Positions 1-64,000 of a DNA stretch of 64,000 nucleotides are shown here, in pieces. Both the position numbers and the translations under genes were made by a program. Source of the stretch: Natronobacterium gregoryi SP2 (GTDB lineage Archaea; Halobacteriota; Halobacteria; Halobacteriales; Natrialbaceae); the NCBI RefSeq assembly GCF_000230715.2, contig NC_019792.1:1-64000 (forward strand), given 5' to 3'. Below the pieces are notes generated by a model. That model did not search any database. It was not told where the DNA came from and saw only the letters and a list, made by a program, of their open reading frames with translations. Numbering within the stretch: the first letter of the stretch is position 1; each line of letters opens with the position of its first letter.

Positions 1-324
1 GCGACGGTGGTGTGGGTGTCGTCACCGGTCTCGAGAGATCGTTCTCGAGCGTGGACGGTCTCGTTACGGCCTGAAAGCCGAAGAATCTCTTTTCGAGGGT
101 TTTCGATTCGGTTTGCGAGCCGAACTCCTTTTTCTCTCCGCTCGGGACCGTTTTCGGGACTTACACCCGCGACGGAGGTGTCGGTGTCAAACTGCAGGCC
201 GACGCCACCGCACGTCCCAGACGGATTAGAAGCGCGATGCGGGCGTTTCGGAAGTACTTTACCAGCCAACAAGATATTCGGCGTTTCAGACGATAAGACG
301 CTATTTTTACATCCGCGATCGATC

Positions 325-342
325 CCTATACTTTTATCTCAG
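325..342 (+). promoter_or_regulatory. Candidate TATA-type promoter of the orc1/cdc6 gene
   Basis: An AT-rich block reading CCTATACTTTTATC lies about 30-45 bases before the ATG at 370, in otherwise GC-rich DNA. This is where a haloarchaeal TATA element would sit for a transcript with a short leader. The rest of bases 1-369 contains no convincing gene. A short inverted repeat (CTCGAGA, 6-base spacer, TCTCGAG) lies at about 32-51. I see no copies of a typical haloarchaeal origin recognition box, so an adjacent origin is not supported. Confidence 0.4.
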
Positions 343-369
343 TTCGGCCGGTAGCTACCAGATAGCTCA

Positions 370-1605
370 ATGTCCGCGAACGACGATCGTGATCCGCTCT
401 TTCAGTACGACGATCCGGTTTTCGCCGACGAGCGACTGCTCGAGATCACGCACCTGCCCGGTCCCGACCGGATCGTCGGGCGGGACGAGCAGATGCAACG
501 GGTCGCGGACGCCCTGAACCCGGCTATCTTCGGGAGCGAGCCCAACCACCTGTTCATCTTCGGCAAGACCGGAACCGGCAAGTCGTTGATTTCTCGGTCG
601 GTCACGCAGCGGGTGATCTCCGAGGCCGAGCACGACGGCGTGACGGTGAAGTACGCCTTCATCGACTGTGGAGAGCAGAACACGGAGGCATCGATCATCA
701 AGACGATCGCTCAGTTAGTCAACGAACCAGACGAAAGCGGCGTTACCGTCCCTGACCGCGGTCTGGGGACTGGCGACTACTACAAACGACTCTGGCAAGC
801 CGTCGACGGCTGTACCGATGTCACCATCGTCATTCTCGACGAGATCGACATGCTCGAGGACGACGAGGTCCTCAGAAAGCTCTCGCGTGCGGGCGAGAAC
901 CGGCGTATCTCGGACTCGAGCATCGGGATAATCGGTATCTCGAACAAGATCGACTTCCCCGACCACCTCTCGGAACGAGTCAAGTCGAGTCTCTCCCGAG
1001 ACGAACTCGTCTTCCCACCGTACGACGCGAATCAACTGGTCAAAATACTCGAGAAACGCCGCGACGCCTTTCACGATGGGGTCCTTTCGGACGACGTGAT
1101 TCCGCTCACGGCGGCACTTGCGGCACAGGAACACGGCGACGCTCGCAAGGCGATCGATATCCTCCGGAACGCAGGGCGGATCGCAAAGAAGCAAAACGAC
1201 GACGAAGTCACCGCAGATCACGTCCGGGACGCAAAGGAAAAGACCGAAGCCGATCGGTTCAACGAGCTCATCGAAGGCTCGCCACAGCAGGCCAAGGCAA
1301 TCCTCTATGCGCTGACGATCCTCACGGAAAACAGCACCCAAAAGGAGTTCCCGACGAAAATCATCTACAACCAGTACAAAGAAATCGCTCGGCAACTCGA
1401 CTTCGACGTCCTCTCTGAGCGCCGAGTTCAGGAGATTCTCCAGGAACAAAACTTCCTCAACGTGATCCAGTCCGAACGCGAAGGACGGGGACGCGGTCGC
1501 GGTGCCCACGCCAAACATCGACTACTCGAGAACCCCGCTATCGTCAAGAAGGTGCTCCTGCGAGACGCCCGGTTGGCGGTGCTCGAGGAGGGCGACTCGG
1601 AGTAG
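370..1605 (+). CDS. orc1: Orc1/Cdc6-type DNA replication initiator
   Basis: The 411-aa product is an AAA+ ATPase of the archaeal Orc1/Cdc6 family, which binds origins and helps load the MCM helicase. Walker A (GKTGTGKS) is at residues 65-72 and Walker B (ILDEID) at about 155-160. A sensor-1-like stretch (IIGISNKID) follows near 190. The C-terminal third (about 300-411) has the charged helical pattern of the winged-helix DNA-binding domain, and length is normal for the family. Haloarchaea carry many paralogues, and only some sit at active origins. Without visible origin repeats beside it, I cannot say whether this copy fires an origin. The ATG at 370 is the first start in a frame that opens directly after a TATA-like block. 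Confidence 0.93.
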   Translation: MSANDDRDPLFQYDDPVFADERLLEITHLPGPDRIVGRDEQMQRVADALNPAIFGSEPNHLFIFGKTGTGKSLISRSVTQRVISEAEHDGVTVKYAFIDCGEQNTEASIIKTIAQLVNEPDESGVTVPDRGLGTGDYYKRLWQAVDGCTDVTIVILDEIDMLEDDEVLRKLSRAGENRRISDSSIGIIGISNKIDFPDHLSERVKSSLSRDELVFPPYDANQLVKILEKRRDAFHDGVLSDDVIPLTAALAAQEHGDARKAIDILRNAGRIAKKQNDDEVTADHVRDAKEKTEADRFNELIEGSPQQAKAILYALTILTENSTQKEFPTKIIYNQYKEIARQLDFDVLSERRVQEILQEQNFLNVIQSEREGRGRGRGAHAKHRLLENPAIVKKVLLRDARLAVLEEGDSE

Positions 1606-1627
1606 CGGTGTTTTGCGACCGTCGACG

Positions 1628-1903
1628 TCAGCCCGTGTACGAGCTCGTCCCGATTACTTTCTGGAACTCCCCGTGACCGACCGAGTCTGCTTCGTCGAAG
1701 TCGGTGACGTCGACGCGCACTCGCTTTTCGACGTGTTCTGGGTCGACGCCTGTGATGTACAGTCGGGTGTCTCCAATATTAGCGACGCCGACGCCGTTTC
1801 CATCGTACTCGTTGACGAAGACGTTGATCTCGCTGCCGGGTTCGAGCGACGGAGTCGTCGAGCGGAACGTCCAGCCTTTGAAGTAGCTCGATAGCATGCT
1901 CAT
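1628..1903 (-). CDS. Small TRAM/OB-like haloarchaeal protein
   Basis: This 91-aa protein is beta-rich. A central stretch of the type SEINVFVNEYDGNGVGVANIGDTRLYI, followed by a VRVDVTDFD segment, matches the shape of the TRAM/OB fold used by small archaeal RNA-binding or RNA-chaperone proteins. I associate it with a haloarchaeal DUF (7513-type) from memory only. The ATG at 1903 overlaps the TGA of the upstream antiporter gene as ATGA, so it is probably translationally coupled to nhaC. A longer upstream reading in the same frame is only the antisense-like shadow of nhaC and was not used. A second in-frame ATG at 1897 is possible. Confidence 0.72.
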   Translation of the reverse strand: MSMLSSYFKGWTFRSTTPSLEPGSEINVFVNEYDGNGVGVANIGDTRLYITGVDPEHVEKRVRVDVTDFDEADSVGHGEFQKVIGTSSYTG

Positions 1904-3465
1904 ATTCGTGCAACCTCGTCGGATTCGCGGTCGATAACGTACTCTCGGCCGAAGCCAGTGATCGCTGCCACGACGAAGACAGCGACCAACAGCCACCCCT
2001 GAAAGACGTAGGGGACGACCTCTATCGGATTGACGATCATTCCCGTTTCGAACCAGTCGTACTCGTCGGGCAGACCCTGCATCGCCTCGAAGCCGACGAG
2101 GACACCGCCGGACCACGGGAAGATGTATCCCAGCGCTGCCGTGTTGGCGTCGAGGATGTTCGCCCGTCGGTAGCCGTTGATGTTGAACTGTTCGCCGAGC
2201 TTCGAAATGTACGGACCGATTGCGATCTCGGCTGCCGTGTTGATCGTGATGATCGCGTTGATAAACGCCGAGGAACCGACCATCGTCAACTCGGCGTTAC
2301 GAACGTTCGTCGCCAGCCGCTCGAAGGTAAACGTGAGGAGAGCCTCGAACGCGCCGCCACGGATCATGATCTGTGCACCGGCGATGATGAAGAGGATCAA
2401 GATCGCCAGTTCGAAGAACCCAGTGATACCTTCGATCAGGCTACCGCCGACACCGACGGTGTCAGCACCCGGCTCGAGCACCTCGAGGAACGGCAAGAAT
2501 CCGAGCGCTTCTACCAGTGGGCCATCGGCGGGTGCCCGAAAGACGACGATATCGCGGATCGCCGCGAGTCCGAACACGAGGTTGAACGCGACGGCCGCGA
2601 CGATACCCCAGGAGATCGCTTCGACGATGTGACGCCCTTTCACGGCTGCGCCGATGACGATTCCCATCGAGAGCAAGTGGATCAGGCCGGCGGGATCGGC
2701 AGCCTCGAGGAAGATTTCTCGAGCGTCGCCTTCGATCCCGAGGCCGGGCATCGTGCTGCTTGCGACGATGTAGGCGGGAAACGCGATCAGAGCGGCGATG
2801 ATCGCGTATTTGAATCGCGTCGCGACGACGCCACCGATGTCGGAGTCCTGCGTAACTGCGCTCACGATCGTCGTGTCGCTAACGGGAGCGAGGTTGTCGC
2901 CAAAGATTGCCCCGGAGAGGATCGCAGCAAACAGCAAGACTGGATTCGCCCCGAGCAAGACGCCTGCTGGGAAAAAGAGGACCACGAACGCGATGACGGT
3001 CCCGTAGCCGGTGCCGATTCCCGTCGCGAGCAGCGCCGCGAGAACGAACGAAATCGCCGGAAACATCGTGGAGCCGACACCGGCGAGGTCGGCGAGCCAG
3101 ACCAGGCCGTCGACGAAGCCGCCAGCCTGCATCGTCTCTGCGAACATCCCCGCCCACATCCAGGCGACGACCGCGGTTACGGCGACCGGCTGGGACATTC
3201 CCTCGAAGATCGTGTTGGCGTAGCCAGTCCACGATCCTTTCACGAAGAACATGCCGACGATCAGACCGATCAGCATCCCGATCGTCAGTCCGGCCGTATC
3301 GGCGATACGCCACAGTGCCGTCTGGAGAATCGCCCAGATAATAAAGAACGCGAGTGGAAACGCACTCATTCCTCGACCGCCGTAGAACTCGAGGTCGAGA
3401 CTGCCGCTGTCGTCGCCGGACTCGACGCTGAACTCGTCGGTCGGATCGGTGTCGTTTGTACCCAT
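1900..3465 (-). CDS. nhaC: NhaC-family Na+/H+ antiporter
   Basis: The 521-aa polytopic membrane protein has about a dozen hydrophobic segments and an acidic N-terminal tail of about 30 residues. The conserved core GAIFGDNLAPVSDTT at about residues 190-205 is the hallmark of NhaC-type antiporters, which expel Na+ in exchange for H+ across the cytoplasmic membrane. Length is within the family range. It is the first gene of a two-gene minus-strand unit with the TRAM-like gene (ATGA overlap). In a halophile it would serve sodium homeostasis and pH control. Ion specificity cannot be told from sequence alone, because the NhaC superfamily also contains malate/lactate and amino-acid exchangers. Confidence 0.88.
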   Translation of the reverse strand: MGTNDTDPTDEFSVESGDDSGSLDLEFYGGRGMSAFPLAFFIIWAILQTALWRIADTAGLTIGMLIGLIVGMFFVKGSWTGYANTIFEGMSQPVAVTAVVAWMWAGMFAETMQAGGFVDGLVWLADLAGVGSTMFPAISFVLAALLATGIGTGYGTVIAFVVLFFPAGVLLGANPVLLFAAILSGAIFGDNLAPVSDTTIVSAVTQDSDIGGVVATRFKYAIIAALIAFPAYIVASSTMPGLGIEGDAREIFLEAADPAGLIHLLSMGIVIGAAVKGRHIVEAISWGIVAAVAFNLVFGLAAIRDIVVFRAPADGPLVEALGFLPFLEVLEPGADTVGVGGSLIEGITGFFELAILILFIIAGAQIMIRGGAFEALLTFTFERLATNVRNAELTMVGSSAFINAIITINTAAEIAIGPYISKLGEQFNINGYRRANILDANTAALGYIFPWSGGVLVGFEAMQGLPDEYDWFETGMIVNPIEVVPYVFQGWLLVAVFVVAAITGFGREYVIDRESDEVARI

Positions 3466-3550
3466 AACTTCTCTCCAGCTATTTGCTTACCGATCGTCCG
3501 TCAATTATTGGCCTCGGTACTAGTATCTTCGTCGTGTAGAGTACCTGAAC

Positions 3551-3633
3551 TGATACGGTTTGCTGTCCGTCAGTTCCGGCGCGACCGCGAACTCTCCTGC
3601 GGTCGCGCCGGTACATCGTACAGCAGTTCGTCT
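3551..3633. repeat. Dispersed palindromic repeat, copy A
   Basis: An imperfect palindrome of about 83 bases lies in the divergent gap between nhaC and the DHPS gene. The outer arms are TGATACGGTTTGCTG and CAGCAGTTCG. The inner stem is CCGGCGCGACCGC paired with GCGGTCGCGCCGG across a loop of about 11 bases. The same architecture recurs in at least six other places in the window. Confidence 0.85.
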
Positions 3634-3714
3634 GAAAGGCAGTGGTGTCGAGTGGAGACCGTTTCGAGCATTGTTGGTCGACAGTCGTCTATCGACTCGA
3701 TCGATCGGTGAATC

Positions 3715-3737
3715 GCCTCGGGGTCAAGCCCCGGGGC
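3715..3737. other. Stable hairpin, possible IS200/IS605-type end
   Basis: The sequence GCCTCGGGG, loop TCAAG, CCCCGGGGC forms a 9-bp stem with one G-T pair. It lies between repeat copy A and the start of the DHPS gene. Hairpins of this style occur at the ends of archaeal IS200/IS605 (TnpB) elements. No transposase or TnpB reading frame accompanies it, so it is either a solo remnant or a terminator-like hairpin. Confidence 0.3.
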
Positions 3738-3831
3738 CTTCTTCTAGATCGCTTGTAAGCGCCACCGTAAAGCGGTTCGTCCGCTTCGCCGCAACCGCGG
3801 TGCATTTTACTCTCCTCTCCCCACTCCGGAT

Positions 3832-5025
3832 ATGAACACCGTCGACGCGGCAGGACTAGATATCGGGGACGGCCACCCACCCCGTATCATGGGCGTGTTG
3901 AACGTCAGCGAGGAGTCTCCCTATGATCCGAGTGTGTACGACGATCCCGGCGAGGCAGCCCAGTACGTCGACGAACAGCTCATCGACCAGGGAGCGGATA
4001 TCGTCGATATCGGCCTCGAGTCGGCGAACAAGCGATTCGAAGTCCTTTCGGCCGAAGCGGAACTCGAGCGACTCCACGTCGCGCTCGAGACGATCGAGAG
4101 CGTCTCCGGCGACGCCGTTTTCTCGATCGAGACTCGCTACGCTTCCGTCGCCGACGAGGCGATTTCGAAGGGGTTCGACGTGGTCAACGACATCTGCGGG
4201 TTTGCAGATCCGAAGATGTCGACCGTCTGTGAGGAGTACGACGTCGCCGTTGCGAAGATGGCGAGTCCGCCGGACTTACAGCGACCCGGTGCGGTCGAGG
4301 AAACCGACTGGGAACGACGCAAGTCGCCCGACTGGGCTGCCCAGGCCGACTACGTCGATCAGGTCTACGAGGCGCTCAAACAGAACGGCCTCACCGACAA
4401 GACGATCGTCGACCCTGCCTTCGGCGGCTGGAGTGAGGCACAGACCGTAGCGGACGACCGCGAGACGTTTCGACGGCTCCGGGAGTTTCGTGCGCTCGGC
4501 CAGCCGATCCTGGTCTCGATCAATCGGAAGAACTTCCTCGGTGATGTCGCTGACCGCGATACAGCGGACCGGCTCCCGGTCAGCCTGGCGGCCACGTCGA
4601 TGGCCGTCGAACGCGGCGCGGACGTCGTCCGGACTCACGATGTCGCCGAGACGCGCGACGCCGCCCTGATCGGTGAGTCATTCTCGGAGCGAACGAGCGT
4701 CACGGTCGACGGCGTGACGATTTCCCGGCTGGATGTCGCCACTACTCGCGAACTCCAGCGTCACCTCGAAGAACGCGATATCGACCCCAAGTCGATCGAT
4801 CGGTGGCGATCCGAACTGCTCGAAATCGACGGATTGCCGACAGACGAACGCCAGCGCCTGGTCGCGGCCGCCGCCGACGCGGGCGCATCGACACACCCCA
4901 CCCCCAGTAATGGTGTCTTACTCGCTGGCACCCCGGCCACGTTTTCAGATCTTTCGTCCGTTTTAAAAGTCGATATCGGGGGCGAGAGCAGTCTAGACGA
5001 AGAAATAGAGAATATACTACAGTAA
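3832..5025 (+). CDS. folP: Dihydropteroate synthase-like protein
   Basis: The 397-aa protein has a pterin-binding TIM-barrel domain over residues 1-270. It opens with IMGVLNVSEESPYDPS (the DHPS signature MGxLNVTPDSF in altered form). It also has DIGLESAN, a DVVNDICGFADPKM segment, VDPAFGGW and a VRTHDVAETRDA ending typical of DHPS. Residues 280-397 form a C-terminal extension not needed for the barrel. DHPS joins a hydroxymethylpterin diphosphate to p-aminobenzoate or, in archaea, a related arylamine on the way to folate-type or pterin cofactors. The next gene downstream is mptE, which supplies the pterin diphosphate, so the pair makes pathway sense. The altered signature leaves room for a non-canonical substrate. 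Confidence 0.85.
   Translation: MNTVDAAGLDIGDGHPPRIMGVLNVSEESPYDPSVYDDPGEAAQYVDEQLIDQGADIVDIGLESANKRFEVLSAEAELERLHVALETIESVSGDAVFSIETRYASVADEAISKGFDVVNDICGFADPKMSTVCEEYDVAVAKMASPPDLQRPGAVEETDWERRKSPDWAAQADYVDQVYEALKQNGLTDKTIVDPAFGGWSEAQTVADDRETFRRLREFRALGQPILVSINRKNFLGDVADRDTADRLPVSLAATSMAVERGADVVRTHDVAETRDAALIGESFSERTSVTVDGVTISRLDVATTRELQRHLEERDIDPKSIDRWRSELLEIDGLPTDERQRLVAAAADAGASTHPTPSNGVLLAGTPATFSDLSSVLKVDIGGESSLDEEIENILQ
5008..5019 (+). promoter_or_regulatory. Candidate TATA box of a possible structured RNA
   Basis: GAGAATATACTA overlaps the last codons of the DHPS gene. It is the only AT-rich block locally, and its centre is about 24-25 bases before the GCCGG stem at 5038, the usual archaeal distance between TATA centre and transcription start. 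Confidence 0.35.
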
Positions 5026-5037
5026 GAGAAAGCTTAT

Positions 5038-5117
5038 GCCGGAGGCTTCGAAACAGGGGAGTGGACGCCGGGCGGCCTCCCGGGTAGGGGTACTTCGGAG
5101 GCGACCCCCGGCCCACA
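5038..5117 (+). ncRNA. Possible structured RNA with H/ACA-like fold
   Basis: A GC-rich 80-base stretch between folP and mptE has no coding sense. A lower stem GCCGG (5038-5042) can pair with CCGGC (5108-5112). An internal pocket has AGG on the 5' side (5043-5045) and GCGACCC on the 3' side (5101-5107). Above it, CTTCGAA (5046-5052) pairs with TTCGGAG (5094-5100). The apical part can form further GC pairs (CCGGG with CCCGG). The trinucleotide ACA stands at 5115-5117, 14 bases after the upper stem. That spacing is what archaeal H/ACA pseudouridylation guide RNAs show. A TATA-like block sits upstream. No rRNA target was matched, and a chance fold in GC-rich DNA is a real alternative. Confidence 0.35.
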
Positions 5118-5227
5118 ACACAGAATTATTGGGATGTTACTCGCCCAGTGGCGACGCTCGTCCGGCTGGTACTGCCGAACACCGACGAACCGCCAGTCTC
5201 GAGTAGTTTCGCTGTGAACTACGCCTG

Positions 5228-5932
5228 ATGGAGTTCGACGACTGGGAGCCGGTCTACGAGGCGGTTCTCGCTGACTTCGGCTACGATCGTGCTGGGGACG
5301 AACGAGCACGAGACGTGCTCGCGTCGCTGACTGGTTCGTTCGGTCTCGAGACGTTATCGTCGGTCGCGGACGGCACCGTCGTCGTCGCTGGCGCTGGCCC
5401 CTCGCTCGAGGACGAAACTGACCTCGAGCGCGCACGTGGGGCCGACGCCGTGTTCGCGGCATCGACGGCAGCCGACGTTCTCGGAGAGAACGACGTTACC
5501 GTCGACTGTATGGTCACCGATCTCGACAAGAACCCAGGAACGGTCCGTCGACTCACGGCCCGTCGCGTCCCGGTCGCGGTCCACGCTCACGGCGACAACG
5601 TCGACGCAATCCGATCGGTCGTCCCCGACTGTACCGACGAGTACGTCCTCCCGACCACGCAGGCAGCCCCGGTCGAACACGTCAGGAATTTCGGTGGGTT
5701 CACCGACGGCGACCGGGCGGCTTTCCTCGCCGATCATCTCGGCGCGTCCGAACTCGAGTTCGTCGGCTGGGAGTTCGACGATCCTGCCGTTTCTCCGGCA
5801 AAAGCGCACAAACTCGAGTGGGCAGAGCGATTGCTCTACTGGCTCGAGGTGCGACGGGACGAACGGTTCGACGTGTTGGACGGACGACGCGACGGTATCG
5901 AGACGCGCTCGCTCCCGCTTTCCGAGGAGTAG
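5228..5932 (+). CDS. mptE: 6-hydroxymethyl-7,8-dihydropterin pyrophosphokinase MptE-like
   Basis: The 234-aa protein belongs to the DUF115/MptE family, which in archaea replaces FolK. It transfers pyrophosphate from ATP to 6-hydroxymethyl-dihydropterin. Visible hallmarks are VVVAGAGPSLED near residues 50-61, FAASTAADVL, CMVTDLDKNPG near 95-105 and VHAHGDN near 120. The FVGWEFDDP and KAHKLEWAERLL stretch in the C-terminal third matches the family end. Length is typical. It lies 200 bases after the DHPS-like gene on the same strand, which gives a plausible two-step pterin module. Confidence 0.86.
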   Translation: MEFDDWEPVYEAVLADFGYDRAGDERARDVLASLTGSFGLETLSSVADGTVVVAGAGPSLEDETDLERARGADAVFAASTAADVLGENDVTVDCMVTDLDKNPGTVRRLTARRVPVAVHAHGDNVDAIRSVVPDCTDEYVLPTTQAAPVEHVRNFGGFTDGDRAAFLADHLGASELEFVGWEFDDPAVSPAKAHKLEWAERLLYWLEVRRDERFDVLDGRRDGIETRSLPLSEE

Positions 5933-5935
5933 CGG

Positions 5936-6127
5936 CTACCGAATCCGGTACTCGACGATGTCGGCACAGCCACAGGACGGACAGTCGACGTCGTGGGCCT
6001 CGATCGACTTCCCACAGCGTCGACACTCCTCGATGGTCGTCACGTCGTCGCCCCGGAAGAGGACTCGCTTGACGGCGTCTCGCATCGTCGACGTCGCGTC
6101 ACGTTTCGATCGGTTCTGGCTGTTCAT
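5936..6127 (-). CDS. Small zinc-ribbon protein
   Basis: A 63-aa basic protein ends with two CxxC knuckles (CRRCGK and CPSCGC) separated by about nine residues, so it can hold one zinc ion. The start was placed at the ATG at 6127 (MNSQNRSK). An upstream in-frame ATG at 6145 adds six residues. It converges on mptE with three bases between the stop codons. Such mini-proteins are common in haloarchaea; most have no assigned function and act as protein or nucleic-acid contact modules. Confidence 0.65.
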   Translation of the reverse strand: MNSQNRSKRDATSTMRDAVKRVLFRGDDVTTIEECRRCGKSIEAHDVDCPSCGCADIVEYRIR

Positions 6128-6213
6128 GGAGTAACCGAATTGCATATCACAGTTCGTTATACTCTCGTTACCCGGACAGTCAGGAATCCGTTATTGTCGT
6201 CGGTCCGAATCAG

Positions 6214-6257
6214 ACGGTCCACTGTACGTCGTTTCCGGTACAACCGTTTTGGGCCCC
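6214..6257. repeat. Companion repeat (second family), copy 1
   Basis: A 44-base stretch beginning ACGGTCCACTGTACGTCG matches bases 38675-38718 at 36 of 44 positions without gaps. Both copies lie 20-35 bases from a member of the palindromic repeat family, and their first 14 bases resemble its outer arm. Confidence 0.6.
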
Positions 6258-6288
6258 AGCGACACCAGTAAACCGATACCAATCCGCC

Positions 6289-6375
6289 TCATACGAACTG
6301 CTGTACTGATGTACCGGCGCGACTGCGAGTCCTCCTGCGGTCTCACCGGAACTGACGTACTGCAAACCGTATCAG
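6289..6375. repeat. Dispersed palindromic repeat, copy B
   Basis: The outer arms are TCATACGAACTGCTGTAC and TGCAAACCGTATCAG. The inner stem CCGGCGCGACTGC / GCGGTCTCACCGG has two mismatches. The right arm includes the TGA stop codon (6372-6374, minus strand) of the neighbouring LLM oxidoreductase gene. Confidence 0.85.
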
Positions 6376-7376
6376 TTGTCGGGTGCAAGCGCGTCGATCG
6401 TCGACTCGATCTCCTCGGTGGTGGCCCCACGTGGGAATCCGACGGCGATGTCGTCGACGCCGTCGATCTCCGCGAACTTCTGGAGTTCTTCGCGGGCGCG
6501 TTCTGGCGTTCCGGCCGCGCCCGTCGCGTCGAGCAACTCGTCGGAGATGCAGTCAAGCGCTTCCTCGCGGTCGCCGCTGGCCCACGCTGCGGCGATCTCG
6601 TGGGCTTCTTCTTCGTATCCCTGTCGAGACAGCGACTCGCGGTAGTAGGTCCCCATCGCGCCGACGTAGAAGGCCATGTGCTCGCGGGCCAGTTCTCGTG
6701 CCCGTTCGCCGTCCTCGAGTGCACACGCCGTCACCGAGAACGTGACGCGGACGTCGTCGGGGTCACGGTCGCCGAGTTCCATCCCTCGTCGGAGGTCCTC
6801 GAGTCGCTCCTCGAGACCATCGGGTGTGAAGATGATCGCGTGCCAGCCGTCGGCGAAGCGGCCGGCGAGTTCGACGGATTTCGGGCCCATCCCTGCGGCG
6901 TCGACCGGAACGGGCTCTTCTGGTGGGTCACACCGAAGCCGGAAGCCCGACAGCGAGAAGATGTCGCCGTCGTAGTTGACGGTCTCGCCGGACAGCACTT
7001 CTCGGATGATGTCGACGTACTCGCGGGTCCGCCGCAGCGGTCTGTCGAAGTCGGCTCCGTGCCAGCCCTCGATGACGGCCGGACCGCTCGGTGCGATTCC
7101 CATTCGGAATCGGCCGTCCGAGACTTCCTGGAGCGTCGCTGCAGTCTGACCCAGCAGCGCCGGCGACCTGGAGTAGACGTTGACGATGCTCGGCCCGAGG
7201 CCGATCGTCTCGGTCTCGCGTGCGATGTTCGTAAGCACCGTCGGCGCGTCCCGCCCCCACGTCTCTGGGAGCCAGGCGTACTCGTACCCGTGTTCTTCCC
7301 CGCGTTTGGCGAGATCGACGATCGAATCGACGCTTGGCTGTGCTGCGACCGGAAGGTGGAGACTTCTATCGGTCAT
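6372..7376 (-). CDS. F420-dependent LLM-class oxidoreductase
   Basis: A 334-aa luciferase-like TIM-barrel flavin/F420 enzyme. The recognisable parts are WLPETWGRDAP near residue 35, the VYSRSPALLGQTAATL helix near 67-85, and the RFRMGIAPSGPAVIEGWHG stretch near 90-108. It also has a DAAGMGPKSVELAGRFADGW segment near 155. The set is typical of coenzyme F420-dependent reductases that transfer hydride to an unknown substrate in the cytoplasm. F420 is standard in haloarchaea. No pathway neighbours define the substrate. The stop codon lies inside a dispersed repeat, so the C-terminus (APDN) may have been set by the repeat's arrival. Confidence 0.85.
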   Translation of the reverse strand: MTDRSLHLPVAAQPSVDSIVDLAKRGEEHGYEYAWLPETWGRDAPTVLTNIARETETIGLGPSIVNVYSRSPALLGQTAATLQEVSDGRFRMGIAPSGPAVIEGWHGADFDRPLRRTREYVDIIREVLSGETVNYDGDIFSLSGFRLRCDPPEEPVPVDAAGMGPKSVELAGRFADGWHAIIFTPDGLEERLEDLRRGMELGDRDPDDVRVTFSVTACALEDGERARELAREHMAFYVGAMGTYYRESLSRQGYEEEAHEIAAAWASGDREEALDCISDELLDATGAAGTPERAREELQKFAEIDGVDDIAVGFPRGATTEEIESTIDALAPDN

Positions 7377-7471
7377 CTGCCTGGAATGACACAGTCAACT
7401 CTATTAAAGTTCCCCCGCGAAAAACGGGTCTCGTCGAAACGCGAACTGGCGAACGATTCGACCGGTGACGT

Positions 7472-8629
7472 TCAGAACAGGGCGTCTATCTCGCCACCAG
7501 TATCCAGCAACGACGCGAACTCGTCTTGGGAGTTCGCCTGGACCGTCTCGGCGGTCTCCTGGGCCTCGATCGCGACCTCCTGGAGTTGGTCGACGCGTGG
7601 CACGTCGGTCACGCCCGACAGAAGCACGATCGCACCGACCTCGTCGCGGTCCGATAGCGGGTAGTCGCCGCCACGGATCTCCATGCTCCCGGTCTCGTCC
7701 TCGAGCCACTGGCGACCGCGCTCGACCCCTTTACGGTTCAGGTGTTCCGCGGGACCGGTCGCGACCACCAGACCGCGATCCGCACTCGAGACGTCACAGG
7801 GAAGCGTCAGCCGGCCCAGCGTCGCCTTGCGGACGAGACTGGTCATCCGGTTGGTCGCCTCCCCCTCGTCGAACCCCTCTTCGTCGCGGAACGACGAGAG
7901 GAGACCGCCGCTTTCGTCGACCGTCTCGCGTGCGTAGCCGATCGTCGAGACACCGTCCTTTAGGGTGTTGATTATCTCCGAGGAGTCGACGACGCTCTCG
8001 GCGACGTCGTCGTCTTCGTCGACCTCGCCGGCGGCAAAGAGGAGGCCGAACCGCTCGACGATCTCGCGGTTGATCCGATCGTAGCCGTCCTCGACTGATT
8101 CGCCGGCACTGCGCCAGACGTCGTTGTCAAACACCAGCAGGTTGTCGACCTCGTGAACGAACGTCTGGAACGAACGCGCGGCGTTGAGAGTGTAAATGCC
8201 GCCTTCGTCCGTTCCCGGGAGGATACCGAGCCCGTAGACCGGTTCTGTGTAGATCCGTTTGAGGTGTTTCGCGAGGACCGGTGCACCGCCGCTGCCGGTG
8301 CCACCGCCCATGCCAGCGACGATGAGGAACGCGTCGATCTCGTGGACCGGAATCCGGTCGATCGCGCCCTGGATCTCGTCGATGTCCTCTTCGGTCACCG
8401 TCGCGCCGAGCTCGTTGTCGGCACCGACGCCGTGGCCCTTGACGCGTGCCTGTCCGATGAGAACGCGATTCCGCTGTGGGACGTTCTCGAGTCCGTGGAG
8501 GTCCGTCGTCGCGGAGTTGACGGCGATAGCCGTCTCGACGAATCCACCGTCGATCGCTGCGTCGTACGCCAGGAACTCGTCGACGACCTTCCCGCCTGCC
8601 TGTCCAAAGCCGATGAGTGCGAGTTTCAT
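7472..8629 (-). CDS. cetZ: CetZ tubulin/FtsZ-superfamily protein
   Basis: The 385-aa GTPase has the FtsZ/tubulin N-terminal fold. It opens with KLALIGFGQAGGKVVDEF, and the GTP phosphate loop GGGTGSG is at 108-114. LGILPGTDEGG and FDNDVWR lie in the region where CetZ proteins differ from FtsZ. CetZs form cytoskeletal filaments that control cell shape and motility in haloarchaea. Length agrees with the CetZ group, and the C-terminal tail (DEFASLLDTGGEIDALF) is acidic. The start was set at the ATG at 8629 because the family begins directly at MKLALIGFG; the open frame upstream is arginine-rich shadow. Which CetZ paralogue it is cannot be assigned by eye. Confidence 0.9.
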   Translation of the reverse strand: MKLALIGFGQAGGKVVDEFLAYDAAIDGGFVETAIAVNSATTDLHGLENVPQRNRVLIGQARVKGHGVGADNELGATVTEEDIDEIQGAIDRIPVHEIDAFLIVAGMGGGTGSGGAPVLAKHLKRIYTEPVYGLGILPGTDEGGIYTLNAARSFQTFVHEVDNLLVFDNDVWRSAGESVEDGYDRINREIVERFGLLFAAGEVDEDDDVAESVVDSSEIINTLKDGVSTIGYARETVDESGGLLSSFRDEEGFDEGEATNRMTSLVRKATLGRLTLPCDVSSADRGLVVATGPAEHLNRKGVERGRQWLEDETGSMEIRGGDYPLSDRDEVGAIVLLSGVTDVPRVDQLQEVAIEAQETAETVQANSQDEFASLLDTGGEIDALF

Positions 8630-8946
8630 GATTGTCTCTCGTGGTCGCTCGCCACCGAACGCGATCGACCCGACCGGCCGTGATCTCGGACCCGGAGAGC
8701 AGTCGAGGCTCGCGTCCGGAAGTCGTGAGCGGATGCCACGTCTCGAGCGTCGTCGGTACCGGGCATTGTTATGGCCCTCGTATAATTGAAGCAAAGAGAG
8801 TCAGCTCTCAGTGACGTTCTTTCGTTCAGTATAGTCACCGCTTACCGACAGTCGTGATGCCGGACAGTCTCGACGCATCCGATCTCGAGCAGTGGACCGA
8901 CCGATCGCTCCGACCGGCGATGTGAAGTTGTCCCGTCGAGAGTAAG

Positions 8947-8955
8947 TCCTATACT
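8947..8955 (+). promoter_or_regulatory. TATA box supporting the start at 8980
   Basis: TCCTATACT is centred about 28 bases before the ATG at 8980. That is the spacing expected for a leaderless haloarchaeal transcript, and it favours this start over the GTG at 8956. Confidence 0.5.
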
Positions 8956-8979
8956 GTGGGATGGCATATCTCCATCGAC

Positions 8980-10758
8980 ATGGAAGACGTCGCACCGGCG
9001 ACGACGCGTCGAGGACTACTTGCGAGCGTGGGAGCCGTCGGTGCGAGTTCCCTTGCCGGCTGTTCGGAGCGACTCTGGTGGCGAGCGGAGAACGTCGGCC
9101 CCGACCAGATCGAACTCACGATAAAGACGGTGCCGACGGACGACGACATCGCCGCCGCAACCATCATGAGTCGGCTCCGCGAGAATTTCCGGGACGCTGG
9201 CATCGCCGTCACTCACGAACCCGTCCCCGAACCGGGCATCTACCGCGACGTCTTGCTGGAGGGAGACTACGACGTGTTCGTCCTCCGGCATCCAGGACTA
9301 GACGGCTACGATGCTCTCCGTGGGCTGTTGCACTCTGACTTCGTCAACGAGTCCGGCTGGCAGAACCCGTTTCACTTCTCGAATTTGACCGTCGACGACC
9401 TTCTCGAGGAACAGCGGCGGACGACCGGTCACGACCGACGAGAACCTATTGTGGAACTACTCGAGTTTCTCTGCCAAACAGTCCCGTACACGACCGTTGC
9501 CTTTCCCACTAGAATCGGTGGTCGACACGAACGGATCGATGTCGAGCGGCCACCATTCCGTGCGCTCGATTACCTCGATCTCGTGACCCGCGAGTCCGCG
9601 GATGACAGCAGGAACGGGCCGCTCGAGGTCGGCGTCTTCGGTGGGGACCTTGCGGACCGACTCAATCCGCTCGCTGTCGGTCACAGCGGTATCGACGGCT
9701 TGATCGGATTGCTGTACGACCCGCTTGTCCGTCGAGGGACCCGGGACACACTCGAGAGCGGAAACGAATACGGAACTGCAGAGATCCCGTGGCTGGCCGA
9801 GCAGATCGAGTGGAACGACTCCGCCGACCAGCTCCGGGCCGACATCTCGCTCCGCGAGGGACTTGAGTGGCACGACGGCGTCGACCTCGACGCGAACGAC
9901 GTCGTCTTTACGTTCCGGTTGCTTCGAGACACGTCGAGGGGAGAGATCGAGGACGGCCTGCCCGCGCCGCGATACCGAAGCCGCCAGACCGTCGCCGAGA
10001 CTGTCGATGCAGTCGACTCCCGAACCGTTCGGTTCTCGTTCGGGGAGACGGCTCGGGAAGTGGCACGACGAGCCCTCTCGCTGCCCATCCTGCCGGAACA
10101 CGTTTGGGGACCGCGTACCGACGTCGTTGCCAACTATCGAACCGAGGCCCTGGCGACCGACAACGAGGACCCCGTCGGCTCCGGACTCTTCCAACTCGAG
10201 TCGGTGGCGATGGACGAGGTCGTCCTCGAACCGTTCTCCGATCACGTCTTCCGGGAGGAAACGACCGACCGACCCGACGTCATCGAGGCAGCCTCCCAAC
10301 TCCCAGAGATCCGGTTCCAGCTCGCTCCCAACGCGGGTTCGATGATCGAGTCACTGCTCGAGGGTGATATCGACGTCACCGGAGACGGTATCCCGCCCGG
10401 TAACGCGAGTTCGGTAACCGGTCACGAGGACGTGTCGGCGATCACTGCGTCGACGAACTCGTTTTATATGATCGGCTACAATCATCACCACTCCGAACTC
10501 GGGAACCCGCGGTTTCGCCTGCTGCTTTCTCAACTGATAGACCGAAGTCACGTCGTCTCCGAGGTGTTCGACGGGTTCGCCGAGCCAGCAATCTCGCCGG
10601 GCTCGTTGCTCGGCATTGCCGACGGCGAATTCGCGGCCGACGCCGAGATGCCGGTGCTCGAGTTCCCTGGCTCCAACGGCGAAATCGACGACGAACTCGT
10701 TCGCTCTCTGTTCCAGGACGCCGGCTACCGGTACGAGGATGGGGCGCTACTCGGCTGA
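8980..10758 (+). CDS. Tat lipoprotein, peptide-type ABC solute-binding protein
   Basis: A 592-aa member of the SBP_bac_5 (DppA/OppA) family. The N-terminus has a twin-arginine signal followed by a lipobox (TTRRGLLASVG ... SLAGC), so it is exported folded and anchored by a lipid-modified cysteine on the outer face. Family features include a segment of the type LRADISLREGLEWHDGVDLDANDVVFTF around residue 290. GSGLFQLESVAMDEVVLEPF near 405 and a C-terminal lobe with SQLIDRSHVVSEVFDGFAEPA also fit. It would capture an oligopeptide, opine or similar ligand for an ABC importer. No permease or ATPase genes are adjacent, so it is an orphan or serves a distant transporter. Confidence 0.85.
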   Translation: MEDVAPATTRRGLLASVGAVGASSLAGCSERLWWRAENVGPDQIELTIKTVPTDDDIAAATIMSRLRENFRDAGIAVTHEPVPEPGIYRDVLLEGDYDVFVLRHPGLDGYDALRGLLHSDFVNESGWQNPFHFSNLTVDDLLEEQRRTTGHDRREPIVELLEFLCQTVPYTTVAFPTRIGGRHERIDVERPPFRALDYLDLVTRESADDSRNGPLEVGVFGGDLADRLNPLAVGHSGIDGLIGLLYDPLVRRGTRDTLESGNEYGTAEIPWLAEQIEWNDSADQLRADISLREGLEWHDGVDLDANDVVFTFRLLRDTSRGEIEDGLPAPRYRSRQTVAETVDAVDSRTVRFSFGETAREVARRALSLPILPEHVWGPRTDVVANYRTEALATDNEDPVGSGLFQLESVAMDEVVLEPFSDHVFREETTDRPDVIEAASQLPEIRFQLAPNAGSMIESLLEGDIDVTGDGIPPGNASSVTGHEDVSAITASTNSFYMIGYNHHHSELGNPRFRLLLSQLIDRSHVVSEVFDGFAEPAISPGSLLGIADGEFAADAEMPVLEFPGSNGEIDDELVRSLFQDAGYRYEDGALLG

Positions 10759-10877
10759 GCCGCCGGCTCTCGAGCATTTGCCACCCGCCCCGCGCTTGCG
10801 GCAACTCCCTCGCACGGTCGAGGGTCGGACAACCAATTGCTATAATGCTCGTTAGTTCGTAGGCCCAACGACAGGAA

Positions 10878-11753
10878 ATGGCCCTCGTCACGGTCGCCCT
10901 CGAGCTCGTACTCGTGGTCACGACGATGCTCGTGACCGCGTCACTCGTCGTCGTCGGTCCGCGACGGATAGCCACGGCGCTGTCGGAGTTCAGATGGCGG
11001 CTCGAGGTATGCCTGCTTCCGCTTGCAGCTCTCGCCGCCGTCCTGTTCGTCCGGTGGGCGACCGTCGACGTCACCGTTCGTCTCGAGCAACGGGTCATCG
11101 GTTACAACCTCACCCCGCACCTGTTCGAAATAGAGCGGATCGTATTCCCGGAAAACCCCGTTGCCGTTCTGCAGTCGTTCCAGTCGCCAGAACTGACCTC
11201 GTTTTTCGTGTTCGTCTACATCTACGGCTACGCGTTTCTGCTCTTGTTTCCCTTCGTCGCGTACTTCTCGCTGGACCGGATGGAGGAGCTATCGACGCTG
11301 CTGCTCTCGTATACGGCCAACTACGGGATTGGACTGGGCTGTTATATCCTCTTTATGGCGTTCGGTCCTAGCAACCTCGCTCCGGATTTCTTCGAGCGGC
11401 TACTGTACGATGCGTTCCCACAGGCAGCGTTTCTCACGTACCAGGTGAACCAGCCGACGAACGTCTTTCCCTCACTGCACACGTCGCTGTCGGTGACCGT
11501 CTTCCTCCTCGCCTGGCTCACCCGCGACGAGTATCCGGTGTGGGTTCCAATCGCCGGCGTCCTCGCGGGTAGCGTCCTACTCTCGACGATGTATCTGGGA
11601 ATTCATTGGTTCTCCGACGTCGTCGCCGGTACCGTACTCGCAGTCGTCAGCGTCTACATCGGTCGCAACTACACCGTCGCTGGAATCCTCCACGGAGTCC
11701 GAGACTACGTCGATGCCCGGCTCAGCCGCGACGGCCAGCCGGACAGCAAGTGA
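10878..11753 (+). CDS. PAP2-superfamily membrane phosphatase/phosphotransferase
   Basis: The 291-aa protein has about six membrane helices. PAP2 catalytic motifs are visible as FPSLHTSLS near residue 195 and GIHWFSDVVAG near 240. Each supplies a histidine for transfer of a phosphate from a lipid. The version here resembles the inositolphosphotransferase-like PAP2_3 group more than the soluble acid phosphatases. The usual first motif KxxxxxxRP is not obvious. It probably acts on a lipid phosphate or polyprenyl phosphate at the outer membrane face. It stands alone on the plus strand, 60 bases before the photolyase gene. Confidence 0.78.
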   Translation: MALVTVALELVLVVTTMLVTASLVVVGPRRIATALSEFRWRLEVCLLPLAALAAVLFVRWATVDVTVRLEQRVIGYNLTPHLFEIERIVFPENPVAVLQSFQSPELTSFFVFVYIYGYAFLLLFPFVAYFSLDRMEELSTLLLSYTANYGIGLGCYILFMAFGPSNLAPDFFERLLYDAFPQAAFLTYQVNQPTNVFPSLHTSLSVTVFLLAWLTRDEYPVWVPIAGVLAGSVLLSTMYLGIHWFSDVVAGTVLAVVSVYIGRNYTVAGILHGVRDYVDARLSRDGQPDSK

Positions 11754-11813
11754 CAGCGCTGAGAGACGTACCGATAACCGGGTATTTTCGACCCTCGAGC
11801 CAACAGTTTACGT

Positions 11814-13220
11814 ATGCTCCTTCATTGGCATCGCCGAGACCTGCGAACGCGGGACAACCGCAGCCTCGCACGTGCCGCGTCGACCGACGAACCTGTCGTT
11901 TCCCTATTTGTCTTCGATCCGGGCGTCCTCGAGCACGCATCACCCATCCGGGTCGCGTGTCTGCTCGAGGCACTGGACGGGCTCCGGTCGTGGTATCGTG
12001 ACCACGGAAGCGACCTACTGGTCGCACGGGGGGACCCGAGCGACAGTCTGCCTCGCATCGCCGCCGAGTACGACGTCGACACCGTCACTTGGAACGAGAA
12101 TTACAGTGGACTCGCGCGGGAACGCGATCGGGCAGTTACCGCAGCACTCGAGGATGCAAGCGTCAGCCCGGAGACGACACACGATGCGATCCTCCACGAG
12201 CCCGGATCGATCACGCCAAACCAGGGCGAGCACTACTCCGTGTTCTCGTACTTCTGGAAGAAGTGGCGCGATCGAGAGAAAGAGACGCCGTTCGAGGCCC
12301 CGGGTGGGGATGATCTGGCCGCCGTCACCGGCGATGCGCTCCCGTCGCTTTCCGATCTGGGGTTCGACGAACCCGAAGCGACGCCGCCGACGGTCACCCA
12401 GCAGGCGGCACGCGAGCGCGTCGCGTCGTTCTGTTCGGGACCGATCTATCGCTACGACGAGAGGCGGGACTACCCCGCAGCAGGTGCGACGTCGCGGCTC
12501 TCGGTTCACTACAAGTGGGGGACGATCGGCCCACGAGAGGTGTATGCGGCGACCGAACGTGCAGCCGAGCGCGCCGAGACTGACGACGACCGCGACGGCG
12601 TGACCGCCTTCCAGCGGCAACTCGCGTTCCGGGAATTCTACGCTCACGTACTGTCGTTCAATCCGGAGATCGTTACCGAAAACTTCAGTGGGTACGATCA
12701 CGAGATCGAGTGGCGAAACGATCCCGACGAGTTCGACGCCTGGAAAAACGGCGAGACGGGGTACCCGATCGTCGACGCCGGAATGCGCCAGCTCCGAGCG
12801 GAAGGCTGGGTTCACAACCGCGTCCGGATGATCGTCGCTGCGTTCCTGACGAAAGACCTGCTAATCGACTGGCGAAAGGGCTACGACTGGTACCGCCGAC
12901 AACTCGCCGATCACGACACGGCAAACGACGTCGGCGGCTGGCAATGGGCTGCCTCGACGGGCATGGACGCCCAGCCCTACTTCCGAGTGTTCAACCCCAC
13001 GAAACAGTGCCGAGAGTACGACCCAGACGGAGAGTATGTCCGCCGCTACGTGCCCGAACTCGAAGACGCGAGTACCGACGAGATACACGACTGGCCGACG
13101 CTTACAGACGAGCAGCGAGCGGCGGCTGCGGCCGACTATCCGGCCCCGATTGTCGACCACGGCCGGCGCAGAGAGCTGGCGATCGAGACGTTCGAGCGCG
13201 CACGCGGCGACGAGAACTGA
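11814..13220 (+). CDS. phrB: Deoxyribodipyrimidine photolyase
   Basis: A 468-aa class I cyclobutane pyrimidine dimer photolyase/cryptochrome family protein. It opens with LLHWHRRDLRTRDNRSL, the antenna-chromophore domain start. The FAD-binding domain carries FQRQLAFREFYAH near residue 270 and YPIVDAGMRQLRAEGWVHNRVRMIVA at about 315-340. WQWAASTGMDAQPYFRVFNP at about 378-397 follows. Using blue light and FADH-, it splits pyrimidine dimers. Length is standard. The match to DNA photolyase motifs is better than to plant-type cryptochromes, although a signalling role cannot be ruled out. Confidence 0.92.
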   Translation: MLLHWHRRDLRTRDNRSLARAASTDEPVVSLFVFDPGVLEHASPIRVACLLEALDGLRSWYRDHGSDLLVARGDPSDSLPRIAAEYDVDTVTWNENYSGLARERDRAVTAALEDASVSPETTHDAILHEPGSITPNQGEHYSVFSYFWKKWRDREKETPFEAPGGDDLAAVTGDALPSLSDLGFDEPEATPPTVTQQAARERVASFCSGPIYRYDERRDYPAAGATSRLSVHYKWGTIGPREVYAATERAAERAETDDDRDGVTAFQRQLAFREFYAHVLSFNPEIVTENFSGYDHEIEWRNDPDEFDAWKNGETGYPIVDAGMRQLRAEGWVHNRVRMIVAAFLTKDLLIDWRKGYDWYRRQLADHDTANDVGGWQWAASTGMDAQPYFRVFNPTKQCREYDPDGEYVRRYVPELEDASTDEIHDWPTLTDEQRAAAAADYPAPIVDHGRRRELAIETFERARGDEN

Positions 13221-13286
13221 CCGCTGCGTGCCACTTAACGCCGGCGTACCCGCAGATTTATCCTACTATGCTGATAGGATACGTAC

Positions 13287-13748
13287 ATGGAATCGCTCAA
13301 TACTCGCATTCGCTATCTCTGGATCGCCCAGTGGGTGATCCTCGCGGCCGTCTTCGGGATCGCCCTCGCGGCTGTCGATCAGTGGATCGTTCCGGTTCCG
13401 ACGGCGGTGCTCGGGGGGGTAGTCGCGTTTGCGGTTCTCCTAGGGGCCGCCTACGCGATTCGGCTCTATCAGGTCTGGCAGTTCGAACTCCAGTCCGACG
13501 CCCTCTATCTCGAACGGGGGGTCATCACGTTCGTCGAGACTGCCGTCCCGTTCGTCCGCGTCCAGCACGTCGACACGCAGTTCGGCCCGATCGAACGGGC
13601 ACTCGGCCTCTCGAGCGTCGTCGTCTATACGGCCGGATCACGAAACGCGGATGTCAGGATTCCGGGACTGACTCCCGACAGAGCACGCGAGCTTCAAGAT
13701 ACGCTACGCGATCTCGCTGTCGAGAGCGAGACCGAAGACGCAGTCTAG
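13287..13748 (+). CDS. Bacterial PH-domain membrane protein (YdbS-like)
   Basis: The 153-aa protein has two N-terminal membrane segments (residues 10-60) followed by a bPH2/DUF304 domain. The domain includes the motif of the type LYLERGVITFVETAVPFVRVQHVDTQFGPIERALG and ends VRIPGLTPDRARELQDTL. These proteins pair with a larger YdbT-like partner, and that partner begins two bases downstream of this stop. In bacteria such pairs sit in the membrane and have been linked to envelope stress or antimicrobial peptide tolerance; the archaeal role is unknown. Confidence 0.82.
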   Translation: MESLNTRIRYLWIAQWVILAAVFGIALAAVDQWIVPVPTAVLGGVVAFAVLLGAAYAIRLYQVWQFELQSDALYLERGVITFVETAVPFVRVQHVDTQFGPIERALGLSSVVVYTAGSRNADVRIPGLTPDRARELQDTLRDLAVESETEDAV

Positions 13749-13749
13749 T

Positions 13750-15447
13750 ATGAACCGGCTCCACCCACTCAGTGCAGTCACGTACGCCGTTCAGTACGGA
13801 TTTCTCTGGCTCTGGCTACCGGTCTTTCTCGTCCTCGTCCTCTCCGGTGTCTTCGACCCGGTGAGTCCGGCATGGTTCCCCGTCGCCGCACCGATCGGTT
13901 TCCTCTTTGGCACGCTCTACGGCGTCGTCTACTACTACCGGTTTGGCTACGCAGTCACTACCGACACCGTCGACGTCTCCTCCGGCGTCGTCGCACGGCG
14001 CTCTCGAGAGATTCCGTACGGTCGGATCCAGAACGTCGACATCCGACAGAGCGTCTTCCAGCGACTCCTGGAACTTGCGACCGTCTCGATCGAAACGGCA
14101 GGTGGCGGCACCACCGAAGCGACTCTGTACTTCGTCAGCGAAGAAGAAGCGAATCGACTCCAGCGAGAGATTCGCCGTCGCACAGCCGAGGCGAAGGGCC
14201 GACGACGAGAGCGCACACGCCAGCGACGGCAGTCTGCCGATTCCGCGACAGCGTCCGACGAACCGACCGAAGATGCTGCAGTCGACGCTGACGCCGAACG
14301 TGCCGGTGACGACGCCCCCTCCCCGTCAGTGGACGACGAAACCGGCGAACGAGAACCACCGGCGGACCCGGAGCAGACCTTCGAACCAGACTCGCCGACC
14401 TATTCCCGGAAACAGCGCCTGTTCGACCTCGCGCCACGGGAACTGCTCCTGTACTCGTTTACGTCCTTCCGTCCGGCGGCCGTCGCTGCAGTCCTATTCG
14501 TCTTTTTCCTCGCAACGGAGTCGATTCTCGAGTTCTTCGTCGCCGCCTCCCAGCCGTTTGGCGGACCAGCCGATCTCGACACCGGAAACACGGGTAGTTA
14601 CGGGATCTTGACTATCGTCTCGGCGATCATCAGTGTTCTCGTCACCTATCTACTCAGCGTCGCCTACACGTTCGCAACCTACTACGACTTCCAGCTCGGT
14701 CGGGTCGGCGACGACTTCGTCTATGAACGAGGACTTCTCCAGCGATACAGCGGGTCTATTCCGGCCGAGAAAGTCCAGTCGGTGACGGTGACCGACAATC
14801 CCGTCCAGCGGCTGATCGAGTACGCCGGTCTCTGGGTGGAAACCGCTGGCTACGGTCCCGAGAGCAACGGCGGGAGTCAGTCAGCCGTGCCGCTGGCCCA
14901 GCAGGGCCGCGTCTACACGTTCACCGAGAACCTCACCGACGTCGAGACGCCGACGTTCCGTAGCCCGCCACCGGTCGCCCGCCGACGGTACCTGGTTCGC
15001 TACTCGCTCGTCGCAGCTGCCTTTGTCGCGGTCGCCTTCGGCGTGGCCTACACGACACCGCTCGAGAACTGGTACTTCGCCGCCGTCGTCTTCCTGGCGG
15101 TGCCGCTTGCGGCTCACCTTCGGTACGTTCACATCGCCTACTACGTCGGCGAGGACCACATCGTGATCCGAAGCGGTTTCTGGCGGCGGCGAACGACTGT
15201 CGTCCCGTACTACCGTGTCCAGACGGTCTCGGTCCGCCGGTCGATCTTCCAGCGACGACTCGGCATCGCGTCGGTCGTCGTCGATACGGCCAGTTCCCGT
15301 TCGTTCTTCTGGTCGTCGACGACGATCTACGACATCGACCTCGAGGACGCACGCGCCGTCCAACGCACGAGCCGGAAACGGCTGCAGTCCTCACTGCGGG
15401 AACGTGCGGAGGCCGACGACATCGGCATATCGGTCGATTTCACCTGA
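13750..15447 (+). CDS. Bacterial PH-domain membrane protein (YdbT-like)
   Basis: The 565-aa protein carries three bPH2-like repeats, each with the PYGRIQNVDIRQSVFQRLL style motif, near residues 90-120, 330-370 and 480-520. They alternate with paired membrane helices (near 15-60, 245-310 and 415-455). A long acidic linker of about 80 residues (about 140-220, rich in D/E/S/P) separates the first and second repeats; it is larger than in bacterial homologues and typical of haloarchaeal insertions. It follows the YdbS-like gene with one base between stop and start, so they are certainly co-transcribed and probably form one membrane complex. Confidence 0.82.
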   Translation: MNRLHPLSAVTYAVQYGFLWLWLPVFLVLVLSGVFDPVSPAWFPVAAPIGFLFGTLYGVVYYYRFGYAVTTDTVDVSSGVVARRSREIPYGRIQNVDIRQSVFQRLLELATVSIETAGGGTTEATLYFVSEEEANRLQREIRRRTAEAKGRRRERTRQRRQSADSATASDEPTEDAAVDADAERAGDDAPSPSVDDETGEREPPADPEQTFEPDSPTYSRKQRLFDLAPRELLLYSFTSFRPAAVAAVLFVFFLATESILEFFVAASQPFGGPADLDTGNTGSYGILTIVSAIISVLVTYLLSVAYTFATYYDFQLGRVGDDFVYERGLLQRYSGSIPAEKVQSVTVTDNPVQRLIEYAGLWVETAGYGPESNGGSQSAVPLAQQGRVYTFTENLTDVETPTFRSPPPVARRRYLVRYSLVAAAFVAVAFGVAYTTPLENWYFAAVVFLAVPLAAHLRYVHIAYYVGEDHIVIRSGFWRRRTTVVPYYRVQTVSVRRSIFQRRLGIASVVVDTASSRSFFWSSTTIYDIDLEDARAVQRTSRKRLQSSLRERAEADDIGISVDFT

Positions 15448-15526
15448 TCTTTCGGCGCGTTTGAACGCGTGCAGTCCCGTCACCCGTTTCGGTGGATTTT
15501 ACCCCTCTGGCCGTGAGACCCCGCGT

Positions 15527-16936
15527 ATGGGAGACGAATACCGAATCGAAGAGGATAGCCTCGGCGAGATGGAGGTCCCAGCCGACGCCTACTGGGGGGC
15601 CCAGACCCAGCGTGCGATCGGGAACTTCCCCATCTCGGGGATCACGTTCGGGCGACGGTTCGTCCGTGCACTCGGTGTCGTCAAGAAAGCCGCTGCACAG
15701 GCAAACCGCGACCTCGGACTGGTCGAGGACGACGTTGCAGAGGCGATCGTCGAAGCCGCCGACGAAGTCATCGCCGGCGAACACGACGACCAGTTTCCGG
15801 TAGACGTCTTCCAGACCGGTTCCGGAACGTCGTCGAACATGAACGCCAACGAAGTCATCGCCAACCGTGCTGCCGAGATCGTGGGCGCGGAGATCGGTGA
15901 CCGGGTCGTCCACCCCAACGACCACGTCAACTACGGCCAGTCCTCGAACGACGTCGTTCCGACCGCGATGCACGTCGCCTCGCTCGAGGCCCTCGAGAAA
16001 GACGTCATCCCAGCCCTCGACACCCTCCGAGAGTCCCTCGAGCAGAAAGAAGAAGAGTTCGACGACGTCGTCAAAACCGGCCGCACGCACCTCCAGGACG
16101 CGACGCCCGTTACGCTCGGCCAGGAGTTCGGCGGCTACCGTACCCAGATTGCCAAAGGCCTCGACCGAGTCGACAAGGTACGGGATCATCTCGCCGAACT
16201 CGCGCTTGGCGGCACAGCCACGGGGACGGGACTGAACACCCACCCCGAGTTCCCCGGCCGCGCCGCCGAGTACATCACCAAAGAGACCGGCGTCCAGTTC
16301 CGCGAGGCCGACGACCACTTCGAGGCACAGGCCGCCCACGACGCCATGAGCGAAGCCCACGGTGCCCTGCGCGTGGTTGCGGGCTCGCTGAACAAGATCG
16401 CAAACGACCTCCGGCTGCTGGCCTCCGGCCCCCGTAACGGCCTGGGCGAACTCGAACAGCCCGAGAACCAGCCCGGCTCCTCGATCATGCCCGGCAAGAT
16501 CAACCCGGTCGTCGCCGAGGCGGTCAACCAGGTCCACAAGCAGATCGTCGGCAACGACGCCGCCGTCTCCGCCGGCGCTGCCGAGGGCCAGATCGACCTC
16601 AACCTCTACAAGCCCGTCCTCGCGCACAACTTCCTCGAGTCCGCGGAACTGCTCGCCAACTCGAGTCAGGTCTTTGCCGAACGGTTCGTCGACCCGCTCG
16701 AAGCAAATCGTGAACACTGCGAAACGCAGGTCGAACAGTCGATGGCACTCGCCACCTCGCTGAACGTCCACATCGGCTACGACAAAGCCAGCGAGGTCGC
16801 CAAAACCGCACTCAAAGAGGACAAGACCGTTCGAGAGGTCGTCCTCGAGAAGGGCTATCTCGACGAGGCGGAAGCCGACGAGGTGCTCGACCCCGAGAAG
16901 ATGACCGATCGCGGTATCCTCGGTCAGGACGAGTAA
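15527..16936 (+). CDS. fumC: Class II fumarate hydratase
   Basis: The 469-aa enzyme interconverts fumarate and malate in the citric acid cycle. Signatures are TGSGTSSNMNANEV near residues 98-111, HPNDHVNYGQSSNDVVPTAMH near 130-150, GRTHLQDATPVTLGQEFGGY near 185-205, and the superfamily signature GSSIMPGKINPV near 316-327 with its catalytic serine loop. Length matches bacterial and haloarchaeal FumC. The ATG at 15527 was chosen because the conserved beginning (MGDEYRIEEDSLGEMEVPAD) starts there; the frame upstream is shadow of the PH-domain gene. A 525-codon open frame on the opposite strand is a base-composition artefact. Confidence 0.96.
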   Translation: MGDEYRIEEDSLGEMEVPADAYWGAQTQRAIGNFPISGITFGRRFVRALGVVKKAAAQANRDLGLVEDDVAEAIVEAADEVIAGEHDDQFPVDVFQTGSGTSSNMNANEVIANRAAEIVGAEIGDRVVHPNDHVNYGQSSNDVVPTAMHVASLEALEKDVIPALDTLRESLEQKEEEFDDVVKTGRTHLQDATPVTLGQEFGGYRTQIAKGLDRVDKVRDHLAELALGGTATGTGLNTHPEFPGRAAEYITKETGVQFREADDHFEAQAAHDAMSEAHGALRVVAGSLNKIANDLRLLASGPRNGLGELEQPENQPGSSIMPGKINPVVAEAVNQVHKQIVGNDAAVSAGAAEGQIDLNLYKPVLAHNFLESAELLANSSQVFAERFVDPLEANREHCETQVEQSMALATSLNVHIGYDKASEVAKTALKEDKTVREVVLEKGYLDEAEADEVLDPEKMTDRGILGQDE

Positions 16937-17290
16937 CCGCGCCGTTCGCTCCCGAGTTGCTGTTTTTCGATTCGGTTTCGTCCGATCGCCTGCCGCCCCG
17001 TGTCGCCACGTCGTCACTTTTTCCTGGAGTGGCTAAGGCGGACCATGCCTGCACTGGTGTGCCGATCCTGATCGTGTTGGCTAAATCGGCGCACCGACCA
17101 ACGGCTGGAAGGGTACTCACTCCATCGTGACAGAACCCGATGTACTCGAGTTTTAGTAAATGGTTTTTCTTGAACGTCTTCCGTTCACGAGCTTGGAACT
17201 CAAACCGACACATAGGGGCCTACTCACCGTAGAATTCAGCGCAATAAACAAATCCAAGCAGTTTTGATGGATGCTCGCGTCAGACGAACT

Positions 17291-17524
17291 ATGCACACCT
17301 GTCGTAACTGTAATCAGTCCTTCCAGACCGAACTCGCCCTCGAGTTACATCGGGACACCTGCAAGAAGGGACAACTCTTCTGTCAGGTCTGTGGCGACCG
17401 GTTCCGGGAGACAGCGGCAACCCAGGATGGCTGGCACTACGAGTGCCCGAACGAAGACTGCGACGGCGAAGGCCTCCAAGACGCCCTGTATCGGGTCGAA
17501 GACGTACGGACTACGACACACTGA
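17291..17524 (+). CDS. Small zinc-finger protein (HVO_2901-like)
   Basis: The 77-aa protein contains three metal-binding pairs: CRNC followed by HRDTC (a C2H2/C2HC knuckle), CQVCGDRF, and CPNEDCDGEG. The combination is that of a haloarchaeal small zinc-finger family that I associate, from memory, with the label HVO_2901. The ATG at 17291 starts directly before the first knuckle. Alternative starts (TTG 17264, ATG 17267) add 8-9 basic residues. The function is unknown; nucleic-acid or protein binding is the usual guess. A dispersed repeat begins about ten bases after its stop. Confidence 0.7.
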   Translation: MHTCRNCNQSFQTELALELHRDTCKKGQLFCQVCGDRFRETAATQDGWHYECPNEDCDGEGLQDALYRVEDVRTTTH

Positions 17525-17533
17525 GGCAAAACG

Positions 17534-17611
17534 CTGTAATGGTTTACCGGCGCGACCGCAGGAGCGCGCGGTCACGCCGGAACTGACGGACAGTAAACCG
17601 TATGATACGGT
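17534..17611. repeat. Dispersed palindromic repeat, copy C
   Basis: A member of the palindrome family with a shorter loop: ACCGGCGCGACCGC ... GCGCGGTCACGCCGG, then AACTGACGGACAGTAAACCGTATGATACGG. It lies directly downstream of the zinc-finger gene. A lone right arm (GCCGGCACTGGCTGGCAGCAAACCGTACG) follows at about 17713-17741, so the gap before the aor gene holds one full and one partial copy. Confidence 0.75.
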
Positions 17612-17854
17612 CTCTCCCGTCCGCTTCGTTACCGCCGATCGCCGCCCCGCTCTGGCGATCGGCTGTAACTAGTTACGGCAATGTGCCACAGTGTCCCCGC
17701 TTCGGGTCGCAATTTGGCCGGCACTGGCTGGCAGCAAACCGTACGATTCTCCGACAGTCGCCGACCGGAACGTCCGTAAAAACGCTCGTACCGAACTCCA
17801 CGTCGATGGGAACTGTGCCCCAACATTATTGTCCGAAGACTCGGGCGCTCGAGT

Positions 17855-19780
17855 ATGGCCTACTGGCACCAGCTTCTCGAGGTTGACTTGACAGCCGGCG
17901 ACCACAGCACGGCGGAACTCTCCGAGGAGTTCGTCCGCACGTATCTGGGTGGGGCAGGGTTTACGACGCGACTCCTGTACGACAGGGTCGGCCTCGATGT
18001 CGACCCGCTCGACCCGGAAAACGTCCTCGCGGTCGCTCCCGGCGTCCTCGTCGGCCCGTCGGTTCCGACGGGCTCGAAGACGACCTTCGGGTTCAAGTCG
18101 CCACTGACCGGCGGCTACGGCAAGTCGCTGGTCGGCGCGAAGATGGGCGATCAGCTCAAACGCGCAGGCTACGACGCCCTGACGATCACGGGTGCCTGTG
18201 ACGAACCGTCCGTTCTCGTCATCGAAGACGACGACGTCCGTCTCGAGCCGGCAGACGACCTCTGGGGGCTCGACACCCGGGAGACTCACGACCGACTCGA
18301 GGAGCGCTACGGCTCCGCGTTCCGGTCGGCGATCATCGGCCCCGCCGGGGAACACGAGTCCCGTATCTCGATGATCGAGTGTGAGGATCGCCAGGCCGGC
18401 CGTGGCGGTCCTGGCGCGGTCATGGGGTCGAAGAATCTCAAGGCCATCGCGGTCAAAGGCTCCACGGACGTCCCGGTCGCCCGTCCCGACGAACTCGAGG
18501 CACTCAACCAGAAGTGGCGACTCGAGACGACCGGTCGCGGCGAGATCGACATCTCGGGTACCGGCGACGCGTCGGTCGACGTCCAGTACGGAACCGGCGA
18601 GGCTCTGGACGCGAAAAACACCGCGCTGGGGATCTTCCCGACACGTAACTGGCAATCCGGCTACTTCGAGCGGGCGTACGAACGGCTCGAGGACCCCTCG
18701 GAGGACCGCATCTCGCTCGATCCCCGGTCCTGGACCGAGGAGTACGTCGACACCAAACGCCCCTGTCCGTACTGTACCAAGCCGTGTAGCCAGTACTTCG
18801 AGGCCGAAGACACCCAGTACGGCGACATCGCGGTCGACGGCCCCGAGTACGAGACCCAGTATGCGCTCGGTGGCAACGTCGAAGTCGACAACATCGAGGC
18901 CGTCTCGAAGGCCAACGAGATCTGTGACCGGCTCGGACTCGATACGATCGACGCCGGGAACGCGATCGCGTGGGCGATGGAAGCAGAGGAACGCGGACTG
19001 CTCGAGAACGTCGACACCGACGTCGACCTCGAGTTTGGCGACGCCGACGCCCTCCTCGAGACGCTCCGGAAGATGGCCCGTGCAGAGGGCGCACTCGGGG
19101 AACTGCTGATGGACGGCCACGTCCGTGCGGCCCGACGCGCCGGCGGCGGCGAGGAGTTCGCCGTCCACGTCAAGAACCAGGCCCCGGCCGGGTTCGAACC
19201 CCGCGGGATCAAGGGGATGGCGCTTGCGTTCGGCGTCTCGCCCCGCGGAGCCGACCACCTCACGTCTTGTCTGTACGCCCTCGAGATGAACGGCGACTTC
19301 TGGGAGTTCGAGAACTACGACCGCACTCGCATGGACGGGAAATCCCTCGCGCTCAAGTCCATGGAGGACCTGATGGCGGTCTACGACATCACCGGGGTCT
19401 GTAAGTTCACTCGCGGGCTCACCCTCGAGGAAGGTGTCCGTGAGTTGGTCAACGCGATCACCGGCTTCGACCTCTCGCGGTCCGAGCTGCTGACAACGGG
19501 CGAGCGGATGTACAACCTCTCGAAAGCGTTCAACGTCCGTGAAGGGTTCGATAGGGACGACGACAGGCTTCCGGCTCGGTTTACGGAGGAGGTACCGAAC
19601 GGGCCAAACGAGGGCGAATCGATCGACGAGGAGTCGTACGAACGAGAGCTGGATCGGTACTACACGGCTCGTGGCTGGGATGCCGACGGCGTGCCGCTGA
19701 CCGAGACGCTCGGCGCGCTCGACCTTCACGACGTCGCCGAGGATGTCGGCGTCACGAACGAAATAGCGGTCGGCCAGTAG
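17855..19780 (+). CDS. aor: Aldehyde:ferredoxin oxidoreductase (AOR family)
   Basis: A 641-aa tungsten/molybdenum bis-pterin enzyme that oxidises aldehydes to acids with ferredoxin as acceptor. The N-terminal domain has LGGAGFTTRLLYD near residue 32 and a GSKTTFGFKSPLTGGYGKSLVGAKMG stretch near 72-97. GPAGEHESRISMIECEDRQAGRGGPGAVMGSKNLKAI near 170-205 is diagnostic. The 4Fe-4S ligands CPYCTKPC are near 305, with a later cysteine in SCLYALE/VCKFTRG. Length is standard. There is no ferredoxin or cofactor gene next to it. Substrate specificity (aldehyde, formaldehyde or other carboxylic acids) cannot be inferred. Confidence 0.92.
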   Translation: MAYWHQLLEVDLTAGDHSTAELSEEFVRTYLGGAGFTTRLLYDRVGLDVDPLDPENVLAVAPGVLVGPSVPTGSKTTFGFKSPLTGGYGKSLVGAKMGDQLKRAGYDALTITGACDEPSVLVIEDDDVRLEPADDLWGLDTRETHDRLEERYGSAFRSAIIGPAGEHESRISMIECEDRQAGRGGPGAVMGSKNLKAIAVKGSTDVPVARPDELEALNQKWRLETTGRGEIDISGTGDASVDVQYGTGEALDAKNTALGIFPTRNWQSGYFERAYERLEDPSEDRISLDPRSWTEEYVDTKRPCPYCTKPCSQYFEAEDTQYGDIAVDGPEYETQYALGGNVEVDNIEAVSKANEICDRLGLDTIDAGNAIAWAMEAEERGLLENVDTDVDLEFGDADALLETLRKMARAEGALGELLMDGHVRAARRAGGGEEFAVHVKNQAPAGFEPRGIKGMALAFGVSPRGADHLTSCLYALEMNGDFWEFENYDRTRMDGKSLALKSMEDLMAVYDITGVCKFTRGLTLEEGVRELVNAITGFDLSRSELLTTGERMYNLSKAFNVREGFDRDDDRLPARFTEEVPNGPNEGESIDEESYERELDRYYTARGWDADGVPLTETLGALDLHDVAEDVGVTNEIAVGQ

Positions 19781-21214
19781 TCTTGTGCCGCCTTCTCGGT
19801 CGCGAGCGCTCGTATTCGGTTTCTTTCCGCACACCTGCCGATCACGAGAAGCGTCGGGTGTTGAATTTCGCTTGTCGCCTCGATTTCCGTTCGATTACCA
19901 GGTGGCTCCCGAACTTCGATATAGCGACATGAGATTTAACAGGGCCACTCACGTCCTCAGCGGTCTCCTTCTCGCTGTTCTCAGCGAGCCCCTGCAAGCC
20001 CCAGCCTGGCCCTTCTGTTGCGTTTGCGAGGCCGAGAGATAGTTCTTGGCGATTTCAACGCTAACTCAAGCTCTGGCGTCCGAGAAAAGACACTTTGACG
20101 ACGCGTGAGCTCCCCGCTGTGTTCTATCGAGTTGGCCGTTCTACCGAAGGGGTCGTGTTCCGAGTTACGAACCCCACGATGTCTCGAGTCACCGTCGAAG
20201 CAGCCAAACTCGTCCCGACTGCCTCGACAGCGGTAAGTGCACAGATTGGTCCGAGGCCACTGGCTGTAGCGAGGTCGGACATCGGTTAGAGGATGTCCGC
20301 TTTGTTGACTCGAGCCACAGCAGTGGGTGTGTCACCTGTTAGCGCTCACATCTCGACCGAGCGCCGGTTTGTGCCGTCGGTCCTCCGCCCAGCCAGGGGT
20401 TACGACACCAGGCTTCTCGGCCGCTCGACGGTCGTGTCATCCGCTCTCGACTCGATGAGGACGGTTCCCCCCAAAGGCCCGACAGATTTGGGCCAGCCGA
20501 CCGTCGGAGCACGATTCTGGCGGCTCGTGGTTGGCACAGAAAGAGCTCTTCGATCGAGGTCGAGATCACTGCTCGAGTGAACCAGAACCCACTACATCGA
20601 TGTCGATCTCGGGCTCGGTGGTGCTGTCTCGATCTCACCGGGCGAAGCCGCACCAGGTGGCGTGTCTCGCGCTCTATTGGCAGGCCAGCGTCTCACACTT
20701 CGCTTCGGACCGTTTACATTGCTGAGCGAGTCGGGTGCCTCGACCCGAGTGTGCGGAAGTAACATTTGGTCTTCGTCGTGAATCCCATCGGAGGGCCAGT
20801 ACCAGTCGGAGACCGAACGTCTCGGCCGAACTCTCCTCGCGACCATTCCACACTCCGATGGTCTTTCAGGCCTTTCACATCCACCTGCTTCGGCCTCGTT
20901 CGTTCGAGACTGTCACGGATGCCGACACCACTCCTCGTCCTCGTGTCCAATCGACCGATCGTATCACAACCTGGAATCGTTTGGCTCTCGCCCACCCCAG
21001 TCTCGAAGTCGTCGAACGGACTCGGGCCAAGAAACTAATGCCAAATAGTGGTACCACAATTCAAAGAACTATATCTCTAAATGCGGGTCTTTTCCATTTT
21101 CAATCTCGAATTGAAGCACCACACTTGGCCAAAATAGAGTTCTGGTAGTTGGTATAAGCTTACTTAGCCCGAATAACGGGAAGATTGAAGGTCACGGCGT
21201 TTAATCGGTCACGT
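19781..21214. other. 1.4-kb stretch without a supportable gene
   Basis: No reading frame here looks like a real protein: frames are short, of random composition and without start signals. One minus-strand frame at about 19868-20060 has sensible residue composition (ending ERKSRRQAKFNTRRFS). It is interrupted upstream by TGA, so it could be the C-terminal remnant of a transposase or accessory gene. The last 180 bases before 21215 turn AT-rich. The stretch borders the integrase pair, so a decayed integrated element is a reasonable explanation. Confidence 0.4.
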
Positions 21215-21607
21215 ATGAACGACTCTACAGACACCTCCAGGAAGACCGTCAAGACCTACGTCCCTGCCTACCAGAAAGCGGAGTGGCAGTCCCACGCCGA
21301 CGACCTCGACATGAGTCAGAGCGAGTTCGTCCGGACGATGGTTCAGGCAGGGCGCGCAGGGTTCGAATCTGGTCGCGAGGAACCCGACTCTCCCGACCCA
21401 GACCCCAGGGGTAACGCCCTCGAAACACGCATCCTGAAATTACTCGGGACTGACACGTACGACTGGGACGAGTTGCTCGAGGCAGTCAGCGACGACATCG
21501 AGTCACGACTGGACGAGACGCTAGAGGAACTGCAGTCACGAAACGAGATCAGGTACAGTGGTCGTCACGGCGGCTACACCACAGTCGGTGATACCGATGG
21601 CAACTGA
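21215..21607 (+). CDS. DUF5805-type protein coupled to integrase
   Basis: The 130-aa protein starts with a segment (KTVKTYVPAYQKAEWQSHADDLDMSQSEFVRTMVQAGR, about 8-45) shaped like a ribbon-helix-helix DNA-binding domain. A linker rich in D/P/E follows, then a winged-helix-like C-terminal part (LETRILKLLGTDTYDWDELLEAV, ending NEIRYSGRHGGYTTV). I associate this architecture with DUF5805. It overlaps the recombinase gene by 11 bases in a different frame, so the two are translated as a unit. It could be an excisionase-like or regulatory partner. The ATG at 21215 follows a likely promoter region. Confidence 0.72.
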   Translation: MNDSTDTSRKTVKTYVPAYQKAEWQSHADDLDMSQSEFVRTMVQAGRAGFESGREEPDSPDPDPRGNALETRILKLLGTDTYDWDELLEAVSDDIESRLDETLEELQSRNEIRYSGRHGGYTTVGDTDGN

Positions 21608-22649
21608 TCCACGCGCTACCGAAGCCCCCAAAGACGTGTCAGATCCAATCGAGTACTTCCTCGACGATCAGCGCTACCACGGCAAGAGCGAACGCACCCT
21701 CGAGGCGTACGACCGGGTGCTCCACGAATTCAAGGCGTTCGTCCGGAATCGCTTCGACGAGGTCGAACGCCTTCGTGACGCCGACCGCCGAGAGTGTATG
21801 GCCTGGGTTCACTCCCTGCGCGGAGAGTTCGAACAGAGCACGATCGCCACCTACGCCTCCTATCTCAACCGCTTTTACGACTACATGAACCGGGTCGGCG
21901 TCTTCGAAGAGAACCCGATGGCACTGGTGATGGAAGAGATGTCAGAATCAATCGACACCGATCCGACCCGACGGGATGTCTCCGTCTCCGAGATGCAAGC
22001 GTTCGTCGACTCGATCACACACCCCCTGGAGCGAGCGATCGTCGTCACGCTATTGAAGACGGGGATTCGCGTCGGCGAACTCTGTAATCTCGATCTGCAG
22101 GATCTGCACCTCGAGACGCCTGAAATCGACCTTGAGTGGGAGCCACGTGTCCACTTGGACCGTCGGCCGGGTTCGATCTTCGTCTCTGCCGACCCGACCC
22201 GAGGGCAAAGCGTCAACGGCGAGGTACGGACCGCCTCGAACAAGCGAAAGCGCGACACTGTGATTCCCGTCGACGACGAACTCCGATGGGCGCTGGTCGA
22301 GTGGCTCGCGCTCCGGCCGGACGCGGTCTCTCCGGCCCGACCCCTGTTTCTCGACACTGGCGAATCGTGGGGACAGCGCCTCGAGCCGTCGGACGTCCGC
22401 TACATCGTCAAGAACCACGCTCGAGAACGGGGCTGGTACCGGACCGGCGGCGGCACGACCGAGAACGTCACGCCCCACTACTTTCGGCACTTCTTCACGA
22501 CCCATCTTCGAGATCGAACGGGAGATCGAGGTATCGTCCAGTATCTCCGCGGAGACGTCGCAAGCGACGTGATCGACACCTACACCCACAACTGGGGTGA
22601 TCGGGTTCGTGATACCTACCTCGAGTGTATCTACTCGGTCACAGAGTAG
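21597..22649 (+). CDS. Tyrosine recombinase (XerC/D-type integrase)
   Basis: A 350-aa site-specific recombinase with an N-terminal SAM-like core-binding domain (residues 13-110). The catalytic domain has the first Arg in TGIRVGELCNL near 160 and a Lys in SNKRKRDTVIPVDDEL near 218. The HYFRHFF box near 298 and a tyrosine nucleophile in IDTYTHNW near 333 complete the set. All active-site residues appear present. The ATG at 21597 lies inside the end of the upstream DUF5805-type gene; longer starts would only read that gene out of frame. It could resolve chromosome or plasmid dimers or integrate an element. No flanking tRNA or obvious att repeats are seen, so a resident Xer-like role is as likely as an integrative element. 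Confidence 0.88.
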   Translation: MATDPRATEAPKDVSDPIEYFLDDQRYHGKSERTLEAYDRVLHEFKAFVRNRFDEVERLRDADRRECMAWVHSLRGEFEQSTIATYASYLNRFYDYMNRVGVFEENPMALVMEEMSESIDTDPTRRDVSVSEMQAFVDSITHPLERAIVVTLLKTGIRVGELCNLDLQDLHLETPEIDLEWEPRVHLDRRPGSIFVSADPTRGQSVNGEVRTASNKRKRDTVIPVDDELRWALVEWLALRPDAVSPARPLFLDTGESWGQRLEPSDVRYIVKNHARERGWYRTGGGTTENVTPHYFRHFFTTHLRDRTGDRGIVQYLRGDVASDVIDTYTHNWGDRVRDTYLECIYSVTE

Positions 22650-22972
22650 TGCGATCGGCTGGAATCCCCGTTTCGACTGTCGTGAGGCAATCTCTCCTAC
22701 TCGCACGACCTACTCGTGATCGATCGCCACCTGGTAAATCACATACCGCTATATCAATGCCAGGTTCTGAAGTCAGGCACGTCACGGATAATCGGTTGGA
22801 TTTCTCAGCGCGTCTGCGGACTCAACGCTGAATCCTTACCAGAAGTAGATAGTACTTCGATTTATTTATACAGTCTTATGCCTGAATCGAAACGGACGAT
22901 TCGATAACTACGTGTGCGTACTGAGCATCAGAAGGACAGAAAACCTATTACCCTTTACGAGAAATATATTGT
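22650..22972. other. AT-rich intergenic stretch
   Basis: After the integrase stop the base composition drops in GC, with runs such as TTTATTTATACAG near 22860 and GAGAAATATATTG just before the next ATG. The latter is a good promoter candidate for the small membrane protein. No gene is visible. Confidence 0.5.
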
Positions 22973-23197
22973 ATGGCACAGAACATCATCGAACGAAACT
23001 TCGTTGTGAGCTTTCTCCTCGGCTTAGGCGTCATCATGATGATGGCATTTGTCGGAGAACGGCTTGCAATTGGTCTGCTAGAATACGGGGTTCCATACGG
23101 AGAATGGATTGGTGTCGGTATCGGAGCAATTGCTGTCTTTATCACATTTGCAGCGGTGTACACTCGCTTCGATTCAGTCTACGGAAATCGACTGTAG
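22973..23197 (+). CDS. Small two-helix membrane protein
   Basis: The 74-aa protein consists of two hydrophobic segments, at about residues 10-32 and 45-64, joined by a short polar turn (LEYGVPYGEWIG), with a basic C-terminal end. No family is recognised. Its codon use and DNA are AT-richer than the core genes, as is the next small gene, suggesting acquired DNA. An AT-rich element (AAATATATTG) lies right before the ATG. Confidence 0.55.
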   Translation: MAQNIIERNFVVSFLLGLGVIMMMAFVGERLAIGLLEYGVPYGEWIGVGIGAIAVFITFAAVYTRFDSVYGNRL

Positions 23198-23334
23198 CTA
23201 TTTCTCGTTTAGCTTAACACCTGTACTGAGCGATGCGTGCCTCCTGAGACATGGTGAAACGAAACGTGTCGATTTGCTCACTACAGGTGCGAATTTATCG
23301 ATTCTACAAAAGACTTATAGGACTATAGACAATA

Positions 23335-23541
23335 GTGATAGGTGTGGAAGATTGGAGACTTCGTGATACGGTGGGGATTTTGATAGTCCTCGGAGTGACG
23401 CTCTCCGCAGCAGCAACCCTAGAGGGTCTCGCGCAGGCACTCGTGATACTTGTCGGGGTTGTTATCGCATTGCTTTGGATAGGGAACTTCTTCCTTGAAG
23501 GATATACAGACACTCTCGAATCGGGAAGTGCTAATTCCTAA
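23335..23541 (+). CDS. Small two-helix membrane protein
   Basis: The 68-aa frame begins with GTG (23335, or 23344). It encodes two hydrophobic helices at about 12-28 and 32-53, then an acidic and serine-rich tail (EGYTDTLESGSANS). It resembles the preceding small membrane gene in size and layout but not in sequence. No known family was recognised. A TATA-like tract (GACTATAGACAATA) is immediately upstream. Confidence 0.45.
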   Translation: MIGVEDWRLRDTVGILIVLGVTLSAAATLEGLAQALVILVGVVIALLWIGNFFLEGYTDTLESGSANS

Positions 23542-23710
23542 ATATTTCATTATATACTGACTGATTTAGAACGTTCACTTCTTCTCCCGTACTTATCTTT
23601 CATCGAGTACTCGTAAAGACGATATGAGAACTTCTATAGCACCATCATTTCACACCTATATTCAGACAAAAAGCATAATTTTAACATTATGTATTTCGTT
23701 TTAGCAAGTT

Positions 23711-25597
23711 GTGTCGGCAATTCAACCTGCCCAATCCCCGTTCGACCACGATAGGTTCTTCACATTTACCGTCAACGACGAGACCCACAATGGAAGCATC
23801 CACTTCCTTACCCACTACGCCGAGAAACCTGATTTTGTCGAAGTTCTACGAAATTCCTTCTTTCGAAACGAAACCTACGATGATGCCCGCGCTGACTGGC
23901 ATCGGAACACCACGTCTTTTCATGCGTGGGTGAAAGCACACATGCTTCGGCTTGCGTGGGACTGTCAAGAGACACTTCTCCACCACTTCCTCAAGTCTTT
24001 TCCTACCGTTTGCCGCGACTTTGGCTTCCCCGTCGAAAATAACCGTGACACGAGTGGAGCGCCGAGCCAGTCACGGCTCTGGGAAATGTGGAACCAAGAA
24101 TTCACTGACGTACAACGTGAATACGTGCGAACAGCCACGGAGGAAGCCCTCGCCTTTGCCCGCGAACAAGGTATTCCTGCTCCTGACCCCGTGTTTCGAC
24201 CCAAGGAACGCGATATAACCTCAAAGCGGAGTAAACAACGTCTCGTCGCGGAGAAGACCAAGGAAGTCTGGCAACAGGCCAAACCGTTCGTCACGGATAC
24301 GTTCTACCTGAAACGGGCCGAAAACAGCGTGATTCATGAGAACGCGTTCTGGGAACAACATGCGTACATGGGTATGCGCGAGAATATGTACGCCCAGAGT
24401 GGTCAGCACTCTTTCTACATCGACTCCCAGCGCGACCGCACGCCGAGCGCGTCGAACCACCGCTATCAGATAGGGAAACTCACTGTCGAGGAAACGCGCT
24501 CGATGCTCCATGAAACCACTCGGATGCTAATCTCCCGCGCCCGCCACAACTCCGAACTCGTCGGCAAACTCTGGGCTGCAATCGACATCACAAAGGGAAA
24601 TCCGTGGACAGGCAAAGTCGAACGGGACGAGGACAACAATATCTCTGAGGATTGGATTCTCGGCTACAAAGACGGTGAAGTGTACTACCAGTGGGCAACT
24701 ATCCAGATTATTGGGTACGACATTCCACTCGTTCTGGACGCGGTTCCAGTCAAACGCGGGATGGAGCGAGCCGACATCGTGGATAGTTTGCTGGAAAATG
24801 CGCTTGACCTCGTAGACGACATCGAACTTGTGATGATGGACAGAGAGTTCGATAGTGCGGGCGTGAAAGACGCGTGCGACAAGCACGGTGTCTACTATCT
24901 TAACGGCGCACGAAAGTACCAGTCAGAAAGAGCGACGTGTACACGGCTCTGCCGCTCTGAGAAGACAGTTCACATTGAAGAGGAAACAGTTTCAGATGGT
25001 CCGAATCGCAAGCGGATGTACCTCCCGTCAAGCGCGAGCAACGACTTCGATATGGAGAACGAAGATGGAGGTCATGAAACGGAGGAGAGGACAGACATCC
25101 GTGAGAAGATGCGTGACGACCTCAGCGACCTCGGTATTAATCTAAATGAAGATGATGCTCAGCAGGGTTTCAGTTCTCTCACGAAAGAGATTCGAGAAGA
25201 TGAGGCAGATGAACCGACAGTAGGGAGTAAAGAGGATGCACAGGAGTACGCGCTGTTTGAAACGAACCACCCGAGCGTGACGCTGGATGATGACGACAGC
25301 GAGACTGAGCGTATCCACATGGTTGAGCGGATGGTTCGTCGCTATCGCCACCGCTGGGGCATCGAGAATGGCTACAAGCAAATCAAGACGTTTCGTGTCC
25401 GCACGACGAGTAAACGCCACACGTATCGGTTCTTCAATTTCGTGTTTGCGTGCGTGCTGTACAACGTCTGGCGGCTTGTGGATTTGCTTGTAAAACTCGC
25501 TATTGAGGGTGAAAATTCGACATACGAGCCGTGTGTAGACGCCAATCAGTTTCTCACCGTAGCGAAGAAATACTACGGTCTTGACCCGCCCGACTAA
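23711..25597 (+). CDS. Large DDE transposase (IS4-like)
   Basis: The 628-aa protein has the RNase H-like DDE triad. The first Asp is in LWAAIDITKGNPW near residue 295, the second in VMMDREFDSAGV near 378, and the Glu in RHRWGIENGYKQIKTFRVRT near 550. The YREK-like motif (here WGIENGYKQIK) fits the IS4-related group used by archaeal elements. About 170 residues separate the second Asp from the Glu. This includes an acidic, low-complexity insertion (SNDFDMENEDGGHETEERTD and onward), much longer than usual. It starts with GTG. I found no terminal inverted repeats or target duplication in the surrounding 150 bases on each side, so element boundaries are not defined. Confidence 0.8.
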   Translation: MSAIQPAQSPFDHDRFFTFTVNDETHNGSIHFLTHYAEKPDFVEVLRNSFFRNETYDDARADWHRNTTSFHAWVKAHMLRLAWDCQETLLHHFLKSFPTVCRDFGFPVENNRDTSGAPSQSRLWEMWNQEFTDVQREYVRTATEEALAFAREQGIPAPDPVFRPKERDITSKRSKQRLVAEKTKEVWQQAKPFVTDTFYLKRAENSVIHENAFWEQHAYMGMRENMYAQSGQHSFYIDSQRDRTPSASNHRYQIGKLTVEETRSMLHETTRMLISRARHNSELVGKLWAAIDITKGNPWTGKVERDEDNNISEDWILGYKDGEVYYQWATIQIIGYDIPLVLDAVPVKRGMERADIVDSLLENALDLVDDIELVMMDREFDSAGVKDACDKHGVYYLNGARKYQSERATCTRLCRSEKTVHIEEETVSDGPNRKRMYLPSSASNDFDMENEDGGHETEERTDIREKMRDDLSDLGINLNEDDAQQGFSSLTKEIREDEADEPTVGSKEDAQEYALFETNHPSVTLDDDDSETERIHMVERMVRRYRHRWGIENGYKQIKTFRVRTTSKRHTYRFFNFVFACVLYNVWRLVDLLVKLAIEGENSTYEPCVDANQFLTVAKKYYGLDPPD

Positions 25598-25869
25598 TCA
25601 GAATCGTTCCGTGTCCGCTGACTCCTGAGCGGCGGCGCTGTTCTGCATCCCCTGTTTTGACGGATTCTCGCCTGTTCTTGTAGTGGCCATTCTATTCTTC
25701 TCTACCATCTGTTTCGTACAGATATATTGACGTGAGTAAAACAGTCACCCAACCGATTATTTGGCTATATGCCTGCCTTCTACAGGTTCAGCTAATGGAG
25801 ATACCTCTTTGACAAGCACGGCTTCGTTCCAGCGATAGAGCAACCGAATCGGCTATTAGACGGCACGGT

Positions 25870-26041
25870 CTAGTGCTTTGGCAAGCCTGAACGGATGAGT
25901 GAAACCGAATGCGGTCGTCTGGGTTCACGCAGCAGTCGACGCTTGGCGGAGTACTAGTACCGCCCCAACCGTCGACTGACGGGTCGAATCGGGCCACACC
26001 GCCAGATTCGACTCATCAGTTCAGGCTTGGCCCGCCACTAG
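25870..26041. mobile_element. MITE-like palindromic element, 172 bp
   Basis: The left end reads CTAGTGCTTTGGCAAGCCTG, and the reverse complement of the right end reads CTAGTGGCGGGCCAAGCCTG. The match continues inward (AACGGATGAGT versus AACTGATGAGT, then GAAACCGAATGCGG versus CGAATCTGGCGG). This gives terminal inverted repeats of roughly 35 bases around about 100 bases of non-coding core. The CTAG at each edge may be a 4-bp target duplication, which would suit an IS5-group transposase acting in trans. No transposase gene is inside. Confidence 0.6.
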
Positions 26042-26155
26042 TTTAGCACCTCGTCAGGTGGTGTTGTCCATCGAGCGATTGATGCGGTCTCTGATGGTCG
26101 TAGTACTACACAAACTGCTCGATCCATTTGCGGGCACTCTGCCGACTGCTCACCC

Positions 26156-26413
26156 ACGAGTTATGGAAATCGATCCCGGAAGCCCAGGCGTTCGCCCTCG
26201 CCACGCACACGACAGTCGGCTGCTGACAGACGACGGAGATGCCCGATCGTTTGCGAAAGACCAGGCCGTGACCGTTGTCGGGTCGGTTGGCGTTCTGTTG
26301 GCTGCAATCGCTGCTGGGAAAACCGATGAAGCCACTGCTGACGGGTGGCTGTCGACGTGGATCGATGAGATCGGTTACTACGTCCCGACCGGACGATTTC
26401 CGAGTATCGATGA
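26156..26413 (+). pseudogene. Decayed PIN-domain (VapC/DUF3368-type) gene, C-terminal half
   Basis: Three frames must be joined to read a PIN-domain nuclease C-terminus. Frame 1 (from about 26164) gives WKSIPEAQAFALATH. A frame change near 26200 leads to DSRLLTDDGDARSFAKDQ... and WLSTWIDEIGYYVP. A second change at about 26385 gives DRTISEYR followed by TGA at 26411. The central motif (LLTDDGDARSFAKDQAVTVVGSVGVLLAA) is that of DUF3368-type PIN toxins or RNases. The N-terminal half with the first acidic residues is missing upstream. No antitoxin gene is adjacent. The two frameshifts and the truncation make it non-functional. Confidence 0.65.
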
Positions 26414-27250
26414 CGGGCTTGCTTGATATTCGAAACACCTGATTAGTGTGATCGTAAACACGTCTATTACAATGAGTGAAGCCGACAGACGACTATCCGA
26501 AGAGAGTGACAACGGTTTCTAGACCTGTACGCATCTGTTGGTGTATGTCAACGACCGCTTCGAGGTCATCGAAGAGATCGAAACGGTCGCCGATCTTGAA
26601 CAGCACTACACTGACGAGCTCCGCCCGCTTCGAAATACGCTGTACAACGAGTCGACAACGGACCTGATAGAAGACTTCGTCGAAGAGAATCCTCCCGACC
26701 TGGCGGAGGCTGATCTCGAACAAATCGCAGCGTGGACTGACTTCGTCGTCGGGGAGTTCGTCGTCGCCCGCTATCGCGAGGACGACGCCATCTTCCTCGA
26801 TTGGACAGAACCGCCGCAAGTCTACGCAGTCCGCCCGGCTCGGCTTCCGTTCGCTGAACTGTGGGACGAGTCGGCACTTCCAGTCCCGGTTTCGAGTGTC
26901 GTCCTGTTGCCGTTCGAAGGCGAAATCGTCTACGATGGATGGATGGATCGGTGTCAAGAACATCATCTTCGGAGGTTCGCTCAGTACTGACATCGACGAC
27001 GAATACGAGGAGGCCAAACATCGCTTCGGCATTATCGACTCCCTTCCAGCACCCGAAGAAGATCAAAAGACGGACGCCGAGGAGTTGCGCTTCTATATGA
27101 AAAACAAGCGCAACCGGGAACGATACGCGTCAGAGATCGGGCAGTTGCGGGAGAGATCCGACGAACTGGAGCGGATTTACAATCAAGAGCGCTCTTCGGA
27201 AGCAGATTGTTGGTCGAACAGAGCTGGCGCTGTGAAAGCGTAGCGGGCAA

Positions 27251-27272
27251 GGGTGATGCGTCAGCATCACCC
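27251..27272 (+). promoter_or_regulatory. Perfect hairpin just before the transposase start
   Basis: GGGTGATGC, loop GTCA, GCATCACCC: a 9-bp perfect stem ending four bases before the ATG at 27277. In an mRNA read through from outside the element it would occlude the initiation region; in a transcript starting inside it, it may also damp translation. Confidence 0.5.
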
Positions 27273-27276
27273 GACT

Positions 27277-28161
27277 ATGTTCCCAGTTGAAGTGTTTCGC
27301 TCAGAGGCGAGCGCCGCGAACCTGCTGGAGCAGGTTCGCTGGCGCGAGGGCCTCCAGTGCCCGCGCTGCCAGTCTGAATCGGTGATCAAGTACGGCAGCT
27401 ATCGAGAGTATCAGCGGTATCGCTGTAAAAATTGTGGACGCACGTTCAACGACAAGACCGGCACGATCTTCGCGCACGCGAAGATCGGCCTTGACAAGCT
27501 GTTGTTCGCGTTCTACTCGTTGCTCCGATTCAACACGAGTATCCGCCAGTTAGACGCTGAAATTGACGTCTCCTACCGATCGCTTCACCGGCGCGTCGAG
27601 CGTTTCGCCAGAACGCTCGACGCGCCTCAGCTCGATCTCGTTGGCCCCGTCGAGATCGATGAGTTCTACGTTTCTGCCGGAAAGAAAGGCCGCGAGCGCG
27701 ACCAGGAGTCGCGCTCGCGTGGTCTCTCGAAACGTGGCAGAGGAAACTACGACGAAGACAAGCCACCTGTGTTTGTCCTCGTTGATCGCGGTAGCGATCA
27801 GCGATACGTCATCCCGTCGAAATCCGCCGACGAATCGGCTGTGCGACTCCTCCTCGATTCCCACGAGGAGGAGTCGCTGACAGTCTATACCGACGGCTTT
27901 CGTGCCTACGACCCGTTAGAGACGGACGAAACGTACCAGCGAGAAGCGGTTATTCACGGCGAGGGAGAGTACGTTGATGGAGATGTACACGTGAATACGT
28001 GCGAGAGCCACGCGTCGCTGGCGCGACGGTGGCTCTCGCCGCATCGAGGTATCTCGAAGGACAAACTCACCACGTATCTCAGACTCTTCGAATTTCGTCG
28101 GAAAATCCTACGCAAACCCGGTCGAAAAGCCCTGAAAGACATCGTTCGAACTGTTCTCTGA
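27277..28161 (+). CDS. IS1595-family transposase
   Basis: A 294-aa DDE-type transposase. The N-terminal zinc ribbon has CPRCQSES near residue 30 and YRCKNCGRTF near 50, and a helix-turn-helix region follows. The catalytic part has VGPVEIDEFYVSAGKKG near 125-140, VYTDGFRAYDPL near 205 (second Asp) and VNTCESHASLARRWLSPHRGISKDKL near 240-265. The last stretch carries the final catalytic position; IS1595 members use N, H or E here, and the ESHASLARRWL segment fits. The start was set at the ATG at 27277 (MFPVEVF), the usual family beginning, directly after the hairpin. GTG 27253 and ATG 27256 are possible but would lie in the hairpin. Confidence 0.9.
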   Translation: MFPVEVFRSEASAANLLEQVRWREGLQCPRCQSESVIKYGSYREYQRYRCKNCGRTFNDKTGTIFAHAKIGLDKLLFAFYSLLRFNTSIRQLDAEIDVSYRSLHRRVERFARTLDAPQLDLVGPVEIDEFYVSAGKKGRERDQESRSRGLSKRGRGNYDEDKPPVFVLVDRGSDQRYVIPSKSADESAVRLLLDSHEEESLTVYTDGFRAYDPLETDETYQREAVIHGEGEYVDGDVHVNTCESHASLARRWLSPHRGISKDKLTTYLRLFEFRRKILRKPGRKALKDIVRTVL

Positions 28162-28404
28162 CTCACCAACAATGTCCTTCACAAGAGCGATCAAGAGATG
28201 GGGAAACCCCGTGCCCGAAGCTTGGGACGTGAACTACGCGAGTTGGGCCTTGATGAAGCCTATGTAGCAATCTACGACGATCGAATCATCACCAGTGCCC
28301 CCTCCGAATCCGAGGTTCGCAAGCTACTCGAAGAGATTATGCCCGCTGGAAAGGCTGACCACCCCTACATCTACTACTTCGATCCGTGAACGAGAGTCCA
28401 CAGT

Positions 28405-28788
28405 TTACGACTGGAGTTGCGTGACAGTCGACGCGATTTCGCTTTTGCTCGGTTCGCTGGAAAACTCGAACACTCTGTCTCCGACACCGAAGGCGTATCT
28501 TCGGTAGGAGACGTCGATGTGAACCCAACATTCGATGTCACTGTCTGTCGCCTCATACTCGACTTTACTTGTATTCTCTCCGTGCTTCAGCACATCGAGC
28601 AGGTACTCTTCGATATGTGGCGCATTCGCGATTCGCAAGAGGTGGTCGGCAGCGACGTTGTCCAACACGTCTGCTGGGGTTTCGTATCCGTCGCCGACGA
28701 GATAGAACTCGCCGTCGTACTCGTGTGACCCGATCTGAACACGAAGTGCGTACGTTTCGGCCATATCAGTGGTTTCGACGAGCCACAT
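28405..28788 (-). CDS. Haloarchaeal hypothetical protein
   Basis: A 127-aa acidic protein (ATG 28788; an in-frame ATG at 28764 would give 119 aa). It has alternating beta-like and helical segments (YALRVQIGSHEYDGEFYLVGDGYETPADVL; HIEEYLLDVLKHG) and ends EIASTVTQLQS. I recognise no domain. It is transcribed toward the IS-disrupted gene and diverges from the two-gene operon at 28870. The shared 80-base gap between them is AT-rich and probably holds both promoters. Confidence 0.55.
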   Translation of the reverse strand: MWLVETTDMAETYALRVQIGSHEYDGEFYLVGDGYETPADVLDNVAADHLLRIANAPHIEEYLLDVLKHGENTSKVEYEATDSDIECWVHIDVSYRRYAFGVGDRVFEFSSEPSKSEIASTVTQLQS

Positions 28789-28869
28789 ATCAGAGTGTCT
28801 GTTAAGAGCCGACCCACCGGTGGCCGTATCGTGAACAAGATTTAGTCGGAATAGCACATAACACTGTAT

Positions 28870-29841
28870 ATGTCTTTCACCGCCAACTGGCACACGCTTC
28901 TCGAGGAACTCGACGACCTCCCCGAGAGTGCGACACTCATTACGCCACTTTCCCATCAGCGATTTCGGATTACTGACGTGCAGGACGCCCGCGTCATCAT
29001 TCAGTTCGAAGACAACGACGAGACGCGGCCGCTCCAGCGCGACCAGTTCGGAACGCTCTATCGACGAATTGAGGACGCTTCTGGCGGGTTTAACCTTGAC
29101 CGTTTCCCACCGGATGCCGACCCATACCCGGCGGTGTGGAGTGTCCATCCACAGTTCGAGGTCGATGAAGACGCTGGTGTCATCACACAATCAGAGGTTG
29201 CGACGGCAACGCAGGTGATGGGTGTAGAGCAGGGACCAACAGACGAGGACCGAACAGAACCCGACGGACTTGCTGTCTACTCGGACGCACTTCTCCTCAT
29301 CGATGCACTCGAGCGTCACGATGTGACTACTCTCGCTGAACTGGAGACGGACGCGTTAGTGAATCTCTACACCCTGCTTTCGGATGTCCAGCGAGATGCT
29401 AACGACTTCCGAAAAGAGATCGCAGATGTCCTCCTCGCCCGACTCCATCACGACCGTCCGGTTTCTGGGCAGTATGGCTCCGTCCAACGGACGAGTCGCC
29501 GTAACCGTTCGCTCAAAGACGACGCGGAAGTGCTGGAATGCCTCGAGAACGCTGGCATCGACCGCGAACGTGTGCTGAGCGTCGACCGTTCGAAAGTCGA
29601 TGAAGCGCTTGAAGTCACCACGCTCTCCGAATCCGATGTGTATGAACTCGAAGAAAGTGAATACGTTCGCAAAGCAGAGGTCGATGAAGACGTCAAAGAG
29701 TCTCGATTGCAGGGATTGAAAGACCGCCTTGCTGCCAGCGAGGACGACGAGGCGAACCAGCTTCGAGCGGAGATCGAAGAGCTCGAACAGCGTATCGACG
29801 ACCTCACTAGTTTCCGCACGGGAGCGGAGATGGAAGGATGA
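28870..29841 (+). CDS. Haloarchaeal hypothetical protein with C-terminal coiled coil
   Basis: The 323-aa acidic protein has an N-terminal beta-rich domain of about 110 residues (TLITPLSHQRFRITDVQDARVIIQFED, TRPLQRDQFGTLYRRIED). A helical middle part follows, and the last 45 residues (KDRLAASEDDEANQLRAEIEELEQRIDDL) form a coiled coil. No known family was recognised. Its TGA overlaps the next ATG as ATGA, so it is expressed with the pRiA4b ORF-3-like protein. It belongs to the accessory region, and its role may be tied to the partner. Confidence 0.62.
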   Translation: MSFTANWHTLLEELDDLPESATLITPLSHQRFRITDVQDARVIIQFEDNDETRPLQRDQFGTLYRRIEDASGGFNLDRFPPDADPYPAVWSVHPQFEVDEDAGVITQSEVATATQVMGVEQGPTDEDRTEPDGLAVYSDALLLIDALERHDVTTLAELETDALVNLYTLLSDVQRDANDFRKEIADVLLARLHHDRPVSGQYGSVQRTSRRNRSLKDDAEVLECLENAGIDRERVLSVDRSKVDEALEVTTLSESDVYELEESEYVRKAEVDEDVKESRLQGLKDRLAASEDDEANQLRAEIEELEQRIDDLTSFRTGAEMEG

Positions 29842-30722
29842 CTGCCTATCGCTTTCGCGTCAAGTTCGATCCCGATCCGACGTCACTGTGGCGGGACGTC
29901 GTCGGCGGCGCAGACAGTACGATCGCCGAGTTCCAGTCGGCCATCAACCCTGCAGTTGGACTCGATCAGGGCCACCTCTGGTTCGTCGGGGAGGATGAAG
30001 ACTACTGGAACAGCGCCGTCAAATATCAGTGCCCGCAAGAGTACGAGGAGTCGCTTGGTGGCGATCCGATATTGCGTACCGAGCGGATCGAGAACGCCGG
30101 TGAGGTGACGATCGGCGAGATGACCCGACAGCTCGGTCTCGAACAGTACGATCGCATCTGCTACCTCTATGACTACGGCGACGAATGGCGGTTTTACGCA
30201 ATCTTGAAAGAAATTCTCAGCGATGAGTCGAGCGACAAACCACCGGAAATCGTAAAAGAAAAAGGCGAGTCCATCGGCGACCAGTACGACGCGCCAGGAA
30301 CCGCTGAAAACGATTCGCGGCTCCCTGATCCGCTCTATTCAGTGCTCCCTGAAGCTGCTGTCCCCGTTGTGGATCTTCGTCAGCTGGAGACGCGAGATGG
30401 TATCGCCCACGTCATTCCACTGCTCAGTCTCGAAACGGGGTTCGGGGCGGTCTGCGAGCGGTTCGCGCTTCAGTTCGAAAATAGGGGATACGTCCTCGAA
30501 AACTTCCAGCCGGGGTGGCAGGTCGTCGAGGAAGTTGAGGGAGTAGACAAGACGGAGGAAGAACTCCTCGCGGCCCTTGCGGACGCAGTGCGCGAGTGGC
30601 ACGCTGAAATTGCGGACATCTCGGGTGCGATGACGGGGCGGCACTTCGACGAGGAGACTGTCGAAGCGATGCACGTCGAACTAGAGGCGGAACTCGAACG
30701 CAAGGGATACGGCCACCTGTAG
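29838..30722 (+). CDS. pRiA4b ORF-3-like domain protein
   Basis: The 294-aa protein resembles the plasmid pRiA4b ORF-3 family, also seen as a passenger in IS1096-type elements. The features are an N-terminal beta-strand pair (AYRFRVKFDPDPTSLWRDVVGGADSTIAEFQSAI). LDQGHLWFVG (about residues 40-50) and the family hallmark YLYDYGDEWRFYAILKEI (about 109-125) follow. The C-terminal 120 residues are a separate helical extension. The family's molecular role is unknown. It is translationally coupled to the preceding hypothetical. The two stand between two mobile-element regions and core genes, so they are probably cargo. Confidence 0.75.
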   Translation: MTAYRFRVKFDPDPTSLWRDVVGGADSTIAEFQSAINPAVGLDQGHLWFVGEDEDYWNSAVKYQCPQEYEESLGGDPILRTERIENAGEVTIGEMTRQLGLEQYDRICYLYDYGDEWRFYAILKEILSDESSDKPPEIVKEKGESIGDQYDAPGTAENDSRLPDPLYSVLPEAAVPVVDLRQLETRDGIAHVIPLLSLETGFGAVCERFALQFENRGYVLENFQPGWQVVEEVEGVDKTEEELLAALADAVREWHAEIADISGAMTGRHFDEETVEAMHVELEAELERKGYGHL

Positions 30723-30970
30723 TCTGCCCTCTTGATTGTCCGTCGAAGAGAACGAGTTCTTGGCTGTGAACTGTCCAGCGTCTCGTAGTGGCATCAACCA
30801 GTGGGTCTCGCCGGAGTGTCTTTCGTCGGATCGCCCGGAAACCGCACGTCGGGTGGCCGGTGTACGACTCGACACCGGTGTATGACCGGAGTTCGCTAAA
30901 CCCGCCGTAGTCTCAATGTAGTGAATTCCAGGCTCGGGAACCGACCGCATGACCTGATCGGCTCCGACGG

Positions 30971-31897
30971 TTATCTGCTCACAGCCAGTTCCGTCTCGAG
31001 ATCCGCTCCGTCCAACAGCGAGCGGACCCTGGCGACCGACGTCGTGACTTCTGGCGGACTCTCGAGTAGAACCGTCTCGCTGGGAAACAGTTGTTCGCCC
31101 AGCTCGAGACCGTGTTCGCGGGCGGTCGAGCCGGTGACGGTGAGGTACACGCCGACCCCGGTTTCTGCGATTGCAGCCTCTTCTTCCCGGCCGTCATCGG
31201 GATAGCAAAACTCGACGCCGTCTACCGTCTGTGTTCCGAGAACGGCACGGACCAGTCGCTCGTACCGCGGTTCGATACACAGCGAGCCCTCGTACGCGTC
31301 GAGAAACGCGCGGTCGAGCGACGCTGACGCCGGCGCAACCGCTGGCGTGGCAAGCAACGTGTGATAGACCGTATCCCCGAGCCCAGTTACGACCTGAACG
31401 TCTGTATCCGCGGGATCGATCCGGGCGTTCATGTCCGCAATCCTGTCGATCGGTTCGGGACGGAGTTCGACGACCTCCTCCAGGATGAGGTCTGCGCTGT
31501 CAAACGCGAGCGCGACTTCGTGCGTCCGAAGCGCCCGAAACGGCTCCTCGCGGCCGATCAGTTGCACCTCGGTGTCGTCCGCGACGCCGTCGACGCCATC
31601 GAGCGGGATCGTGACACTGTCGAAGACAATCCGGCGAGGATGGCCGGAACGAGTGTCTCGGACGAGCGTGTACTCGGGTTCGGTCGGATCGTCGACATCA
31701 CTGTACTCGGCGAGGCGGCGGTAAACGTCCGCCGGCGACTTCTCGAGTTCGTTTTTCGTTCGTTCCTTTTCGTTGCGAAGCGTCGACGTTACGTCGTCTG
31801 CGAGCTTCGACGCGTCGAGTCGGCGTGCGATCCGGTCCAGGACCGACTCGAGCGGTCGTCCTTTTCGAGGAACTGCGATCGGGATCCTCTCGCCCAT
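30971..31897 (-). CDS. HisG-like or uncharacterised haloarchaeal protein
   Basis: The 308-aa protein opens with RIPIAVPRKGRPLESVLDRIARRL, which resembles the phosphoribosyltransferase start of HisG (ATP phosphoribosyltransferase). The rest shows only weak likeness, and the PRPP-binding signature of true HisG is not evident. The remainder alternates beta and helical segments, with GLGDTVYHTLLATPAVAP near 170 and a C-terminal stretch TGVGVYLTVTGSTAREHGLELGEQLF. It may be a non-catalytic HisG relative or an unrelated family. It lies 87 bases downstream of the acidic coiled-coil gene on the opposite side. Confidence 0.5.
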   Translation of the reverse strand: MGERIPIAVPRKGRPLESVLDRIARRLDASKLADDVTSTLRNEKERTKNELEKSPADVYRRLAEYSDVDDPTEPEYTLVRDTRSGHPRRIVFDSVTIPLDGVDGVADDTEVQLIGREEPFRALRTHEVALAFDSADLILEEVVELRPEPIDRIADMNARIDPADTDVQVVTGLGDTVYHTLLATPAVAPASASLDRAFLDAYEGSLCIEPRYERLVRAVLGTQTVDGVEFCYPDDGREEEAAIAETGVGVYLTVTGSTAREHGLELGEQLFPSETVLLESPPEVTTSVARVRSLLDGADLETELAVSR

Positions 31898-31983
31898 CGA
31901 TGTTCGACCAGTTCTCGACTGTGGACGGATAAACGAGTTGTGCTCCCAGGCAAATTCGCCTATATTACTGGAAAAGAGTCAGA

Positions 31984-33804
31984 TCAGTTCCCCGAGAACA
32001 TCGATCCGAGCTGATCGCGCCACTCTCGGAGATCCGTTACGCTCTCGCGGACGTCTTCGAGTTCGGATTCGATCTCCTCGACATCGTCCTCGAGTGCTTC
32101 GAGCTCGTCGGTGACATCGGTAACATCGTCGACCGTGTCGGTGACGTCCGCGAGTTCGTCTTCGACGTCCTCGATGTCGCGCTCGACAGCCTCGATGTCG
32201 TCTTCTACCCCGTCAGTTCGCTCAGCCAAGTCGTCGACCTCGTCGGTCACGGACTCGAGATCGGTTTCGACATCGTTGGTGCGGTCGTCGATCACATCGA
32301 CGTCGTCCTCGAGTTCGGTCGTCCAGTCGGTAAGCGTCTCGACCTCGCCTTCTGTCTCCTCGAGGCGGTCGTCGGTTCGTTCGACCTGCTCGCCCATCGA
32401 CTCGAGTTCCTCTTCGAACTCGGTCAGTTCGGTCCGGAACTCGTCGATGATGTGCTCCCCAGTTCCGTTCTCGCTGATGAACTCCTCGAGCGCGCTGGTG
32501 TAGGCTGCGACTTCCTCGACGCGGGACTGGAGGTGGTCGAGCTTCGCCAGGTCGGCCGGTGTCGGCTCGTCGTCTTCGTGTTCGGTCTCGAGTTCGTCCC
32601 GGAGCGTCTCGAGGTCGTCCGGGTCGACGTCGTCGTTTCGAATCTCTTCGGCGAGTCGCTCTGCGATAGACTCGTCCTCGAGGTCGATGGCAGTGGTTGG
32701 AGCGGTCGCAAGCTCGTCGGTCGCAGATGGTTCAGCGCCAGCGGCGCCAGGAGACGACTCGGGCGCGGGCTCGTCGGTCGCAGGAGACGTGTCGGCCGTC
32801 GGCTCGGGAGTGGGAGCGGAATCGGAAGGGGACTCGGTCGTAGTGTCGACTGTCACTGGCTCCCCGGTTTCCTGCTGTCGTGGCTCGGACTCCACGGGTT
32901 CCGTCGTGGTCTCTTCGGCTGTGGCCGTTACTCCTTCGCTCTCTCCGTCCTCGCGCTGGCGGTCAGGCTCCGGTTCGGCAGGCAACTCGACGCCCTTGCT
33001 TTCGTCTCCAGATTCGGGTTCGGCTTCGGCCTCGTCTTCGTCTCCGTCTCCGTCTCCGGATTCGGCTTCTTCCTCGAGTCCGAGATCGATGTCCGGCGCG
33101 CTTTCGTCGTCTCCGTCGTCGCTCGAATCGACTGGCTCGGCGTCGACGTCTTCGAGGTCGAGGTCGAGACTGCCTGCTTCTGGATCGGAGTCGAGATCGG
33201 ACGCTGTCGTGGCTGGCTCTTCGTCGACTGCTGGCTCGGTGGTCTCGGGGGAGGCGTCTTCCTGGGAGTGTTCGTCCGACGTTTCGGCGACGGCTTCACC
33301 GGTCTCGCTATCTTTCAGCCCCGGGACGGACGCCGAGCCGCCGGAGATCATCTCCTTTACGGCACGGTCGCTGTTGCCCGAGACGATGCTGTCGATGACC
33401 TCGTCGTCGACCTCGTCGCTCGTCTTTCGTTGTTCGTTCGGGCTCACCTCGACGAGCGTCGGCTCCGTCATGAACTGGCCGGCAGCACTTTCGTCGTCGA
33501 TCCGAATACCGTAGACCGTCACGAGCCGCTCGCCAGCCTCGAGCGTGTGAGTGAACTCGACGTGGTTGTCCTGAAATGCCGTCCAGTCGTCGCTGTAGTA
33601 TTCGGGATGAAACCCGATTTTGTCCATCGGGAACGAGTCCGGGATCTCTTCTGAGAGGCGAAATTCGACCTTACTGTCGCGCCCGGACTCGATCTCGAAG
33701 CGGATCGCAGGGACGGGAAACTCTTCCGCAGTAAACGTCTTTGTAACGTTTAGCCCGTCGGCACTGACTTCGATGACGTCGTCCGCGTCGGCGATGCTAC
33801 TCAT
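31984..33804 (-). CDS. Acidic low-complexity and coiled-coil protein
   Basis: A 606-aa protein in three parts. Residues 1-130 look globular and beta-rich (FPVPAIRFEIESGRDSKVEFRLSEEIP; NHVEFTHTLEAGERLVTVYGIRI). Residues 130-390 are a D/E/S/T/P-rich disordered linker. Residues 400-606 form a long coiled coil with repeated heptads (EEELESMGEQVERTDDRLEE; DDVTDVTDELEALEDDVEEI). There is no signal peptide or membrane segment. The architecture suits a scaffolding or cytoskeleton-linked protein. The actin homologue and a membrane/coiled-coil protein lie 2.6-4.6 kb away. No function is assigned. Confidence 0.7.
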   Translation of the reverse strand: MSSIADADDVIEVSADGLNVTKTFTAEEFPVPAIRFEIESGRDSKVEFRLSEEIPDSFPMDKIGFHPEYYSDDWTAFQDNHVEFTHTLEAGERLVTVYGIRIDDESAAGQFMTEPTLVEVSPNEQRKTSDEVDDEVIDSIVSGNSDRAVKEMISGGSASVPGLKDSETGEAVAETSDEHSQEDASPETTEPAVDEEPATTASDLDSDPEAGSLDLDLEDVDAEPVDSSDDGDDESAPDIDLGLEEEAESGDGDGDEDEAEAEPESGDESKGVELPAEPEPDRQREDGESEGVTATAEETTTEPVESEPRQQETGEPVTVDTTTESPSDSAPTPEPTADTSPATDEPAPESSPGAAGAEPSATDELATAPTTAIDLEDESIAERLAEEIRNDDVDPDDLETLRDELETEHEDDEPTPADLAKLDHLQSRVEEVAAYTSALEEFISENGTGEHIIDEFRTELTEFEEELESMGEQVERTDDRLEETEGEVETLTDWTTELEDDVDVIDDRTNDVETDLESVTDEVDDLAERTDGVEDDIEAVERDIEDVEDELADVTDTVDDVTDVTDELEALEDDVEEIESELEDVRESVTDLREWRDQLGSMFSGN

Positions 33805-33857
33805 GGGACTAACGTTACCGCACCATTATTATAAATGGTGCGGGGAACTGTGACGAA

Positions 33858-34688
33858 TTATACGTCGGTCCGGTCTCCAATCTCGACGACCTCGAGTCGT
33901 TCGGGAGAGTCGAAACTCGCAGCGTGGTGGTGGAGGACGGTTGGGTCGGCGGTCAGCCCTTTCCACATGTCCCAGTGGCTGGGCAGCAGCCGGTCGAGCT
34001 GGAGGGCAGAAGCAGCCTCGACGATCTGGTTCTCGTCGTTGTACCAGCGGGTGCGCTTGGGTTCGCGGGTTTTCTTGTCTGGAATCTGGCCGACGGTGCC
34101 GAACGCGAGCACGCCGAGGTCGATGTCGTACTCCGCACCGATCCGGTCGAACGCGTCACCGGGCTTCGTATCGCCACCGTGGAAGAAGGTACCTGCCTCG
34201 TGTTCGATCACGTAGCTCACCGGGTGGGTCGCGTCCGGGTCGTGGGCGTCCTCGACGTGGATCGTGAACTCACCAACTTCGAACGTCTCACCTTCTTTGA
34301 TAGCCGAAAACTGATCTTCGGAGACGTCCCACCCTTCGGTCCAGTTCTCGTCTTCCCTGGCGACGGCCAGGCTGTCGTCGGGCGCGTAGAACGTCGCACC
34401 CGTGTTCTCGAGGATCGGTGCCTGGCTCGGCCCGTGGACGTGGTCCGTGTGCTCGTGGGACGCGAGGACGGCGTCGGCTTCGGCGACATCGTCGGGGTCG
34501 AACGGTACCGGTATCATCCGAACCGTTCGTGGCGGATCGCCGAGCCCAAGATAGGGGTCGACGAAGACGGTCGTCCCTTCGGCTCCTTTGAGGACGAAGC
34601 CGTTGCAGCCGAGATACCAGACGGCCACACCGTCCGGCGTCGCTTCCTCGACGTCGCGTACGAGCCAGTCTCCCCAATCGCTTTGCAT
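33858..34688 (-). CDS. MBL-fold metal-dependent hydrolase (UlaG-like)
   Basis: The 276-aa protein has the metallo-beta-lactamase fold in its UlaG/RomA-like form. It shows YLGCNGFVLKGAEGTTVFVDPYLG near residue 25, the metal site SHEHTDHVHGP near 80 (HxHxDH variant), and FFHGGDTKPGDAFDRIG near 168. LDRLLPSHWDMWKGL near 235 holds the final histidine. The substrate is unknown; relatives hydrolyse phosphodiesters or lactones. The ATG at 34688 (MQSDWGDW) is chosen because upstream codons are arginine-rich shadow. Confidence 0.8.
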   Translation of the reverse strand: MQSDWGDWLVRDVEEATPDGVAVWYLGCNGFVLKGAEGTTVFVDPYLGLGDPPRTVRMIPVPFDPDDVAEADAVLASHEHTDHVHGPSQAPILENTGATFYAPDDSLAVAREDENWTEGWDVSEDQFSAIKEGETFEVGEFTIHVEDAHDPDATHPVSYVIEHEAGTFFHGGDTKPGDAFDRIGAEYDIDLGVLAFGTVGQIPDKKTREPKRTRWYNDENQIVEAASALQLDRLLPSHWDMWKGLTADPTVLHHHAASFDSPERLEVVEIGDRTDV

Positions 34689-34759
34689 ACTCGAGAGTGC
34701 GTGGACCGTCTGGGTAAGTGTTGTCGTCTCCGGTGAGAGTCGCCCGACCGCGCCTACGG

Positions 34760-35192
34760 CAACTACCGGACCGAAAAGACCTTTCGTGGCCGTCGGCGGT
34801 CCAGACGGCCACGCTATGCGTGTGCGTGCCCGGTTTGTCGCCCGAGTCGTCGATCCAGGATCGGCAGGCGACGTCACCCTCGCTCGCCGACACCTGATTC
34901 GAATCGGCGTCGTGCTCGAGCAGTCCTCCGTCGACCAGCGCCGCCAGGTGACCGTGGACGAGCGACGCGTGGACGCGATCGATCGACTCCTGGGTCACGT
35001 CCGTTCGGTCGTCGTCCCCTCGCGGGCGGCGACGGCACGGGCGAGTTCGGCCGCCGTCAGCGATCGGTCCGCGTCGCCGAGCACGGAGACGGCAGCCAGT
35101 CGTCGCGGCTCCGCGAGTGTGCGAAACGCCGCGTCGAGTTTGTCGCTCGAGGCGTCTGTTCGACCGGTGATCTTGGAACGGAACTCTGCGGA
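34760..35192 (-). pseudogene. Frameshifted winged-helix regulator (DUF7344-like)
   Basis: From 35192 downward the minus strand reads DKLDAAFRTLAEPRRLAAVS and SLTAAELARAVAAREG, a typical start of haloarchaeal ArsR-like/DUF7344 winged helices. At about 35016 the frame must change by one base. It then continues DRTDVTQESIDRVHASLVHG and LAALVDGGLLEHDADSNQVS, the wing and end of the same domain. No ATG, GTG or TTG exists between the upstream TAG and the first domain residues, so the start codon is lost too. The 3' boundary is uncertain. Decay is more likely than sequencing error because two lesions are present. Confidence 0.6.
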
Positions 35193-35206
35193 CTAAAAAA
35201 AGTCCA
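35188..35206 (-). terminator. T-tract terminator of dph2
   Basis: On the minus strand GGACT, a run of seven T, then AGTCC lies 32 bases after the dph2 stop. The oligo-T tract matches the archaeal intrinsic termination signal, and the short inverted repeat may help. Confidence 0.5.
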
Positions 35207-35238
35207 GAACTGCTCGAATTGCGTCGTTCCAAGGCAAT

Positions 35239-36288
35239 TTACCAGGTGCCGTGGAACGTATCGAAAGAGAGTTCCTCGAGCGGTTCGTTCCCCACTGCAA
35301 TCTCGTACTCGCCAGGGGTGAGCATCGGTTTGTGGAACTGCGGCCCGTCGTCGGTGGTAATCCGCGGACAGCCGGTGTTGACGAACGCGTCCATGTCGAA
35401 GTTCCGGAGGCGATCTGGCGTGACCTCGTCCATCGTGATGAGGTAGGCGTCGTCGTTGTCGGCGAGGATCTCTTGGGCTTGCTCCCAGCGGCCCTGACCG
35501 ATCTTGGTACAGAAGATGACGCCCCACTTCTCGGCATCCATCGCCTTGTGGACCGAGGCGTATCGCTGTTTCATGAACTTCTCCGTGTCGGCGACGGTGA
35601 CGACGTTGTTGACGGGGTCGGCGATGACGACGTGCTTGTCGGGGTGTTCCATCGCCAGCCCAAGCGGGTGGAACTTGCCGCCACCGACGTACAGCACTTG
35701 CTCTGCGGGCACGTCCGCGCTCGCGTAGTTACAACCCAGGACCTGTCCCTCGTGGGTCAGGCGCTCGTCGCCGCGACGGCTGTGAACCTCGTACCCCCGT
35801 TCCTCGAGGAACTCGGACATCTCCTCGTAACAGTTCATGTGCTGGGCCGTGGTGACGAGGCCGACGCCTTCGGTCTCCTCGGGGTCCTCGAGAGTGTCGA
35901 GCGCTTCTTCCATGATCGGGAGTACCTCGACGTTCGAGAACAGCGGGACGTAGATCACCTTGTCCGTGTTTTTCATCGGTGAGTGTCCGAAGTGGACGAA
36001 GACGTCGGTGCGTTTCATCAGGTAGGTGTCGAGATCACAGGCGCCATAGCAGGGTTGGCCGGACAGCATGAAGGTCACACCGTCGCCTGCGAGTTCTCGA
36101 AGGTCGTCTGCCACCTTCGGTCCGCGGCGTTTCAACCCCTCCGGGAACTGCAACCCGACCGTCTCGGCGTCTCGCTCCTCGATCGCGTCGACGATCTGCT
36201 CGAGTTCGTAGTCCCACTCGCGATCGTGTTTGAGACGCATTCCGGTGTTCCGAAGGTCCCCTTCGGTGTACTCCGACTCCTGACTCAT
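35239..36288 (-). CDS. dph2: Diphthamide biosynthesis enzyme Dph2
   Basis: The 349-aa 4Fe-4S enzyme transfers the 3-amino-3-carboxypropyl group from SAM to the histidine of elongation factor 2, the first step of diphthamide synthesis. The three cluster cysteines are visible in SGQPCYGACD near residue 58, LGCNYASADVPAEQVLYVGGG near 160-180 and NTGCPRITTDD near 300. GLQFPEGLKRRGPKVAD near 28 and HFGHSPMK near 75 are conserved. Length is normal for the archaeal homodimer. The ATG at 36288 (MSQESEYTEG) was taken because the upstream frame is not conserved-looking. Confidence 0.93.
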   Translation of the reverse strand: MSQESEYTEGDLRNTGMRLKHDREWDYELEQIVDAIEERDAETVGLQFPEGLKRRGPKVADDLRELAGDGVTFMLSGQPCYGACDLDTYLMKRTDVFVHFGHSPMKNTDKVIYVPLFSNVEVLPIMEEALDTLEDPEETEGVGLVTTAQHMNCYEEMSEFLEERGYEVHSRRGDERLTHEGQVLGCNYASADVPAEQVLYVGGGKFHPLGLAMEHPDKHVVIADPVNNVVTVADTEKFMKQRYASVHKAMDAEKWGVIFCTKIGQGRWEQAQEILADNDDAYLITMDEVTPDRLRNFDMDAFVNTGCPRITTDDGPQFHKPMLTPGEYEIAVGNEPLEELSFDTFHGTW

Positions 36289-36399
36289 TGACCGCGTTAA
36301 AAGCCACGGACGTATAACGGCGGCGCTTTGTGGCTCTCGTTTTCGATCTTGGTACTGGCGACCCAACAGTCATAGTACTTGAGTCTAAACAGGGGTATA

Positions 36400-37305
36400 A
36401 TGTCAGCTGCGGAGTCCACAGACGGGTATCTCTTCGACCTCTACCGTCGGTACATTGGCGAGCCGGAGGATCGGACCGACGTCTACGTCGGCTTCGGACT
36501 GTTCCTGGGTGGCGTTGGCTTCGCCGTCGTTGCCCTGCTGCTTTTCCTCTGGAGTACGACGTTCGAGGCTCGCTCGGCGGAGTACTTCGCCTGGGTCGAG
36601 CCGGCCTACATGATCGCGATGGTATCGGTACCGGTGGCGCTTCTCGGTGTCGTCGTGTTGTTGCCATCGGAACGGCGGATGCTCTATACGTCGATCGCTG
36701 GTGTCGCGATCACCGTCGGTGCCGTGGTCGGTTTCTACGTCGCCTACCCAGAGAACTGGCTGTACGGCGAGAACTACACCGTCGAAATCGTCGCAACCTA
36801 CGCCGTCGGACTCGCCGGCGTCGCCGCCTCGACCGGCGCGGCACTGATCGCACATTATCTCGATATGGCCCAGACCGTCGACCGCCTCGAACAGGAGGTC
36901 GAGGAGACGGAGTCTGCAACGTACACTGACGAAGAGATCCAGCAGGACATCGACGATGCGATGGCAGATGTCGAACTCTCCTGGGGCGGCGTCGAGAAGA
37001 ACGACAACACCCGTCTGACGTTCTCGGATCACGAGTTCGACGACGTCGAGGTCGACACGGACGCCGGAACGACTACCACGCGATCCACCGGAATCGACTC
37101 CCAGGTCGCCAGTCTCAAGGGGCTGAAAAGCGGTGAGTCGAAGACGACCACCTCGAGTGCGACTGTCGACGAGCAGACCGAGAAACTGCGCGAACTCCGC
37201 GAGCAAAAGCGGGCAGAAGACGAGGCTGCGACTGGAGAGACTGATGTGAAAGCCAGGCTTACTTCGATCGTCGACCGTTTGCGGGCGATCCTCGGTAGCG
37301 GGTAA
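36400..37305 (+). CDS. Membrane protein with coiled-coil tail (DUF7139-like)
   Basis: The 301-aa protein has four or five membrane helices in residues 25-165 (GFGLFLGGVGFAVVALLLFLW; MIAMVSVPVALLGVVVLL and others). A cytoplasmic tail follows: a coiled coil (DMAQTVDRLEQEVEETES), a stretch with WGGVEKNDNTRLTFSDHEFDDVEV, and a second charged helix near 250-275. I associate this with a haloarchaeal DUF (7139-type). It lies 97 bases before the actin homologue on the same strand, which suggests a membrane anchor or partner for the filament. ATG 36400 follows a GGGGTATAA tract. Confidence 0.7.
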   Translation: MSAAESTDGYLFDLYRRYIGEPEDRTDVYVGFGLFLGGVGFAVVALLLFLWSTTFEARSAEYFAWVEPAYMIAMVSVPVALLGVVVLLPSERRMLYTSIAGVAITVGAVVGFYVAYPENWLYGENYTVEIVATYAVGLAGVAASTGAALIAHYLDMAQTVDRLEQEVEETESATYTDEEIQQDIDDAMADVELSWGGVEKNDNTRLTFSDHEFDDVEVDTDAGTTTTRSTGIDSQVASLKGLKSGESKTTTSSATVDEQTEKLRELREQKRAEDEAATGETDVKARLTSIVDRLRAILGSG

Positions 37306-37370
37306 CAATACCTTACTTTCCAGCACAGACTATATTTACTTTTAATGCGAGATTGAAATTAATAGACATA

Positions 37371-37379
37371 GATTTATAA
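37371..37379 (+). promoter_or_regulatory. TATA box of the actin-homologue gene
   Basis: GATTTATAA is centred 28 bases before the ATG at 37403, fitting a leaderless transcript. It shows that the gene can be transcribed separately from the upstream membrane-protein gene. Confidence 0.55.
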
Positions 37380-37402
37380 TCCATCGGCCTCCTTGCTCAA
37401 CT

Positions 37403-38455
37403 ATGGCCAAAGGCCTAGACGTCGGAACGATGAACATCCTGTCTGCACAGCAGGATGGCAACGACACGGTTTTTGTGCAACAGCGTAACTCCTTCGTAGA
37501 AATCGAGTACTCGGATATGGCCGAGCAGATGCTCTCGCGAAGCGAAGTTCTCCACATTCGCAAAGACGACAAAGTCTACGTCGTCGGGGACGACGCCCTG
37601 AACTTCGCGAACATCTTCAACAAGGAGACTCGTCGGCCGATGAAACACGGAATCCTCTCGAACGACGAGCAGAGCGCGATTCCGATGATGAAACTCATCA
37701 TCGAACAGGTCGTCGGCGAACCCACCTATCCCGACGAGAAGCTCTACTTCTCGACGCCGGCCGATCCGATCGACTCCGATCTCTCGACGCTGTACCACCA
37801 GAAGACGATCGAATCGTTCCTCAACGACATGGGTTACGACGCAGAGCCCATCAACGAGGGGATGTCGGTCATCTACAGCGAGCTCGCGGACAACAACTTC
37901 ACCGGGCTGGGCATCTCCTTCGGTGCCGGCATGACCAACGTCTGCCTGTCCTACTACGCCGTCCCAGTCATGAAGTTCTCCGTCGCTCGCGGTGGCGACT
38001 GGATCGACGAACAGGCCGCTCGAGCGACGGGCACGCCCGTCGATAAGGTAACCTCGATCAAGGAAGACGACTTCGAACTCGACTTCACGACCGACGTCGG
38101 CGGCGTCGAGGGTGCGCTGTCGATCTACTACGAGAACCTGCTCGACTACGTCATCGACAACATCGTCTCGGAAGTCGACGACGAAGATGTCGAGGAAGGA
38201 CTCGACGTCCCTGTCGTCGTCACCGGTGGGACCTCGAGTCCTGACGGGTTCGAGGAACTGTTCCGTGACCACCTGGAGGAGGCGGACATTCCGTTCTCGA
38301 TCAGCAGCGTGAGCCACGCCAACGAACCGCTCTACAGCGTGGCACGTGGCGGTCTCGTCGCTGCACGGTCCGACGAGGACGTCGATCCGCAAGAGGCAGC
38401 CAGCGACGAAGCGACGGAAGAAGAAGACACAGAAGCCGCCGCTGCAAACGAGTAA
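37403..38455 (+). CDS. Actin/MreB-superfamily protein (salactin/volactin type)
   Basis: The 350-aa protein has the actin-Hsp70 ATPase layout. Phosphate 1 is [15 protein letters not shown] at residues 3-17. A connect-1-like region has [23 protein letters not shown]. Phosphate 2 is [20 protein letters not shown] near 172-192, and the adenosine motif is [14 protein letters not shown] near 271-284. The last 25 residues are an acidic tail. The divergent DVGTMN start and tail match the haloarchaeal actin homologues described as salactin and volactin, dynamic filaments tied to cell shape and partitioning. I recognise it from architecture rather than alignment, so the orthology is an inference. The membrane/coiled-coil gene upstream may supply its anchor. 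Confidence 0.82.
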
Positions 38456-38483
38456 CGGCCTCGTCTTTCCATCGCAGCGTTTC

Positions 38484-38655
38484 GTACGGTCTGCTGTAAC
38501 GATGGACAGTCACATCCCCGATCGGTCGTGGGTGTGCCGTCACACGCTGTGAGCATCACTGATTGTTGCCCCGGCGTGAGCACCGGTCCTCATGGCGGAG
38601 GCGTCATACGGAACGCTGTCCCGATGGAACTGACTGCCAGCAAACGGTATCAGTC
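38484..38655. repeat. Split dispersed palindromic repeat, copy D
   Basis: The left arm GTACGGTCTGCTGTAACGATGG (38484-38505) and right arm GGAACTGACTGCCAGCAAAC-GGTATCAG (38627-38654) are those of the palindrome family. The GC-rich inner stem is replaced by about 120 bases of unrelated sequence, either an insertion or a substitution. The element lies after the actin-homologue gene. Confidence 0.6.
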
Positions 38656-38674
38656 GATACGCCCTGGACTCTGT

Positions 38675-38718
38675 ACGGACCGCTGTACGTCGTTGACGGG
38701 ACAACCGCTTTGGCTCCC
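38675..38718. repeat. Companion repeat (second family), copy 2
   Basis: It begins ACGGACCGCTGTACGTCGTT and matches 6214-6257 at 36 of 44 positions. It sits 20 bases from the right arm of repeat copy D. Confidence 0.6.
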
Positions 38719-38771
38719 CTCGACGAAGCGAACGCGTCAACGCAAGCGAGCAGGGTGGCCATTGCCCGACG

Positions 38772-38942
38772 TCACTCTTCGTAGAATCGGTTGAACGCAT
38801 CCCGCCAGGATTCGTGATCTTCATCCTCGGGCTCGTGTTCGACGGGAATGTCCGCGTACTCGCAGTGTGGACAGGTAATAGTCGAGGCCTCACCGAGGGT
38901 GAGTTTCTCGAGCGAGCCCTGGCATCGGGGGCACTCGTCCAT
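38772..38942 (-). CDS. Small zinc-ribbon protein
   Basis: The 56-aa protein starts directly with a zinc knuckle (DECPRCQGSLEKL). A second (ITCPHCEYADIP) follows about 20 residues later, and the tail is acidic (EHEPEDEDHESWRDAFNRFYEE). The two CxxC pairs form one zinc ribbon. No specific function is known. The ATG at 38942 was chosen because it leads straight into the ribbon; a start at 38957 adds five residues. Confidence 0.65.
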   Translation of the reverse strand: MDECPRCQGSLEKLTLGEASTITCPHCEYADIPVEHEPEDEDHESWRDAFNRFYEE

Positions 38943-39066
38943 ACGTAGTCGTGCCACGGGCCGTCCTTAACTCTATATGAAATTGTCTCGATACTGAACG
39001 TTCGGCCGGCATGCACAGGCTTGCCCGACCAAAATATAACTATTACGAATCCAGAAAGGCTTTTGT

Positions 39067-39492
39067 ATGCTGTCTATGTATATAGTGGTGATGAGTACCA
39101 CTTCCGCTCCCGACCGGCCGTCGCCGATCGAGTGTCGTAGCCAGACGGACGTTACCCCCGTGCGTATCGACGCGACCGCCCTGGAGTCGACCGCACCTGG
39201 CTACCTCCGCGACCTCAAACGCGAACTGGCGGAGGCAGACCTCTCCCCTGCTTCGCTGACCCTCGAGACGTGTTTCGAGGAGGACTGCTCGCTGGCGACC
39301 CAGGAGGAAGTCGACCGCATCCGGAGTCACGTCCGTGCGGGCGCGTTCCTCGGTGTCGGCTCCGTCGTCGTCTCGATTTCGGGCGTCGAAAACCCCGAGA
39401 AGGTTCGCCCCGCACTCGCGGCCTGTGCCGAACGAGCGCAGCGAGACGGTGTCGTACTAGAACTCGAGGGTCCTATCACGCTCGAGCACTAA
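39067..39492 (+). CDS. Haloarchaeal conserved hypothetical protein
   Basis: A protein of 141 aa (from ATG 39067) or 133 aa (from ATG 39091, which begins MSTTSAPDRPS and looks more natural). The central part (PVRIDATALESTAPGYLRDLKRELAEADL; EEDCSLATQEEVDRIRSHVRAGAFLGVGSVVVSI) has a mixed alpha/beta pattern with two close cysteines (CFEEDC). An AT-rich AAAATATAAC lies about 28 bases before 39067, favouring a leaderless start there. It is followed after 10 bases by the methyltransferase gene and is probably co-transcribed with it. The function is unknown. Confidence 0.62.
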   Translation: MLSMYIVVMSTTSAPDRPSPIECRSQTDVTPVRIDATALESTAPGYLRDLKRELAEADLSPASLTLETCFEEDCSLATQEEVDRIRSHVRAGAFLGVGSVVVSISGVENPEKVRPALAACAERAQRDGVVLELEGPITLEH

Positions 39493-39502
39493 CCTGGCCT
39501 CG

Positions 39503-40123
39503 ATGGCACCGTCTCGGCGGACGCTCGCTCGCGAACTCGAGTCGCTGGCTGATTTTCCCGATCCATCTCCCGACCTCGAACAGTACCTCACGCCGCCCGA
39601 AGTCGCGGCTCACGTCTGTCATCTGGCTGGCCTCCAGGGTGATCTCGAGCGGCCCGTGGTCGACCTCGGGACGGGGACAGGCATGCTCGCAATCGCGGCC
39701 TCGCTTGCGGGTGCAGATCGAGTGCTCGGAATCGATGTCGATCCCGACGCGCTCGCGAGAGCCCGTGATAACGCCGCTCGAGTCGGCAGCGACATCGAGT
39801 GGACGGTTGGCGACGCCACCCGCCCACCGGTCGCTTCGGACGAGTCGAACGTCACTGTCGTCGCCAACCCGCCTTTCGGTGCACAGCGGGGGAACCGACA
39901 CGCCGACCGGGCCTTCCTCGAGACGGCACGGTCGATCGCGGCGGTCTCGTACACGATCCACAACGAGGGAAGCAAGGAATTCGTCGAGTCCTACGCCGCC
40001 GACGAGAGCGGTGAGGTCACCCACGCCTTCCGTGCGCCGTTCCCGATCGAAAAGCGGTTCGACTTTCACACAGAAAAGCAGGCAACGCTCGAGGCGGAAG
40101 TGTTTCGGATCGAGTGGCGGTAG
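39503..40123 (+). CDS. METTL5-like N6-adenine rRNA methyltransferase
   Basis: The 206-aa SAM-dependent methylase has an N-terminal LEQYLTPPEVAAHVCHLAGL (about residues 28-48). The SAM loop PVVDLGTGTGMLAIAASLAGAD is near 52-73, and GIDVDPDALARARDNA is near 77-92. The amino-group catalytic motif NPPFG near 122 marks N6-adenine (or glutamine) methylases. The layout matches eukaryotic METTL5 and its archaeal homologues, which modify small-subunit rRNA. It ends at a T6 tract. RNA specificity is inferred from the family. Confidence 0.85.
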   Translation: MAPSRRTLARELESLADFPDPSPDLEQYLTPPEVAAHVCHLAGLQGDLERPVVDLGTGTGMLAIAASLAGADRVLGIDVDPDALARARDNAARVGSDIEWTVGDATRPPVASDESNVTVVANPPFGAQRGNRHADRAFLETARSIAAVSYTIHNEGSKEFVESYAADESGEVTHAFRAPFPIEKRFDFHTEKQATLEAEVFRIEWR

Positions 40124-40126
40124 TCT

Positions 40127-40132
40127 TTTTTG
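40127..40132 (+). terminator. Oligo-T terminator after the methylase gene
   Basis: A run of six T (TAGTCTTTTTTGCTG) stands four bases after the stop codon, consistent with archaeal transcription termination. Confidence 0.45.
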
Positions 40133-40283
40133 CTGTGGCCGCTGATCCGGCTTCGACGCGACTGGGTCAGGTCTCGTCAGATCGCTACTCGAATGTCGCC
40201 GCGGAATACGTCTGGAGTGGTGTCTCCCCAGTCGGACGGCGACTGTGAGATTTATGGGCTCCGTAGTGGTGGAGCTCCGTATC

Positions 40284-40466
40284 ATGTCTAGCGCTACCGG
40301 CGAGGAAGAGTCACCACAGGTCAGGAGAATCGAACACGACGAGTTCGATCCGCTGGGGACGCTCGCGTTGATCGCGCTTTATTTTGCCATCCTCGTGCTT
40401 CTCTGGACGTTTACGTACTTCGTCGAGTTCCTCGGTAATCCACCGACACCGGGGGTTCTCTTATGA
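40284..40466 (+). CDS. Small subunit of ba3-type oxidase cluster
   Basis: The 60-aa protein has one hydrophobic helix (TLALIALYFAILVLLWTFTYFV, about 27-48) with a polar N-terminal tail and a short outer end (EFLGNPPTPGVLL). Its stop overlaps the ATG of the CuA subunit gene. Small single-helix subunits in this position are known from the cba cluster of haloarchaeal ba3-type oxidases. ATG 40284 is preferred; an upstream frame (40245) is less likely. Confidence 0.65.
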   Translation: MSSATGEEESPQVRRIEHDEFDPLGTLALIALYFAILVLLWTFTYFVEFLGNPPTPGVLL

Positions 40467-41281
40467 AGATCCACCAGTACGAGCGACTGTGGCTCGTCGG
40501 CGCGATGGTGTTGATCGTCGGCTTCATCCTGACGATCACGTACGGATCGGTCGGACTCGGGATCTCCATGGTAGACGACGAGGCAGACGCGCTCGCACCG
40601 GGTGACATCGGCGAGGACGAACGCTTCGAGGAGCCGCGAGTCGAACAGGTCGGTGAGAACCAGTACGAAGTGTACGTCGTCGCGATGACCTTCATCTTCC
40701 AGCCCGATCCGATCGAGATCCCCGCCGAGAGCGAGGTCACGTTCTACGTGACGAGTCAAGACGTCATTCACAGCTTCACCGTCGTCGGCACCAACACCAA
40801 CACGATGGTCATCCCCGGCGAGGTATCCACACTGACCGTCGAGTTCGACGACCCCGGTGAGTACGGAGTCATCTGCAACGAGTACTGTGGCTCCGGCCAC
40901 CACGACATGGAAGCCCAACTGTTCGTCCTCGAGGACGGGGAGTTCGACCTGACCGAACTCGAGGTCGAGGCAGACGAAGCAGTCGCTTTGGACGAGGAGA
41001 TCGAACTCACCGCGACGGTCGAGAACAGACAGTTCGACTCGATCGAGGAGACGGTGACGATAGAAATCGGTGAGGAATCGTTCGAGGAGACGATCTCGAT
41101 CGACGGCGAGGAGAGTGAGAACGTGACGGTCACCGTCGACGCCGACGACCTCGAGGGGGACGATCACGACTGGGCAGTCGAAGTCACAGACGAGAGCGAG
41201 AGCGGAACGGTAACTGTCGGTGAGGAAGATGGGACCGATACCGACGGCGAGCACGACGCTGGAGGTGACGGCGATGGCTGA
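40463..41281 (+). CDS. cbaB: Haem-copper oxidase subunit II (CuA, ba3 type)
   Basis: The 272-aa protein has one N-terminal membrane anchor (residues 10-32). Its cupredoxin domain holds the CuA site CNEYCGSGHHDM near 137-148; the other ligand histidine is in QDVIHSFTVVG near 105. After the domain ends at about 160 there is an acidic extension with a beta-sandwich-like repeat (AVALDEEIELTATVENRQ; ESENVTVTVDADDLEG) and a tail of G and D. The extension is not found in bacterial subunit II. It overlaps the upstream small subunit by 4 bases and the subunit I gene by 8 bases. Confidence 0.88.
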   Translation: MKIHQYERLWLVGAMVLIVGFILTITYGSVGLGISMVDDEADALAPGDIGEDERFEEPRVEQVGENQYEVYVVAMTFIFQPDPIEIPAESEVTFYVTSQDVIHSFTVVGTNTNTMVIPGEVSTLTVEFDDPGEYGVICNEYCGSGHHDMEAQLFVLEDGEFDLTELEVEADEAVALDEEIELTATVENRQFDSIEETVTIEIGEESFEETISIDGEESENVTVTVDADDLEGDDHDWAVEVTDESESGTVTVGEEDGTDTDGEHDAGGDGDG

Positions 41282-43029
41282 GACGTTCGCTGACGAGTAC
41301 CCTTCGCAAGCTCGCCACGTTCGGATGGCGTTCTGGACGTCGTTTCTCGCACTCGGCGTCGGCGCGTTCTTCGGACTCCTGCAGGCGCTCCACCGGACGG
41401 AGATCCTTCGAGTAGTCGATTCGAGTAGTCGAGTCGCCGACCTACTACACTCTCCTGACTGGACACGGCGTCTTCCTGGTAATCACGTTCACGATCTTCT
41501 TTCTCGTTGGCCTCTACCAGTGGGCGGTCACGGATAGCCTCACGCGCCCGCCGGTCGACATGCGCGTTACTTGGGCGTGGTACAGTCTGATGTCGATCGG
41601 CACCCTGCTCGCGGCGTTTGCGATCCTCGCCGGGTTCACCGACGCGATCGACGTGAGCGCCGACGTCCTCTTTACGTTCTACGCGCCGCTGCAGGCTCAT
41701 CCGCTCTTCTACGTCGGACTGGTCCTGTTCGTCGTCGGTACCTGGCTCGCTGGCGTCGACTGGTTCCGGACCTGGTGGGCCTGGAAGGGTGACAATCCGG
41801 GAAAGCGAATCCCGTTGCCGACGTTCATGGTACTGACGACGATGATCATGTGGTACATCTCCTCGATCGGCGTCGCCATCGCTATCCTCGCGTTCATCCT
41901 GCCGTGGTCGCTTGGTATCGTCGAGTCGCTGAACCCGACGCTGACCCGGACGCTGTTCTGGTACTTCGGTCATCCGGTCGTCTACTTCTGGCTCCTGCCG
42001 GCGTATCTGCTGTGGTACATTCTCCTACCGAAACTCGCGGGTGGCCGACTCTTCAGCGACCCGCTCGCTCGCGTCGTGTTTATTCTCTTTGTCCTGCTGT
42101 CGACGCCGGTCGGCATCCACCACCAGTATCTCGACCCCGGGATCTCCGAGGGGTTCAAATTCATCGCGATGACGAACACCATGTTTCTGCTGTTACCGAG
42201 CTTGCTGACTGCCTTTACCGTCGTCGCCAGTATGGAACACGGTGCCCGTCAACGGGGCGGCGAGGGCTACTTCAACTGGCTGGGGGCGTTACCGTGGCGC
42301 GATCCGGCCTTTACAGGGATGGCGCTTGCCGGTCTCGTCTTCGCTTTCGGTGGCTTCACCGGAATCGTCAACGCCGGGATGAACATCAACTACCTCGTCC
42401 ACAACTCCCTGTGGGTGCCCGGTCACATCCACACGCAGGTCGGAACTGCCGTCGCCCTGACGTTTATGGCCGGCTCCTACTGGCTCGTCCCACAGCTCAC
42501 GGGTAACCGACTCGTCGGCAGGCAGGTCGCGCTACTCCAGGTCGTCCTCTGGTTCGTCGGCATCGTCTTCATGACGAACTCGATGTATCGCGGCGGCCTG
42601 ATCGGCATCCCGCGACGGACGGCCGAACCGGAGTACGAGGGGTTCCAGTACGACATTGCGGTCGGCTCGATCGGCGAGATCCGTGCCCAACTGGTACTCG
42701 GCGGCGTCCTCCTGTTTCTCTCCGCCATGCTCTTTCTCGCAATCGTCGTCCTCACCGTCTTCAACGCTGACAGTGAACCAGTCGACGACAAGTCGATTCC
42801 GCCCGCCCTTTCGGGCCCTGAAGACTCTCCAGCAGTGCTCGACAACCTGAAACTGTGGGTCGCAATCGCCCTCGTGCTCGTCGCCTTTGCGTACGCGTTC
42901 CCGCTCGCGAACATCGTCTCGAGAGGTGGGCTGTTCGGTCCCGACATCCGGCCGTTCCCCGTCTGGATCGATCCAGCGGTGTTCGTACAGACAACTTACG
43001 ACGTGCTCGCCGGCCCGTACAGCCCCTAG
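41274..43029 (+). pseudogene. cbaA: Haem-copper oxidase subunit I (ba3 type) with a one-base frameshift
   Basis: From ATG 41274 the frame gives MAETFADEYPSQARHVRMAF and the first helix. Near 41441 the sequence GCCGACCTACTAC has one C too many: without it VADYYTLLTGHGVFLVITF continues into the frame that runs to 43029. That frame holds the rest of subunit I: WYFGHPVVYFWLLP near the CuB ligands, the HHQY pair, and VHNSLWVPGHIH with the haem ligands. A restart at ATG 41560 would lose the low-spin-haem histidine in LLTGHG (codon 41464-41466), so it would not restore a working enzyme. This is either a genuine lesion or a base-calling error in the assembly. All other hallmarks of the terminal oxidase are intact. 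Confidence 0.8.
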
Positions 43030-43061
43030 GTCTAATTCCGGGCACGTCCTATGGTCGGTCG

Positions 43062-43247
43062 ATGCGTCTCTCTCGAGCCCGACTGCTCATCCTGATCGGG
43101 CTCTGGCTCGTGATCCTCGTCGAGTTACGAACGGTGTTTGCCTTCTTCGACATCTACATTTCCGTCGGCGAGACGGTCGCGATCGGCGTGGTCGTGCTCG
43201 TCTTGCTCGTCCTCTGGGCGGTCTGGCCTGCCGACGACGCGGAGTGA
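43062..43247 (+). CDS. Small membrane subunit downstream of the oxidase
   Basis: The 61-aa protein has two hydrophobic helices, LLILIGLWLVILVELRTVFAFF (8-29) and VGETVAIGVVVLVLLVLWAVW (35-55), ending acidic. The position after subunit I and the size fit the small accessory proteins of haloarchaeal cba clusters. ATG 43062 begins right at the first basic residues; upstream codons are shadow. Confidence 0.6.
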   Translation: MRLSRARLLILIGLWLVILVELRTVFAFFDIYISVGETVAIGVVVLVLLVLWAVWPADDAE

Positions 43248-43316
43248 CAGTCTCATCCGGCTCCCTGTCGGTCAGTGCCGGCCCGGCCCACCCACGGCCC
43301 AAGCGGGCACACCGAT

Positions 43317-43402
43317 TGAGACGGACTGCTGTCCCGATCTACCGGCGCGACCGCGAGCACTCCTGCGGTCGCGCCGGAACTGGCGTCCAGCAAACCGTCT
43401 GA
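43317..43402. repeat. Dispersed palindromic repeat, copy E
   Basis: Arms TGAGACGGACTGCTG and CAGCAAACCGTCTGA; inner stem CCGGCGCGACCGC / GCGGTCGCGCCGG with perfect pairing. It lies between the oxidase cluster and the convergent ABC permease gene. Confidence 0.85.
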
Positions 43403-43420
43403 TCGGGACGGCAATTCGTC

Positions 43421-44653
43421 TCACTCCTCGAGATGACTGATCCGGGCGTAGCGGCTTGCTCGCCACCCGGCAAGAAGCGCGACCAGTGTGCCGACCACGA
43501 GCGCAACGGCGAGACCGACGACGTAGACGCCCGACGGCGTCCGGACGAGGTCGTCGAAGCTGACGACCTCGGTACCGATCCGGTTCAGGCCAGTTGCGAG
43601 CACCGGCGTCGCGGCGAGACCGGCGAGGCCGCCGAGCAGGCCGATAACCAGTCCCTGTGCGCCGATGGTTCCTGCGAGAAACCACCTCGAGAGGCCGAGT
43701 GCCCGAAGTGCAGCTAGTTGTTCGCGCTGCTGGGCGGCGACGAGGGCGAACAGATTGACTGTCAGGACGACGCCGCCCAGTACCGCGAGCCCGACCAGCG
43801 TCGCGCCGCTTGCGACTACGAGCGGTTGGTCGCCGATCATGGCCGCGACTTGCTCGTCGCTCGAACGGACGTCGTACTCCGGGTAGGACGCGTCGAGGTC
43901 GGCTGCGACCGTTTCCCGGTCGGCGTCGTCGGCCACGTCGGCGGTCAAGAAGGTCGCACGATCGGTTCCGGCGGTGCCGGCGACGGCCTGGAGGTCGACG
44001 AGTGGCATCGTCACCGTCTCCGACCCGAGATACTGCGAGTAGTAGTCCGAGATGCCGGCGACGGTAAACTCGTACTCCGGTGCCGTCTGGCGGCTGGTGC
44101 CGACGTACAACGTGTCGCCGACTGCGGCGTCGAGGTTCTCTGCGACGCGAGGATCGAGCACGATTTCGTCGGTCGTCGGCTGATTGTGGAGACCGTCGGT
44201 CTCGTAGACCTCGTCAGGAGTCTCGAACCCCTCCCCATCTTGGAAGTCGAACCCGTCGTGGGTCTGCTGTACGCCGACTGCCGGCCGTCGTTCCAGTGCG
44301 TCGGGGTCTGTCCCGACGTACACGTCCTGCAGGCCGATTGGCGACGCGGCGGTAACGTCGTCGCGCCCGGCGAGTTCTGCGGAGGTGGCGTGTGCGCCGA
44401 CGATCGGGTTCTCAGTTCCGGTCGCAGCAGGATCGATGGGCTCACTCGAGATCCAGATGTCTCGGTCTGCGTTGTCGAGCCCGTCCTCACCTGTTTCGAC
44501 GACGCCGACTCCCAGTCCGGCAAGCAGCGTCACTGCGAGGACCGCGAGTGCGACCGCGAAGACGGCGAGTGCGGTCCGACCGGGCGAGCGGCGAAGCTGG
44601 GCGGCAGCGACGCCGACGACCGCTCGCGTCCGAACGAGAACGCCGAGTGTCAT
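43421..44653 (-). CDS. FtsX/MacB-type ABC transporter permease
   Basis: The 410-aa permease has an N-terminal helix (residues 22-45, ALAVFAVALAVLAVTLLAGL). A large outer domain of about 210 residues follows, then three C-terminal helices beginning near 280 (VLGGVVLTVNLFALVAA). This is the FtsX/LolC/MacB arrangement, which works by mechanotransmission rather than by carrying a substrate through the membrane. Its ATG overlaps the upstream permease stop as ATGA. Together with the second permease and the ATPase it forms a three-gene transporter. The exported substrate is unknown. Confidence 0.82.
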   Translation of the reverse strand: MTLGVLVRTRAVVGVAAAQLRRSPGRTALAVFAVALAVLAVTLLAGLGVGVVETGEDGLDNADRDIWISSEPIDPAATGTENPIVGAHATSAELAGRDDVTAASPIGLQDVYVGTDPDALERRPAVGVQQTHDGFDFQDGEGFETPDEVYETDGLHNQPTTDEIVLDPRVAENLDAAVGDTLYVGTSRQTAPEYEFTVAGISDYYSQYLGSETVTMPLVDLQAVAGTAGTDRATFLTADVADDADRETVAADLDASYPEYDVRSSDEQVAAMIGDQPLVVASGATLVGLAVLGGVVLTVNLFALVAAQQREQLAALRALGLSRWFLAGTIGAQGLVIGLLGGLAGLAATPVLATGLNRIGTEVVSFDDLVRTPSGVYVVGLAVALVVGTLVALLAGWRASRYARISHLEE

Positions 44654-45918
44654 CGCCCCACCTCCTGGAGGACGGACGTTCGGGCAGCGATCGCGAGCGG
44701 ATAGGGAACGGCTACCAGTCCCGACACGACCCCGACGACGACGGCGTAGGGGACGAACAGGGGGTGGGCTTGTGCAACTGTGCCCGACGCCACGGTCGAG
44801 GCGGCGACGACGTTGAGGAGTTCGATACTGGCGACACCGAGTCCAGCGCCAAGCAGTGCGCCACACAGCGTCGTCACCACCGTCGAGAGTCCAACCACCA
44901 CGAGTCGGCTGTGTGTCGGGAAACCGATCGACTCGAGGACGGCGAGCGTTCGACGGTCCTCGTCGACGGTCATCCCGGCGGTCGTCGCGACGAACGACGT
45001 ACAGATAGTCAGGCCGACGAGCAAGGCGAGGAGGCTGGTCGCGAACGCGAGGCCGTCGTCGAACAGCGCCGAAGGGTCGGTTGCTCGATCGGTCTCGACT
45101 GCGGCGTCGGGGTAGGCTTCACCGGCGGCGTCGACTGCGGCGTCCTCGTCGCCCCACACCAGCACGCGATCGGCGAGTTCGCCGTCTGCAGCGCCCGACG
45201 CCGTCTGGAGTTCGCTCAGATGAACGAGCGCGACGGGTGCTTCGTTCTCGTCGTCGTCCGGCCCGTTCTCGACGGCGGTCACAGTCACTGCCGACGACGC
45301 CGCGGCGGCCTCCGGGACCTCGAGTCCCGCGACGGCGAGGGACTCGCCCTCCGTCGCCCCGAGTCGGTCGGCCGCAGCAGTCGAGAGCACGATCTCGCGT
45401 TGTCGTGGACCGTCGTACGTGCCGTCTCCGTAGTGTGGATCGGCCGGCTCGAGTCCGTCTGTCGACAGTCCGGCGACGGTTCGTGGGTCGTCGTCCGGCA
45501 CGACGCCGACCACGAGTATCGTCCGTGGTTCGCCGTCGCCGTCCGCAGACGCTAACCGCACTCTCTCGATCAGTACTGGCGATGCGTGGTCGATCTCGTC
45601 GGCGTCCCCGATGGTCTCCGCGCGCTCGTTCGTCGCGCCGAGTTGGGGGCCTTCGACGCCGTCGACGGTCGAGATTGTGCCCGTTCCCTCCGGAACGACG
45701 GTCACGTCGGCGTCGTCCTCACTCGTGACGCCGCCGTCAGCCAGTGCCAGTGCCATCCCCGTCACGACCAGAAGTAATGCGATCGTGAGTGCAACGGTGA
45801 GCGTCATCGCCGCAATCCTGCCGGACCTGGTGTGGGTGGCCCGTTTCCACAGCCGGCCGGCCGAAAGCGAGACGACGCCAGCCCAGCGTGACCGTCGACT
45901 CCCGTCGTCAGCCCCCAT
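44650..45918 (-). CDS. FtsX/MacB-type ABC transporter permease
   Basis: The 422-aa protein shares the layout of the neighbouring permease. It has an N-terminal helix (AAMTLTVALTIALLLVVTGMALAL, about 36-60) and an outer domain rich in D and E. Three C-terminal helices begin with FATSLLALLVGLTICTSFVATTAG near 290 and end with FVPYAVVVGVVSGLVAVPYPLAI. It overlaps the ATPase gene by 11 bases upstream and the second permease by 4 bases downstream. The two permeases probably heterodimerise, as in LolCE. Confidence 0.82.
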   Translation of the reverse strand: MGADDGSRRSRWAGVVSLSAGRLWKRATHTRSGRIAAMTLTVALTIALLLVVTGMALALADGGVTSEDDADVTVVPEGTGTISTVDGVEGPQLGATNERAETIGDADEIDHASPVLIERVRLASADGDGEPRTILVVGVVPDDDPRTVAGLSTDGLEPADPHYGDGTYDGPRQREIVLSTAAADRLGATEGESLAVAGLEVPEAAAASSAVTVTAVENGPDDDENEAPVALVHLSELQTASGAADGELADRVLVWGDEDAAVDAAGEAYPDAAVETDRATDPSALFDDGLAFATSLLALLVGLTICTSFVATTAGMTVDEDRRTLAVLESIGFPTHSRLVVVGLSTVVTTLCGALLGAGLGVASIELLNVVAASTVASGTVAQAHPLFVPYAVVVGVVSGLVAVPYPLAIAARTSVLQEVGR

Positions 45919-46651
45919 CCGTCACCACCCGGCCGTCACGGAGCGGAACCACGCGATCGGCGACCGACAGCGTGGCCTCGTCGTGAGAGGCGACGAGGAC
46001 CGCTCGGCCACCGTCACGACCGACGTCGGTCAACAGTTCGAGCACGTCGCTTCCCGTCGCGGTGTCGAGTTCGCCGGTCGGTTCGTCCGCGACGATGACG
46101 TCCGGGTCGGCCGCAAGTGCCCGTGCGAGCGCTACCCGCTGCCGTTCGCCGCCACTCAACTCCCCGGGAAGGTGGGTCGTCCGATCCGCGAGTCCGACCT
46201 CCTCGAGCAACTTCTCGGCTCGGTCGCGCCGGTTCGAGCGTCCGACGCCGGTCTGGACGAGCGGCAGGGCGACGTTCGCGCGGGCAGAAAGCGAGGGTAG
46301 CAAGTGAAATCGCTGGAAGACGATCCCGACGTGGTGTCGACGCAGTCGCGTTCGCGTCCGGTCGGAGCGGTCGGTAAGGTCGGTCCCCAACAACGCCACC
46401 GTCCCCTCGGTCGGCACCAGCAGCCCCGCGACGGCGTGGAGAATCGTCGACTTACCGCTCCCACTCGGTCCTTTCAGGCCGACGACTTCGCCCGTTCGGA
46501 CCGAAAGCGAGACATCCCTGAGCGCAGTGACCGACCGGTCGCCCCCCGCACCGTACTCGTGACCGACGCCCTCGAGACGGACGGCCGGCGTCGATTCCTC
46601 GCAGTCGTGTGCTCGAGTCCCTGCCGTGGGCCGTCGTGATCGTCCGAACAT
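45908..46651 (-). CDS. LolD/MacB-type ABC transporter ATPase
   Basis: The 247-aa ATPase has Walker A GPSGSGKST near residue 62, Q-loop VFQRFHLLPSLSARANV near 110, signature LSGGERQRVALARAL near 157 and Walker B VIVADEPTGELD near 177. The H-loop SHDEATL is near 212. The pattern (VGIVFQ.F.LLP.L.A..NV and DEPTG.LD) is that of the MacB/LolD/FtsE subgroup that drives FtsX-type permeases. It is the first gene of the three-gene minus-strand operon. The ATG at 46651 (MFGRSRRP) is taken over 46684. Confidence 0.88.
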   Translation of the reverse strand: MFGRSRRPTAGTRAHDCEESTPAVRLEGVGHEYGAGGDRSVTALRDVSLSVRTGEVVGLKGPSGSGKSTILHAVAGLLVPTEGTVALLGTDLTDRSDRTRTRLRRHHVGIVFQRFHLLPSLSARANVALPLVQTGVGRSNRRDRAEKLLEEVGLADRTTHLPGELSGGERQRVALARALAADPDVIVADEPTGELDTATGSDVLELLTDVGRDGGRAVLVASHDEATLSVADRVVPLRDGRVVTDGG

Positions 46652-46803
46652 CGGTGCAGTCAGTTGCGCTGGAAGACGGTCCACCGGGGCATTGTTTCAC
46701 ACTGGCTTCTCCCAGTTGGGTTTCGTTACAGGAGTAGTCGTGGTGATGCCGTCTGTCGAAACGCCCACGTACAGTCGACTATCTGATACAGTGACAAAAA
46801 CCC

Positions 46804-48606
46804 TCAACTGTCGTAGGTCTCCTCGCTGGCGACTGCGACTGCCGTTTCGTCGGTCGTCGCGTAGATGGTCCCGTCCTCGTACTCGAACTCGAGGCCGACG
46901 GCAGTCGTCGACTCGTCGTCGACCGGGATCGCCGCCGCCTCGGCAGTGCCGGTCTCGGCCGAGGTGACCTCGACGTAGAACTCGCCGTCCACGGAGTGCA
47001 GTTCGATCGTCCGGTTCTCGACCAGCACGTCGGCCTGAACCGAATCGGACTCGTAGGCGACGTGGTAGTCCTCGCTGCCCTCGGCCAGTCGGACCTGGTA
47101 GACTGCGTCGTTTCCAACCGGCTCCCAGCCGACCCGCTCGGCGGTGACGATCGAACGCCAGCCCGGACCGCCGACGGTGACGGTTTCCTCGCCCGTGTGC
47201 CCTAGCTGCTGGGCGGTGACGGCTTCGAGCCAGATGCGCCGCTCTTCGCTGGCGACGATGACTCCACTGGCCTCGAGACCATCTCCTAGCTGGTCGATAC
47301 CGAAGTCGGAAACGAGTTCGTTTTCGACGTCCTCCGCGTACTCGATCGTGTAGTCTTCGATTTCGATCGCCGACTCGGGCGACTGGGCGCTGGCATCGAC
47401 GGCGACGACGTTGACCGGGATTGCCATACCGACGAGCGACGCCAGCACCAGCAAGACGACGAAAAACGCCACACTGCGGCGGTGAACGTCCGACAGTTTC
47501 GTCGCCCGTGCGGACCGGTAGCCGCCAGCTATCTCGCCGACACGCTCGACGCTCGACCCGCTCGAGCGGGCGATCTCGAGCGGTCGATCCACCGGCCACT
47601 CCGAGCGAAGTCGGGCGAGCGAGCGCTCGAGGGCTGACGGAACGAGCGGCCGATCTGAGGCGGCGACCGCGAGCGTGATCACGAGCGCGAGTGCGAACAC
47701 GAGCGCGACGCCCGGCCCCTGGAAGAGATAGAACGAGTTGCCTTCGCCGAACCAGTAGATCTGCCAGAGGCCACTCGAGATCGCATAGAGGACCACTGCG
47801 AGCCAGAGTCGGAACGGGTCGGGCCGGCTGCTTCGGTACCGCAAGAGTGTGATTCCGAGGACGAGTCCGATGAAGAACCCGAGTGCGTGGCCCTGGATAG
47901 CGATCCCGGCCCACGAAGGTGCCGATGGTGGGCTCGGTTCTGCAACGTAGACGTAGATCGGATTCTGGAGTGCCCTGTAGACCGTAAACAGTGCGCTCTG
48001 GACGCCGAGTGTAGCGATCAGCGTGACGATCGGGTAGTGCACGAGCGCGAAGGCGGCGAACGCGAAGACGACACCCGAGAAGCCGATGACGGGGCCGAGC
48101 GCGAAGACGCTCGTGAGCAACCCGACCACGATCACGGCGAGTGGGAAGACGACCAGTGCGCGAAACCAGGGCCGATTCCGAAGTCGGGTGCTGGCGACGT
48201 CACCGTCCGTGTCCCGACCGCGCGGGTAGTGGCCCCACGCGTACTCGGCGATCGGGGCGGCGACGATCGTCCCGGCGAGATTGCTGACGAGGTGGCCGGG
48301 GCCGGCGTGCGAGAACGACGCCGTCGCGATCCCGAGCGGATAGAAGTACGACCAGGCACGGTAGGGGATCGTGACAGGATCAGAGACATCGGAGATGCCG
48401 TCTTGAACGAACAGATAGACTGCGAGGACGACCGCGATCACGACGAGTGTCCCCCACGGAACGCCGTACACGAATCGCGACCGAGTCAGTTCCTGCCAGC
48501 GACCGTCACGCCCGGCCTGTAACTCCTGCAGTCGGTTGACGACCGCGACAGAGAGCAAAAGCGTGGCCACGACGACGGCCGAAAGCAGAGTCGCGATCGA
48601 GAGCAT
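46804..48606 (-). CDS. Rhomboid-family intramembrane protease with extra C-terminal domain
   Basis: The 600-aa protein has six or more helices in residues 1-320. Rhomboid marks are HLVSNLAGTIVAAPIAEYAWG near 103, the serine nucleophile in GPVIGFSGVVFAFAAF near 175, and the histidine in IAIQGHALGFFIGLVLG near 237. These form the Ser-His dyad that cleaves membrane helices. After the catalytic core comes a charged loop, one more helix (FFVVLLVLASLVGMAIPVNVVAV, about 390-412) and a soluble beta-rich domain of about 190 residues (VTVGGPGWRSIVTAERVGWEPVG and onward) outside the cell. The extra domain is not part of standard rhomboids. ATG 48606 begins with MLSIATLL. Confidence 0.8.
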   Translation of the reverse strand: MLSIATLLSAVVVATLLLSVAVVNRLQELQAGRDGRWQELTRSRFVYGVPWGTLVVIAVVLAVYLFVQDGISDVSDPVTIPYRAWSYFYPLGIATASFSHAGPGHLVSNLAGTIVAAPIAEYAWGHYPRGRDTDGDVASTRLRNRPWFRALVVFPLAVIVVGLLTSVFALGPVIGFSGVVFAFAAFALVHYPIVTLIATLGVQSALFTVYRALQNPIYVYVAEPSPPSAPSWAGIAIQGHALGFFIGLVLGITLLRYRSSRPDPFRLWLAVVLYAISSGLWQIYWFGEGNSFYLFQGPGVALVFALALVITLAVAASDRPLVPSALERSLARLRSEWPVDRPLEIARSSGSSVERVGEIAGGYRSARATKLSDVHRRSVAFFVVLLVLASLVGMAIPVNVVAVDASAQSPESAIEIEDYTIEYAEDVENELVSDFGIDQLGDGLEASGVIVASEERRIWLEAVTAQQLGHTGEETVTVGGPGWRSIVTAERVGWEPVGNDAVYQVRLAEGSEDYHVAYESDSVQADVLVENRTIELHSVDGEFYVEVTSAETGTAEAAAIPVDDESTTAVGLEFEYEDGTIYATTDETAVAVASEETYDS

Positions 48607-48719
48607 GTGGCTGTGGTTCGCCCGGAGCCGTATAGGAATTACTCTCTCTCGAGAAGCCTCCCCCGATCCCTGAAACCGGCTTCGAAAGGTACAAGCGACC
48701 GACGGCCACATTCGTGGAC

Positions 48720-49004
48720 ATGGAACTGCGGGTCACCGATCGGACCGAGGACGAACTCTCGATCGAAATCGCCGGCGAGGATCACACGTTCATGAACGTC
48801 CTCAAGGGCGCACTACTCGAGCACGAGGACGTGAGTGCAGCGACCTACGACGTCAACCCCGAACAGTCGGGTGGACAGACCGAACCGATTCTGACGATCA
48901 AGACCGAAGACGACGTCGATCCCATCGACGCTCTCGAGGAGGCGACAGCCGACGTCCGCGAGAAGGCAATCGCCTTCCGCGAGGCGTTCGACGCAGCGGC
49001 CTAA
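48720..49004 (+). CDS. rpoL: RNA polymerase subunit L (Rpo11)
   Basis: The 94-aa archaeal Rpo11/RpoL is the counterpart of eukaryotic Rpb11 that pairs with Rpo3 in polymerase assembly. Conserved parts are [44 protein letters not shown] (2-45) and a C-terminal helix ([23 protein letters not shown]). Length is standard. ATG 48720 was chosen over the GTG at 48714, which adds two residues. It stands alone between the rhomboid gene and the squalene synthase gene. Confidence 0.95.
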
Positions 49005-49178
49005 TTTCTCCGGGAAAGCGTCGCCGTCGAGAGACCGTGACGACCGTGCGTGATCCGACCGTACCGACAAACTCTCTCGACCGTTTACCGTGTGACACTC
49101 CGAACTGGTGCTGATCGCGTGAACCGGGCTATCCCATCAGTCGGCGGGTGGGGCGGTCCTCCGGAGCTCGAGAGCAGG

Positions 49179-50225
49179 CTACCGATGGAGCGGCTCTTCA
49201 GCTATCGCCTGCCGCAGATCGTCCAAACGAGATTCCGAGATTCCGTCCTCGAACTGCTGTATGAGCGCGTACACCTCCGCTCGAGACACCTTCACGTCTC
49301 CTTCCTGGACGACATCTTCCGGTCGTTCGCGGAGTTCACGCATCGTTCCGACCGCGAGCAGGTACGGGATCGCCCACGCCGAGAGGCGATTGCCGTGTCG
49401 CTCCGGCACCGCCTCTAGGTAGCGGTGAGCGTCGTCGACGTACGTCTCGGCACGGTTGGTGACCCGCTGAATGACGTTCGTGACTGCGCCGTGGTTCTCC
49501 TCGTCGGTGACGGCCTCGACGGGAACGTCTTCTTCCTCGAGCCACTCGGCAGGGAGGTAGACGTTGTTCTCCTCGTGGTAGTCGTTTTCGACATCTTTGG
49601 CGATGTTGACCAACTGCAACAGGAGCGCAAACGACCGAGCATTGTTCCGCATCTCCTGTGCCCGGTCTTCGGAGGCTCCGCGAGCGACCAGCCCGGTGAT
49701 GAGCGTGCCGACCGTCCCCGCGGCGTACCAGCAGTACTCCTCTAGTTCGTCGACCGTCTGCAATCGGAGGCCACCTTCGTCGGCGTACCGGTCCGTAAAC
49801 ATGGCCATCCCGTCGACGAGTTCGCGGACGGGTTCGCGCATGATCTCGCGGGGTTCTTCGTTCAGTGACTCGAAGGTTCGCAACACGCGGGGCGTCTCGG
49901 CGACGACGTCCCAGTCGTCGTCGCAGTTCTCGGGAATCCAAGGGCTGACGTCGTCCATGAACGTCGACACCGACAGATCGGTATCGGGATCGAGTACCCG
50001 ATCGTACGTGACGAGTAACTCGGTCTGGGTCTCCGGCGGAATGTGGCCTGCGTCCTCGATAGTGTCTGCAATCCGACAGAGTAGGTAACCGAGACAGATG
50101 TGTCTCGCCATCGGCTCCTCGAGTCGGTCGATGGTGATCGCAAACGTCCGCGAAACGCCGTGAACCGCGTCGTAACACCACTCAAGGTCGGCGTCAGTTT
50201 CGTATTCGGGCTGGCCGGAGGTCAT
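49179..50225 (-). CDS. Squalene/phytoene synthase family protein
   Basis: A 348-aa trans-isoprenyl diphosphate synthase. It has the start VHGVSRTFAITIDRL (about 22-36), the first aspartate-rich motif LLCRIADTIED near 50-58 and the central YCWYAAGTVGTLITGL near 164. The second aspartate motif LVNIAKDVENDYHEENNVYLPAEW is near 210-230. It joins two prenyl diphosphates head to head. The VSRTFA start and the length are closer to squalene synthase (squalene is a major haloarchaeal neutral lipid) than to phytoene synthase (CrtB), but the two are hard to separate by eye. There are no carotenoid genes next to it. Confidence 0.85.
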   Translation of the reverse strand: MTSGQPEYETDADLEWCYDAVHGVSRTFAITIDRLEEPMARHICLGYLLCRIADTIEDAGHIPPETQTELLVTYDRVLDPDTDLSVSTFMDDVSPWIPENCDDDWDVVAETPRVLRTFESLNEEPREIMREPVRELVDGMAMFTDRYADEGGLRLQTVDELEEYCWYAAGTVGTLITGLVARGASEDRAQEMRNNARSFALLLQLVNIAKDVENDYHEENNVYLPAEWLEEEDVPVEAVTDEENHGAVTNVIQRVTNRAETYVDDAHRYLEAVPERHGNRLSAWAIPYLLAVGTMRELRERPEDVVQEGDVKVSRAEVYALIQQFEDGISESRLDDLRQAIAEEPLHR

Positions 50226-50329
50226 CTAATTGGAGTCTTTTTGCGCCCATCCCAGAAAAACGCCGCGGTTCAGGAGGGTTCGGGCGGTCACGAACCGGTT
50301 TTCGCGGTCTCCTCGAGTGGTGGCTGTCA

Positions 50330-50416
50330 CTGATACGGTTTGCTGGCAGTCAGTTCCGGCGCGGCCGCGAGTTCTCCTGCGGTCGCGTCGAGCCATCGAT
50401 ACAGCAGTCCGTATGG
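50330..50416. repeat. Dispersed palindromic repeat, copy F
   Basis: TGATACGGTTTGCTGGCAG, inner stem CCGGCGCGGCCGC / GCGGTCGCGTCGAG (one mismatch), then ATACAGCAGTCCGTATGG. It lies upstream of the squalene synthase gene, in the first part of a 1.1-kb gap (50226-51318). Confidence 0.8.
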
Positions 50417-50520
50417 GTCTTCCTGTTTCGACCGGTCTTCACAATCACCGAATAGTATCGAAGGCCCACGATAAAAACGAGTCACTCTTAGGACATTTCT
50501 TTGTACCGTGTTAGCCGCCA

Positions 50521-50640
50521 GTGGCAAACATCGCTGCCGCGGCAGACGAGCAGCCCTCGAGAGTCGAGACGATCGACAATCGCCTCGACAAACTGGAAGA
50601 ATCCATTTCGACCGTTCTCGAGCGAAGAAACGCCAGGTGA
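50521..50640 (+). CDS. Possible 39-codon small ORF
   Basis: GTG at 50521 opens a short acidic-helical peptide (ANIAAAADEQPSRVETIDNR; LDKLEESISTVLERRNAR) ending at TGA 50638. The sequence looks like a coiled-coil or the end of a larger protein rather than noise. No ribosome-binding site is evident, and a fragment of a lost gene is as likely. Apart from this and repeats F and G, the gap to 51318 shows nothing coding. Confidence 0.25.
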   Translation: MANIAAAADEQPSRVETIDNRLDKLEESISTVLERRNAR

Positions 50641-50963
50641 CTCGGGACTCCGGTTGTGGTGCTCTCGTCTGGCGTACGCCGGTCGGCTGGACCCGGTGTA
50701 CAACACGTACTGGGGATGCTGGCTGTATATTTAACCAGTGAGTTTACACACTTATGCTCCGGAAACATAACCGGCAGGGGGAGGGTTCACAACTAGTTCC
50801 CGTCCACCGCGGGAGTATCCACCTGCCACGCCCCGTCGTCGATCATCCGTCGGACGACCCAATACCCTGGCCGTCCCACCGGCGGCCATTTCTCTCTTTC
50901 CACAACAGTACACGCAGAGTCGGTGGGCTACTGACCGTCCCGGCGATGACGAACGGTCGGCGA

Positions 50964-51051
50964 CTGAGACGGACTGCTGTCCCGATGTCCCGGCGCGACC
51001 ACAGAAGAACTCGCGGCCGCGCCGGAACTGACTGCCAGCAAACCGTCTGAC
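50964..51051. repeat. Dispersed palindromic repeat, copy G
   Basis: TGAGACGGACTGCTGTCCCGATG, inner stem CCGGCGCGACCAC / GCGGCCGCGCCGG, then AACTGACTGCCAGCAAACCG-TCTGACA. Two family members (F and G) lie 550 bases apart in the same gap in opposite orientation. Confidence 0.8.
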
Positions 51052-51318
51052 AGCGACACGCGTAGTGACCTCCTTTTCCCCTCACCGTAAACGGCAGCAC
51101 GCTCTCTGTTTGAAGAGAGACCGATACGACGGCTCTACCACCGGTGCGTTGCTCCGCCTGTCGATCCGTGCGCCACCGAGAGGGCAGCGGCGTTCTGTAT
51201 GGGACACGCCGAAGTGACGAGCGCCGCGCTCGATTCCAACAGACAGGCACGCGGTCTGCACAACGCACCTGCTGCGTACGGCCCGTGTCGGCGAACGGGC
51301 GTCACTTCCACGCGTCCT

Positions 51319-52152
51319 TCAGCGCGTCTGGCACGTCGCGTAGAAGACGTAGACAGTTCCGTCGACGTAGTGGAGGTCCAGTCCTTCGGCCGTGGCGGGA
51401 CCGTCGGTGATCTCGTCGTCGATCCTCGACTCGAGCAACTGGGTGGCAACGACGTCTCCGAGGTCCGCTTCGTCGGTGAACGCGTCGTTAGCGTTCGGAA
51501 CCGTGACCGTCAGCGCCACCGGATTGGTGGTGCAATCGACACCGAAATCCCCGAGTGACACATCGCCTGGCTCCGCGTCCGCGTACTCGCTCGCCACGGA
51601 CGCACGATTCTGGTACTCCGCGACACTCGCGAGCCCCGCATCGTAGGACCGCGACTCGTCACGAGCGGCCTCGAGTCGCTCGTGGATCTCGCTTTCGGTC
51701 TCCTCGAGGTCGATCTCGGCGGCCTGACTGCCGTCGCCTGGGGCGTCGGGTGGGGACGGCGTGCCGACCCCCGGGATGACCGAGGCCGGAACGATACCGG
51801 TCGCAAAAAGCAGAAAGACGACGCCGAGCACGGCAAAGACCGGGAGGTAGGGTTTGGCGACCTCGAGCCAGCCCGGAGTGTCGAGTTCCCGTTCGACGTC
51901 GTCGTAGGTTTGTTCGGTCTTCTCTAGGTCGGGATTGCCACAGCGCGAGCAGGGCGGGTTGTTCTTGACGTGTTCGCGCCCGCAGTTGGGACACTTCCAG
52001 ACGTAGGTCGTCCCCGTGTCGACCGTCCTGGAGTCTCCGGTCTCTTCGCCCTCGCGGACGATCGCCTCCTCGAACTTGTTGTGCCCGCAGTTGTCACAGG
52101 GTGGGTCGTTGTCCTCGTGTGGTTTGCCACACCACGTGCACCGCCACTTCAC
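51319..52152 (-). CDS. Double zinc-ribbon protein with membrane anchor and outer domain
   Basis: The 277-aa protein starts with two zinc ribbons: WRCTWCGKPHEDNDPPCDNCG at 3-23, and WKCPNCGREHVKNNPPCSRCG near 52-72. One membrane helix follows (YLPVFAVLGVVFLLFATGIV, about 103-122) and then an outer domain of about 140 residues (ESEIHERLEAARDESRSYDAG and CTTNPVALTVTVPNANDAFTD). The GTG at 52152 is the natural start just before the first ribbon; upstream codons are unrelated. The PPCxxCG ribbon pair is often found in haloarchaeal membrane proteins of unknown role. Confidence 0.68.
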   Translation of the reverse strand: MKWRCTWCGKPHEDNDPPCDNCGHNKFEEAIVREGEETGDSRTVDTGTTYVWKCPNCGREHVKNNPPCSRCGNPDLEKTEQTYDDVERELDTPGWLEVAKPYLPVFAVLGVVFLLFATGIVPASVIPGVGTPSPPDAPGDGSQAAEIDLEETESEIHERLEAARDESRSYDAGLASVAEYQNRASVASEYADAEPGDVSLGDFGVDCTTNPVALTVTVPNANDAFTDEADLGDVVATQLLESRIDDEITDGPATAEGLDLHYVDGTVYVFYATCQTR

Positions 52153-52222
52153 TGGTAGAAAAGCACGACTGCGGCTGTATAAGCGTATTGGAAGTTGAAC
52201 GATCAGTTCCGAATTCTCGGGC

Positions 52223-53038
52223 TCAGAGACGGACGGGAACTCCACGCTCGTCTAGATGCTCTTTCGTCTCCTCGATCGAGTACTCGTCGAAGTGAAAGAT
52301 GGAGGCTGCAAGCCCTGCATCCGCGCCAGCGTCGGTGAACACGTCGTACATGTCTTCGGGACCACCACAGCCCGAGGAGGCGATGACGGGCGTGTCGACT
52401 GTCTCGCAGACGGCCGTGGTCAACGGCAAGTCGTAGCCGTCTTTGGTCCCGTCCTTGTCGATCGAGTTGACGAACAGTTCACCCGCACCCCGTCGCTCGG
52501 CTTCGGCGGCCCACTCGAGGACGTCGATCCCGGTTCCCTCGCGCCCGCCTTTCTTCGTACACTCGAACCAGCAGGATTCGCCGTCGACCTCGACGTAGTG
52601 TTCGCCCTCCTCGTCGAACCGCCGCCGTGCGTCGACGCTGATGACGATACACTGGCTGCCGAAGGCCTTCGCACCCTCGTTGATCAGTGTCGGACGCTCG
52701 AGCGCGCCGGTAGTGATCGAGACCTTGTCCGCGCCGGCCCGAAGCGTTTCCTTGATGTCGTCGGTCGTGCGAATGCCGCCGCCGACCGTAAGGGGAATGA
52801 AGACTTCGTCGGCAACGCGTTCGACGACGTCGAGCATCGTCTCTCGACCCTCCGCAGAGGCGGTGATGTCGAGGAAGACGAACTCGTCGGCTCCCGCTTC
52901 GTTGTACGCCTTGGCCATCTCGACGGGATCTCCAGTGTACTCGAGATCGTCGAAGTTGACGCCGGTGTAAACCGCTGGATTCCCGTCTTCGTCGATGTCG
53001 ACGTCGATACAGGGGATGAGTCGTTTGGTCAGAGCCAT
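52223..53038 (-). CDS. hisF: Imidazole glycerol phosphate synthase subunit HisF
   Basis: The 271-aa TIM-barrel cyclase of histidine biosynthesis, which with HisH converts PRFAR and ammonia to imidazole glycerol phosphate and AICAR. Catalytic aspartates stand in IPCIDVDID (D12) and [10 protein letters not shown] (near 131). [11 protein letters not shown] near 83, [15 protein letters not shown] and [30 protein letters not shown] near 220-250 complete the phosphate sites. Length agrees with archaeal HisF. Other his genes are not adjacent, as is normal in haloarchaea. Confidence 0.96.
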
Positions 53039-53095
53039 GTGATCGTTGTCGGGAGTTCGCACCGAGGGTAGTAAAGAAGTCTGGATCGGGCGATC

Positions 53096-54469
53096 CTACG
53101 CGAGCAGCCGCCCGCGAAACGCCTCGATGGCATCGGGCAGCGCCTCGAGGTGGCTTCGGTACCGGAGGTAGTCCCGGTACTGGCTGCTCAGCAAGACGTT
53201 CGTCTCGGGGTCGCGACCCACCACACGGCGGACGCTCTCGTCGTTCCACTCGAGCGACTGGAGCGTCTCCGCGAGGATGTACGCGCCGAGTGACGGTTCG
53301 GTGATCGCTCCGCCTTCGAAGTCGGCCTCGCGTACCTGCTGTGTTGCAGCGAGCGCGTCTTGCCGTTCCGCTCGGACGTCCTCGATCGACGGATCGCGAA
53401 CGTCGCCGTCGGCGATCCGATCCCGGAGAATCTCGAACCCGCGGTACGCCACCTCGAACTCGAGAGCGTGATAGAGGCCCGTCGCAAGATTGCCGTCTCG
53501 TAACGCCGCCTCCATACCGTCCTGCGCTCGATCGACCGGCTGTCTGGCCCGGTAGAGGGCGAACTCGAGGAACTGGTCGTCCAGGTCACCGAGGCCGATC
53601 TCTTCGAGCCAGCCCTCCTGGTGGTCGGGAAACCCGACCTCGTCGGTGGTCTCGACAGAACGCTCGAGAGCGTCCTCGAAGATCGACCCGAGATCGGCGT
53701 CACCTTCGTCTTCGCGCCAGCGCTCCTCGAGGTGCTCCCAGACGGCGGTCGTGGCAGTCGCGGCCTCGAGAGAACCGGCCGACTCCCCGATCTCGAGGAC
53801 GTCGTCGGTCGCGGAGACGCTCCATCGCTCGAGGCTCCGTTGGGCACCCGTACAGTCGTCCTCGAGTCGTGCGTAGTAGAGCGCCGCGCGGCAGAGTCCC
53901 TCGTCGGCGTCACTCCCCCTGTATTCGATCGTCTCGAGTCGGTCGGTAACGGCCTCGTCGACGGTATCGCGCTCGTCGCGAAGTTCGACGACCAGGGACT
54001 CCCGATCAGCGTCGACGGTGAGCCACGCCGTCGCCGCGGTTCGTGCGGATTCGCGGGCGTTTCGGGAGTCGTGGAGCGCGTGATACTGCGCCGCGCCGGT
54101 TGCGTCGGCGGCCTCGTCCCGAGTCGTGGTCGCCTCGTCGTGGCTCTCGACGATCGACTCGCGAACGACGCCGTTCGGCACGTCCTCCGACTCCAGCGGA
54201 TCGGGAACTGCCGCTACCAGCGCGTCGACGCGCTCGAGGCCAGCCTCGAGCGCACTCTCGTCGGGCCGAATCGGGACCGGCCACTCGATCGTCGGCTCGT
54301 CGTCCTCGAGGACGGTCTCGGCCTCGCTCGGCGAAAACACGAGAGACGACGCCGTCTCATCGTCTTCCCAGGGAAGGGCGCTACAGCCGGCGACGGCGAC
54401 GCCGGAAACGGCCCCGAGGCTGGCGAGCAGTTGGCGGCGCGTTCGAAGTCCGTCGTTCGATCCCGTCAT
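53096..54469 (-). CDS. Tat-exported lipoprotein of unknown function
   Basis: The 457-aa protein starts with a twin-arginine signal and lipobox (RTRRQLLASLGAVSG ... AGCSALPW), so it is a lipid-anchored outer-face protein. The mature part is mainly helical, rich in E, D, A and R (DEAADATGAAQYHALHDSRN; EDALERSVETTDEVGFPDHQEG), and has no known domain. It follows the next upstream lipoprotein with an ATGA overlap. The pair is probably a complex or a shared-function operon. Confidence 0.68.
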   Translation of the reverse strand: MTGSNDGLRTRRQLLASLGAVSGVAVAGCSALPWEDDETASSLVFSPSEAETVLEDDEPTIEWPVPIRPDESALEAGLERVDALVAAVPDPLESEDVPNGVVRESIVESHDEATTTRDEAADATGAAQYHALHDSRNARESARTAATAWLTVDADRESLVVELRDERDTVDEAVTDRLETIEYRGSDADEGLCRAALYYARLEDDCTGAQRSLERWSVSATDDVLEIGESAGSLEAATATTAVWEHLEERWREDEGDADLGSIFEDALERSVETTDEVGFPDHQEGWLEEIGLGDLDDQFLEFALYRARQPVDRAQDGMEAALRDGNLATGLYHALEFEVAYRGFEILRDRIADGDVRDPSIEDVRAERQDALAATQQVREADFEGGAITEPSLGAYILAETLQSLEWNDESVRRVVGRDPETNVLLSSQYRDYLRYRSHLEALPDAIEAFRGRLLA

Positions 54470-55170
54470 TCGTCTTCACCCGTGTTCACGCTCGTGTTCA
54501 GGGCTATCGAACTCGCGTTTTCCTCGCTGGCGCTCTCGGCCCGGTGAGCGACTGCCGAGTCGGGACACGAAGCGCTCTCGGAACTGCCGCTGCTCGAGGG
54601 CCGCTCGTCGTACGGTCGGTCGACACGGATGATCGTCGCTTGCATCCGCTCTCTGTCGGCCGCACACGATTCCGTCGGCGGTTTCAGCGGGCGGCAGAAC
54701 GATGCTCGGAACTGGTCGTTGTCCGCCTGGACGCCCAGAACCAGTCGCTCGTAACAGTCCTCGATCGTCCGCTGGTGGACGACGATCGACTGGTGTTCGA
54801 AGTCGGTCGCCTCGAGGAAGTCGCGAATCTCTGCTTCGTCTTCGTCCGCGAGGGAGGGGTCGATCCAGAGTGCTTCGGCATCGTCGAGCGAGAGGACGAA
54901 CAGCCGCGAACGCCTGTACAGCGAGGGGCGCTCGTCGTCTTCTTCTTCGGCCTCTTGAGCTGCTTCTTCGTCACGAAACACGAAGTAGTCGGCGTCGTCC
55001 GCTCGGACGGACAGCGACTCGTATTCGTGGGTGGACTCGGTTCGTGGTTCGTCGTAGGCGGCGTCATCGACTGATTCACTCTCCCTGGCACAGCCAGCGA
55101 GGGCTACCGTCGCTCCTGTCGCGGTGGTGAGGAGTTGTCTGCGAGTGAAAACGTTGCGTCTGGAGGGCAT
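54466..55170 (-). CDS. Tat-exported lipoprotein of unknown function
   Basis: The 234-aa protein starts at ATG 55170 (MPSRRNVFTRRQLLTTATGA) and has a twin-arginine signal with the lipobox VALAGC. The mature domain (DADYFVFRDEEAAQEAEEEDDE; FEHQSIVVHQRTIEDCYERLVLGVQ) has mixed beta and helical segments and three cysteines. The tail is serine-rich. It is followed by the larger lipoprotein with a 4-base overlap. No family was recognised. Confidence 0.66.
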   Translation of the reverse strand: MPSRRNVFTRRQLLTTATGATVALAGCARESESVDDAAYDEPRTESTHEYESLSVRADDADYFVFRDEEAAQEAEEEDDERPSLYRRSRLFVLSLDDAEALWIDPSLADEDEAEIRDFLEATDFEHQSIVVHQRTIEDCYERLVLGVQADNDQFRASFCRPLKPPTESCAADRERMQATIIRVDRPYDERPSSSGSSESASCPDSAVAHRAESASEENASSIALNTSVNTGEDE

Positions 55171-55213
55171 CGTCGGTTGCTTGTCGTCCGCGCAGTAAAT
55201 ATCTACGGGTGGT

Positions 55214-55430
55214 GACATCTTCCGCGCCCTGAAGGACGCGGCTTCCCGTACCGCAGGGTGGGATATTTGCTGGTCTACGATACGACCTGTCTTCTCGTGT
55301 TGAACGTCCCGCTTTCGCGGTCGAACAGGTGTACCGATGGCTGTGTCGTTCGAAAGGCGCTCGCGCCTTTCGTGATGACGAGAGACCGTAATGAGTGACA
55401 GAAGTTTTGGGCGTGGGCTAAGACGAACGG
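55214..55430 (-). mobile_element. Probable 3' remnant of an IS200/IS605-type (TnpB) element
   Basis: TGACATCTTCCGCGCCCTGAAGGACGCGG contains a hairpin (CCGCG, 10-base loop, CGCGG), followed by GCTTCCCGTACCGCAGGGTGGG. Sequences of this pattern, CCCTGAAGGGCG-type hairpin plus GGCTTCCC, commonly end archaeal TnpB elements. A second hairpin (GAAAGGCGC/GCGCCTTTC) is at 55348-55370. No TnpB reading frame remains. The boundary with the following IS4 element is not sharp. Confidence 0.35.
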
Positions 55431-55437
55431 GTTATCT

Positions 55438-56830
55438 GTCTTTAGCTAAGCGAAGAACCACGTGACAGCAGCGGCTTATCGAGACATCTTTTCGAGAGGA
55501 ATGAGGAGGCAACGGCTGTGTCCACCAATGCCTCCTCATCTCGGATTATGCGTCGGCTCACTACACTGTTTCCCTCTGAGTTCCTCGAAGAGCACGCCGA
55601 GGAACTCGGCGTGATCGAACGCGACCGCAAGCTCCAGATCCCTGCCTTCGTCTGGGCATTCGTGTTCGGCTTCGCCGCAGGCGAAAGCCGAACACTCGCT
55701 GGCTTCAGACGCAGCTACAACCCCACTGCCGACGAGACGATCTCTCCCGGCGGCTTCTATCACCGGTTGACGCCGTCTCTCGCAGAGTACTTCCGCGACC
55801 TCGTCGAGGCCACGCTCGATGAGGTCGCTGTCCCTGACACTGTTGACGCCGATATCGACCGATTCAAGGACGTGATGATCGCTGATGGAACCGTCCTGCG
55901 GTTGCACGAGTTCCTTGCCGATGAGTACGAAGCTCGCAAGGAGGAGCAGGCTGGAGCGAAGCTCCACCTGCTCCATAATGCCACCGACCAGACGATAGAA
56001 TGGCTCGACGTGACTGACGAGAAAACGCACGACAGCACGTTGTTTCACACAGGATCGTGGCTCGAAGATCGGCTCGTTCTGTTCGACCGAGCCTACTTCA
56101 AGTACCGCCGCTTCGCGTTGATCGATGAGAACGACGGCTACTTCGTGAGTCGGCTGAAAGAGAGCGCAAATCCGGTCGTAACGGAGGAATTACGGGAATG
56201 GCGCGGCCGCGCCATTCCCTTGGAAGGTGAGCAGATCCACGATGTTGTGGATGATCTGCACCGCGAGTACATCGACGTGGAAGTCGAAGCCGAGTTCGAC
56301 CGAAGACCGTACGGCGGAACGCAGTCACGCCATACGAAGCGGTTTCGCGTCGTCGGCGTCCGGAAAGAGGACGCCGACGACTACCACCTGTACATCACGA
56401 ATCTCCCGAGAGAGGAGTTCTTGCCGTCGGATCTAGGGACGATCTATCGGTGTCGGTGGGAGGTGGAGTTGCTGTTTCGGGAGTTGAAGACGCAGTACGA
56501 ACTGGACGAGTTCGACACGACGAAGAAGCATGTTGTCGAAATTCTGCTGTACGCGGCGTTGCTGTCACTGCTCGTGAGTCGTGAATTGCTCGATCTGGTC
56601 ACCGAACAGGCGGACGATGAGATCGTGTTTCCGCCGGAACGCTGGGCGGCGACCTTCCGGTCGCACGCCCAGCTCATCCTCCACGAACTTGGCGAATATC
56701 TTGGCTACTCGCCGCCACCGCTGCTCGAGCGACTGATCGACGACGCACAGAAGATCCACCAGCAACGCCCAGTGTTACAAGAGACGCTCGCTACCGCTAC
56801 GCAACCGAGGTGTGAGTCTTAGCTAAAGAC
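55438..56830 (+). mobile_element. IS4-family insertion sequence (ISH8-like), about 1.4 kb
   Basis: GTCTTTAGCTAAG at 55438-55450 is repeated inverted as CTTAGCTAAAGAC at 56818-56830, with further partial matching outside (TATCT versus TATTC). The transposase stop codon lies in the right inverted repeat. No target duplication is apparent, so one flank has been rearranged or the true ends lie a few bases out. Confidence 0.75.
55518..56822 (+). CDS. IS4-family transposase
   Basis: The 434-aa DDE transposase has the first Asp in VMIADGTVLRLHEFL near residue 118 and the second in LVLFDRAYFKYRRFALI near 188. The Glu with the YREK-type motif is in YRCRWEVELLFRELKTQYELDEF near 312-334. That layout is the IS4/ISH8 group common in haloarchaea. 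Either GTG 55518 or ATG 55548 (MRRLTTLFPSEF, the usual family start) may be used. The frame is intact, so the enzyme is probably active. Confidence 0.88.
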   Translation: MSTNASSSRIMRRLTTLFPSEFLEEHAEELGVIERDRKLQIPAFVWAFVFGFAAGESRTLAGFRRSYNPTADETISPGGFYHRLTPSLAEYFRDLVEATLDEVAVPDTVDADIDRFKDVMIADGTVLRLHEFLADEYEARKEEQAGAKLHLLHNATDQTIEWLDVTDEKTHDSTLFHTGSWLEDRLVLFDRAYFKYRRFALIDENDGYFVSRLKESANPVVTEELREWRGRAIPLEGEQIHDVVDDLHREYIDVEVEAEFDRRPYGGTQSRHTKRFRVVGVRKEDADDYHLYITNLPREEFLPSDLGTIYRCRWEVELLFRELKTQYELDEFDTTKKHVVEILLYAALLSLLVSRELLDLVTEQADDEIVFPPERWAATFRSHAQLILHELGEYLGYSPPPLLERLIDDAQKIHQQRPVLQETLATATQPRCES

Positions 56831-57120
56831 GAATAGCGAGTCGAGGTCATCGCGGACTTGTTGGTTCTGGAGAGAGCCAACGTAGGTACGAGTGACCTCG
56901 ATCGCCATATATAGCCTATGTAGATAATCCGACTTAATGGTGTGGATGATCGTTGAATATCCAGCCAGCCACCGACAGTGGATTGTGTCGTTCAGCGACG
57001 CGATTCACGCCCACCGCAAACGGTGGGATTCTCTCGCTGCTCAAAGATAGGTTCTCGTTCGATAACGAGAGACGCGTCCGGGGAGGTGTCTTTAAGACGA
57101 CGAGGGAACAACGCCCGCAC

Positions 57121-57309
57121 ATGGCAGACGACACGCAGGACACGACAGGCAACGATTCGGCCGCCGACGTCGGTCACGATCTCGAGGCCAAACGGACGAC
57201 TGCACCGATGAGCGACTACTCCTCGCGGGCCGTCGGGATCGGCTTTCTCGTCTTGCTGGTCGGCGCGGCGGTCGCCTTCGGTGTCCCGCTTGGCGTGTTT
57301 GGACTGTAA
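57121..57309 (+). CDS. Small single-helix membrane protein
   Basis: The 62-aa protein has an acidic and polar N-terminal half, then one hydrophobic segment (GIGFLVLLVGAAVAFGVPLGV, about 40-60). It matches the layout of a small haloarchaeal DUF (7550-type, from memory). ATG 57121 is chosen; the longer open frame upstream contains low-quality sequence. Confidence 0.6.
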   Translation: MADDTQDTTGNDSAADVGHDLEAKRTTAPMSDYSSRAVGIGFLVLLVGAAVAFGVPLGVFGL

Positions 57310-57324
57310 GCGGCGAAATAGGGA

Positions 57325-57555
57325 TTAGAAGACGTACTCGTCGTCGTGGCCCATCATCCCGTCGTCTTCGAGGCCGGTGCCGCCACCGGTGGTTCCTTCC
57401 TCTTCGTCCATCGGTCCGCTGGTCTTGTAGGCTTTGATCCCCGTCGAGAGGAGGTCCTCGATCGCCTCCTCGCGGTTGACGAATTCACCGCGTTCGACCA
57501 TCTGGGCGATCTGCATCTCGAGGTGTTCCGGAATAGTGATCTCTACTTTCGGCAT
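57325..57555 (-). CDS. Ribbon-helix-helix DNA-binding protein
   Basis: The 76-aa protein has an N-terminal ribbon-helix-helix (KVEITIPEHLEMQIAQMVERGEFVNREEAIEDLLSTGIKAY, 3-43) of the CopG/MetJ type. A glycine- and acid-rich tail follows (EEEGTTGGGTGLEDD). It is probably a small transcription regulator. It converges with the preceding small membrane gene, with 15 bases between the stop codons. A haloarchaeal DUF7120 resemblance is from memory only. Confidence 0.75.
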   Translation of the reverse strand: MPKVEITIPEHLEMQIAQMVERGEFVNREEAIEDLLSTGIKAYKTSGPMDEEEGTTGGGTGLEDDGMMGHDDEYVF

Positions 57556-57671
57556 CTGATTCGGCTTTCGGCGAGGGGGTATTTAGGTTTGACGGGGAGT
57601 GTGCACCGAGCGAAAAACGAGTCGGTTGGTCCGTTCGTCGCGGGCTCTCGAAGGTCTCCTTCTGTGGCGTT

Positions 57672-57971
57672 CTATCGGCTGCCCATCATGGAGTCGATCG
57701 CGTTCTTCAGCGTCGCACCGGGTTGGGTGATCGAGTCCAGTTGCTGGCGCATCTTGCGCTGGTTGAAGTAACTCGCGAACGCGAGGATCGTCGGTGGCCA
57801 GAGCCCGACGAACAACCCACGCTCACGATCGCCACGCAGGAAGAAATAGTACCACGCGAGACCGACGGACGCTGCGGACGCGAGGAACGCAGGACCGATC
57901 GCCTGTTCGCTGATCTCCTCGGTTGCCTGTCCGGACACGTCCCGTTCTTGAATCTGCTGTCTACTCGTCAT
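57672..57971 (-). CDS. Small membrane protein
   Basis: A 99-aa protein with two hydrophobic stretches, ISEQAIGPAFLASAASVGLAWYYFFL (about 20-45) and GLFVGLWPPTILAFASYF (about 52-69). Its basic and polar C-terminal helix is KMRQQLDSITQPGATLKNAID. No known family was recognised. ATG 57971 (MTSRQQIQER) is used because codons further upstream are arginine-rich shadow. Confidence 0.6.
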   Translation of the reverse strand: MTSRQQIQERDVSGQATEEISEQAIGPAFLASAASVGLAWYYFFLRGDRERGLFVGLWPPTILAFASYFNQRKMRQQLDSITQPGATLKNAIDSMMGSR

Positions 57972-58183
57972 ACGCTGGAACGAACACCGAGACCCTACTA
58001 AGGGGTGGCGAGGGTTTCGCATGGTAGCCCGCGACTGGTGACGAGTCCGTGACCGTTTCGGACCGTTTCGAGGGCGGTACCGTCCTGTGAATGTATGCTT
58101 TCTCGCGTCGTCCTCTCGGTGTCGACCGTTCTCACTCACGCCGTGGCGTCACACCTACATAGCTCGGCACGAACGCCCCTCAT

Positions 58184-58783
58184 ATGACGAACGTGACCGA
58201 CGTTACGGACCTCTATCAAGAGTTCGGTGACGAGCGACTGCCCCCGGGACAACGAGAAACGACGGCGTTTCCCGTCCTCTCGAAGGGCGAAACACCCGAC
58301 TGGGACCCCGAAGCCTGGACGTTTACCGTCACCGGCGATGTCGACGAGGAGCTTGCCCTCTCCTGGCAAGAGTTTCGTGACCTCCCAGCCGAGACACAGC
58401 GTCAGGACTTTCACTGTGTGACCGGCTGGAGCAAGTTCGACTGCGAGTTCACCGGCGTTCCCGTTACCGAACTCGCCGAACGAGCCGGCGTCTCCGACGA
58501 CGCCTGCCACGTCCTGTTCTCCGCACTGGACGGGTACACGACGGACCTTCCACTCGAGGACTGTCTGCGCGACGAGGTTCTCTTCGCGTGGGCGTTCGAC
58601 GGCGAGGATCTGCCTGCAGACCACGGCGGTCCACTCCGGGTCGTCACACCCCACAAGTACGCTTACAAGGGCGCAAAGTGGGTCGACGGCGTCGAATTCC
58701 TCACCGAACCCGAACTCGGGTACTGGGAGCGACGTGGCTACTCCCAGACTGCGAACCCCTGGCGAGAGGAGAGATATAGTTAG
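58184..58783 (+). CDS. Sulfite-oxidase-fold molybdopterin protein (MsrP/YedY-like)
   Basis: The 199-aa protein consists of the molybdenum-cofactor domain of the sulfite oxidase family. The metal-ligating cysteine is C78 in DFHCVTGWSKFD, with LSWQEFRDLPAE before it. YTTDLPLEDC and the LPADHGGPLRVVTPHKYAYKGAKWV region (about 145-170) complete the fold. There is no Tat signal and no haem domain, so it is a minimal cytoplasmic form. Relatives reduce sulfoxides or other S/N-oxides. The substrate and electron donor are not evident. Confidence 0.85.
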   Translation: MTNVTDVTDLYQEFGDERLPPGQRETTAFPVLSKGETPDWDPEAWTFTVTGDVDEELALSWQEFRDLPAETQRQDFHCVTGWSKFDCEFTGVPVTELAERAGVSDDACHVLFSALDGYTTDLPLEDCLRDEVLFAWAFDGEDLPADHGGPLRVVTPHKYAYKGAKWVDGVEFLTEPELGYWERRGYSQTANPWREERYS

Positions 58784-58815
58784 GCTGAAGGTCGGGCGGT
58801 CCCGAACTCCGACCG

Positions 58816-60210
58816 ATGGACAGGATATCGGGCGAGAGCGGTGATCGGGGGGAGCTCACCGCCGAGGCCGAGGCCGAGGCCGGTACCGACTCCGGTGCCG
58901 ATTCTGGGGACGAGACCAGTGGGCTCGAGTTGGTGAGCCGTAGCCGCGAGCTCGGAGACGTTTCGTTCGGTGCGATCGTCGACGCGGCCGACGAACCGAG
59001 AGTACAGTGGTCGACGCCCGACGGCCTCGAGGTCGTCGGCCGCGGCGTCGCCGTCCGTATCGTCGCGACCGGCCCCGACCGGTTCGAGGCCGTCCGCGAG
59101 CAGGCGAGCCGCGTCTTCGATCGCGTCGATCACGACGGTCCGTCGGTCGCTCGACCGCGTGCGTTCGGCGGCTTCGCGTTCCACGACGAGCACGAGCCGG
59201 GTGTAGCACCCTGGACCGGCTTCGACGCCGCCTCGTTCCTGATTCCGCGCCTTCTCGTCGTTAGAAGCGGCGACGGAACGTGGCTGACAGCCGTCGCCGA
59301 AACCGAATCCGACGCCGAGGACCGACTCGAGGACTGGAACGACCGGCTCGCCGATCTCCCCGCGATGCGACCGAGTGGATCGGGGCCAGGAGTCGACACA
59401 ACCCACCGCAGTACCTCGCCAGACGAGTGGGCAGACCAAGTCGAGTGCGCGCTCGACCGGATCGACGACGGACGGCTCACGAAAGTCGTCCTCGCGCAGG
59501 CGCTGTCGGTCGACCTCGAGGACGACCTCGACGTCGCAGCGACGCTCGAGCGGCTTCGACGCCGCTATCCGAACTGTTACCGGTTCCTGATCGGCCACGA
59601 GATCGGTGGGACGTTCTTCGGTGCACCACCCGAACGACTGGTCGCCAAACGGGGCGACTGCGTCGAGACCGAAGCACTCGCCGGCTCCGTCCCTCGAGGT
59701 GACACGCCCGAAGCAGACGAAGAGTACGCCGACGAACTGTTCGACAGCGACAAGGTGCAACGCGAGCACGGCCTCGTCGCCGAAGCGATTCGTGCCCAGC
59801 TCGAGCCGCTCACGGCTTCGCTGACCACTGCAGACCAGACCGTCCGGAAACTGGCGACGATCCAACACCTCTGGACGCCGATCGAGGCGACGCTCGAGAA
59901 AGAGCGACACGTCCTCGAACTCGTCGAAGCGCTTCATCCGACCCCCGCTGTCGGCGGCGTTCCGACGACGGCAGCCTGGGAGACGATCCGCGAGACCGAA
60001 GCCTTCGATCGTGGCTGGTACGCCGCCCCAGTCGGCTGGTTCGACGGCAACGGCGACGGCGAGTTCGCGGTCGGCCTCCGTTCGGGCGTCGCACGCGAAG
60101 ATTCGATCACGCTCTTTGCGGGCAACGGGATCGTCACCGACAGCGACCCCGACGACGAGTGGACGGAAGTACAACTGAAACTGCGCTCGATTCTCGACGA
60201 ACTCCGATGA
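58816..60210 (+). CDS. menF: Isochorismate synthase MenF
   Basis: A 464-aa chorismate-binding enzyme that converts chorismate to isochorismate for menaquinone. The C-terminal catalytic domain shows KVVLAQALSVDLEDD near residue 220, NCYRFLIGHEIGGTFFGAPPERLVAKRGDCVETEALAGSVPRG near 255-298, and HPTPAVGGVPTTAAWETIRETEAFDRGWYAAPVGWFD near 373-410. GLRSGVAREDSITLFAGNGIVTDSDPDDEW is near 420. The N-terminal 200 residues form the variable domain. The stop codon overlaps the menD start as ATGA, so the two genes of the same pathway are coupled. Confidence 0.93.
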   Translation: MDRISGESGDRGELTAEAEAEAGTDSGADSGDETSGLELVSRSRELGDVSFGAIVDAADEPRVQWSTPDGLEVVGRGVAVRIVATGPDRFEAVREQASRVFDRVDHDGPSVARPRAFGGFAFHDEHEPGVAPWTGFDAASFLIPRLLVVRSGDGTWLTAVAETESDAEDRLEDWNDRLADLPAMRPSGSGPGVDTTHRSTSPDEWADQVECALDRIDDGRLTKVVLAQALSVDLEDDLDVAATLERLRRRYPNCYRFLIGHEIGGTFFGAPPERLVAKRGDCVETEALAGSVPRGDTPEADEEYADELFDSDKVQREHGLVAEAIRAQLEPLTASLTTADQTVRKLATIQHLWTPIEATLEKERHVLELVEALHPTPAVGGVPTTAAWETIRETEAFDRGWYAAPVGWFDGNGDGEFAVGLRSGVAREDSITLFAGNGIVTDSDPDDEWTEVQLKLRSILDELR

Positions 60211-61994
60211 CTGATCCACACTCGAGTCCCAATCCCGCGACACTGTGGGGGCGCGTCCTCGTCGACGAACTCACGAAAGGCGGCCTCGAGGCTGTCTGTC
60301 TCGCTCCCGGAAGCCGTTCGACCCCGTTGACGGTCGCGTTCGCCGAACACCCGGCTATCGAGGTCTACTCTCACCTCGACGAACGGTCGGCAGCGTTCTT
60401 CACGCTCGGTCGTGCCCGACGCACCGGCGAGTCGACGGCGCTCGTCTGCACGTCAGGGACGGCGGCCGCAAACGTACACCCTGCCGTCATCGAGGCCACC
60501 CAGGCCCGCGCCCCGATGCTCGTTCTCACGGGCGACCGGCCGGCCGAACTGCGCGACAGCGGAGCGAACCAGACGATAGACCAGGTCAAGCTCTACGGCG
60601 ACGCAGTCCGGTGGTTCGCCGATCTCCCGGAGCCAGAGGCAGACGAGCGTAAAGTCCGGAGCCTTCGGACGACCGCCGCACGTGCACTCGCCGAAACGAC
60701 CGGGCCAGAACCGGGTCCGGTCCACCTCAACTGTCCGTTCCGCAAGCCACTCGAGCCGGTCGACGCGCCCGAATCGATCCCGGACTCGTTTCCCGAAACC
60801 ACGGCAGCGCGAGGGCGCGACGGACCGTTCGTCGACACCCAACAGGGGGCGGTCGAACTCGAGGTCGATGCGGCCCGACCGATCGCGACCGCACTCGCAG
60901 ACGCCGATCGGCCGCTGGTCGTCGCCGGTCCCGCGGACCCGACCGACCTACAGCGACTCGAACCCGAACGCGTGATCGATCTTGCCGAGCAGGTCGGCGC
61001 ACCGATTCTCGCCGATCCGCTTTCTGGCCTTCGGTTCGGCTCGCACATCGAGCGTGACGGACCAGTATACGGTGGGTACGATACCTACGCCACGGAACTA
61101 CCCGATCCAGACGTCGTTCTCCGGCTCGGTGCGTCGCCGACCTCGAAGCCACTCCGGCACGCACTTCGAGACGCCGACACACGACAGTACGTGGTCGACC
61201 CCGCTGGCGCGTGGCGAGAGGCGACGTTCACTGCGACCGACCTCGTTGCTGCACGGCCCGAATCAGTCGTCGACGGCGCTCTCGAGGTGCTCTCGAGCGA
61301 TGACCACACAGCCGAGAGTGAGTGGCAGCCCTGGCTCGACGAGGCCGAACGTCGCCACTGGAAGCGCCGAGACGAGGCACGAGACGACCTCGCTACCGAC
61401 CCCTTCGAGGGTGCCGTCCTCGCGTCGGTTTTCGAGTGCGCTCCGGATCGGGCGACGGTGTTCGTCTCGAACAGTATGCCGATTCGAGATGCAGACCGGT
61501 TCGGACGGCCCCGAGCCGCCGAACTAACGGTACTCTCGAATCGCGGCGCGAGCGGGATCGACGGCATCACGAGCACGGCCCTCGGTGCCGGGAGTGCAAT
61601 CGACGCAGACGAACCGCTCGTGCTCGTGACCGGCGATCTCGCCTTCTATCACGACTCGAACGGCCTGCTCGCAGTCGACCGCTGTGGCGTCGACGCCACG
61701 ATCGTCCTACTGGACAACGACGGCGGCGGGATATTCCACAAACTTCCGATAGAAGAGTTCGACCCGCCGTTTACGGCACAGTTCAAGACACCCCACGGCC
61801 TCGAGTTCGACACGCTCGCGGAGTTGTACGACCTCGAGTTCGAGGCCGTCGCGCCGGACGAGTTCGAAGATGCCTACGAACGATCGCTCGAGTGCGACGG
61901 GACACAGGTGCTCTCGGTGTCGTTCGATGCCGAAGCGAGCCACCGCCGACGCGAAGCACTCGAGCGGGCGGTAGCAGGTGCAGTCGACGACTGA
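60207..61994 (+). CDS. menD: SEPHCHC synthase MenD
   Basis: The 595-aa thiamine diphosphate enzyme joins isochorismate and 2-oxoglutarate to SEPHCHC, the first committed step to menaquinone. The N-terminal Pyr domain has LAPGSRSTPLTVAFAEHP near 32-50, VYSHLDERSAAFFTLGRARRTG and CTSGTAAANVHPAVIEATQARAPMLVLTGDRP near 84-113. The C-terminal PP domain has SNRGASGIDGITSTALGAG near 451 and TGDLAFYHDSNGL near 477, then NDGGGIFHKLPI near 505. Length is typical. ATG 60207 in the ATGA overlap with menF is the natural start. A dispersed palindromic repeat begins in the stop codon. Confidence 0.95.
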   Translation: MTDPHSSPNPATLWGRVLVDELTKGGLEAVCLAPGSRSTPLTVAFAEHPAIEVYSHLDERSAAFFTLGRARRTGESTALVCTSGTAAANVHPAVIEATQARAPMLVLTGDRPAELRDSGANQTIDQVKLYGDAVRWFADLPEPEADERKVRSLRTTAARALAETTGPEPGPVHLNCPFRKPLEPVDAPESIPDSFPETTAARGRDGPFVDTQQGAVELEVDAARPIATALADADRPLVVAGPADPTDLQRLEPERVIDLAEQVGAPILADPLSGLRFGSHIERDGPVYGGYDTYATELPDPDVVLRLGASPTSKPLRHALRDADTRQYVVDPAGAWREATFTATDLVAARPESVVDGALEVLSSDDHTAESEWQPWLDEAERRHWKRRDEARDDLATDPFEGAVLASVFECAPDRATVFVSNSMPIRDADRFGRPRAAELTVLSNRGASGIDGITSTALGAGSAIDADEPLVLVTGDLAFYHDSNGLLAVDRCGVDATIVLLDNDGGGIFHKLPIEEFDPPFTAQFKTPHGLEFDTLAELYDLEFEAVAPDEFEDAYERSLECDGTQVLSVSFDAEASHRRREALERAVAGAVDD

Positions 61995-62070
61995 TACGGA
62001 CTGCTGCACTGATGTCCCGACGCGACCGCGCTCCTGCGGTCGCGCCGGAACTGACTGACAGCAAACCCGA
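61991..62070. repeat. Dispersed palindromic repeat, copy H
   Basis: TGATACGGACTGCTGCACTGATG, inner stem CCGACGCGACCGC / GCGGTCGCGCCGG with a four-base loop, then AACTGACTGACAGCAAACCCGAAGC. The TGA of menD (61992-61994) is its first triplet. Confidence 0.85.
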
Positions 62071-62602
62071 AGCGGTTGCACCGGGACGGCAGTACACCAA
62101 CCCGTACACACTGTGACTCGAGCGCCGACGTGAGTGTGGCAGCGAACGGTGAGGGCGGTCCCGTAAGCGGTGGGGTCGGTGGGAAGTCGGCTCGATTTGT
62201 TGCGGTCCTTGGGGCGGTGGGCTGACGGTAGTCGGGGCCTGACAGAGCAACGGTTCTTCAGTCGGTGCGATCTCTTCTGTAGTATCGGTGGTGGAGTCGC
62301 TACTGACAAACTCAATATGGCTATATAGAACGTGGAGGGAACTGAACACGGTAACCGCAGCGTAATCGATTGGCTCCAACTGGTTCTTGCTGACGACAAA
62401 CTCCGATGAACCGTCGCGGGGTTATGTGGTTCGAGACACCTTCGGCGTCTCGTCATCAAGCGAGATCAGGTCTCGCAGATATCGTGGAGTTTGCTCCGCT
62501 CAGTCACGGAAACCTCTGATTTCCGTATGACTCCGAGGCACTCGGCCTGTCCCGTCTGTAGATCCGGAGAAAATAAGTTTATGTTCTCGGATTGTTATAT
62601 TG
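62071..62602. other. Intergenic stretch with a possible gene fragment
   Basis: About 530 bases without an intact gene. On the minus strand a frame from about 62415 to 62130 reads smoothly (SSEFVVSKNQLEPIDYAAVT; FSSLHVLYSHIEFVSSDST) but lacks a start, since TAA precedes it. It could be the C-terminal part of a lost transposase or accessory gene. A stem-forming stretch (CGAGACACCTTCGGCGTCTCG) lies at about 62431-62451. AT-rich DNA (AATAAGTTTATG) before 62603 is a promoter candidate for the permease gene. Confidence 0.4.
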
Positions 62603-64000
62603 ATGCCCTCCATTACGGTTGCCCGAACTGAGTGTCGTCGCTATCTCCGCGGAAAGACGCCCTGGATTGTCGGCATTGTGTTCGTTCTCTTAACGTGGGA
62701 TGGGATCTCAGCACAACCAACCGAGGAAGAGATACGAATTCTCGGTGATGCGGTCACACTACTGAGCGCACAAAATTCTGTCTTGGTGGTCGTACCGTTT
62801 GCCGCGGCGGCACTGGCGTTCCGGTCGATTATCGGTGAACGTGAATCCGGAACCGCTCGTATAACACTTGGAACCAAGCTTAGCCGACACAGGCTCGTCT
62901 TAGAGACGATGTTCGGACGTGGGACAGCGCTGCTCGTCCCCGTCGTCGCTAGTACGCTTCTCGTGGTCGGCTACGATGCCGTCCAGTATGGTCGGTTCTC
63001 GCTTGCGTTACTTCTCGGATTGGTGCTGTTGTCGACGGTGTACGTGTTCGTATGGATGGGACTGCTCGTCGGTATCTCCGCCATGAGTTCCTCGACGACC
63101 CGTGCAGTCGCCATCGGTTCCCTGGTCACGACCGTCTTCTTCCTCTGGAACGACCTCACCGCCCCCGTCCTTTGGAACTTCGTGACCGGAACCACACCCG
63201 GAACCGAGCTAGCGTATCCGGCGTTATTCGAAGCCGCTAAATGGGTATCGCCGTTCAGCGCGTACAACGTCGTCGCAAGCTGGCTGTTTGGTGCTCCTCT
63301 CGGTCCCGAGGTCCCGCTTTCGCAGGTCGCCGACGCATTCAACGACGCCGGCGAGTTCGTCCCCGCCGACCCCCCGCTTCCGTCGTGGTCCGGGGCAGTC
63401 TTCCTTCTTTCCTGGCCTGTCGTGTCGCTGGTCGCCGGAATAATGTCCTTCCAGCGAACCGACCTCGCCCCGCATAACAGCACGCGACTTCGTGCGCTCT
63501 TCCATCGGTTCCCCGTTCCCGCTCTTCCCGGCGGCCGGGGCCTTCGGAAGGCCGGAGCTACACTTTCCGGCTTACTTCCCGGCTCGTGGCAACCGCTCGC
63601 GCGTCGTGAGTTTCGCCGTCTCGTTCGGAGCCCACTCGTCTGGGTCGTCGGTGCGCTCGTCTTTCTCGATGGAATCATCAGCCTCTCCCCCGAAGTGTAC
63701 GTCCAGGAAGCGCTTGGCTCGAGCGTCCCGCTCGCCGCCGTTCAGCGGCCTATTATGGCCATAGCGGCTATCGGAGTTCTCTTTGGAACGTTCCGGTCGG
63801 TTGTCCGTGAACGAGACACTGGACGGATTCGGCTGACTGCTGGCACCGCTGTTTCACGGACGGAGTCGCTCCTCGGATTCGTTCTCGGGCGAGCAAGCGC
63901 GTTTGCCGTGCCGGTTTTCGCTGCGGTTCTACTAACATGTCTCATCGCGGGTCCGCAATACGGCCTCGTTCCTGCTGGGGAACTGGTTGCCTTCCTCGCG
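62603..64000 (+). CDS. ABC-2 type permease, truncated by the window edge
   Basis: An open frame of 466 codons runs from ATG 62603 through the end of the window with no stop, so the gene is incomplete here. It encodes a polytopic membrane protein made of two similar halves. Each half opens with a basic helix and hydrophobic segment (TECRRYLRGKTPWIVGIVF and RREFRRLVRSPLVWVVGAL). Each then has FRSIIGERESGTARITLGT or FRSVVRERDTGRIRLTAGT, followed by LGRASAFAVPV-like segments. The ERESGT/ERDTGR signature is the amphipathic loop of NosY/ABC-2 permeases. It probably exports a lipid, drug or copper-related substrate with an ATPase gene beyond the window. Confidence 0.82.
   Translation, partial: MPSITVARTECRRYLRGKTPWIVGIVFVLLTWDGISAQPTEEEIRILGDAVTLLSAQNSVLVVVPFAAAALAFRSIIGERESGTARITLGTKLSRHRLVLETMFGRGTALLVPVVASTLLVVGYDAVQYGRFSLALLLGLVLLSTVYVFVWMGLLVGISAMSSSTTRAVAIGSLVTTVFFLWNDLTAPVLWNFVTGTTPGTELAYPALFEAAKWVSPFSAYNVVASWLFGAPLGPEVPLSQVADAFNDAGEFVPADPPLPSWSGAVFLLSWPVVSLVAGIMSFQRTDLAPHNSTRLRALFHRFPVPALPGGRGLRKAGATLSGLLPGSWQPLARREFRRLVRSPLVWVVGALVFLDGIISLSPEVYVQEALGSSVPLAAVQRPIMAIAAIGVLFGTFRSVVRERDTGRIRLTAGTAVSRTESLLGFVLGRASAFAVPVFAAVLLTCLIAGPQYGLVPAGELVAFLA

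Follow-up and report, generated by a model that had tools for sequence, protein, structure and literature searches.

The folP-mptE intergenic region

The window analysed here is a stretch of 64,000 nucleotides from Natronobacterium gregoryi SP2, whose genome (G000) consists of a single contig of 3,788,356 bases. A folP-like and an mptE-like gene follow each other on the same strand of the window, and the region between them contains a gene for a small hairpin RNA, designated RNA1, behind a promoter-like block (Table 1). Searches with a covariance model (R1, described below) detected one copy of RNA1 in G000. With Rfam 15, no matches were obtained in the window at the gathering score, and a relaxed threshold gave matches at chance level only, the best scoring 16.8 bits where the cut-off is 60. 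The literature searched, mainly open-access papers without their supplements, assigned RNA1 neither to a family nor to a function.

Table 1. Features of the folP-mptE region of N. gregoryi SP2
Feature	Position	Strand	Basis
folP-like gene, upstream neighbour of RNA1	3832..5025	+	Pfam PF00809 Pterin_bind, E 1.2e-40; ORF
BRE/TATA-like promoter block AAGAGAAAGCTTATG, kept in relatives	5024..5038	+	alignment of relatives
RNA1, rod-shaped hairpin of about 60 nt	5060..5119	+	covariance-model match
Basal stems, 5' arms: P0 (5061-5064), P1 (5067-5072)	5061..5072	+	fold
AC, 2-nt bulge between P0 and P1	5065-5066	+	fold
P2, 5' arm	5075..5080	+	own 5-nt complement in 68/82 relatives
Apical hairpin GGGUA-GGGG-UACUU, nearly invariant	5082..5095	+	alignment
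P2, 3' arm	5097..5102	+	fold; complement test
3' arms of P1 (5107-5112) and P0 (5113-5116); ACA (5115-5117) of the initial annotation overlaps the end	5107..5116	+	fold
AT-rich block, AATTATTG type, 3' of RNA1	5125..5131	+	conserved in aligned Natrialbaceae
mptE-like gene, downstream neighbour of RNA1	5228..5932	+	Pfam PF01973 MptE-like, E 6.5e-17

An initial annotation of this DNA had proposed an unannotated non-coding RNA in the gap and had taken it for an H/ACA-like guide. The first part of this proposal is upheld by conservation throughout the class, by stems that covary, by a promoter at fixed spacing, and by a small RNA of Haloferax mediterranei, 58 nt long, that appears to map to the same place; the second part is rejected for reasons given in the next section. 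The TATA-like block that had been noted at the end of folP is present, but what relatives conserve is AAGAGAAAGCTTATG directly 3' of the folP stop codon, whereas AATATACTA inside folP varies. The GC-rich hairpin stretch was confirmed as well, but the body of RNA1 starts about 22 nt past the TATA block according to the covariance-model match, not near position 5038 as suggested.

Relatives of the region were aligned, leaving 75 sequences after removal of identical cores. Largely fixed are the loop, the first part of the hairpin, and the promoter-like sequence AAGAGAAA-NCTTAT; the stretch from promoter to hairpin is variable. From the end of the TATA block to the loop, 43-45 nt were counted in 74 of the 75 sequences; the remaining one, with a variant loop, gave no distance. 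Judged from these sequences, RNA1 appears to possess its own promoter. Since RNA1 starts right after the folP stop codon, it could also be regarded as a 3' end element of the folP mRNA, a terminator or a stability hairpin. In relatives, however, the promoter-like block at fixed spacing separates folP from the hairpin, and a plain terminator would not be expected to have a nearly invariant loop or to recur at scattered places, as the second RNA described below does. Such an element is therefore improbable. The AT-rich block of the AATTATTG type behind RNA1 could be a 3' end signal of RNA1, the TATA box of mptE, or both.

Distribution and structure of RNA1

The DNA of the gap was matched (E<=0.001) in 45 of the 61 genomes searched, a count that includes the window's own. 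When 80 loci were fetched by means of the MptE protein, the gap element was detected by blastn in 86 of the resulting total of 110 loci. Sixteen MptE loci lacked the loop pattern; in one of these, L094, a divergent RNA1 was detected by the model. The covariance model R1 was built from 46 sequences, with the structure assigned by hand; RNAalifold applied to a plain MAFFT alignment misfolds RNA1, P2 being misaligned there. In the window, R1 matches RNA1 with 75.3 bits (E 1e-14), the window sequence itself being part of the R1 alignment. A search of other haloarchaea for conserved, covarying stems had been proposed together with the H/ACA reading, and its outcome was positive: RNA1 is present in 340 of 391 genomes of Halobacteria, once per genome among the matches listed, and its stems covary. 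About 13% of the genomes are without it, and RNA1 is therefore not essential to the class. In a sample of 294 genomes across the phylum, R1 matched in 48 of 53 Halobacteria and in none of 241 others, as divided by kinship labels. In genus g60 the R1 match is 58 nt long in all 15 genomes searched, and RNA1 is nearly identical among them.

A few observations lie beside this distribution. In Natrinema thermotolerans the folP-RNA1-mptE locus (L197) is carried by a replicon of 987 kb that is listed as a plasmid (CP031304.1). Phage records were unmatched by RNA1, and 17 viral contigs containing a related 16-base pattern were judged by eye to be chance occurrences inside coding sequence. A weak DNA match in genome G001 (L111) was dropped as an RNA1 paralogue because it looked coding.

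RNA1 is predicted to fold into one rod consisting of P0, P1, and P2, and topped by P3 (5082-5086/5091-5095), which encloses GGGG. The folding energy of the single sequence is not better than that of shuffled sequences (z 0.27; 116 of 200 shuffles equal or better), so that the fold alone proves nothing and support has to come from comparison instead. When 21 hand-chosen relatives were folded singly, each yielded a rod of this kind, ending in the tip. For covariation, an alignment (A3) of 90 loci with 82 distinct rows was fitted to R1, and the pairing statistics therefore lean towards the proposed structure. On the 82 rows, 96.0% of the pair cells are paired, as compared to at most 50.5% with slid partners. 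None of 500 shuffles reached this level of pairing, nor did any reach the covariation score of the stems. Changes on both sides occur in six of 13 pairs, a number reached by two of 500 shuffles, and in five of the eight pairs of the basal helix P0/P1. P2, which is absent from the R1 model, was examined separately: a 5-base complement of its own arm is found in 68 of the 82 relatives, whereas with swapped arms the number was 26.6 on average and never above 37. The apical part, GGGUA-GGGG-UAC, is almost invariant; the A-U pair closing the loop is kept in all 82 rows, and the next pair changed from U-A to C-G once. Taken together, these comparisons indicate that the stems are conserved as structure, with compensatory changes.

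These pairing data also bear on a coding interpretation, by which the region would specify a leaderless micro-ORF starting with GUG or AUG near the 5' end and reaching, after 8-9 codons, a UAG stop in the invariant loop. In 60 of the 82 distinct relatives, the UAG of the loop is indeed preceded by an in-frame start codon. In the other 22, however, no such start is found, the distance to UAG shifts by one base in 12 of the 82, and base changes follow pairing. A micro-ORF is accordingly considered quite unlikely.

Several features of the window had suggested a guide RNA for pseudouridylation of rRNA. Its hairpin carries ACA 13-14 nt past the upper stem, and a small internal loop is seen in the Natrialbaceae fold. 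The lower and upper stems described in the initial annotation do exist, but they are parts of one rod, and the pocket between them is only CG opposite GACC, that is 2 and 4 nt versus 5-8 and 5-6 nt in an archaeal H/ACA guide. In the singly folded relatives L079, L098, and L100 it is fully or nearly fully paired. ACA, which had been placed exactly 14 bases after the upper stem, is found at 5115-5117, but it starts 13 positions past the last P2 base and its first two bases are paired in P0. Of the 82 distinct relatives, 34 have ACA at this place and 48 have ANA. A K-turn or K-loop was not recognized by eye: the apical part, GGGUA-GGGG-UAC in nearly all relatives, is devoid of a GA/UGA motif. Targets in rRNA had been suggested as a further check, and not a single U site in 16S or 23S rRNA fits the pocket with 4+4 pairs, 0.2 being expected from shuffles. 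The three known pseudouridine sites of haloarchaeal rRNA, psi1956, psi1958, and psi2621, are served by a published H/ACA guide with two hairpins (PMC2584109, PMC4652768), and none of these sites is addressable by any strand pair of RNA1. A strict pattern for the known hairpin HP2 yielded two matches in G000 and four in a reversed control, and the true guide was not located in this way. An H/ACA function of RNA1 is thus extremely unlikely.

RNA2, another RNA carrying the tip

The 13-mer of the loop recurs unaltered in 26 genomes, and these copies led to a second RNA, RNA2. A locus with promoter and hairpin was detected in G000 (C1:1198901-1198949, minus strand), G003, and G008. RNA2 carries the same GGGUAGGGGUAC tip as RNA1, its own promoter-like block, and an AT-rich end. 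RNA2 is contained in L113, L173, and L215, and further copies in L174-L178, L196, and L198-L227. Other exact copies of the 13-mer are mostly within apparent coding sequence and are unconserved across genomes; those in L114 and L164, by eye, are presumably within genes for leucyl-tRNA synthetase.

By DNA search, RNA2 was found in five of 61 genomes, among them that of the window. A covariance model (R2) of six sequences gave matches in 31 of the 391 genomes of Halobacteria, with one to three copies each. Among the matches listed, a promoter block of the CCACAAA-N-CATATT type is present in most RNA2 loci, and a stem resembling GGUGGACAG...CUGUCCACC together with the tip in all of them. Over 27 distinct rows, 99.7% of the cells of the stem are paired, which none of 500 shuffles reached, and four pairs are changed on both sides; in further pair types, however, the stem did not exceed shuffles (384 of 500). 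RNA2 is accompanied by RNA1 in all 31 genomes (P 0.011, uncorrected for kinship), and 23 of these belong to the window's own family.

No neighbouring gene is common to all RNA2 loci, sharing being restricted to small groups. Neighbours that could be identified are EF-2 and a transposase in G000, an AAA ATPase, RNase J, and SRP54. The gene for the transposase, of the DDE type, is located just upstream of RNA2 in G000 (L173:1711-2535). EF-2 is convergent to RNA2 in the same genome, and so is the annotated next gene of the one copy found on a plasmid. The tip, recurring on RNA2 without universal neighbours, is therefore kept away from mptE.

Functional interpretation of RNA1 and its tip

The constant neighbourhood of RNA1 has to be considered first. 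Synteny was inspected in 38 loci, which came from DNA and model searches or were hand-picked for diversity, and in ten more that were low-scoring or distant. mptE adjoins RNA1 in all 38 and all ten of them; folP was found in 36 of the 38, one of the other two being near a contig end, and in eight of the ten. Strict synteny of this kind keeps a cis-acting role alive, and the main rival of the interpretation favoured below is that RNA1 acts in cis as the leader of mptE. The transcript would run into mptE, and the rod would control termination or translation in a riboswitch-like, protein-bound, or attenuating manner, so that an RNA of about 58 nt would be a terminated or processed mptE leader.

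In 119 RNA1 loci, the loop is separated from the ATG of mptE by between 47 and 338 nt. In ten of these the distance is 47-57 nt and no TATA-like box is visible where one would be expected, as a leader would have it. Furthermore, in at least five loci without RNA1 (L071, L072, L073, L076, L091) the folP frame, by eye, extends almost to mptE, leaving only a few bases between them. On the other hand, in many lineages a TATA-like box is located between RNA1 and mptE at -34..-20; loci with a distance of 70-75 nt mostly have such a match (5-6 of 6 positions). With this box mptE would be transcribed without a leader from a promoter directly 3' of RNA1, and two separate transcripts are plausible. In Natrialbaceae the distance grows to 338 nt with RNA1 and its promoter remaining fixed, and RNA2, with the same tip, is no leader in the two loci examined, in which the next gene is convergent. 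In view of these data, a leader function appears somewhat unlikely.

The gap between RNA1 and mptE shows some peculiarities of its own. In the window (5131-5228) and in L131, L047, L048, and L055, it is extended in Natrialbaceae up to several hundred bases. A stretch like CCGAACACACAAAC, possibly a small gene on the opposite strand, recurs shortly before mptE in these lengthened gaps. Across families, a motif like GAGCGACAGC is found just before the start of mptE, sometimes twice (e.g. L149, L151, L243-L257).

In RNA1 and RNA2, located at different places, the stems are kept by pairing and the tip by sequence, which suggests that the tip is the acting part. A nearly unchanged tip that recurs in RNA2 probably docks a shared partner. 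An acting tip in turn is better accounted for by an RNA working in trans with such a partner than by a mere leader or terminator. RNA1 may well be a stand-alone small RNA gene of Halobacteria of this kind. The promoter right behind the folP stop codon would start an RNA of about 58-60 nt, which would fold into one rod, end just before mptE, and present the nearly fixed tip GGGUA-GGGG-UAC. The tip, perhaps together with a conserved basal UGGA bulge, would dock one shared partner, for which an RNA-binding protein is more likely than an mRNA. This partner would be bound by RNA2 as well, which would serve as a copy or as a titrating decoy.

Base pairing of the loop to rRNA was also considered. Complementarity is within chance, which was counted in favour of a trans-acting RNA with a partner: equal or better energies were obtained with 34 of 40 shuffled loops for 23S rRNA and with 16 of 40 for 16S rRNA. 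An antisense role of the loop was dropped because of these energies and because the 13-mer copies are mostly coding and unconserved. Counted against action in trans were the adjoining mptE in 48 of 48 checked loci, the few lineages in which RNA1 ends very near the start codon of mptE, the roughly 13% of genomes without RNA1, the single-sequence folding within the range of shuffles, and the fact that no partner, target, or phenotype was found in this analysis.

More tentatively, a regulatory or ribonucleoprotein system built on one docking module, the GGGUA-GGGG-UAC tip, could exist in haloarchaea. It would comprise the class-wide, single-copy RNA1, the mobile-looking RNA2 as decoy or copy, and a dedicated haloarchaeal partner reading the tip. 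RNA1 would constitute a new Rfam family, and it offers a promising starting point in the search for an RNA-binding partner, since few partners of small RNAs are known in haloarchaea.

The working idea, RNAs that share a hairpin tip and bind one protein, resembles that of CsrB and CsrC, which are titrating RNAs. There is no sequence relationship to RNA1, the match of CsrC in the relaxed Rfam search being at chance with only 7.1 bits, and RNA1 and RNA2 have one tip per RNA, whereas CsrB and CsrC have many. The closest published counterpart is HM42_V of H. mediterranei, an RNA of 58 nt on the minus strand of the chromosome between HFX_2905 and HFX_2904 (folP) (PMC5852579, Table 2). It was taken by similarity from small RNA candidates of H. 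volcanii and was positive in RNA-seq (PMC5852579). Like RNA1 it is a short intergenic RNA adjoining folP on the same relative strand; in PMC5852579 it figures as a list entry, which gives neither a function nor a family and describes neither structure nor distribution. We infer that HM42_V is RNA1 and HFX_2905 is mptE because the order of the genes, the strand, and the length agree, rather than from a comparison of sequences. With this identity, the published data would mean that a transcript of the size of RNA1 exists.

The haloarchaeal H/ACA guide with HP1 and HP2 is likewise a small hairpin RNA from an intergenic region (PMC2584109, PMC4652768), but RNA1 has neither its two hairpins nor the pockets for its three sites nor its K-turn. 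The intergenic small RNAs of H. volcanii, such as IG1.7/htsf242 and s194, are similar to RNA1 in being short, intergenic, and expressed on their own (PMC6104027, PMC3956466). IG1.7/htsf242, compared here by its description only, has 74 nt and is described as mostly stem (PMC6104027). Unlike RNA1, these RNAs are mostly reported as non-conserved, and 22 of 27 haloarchaeal small RNAs tested were confined to H. volcanii (PMC3956466). Against this published picture of small RNAs that are hardly conserved among haloarchaea, RNA1, recurring across the class with a nearly fixed loop, is an exception.
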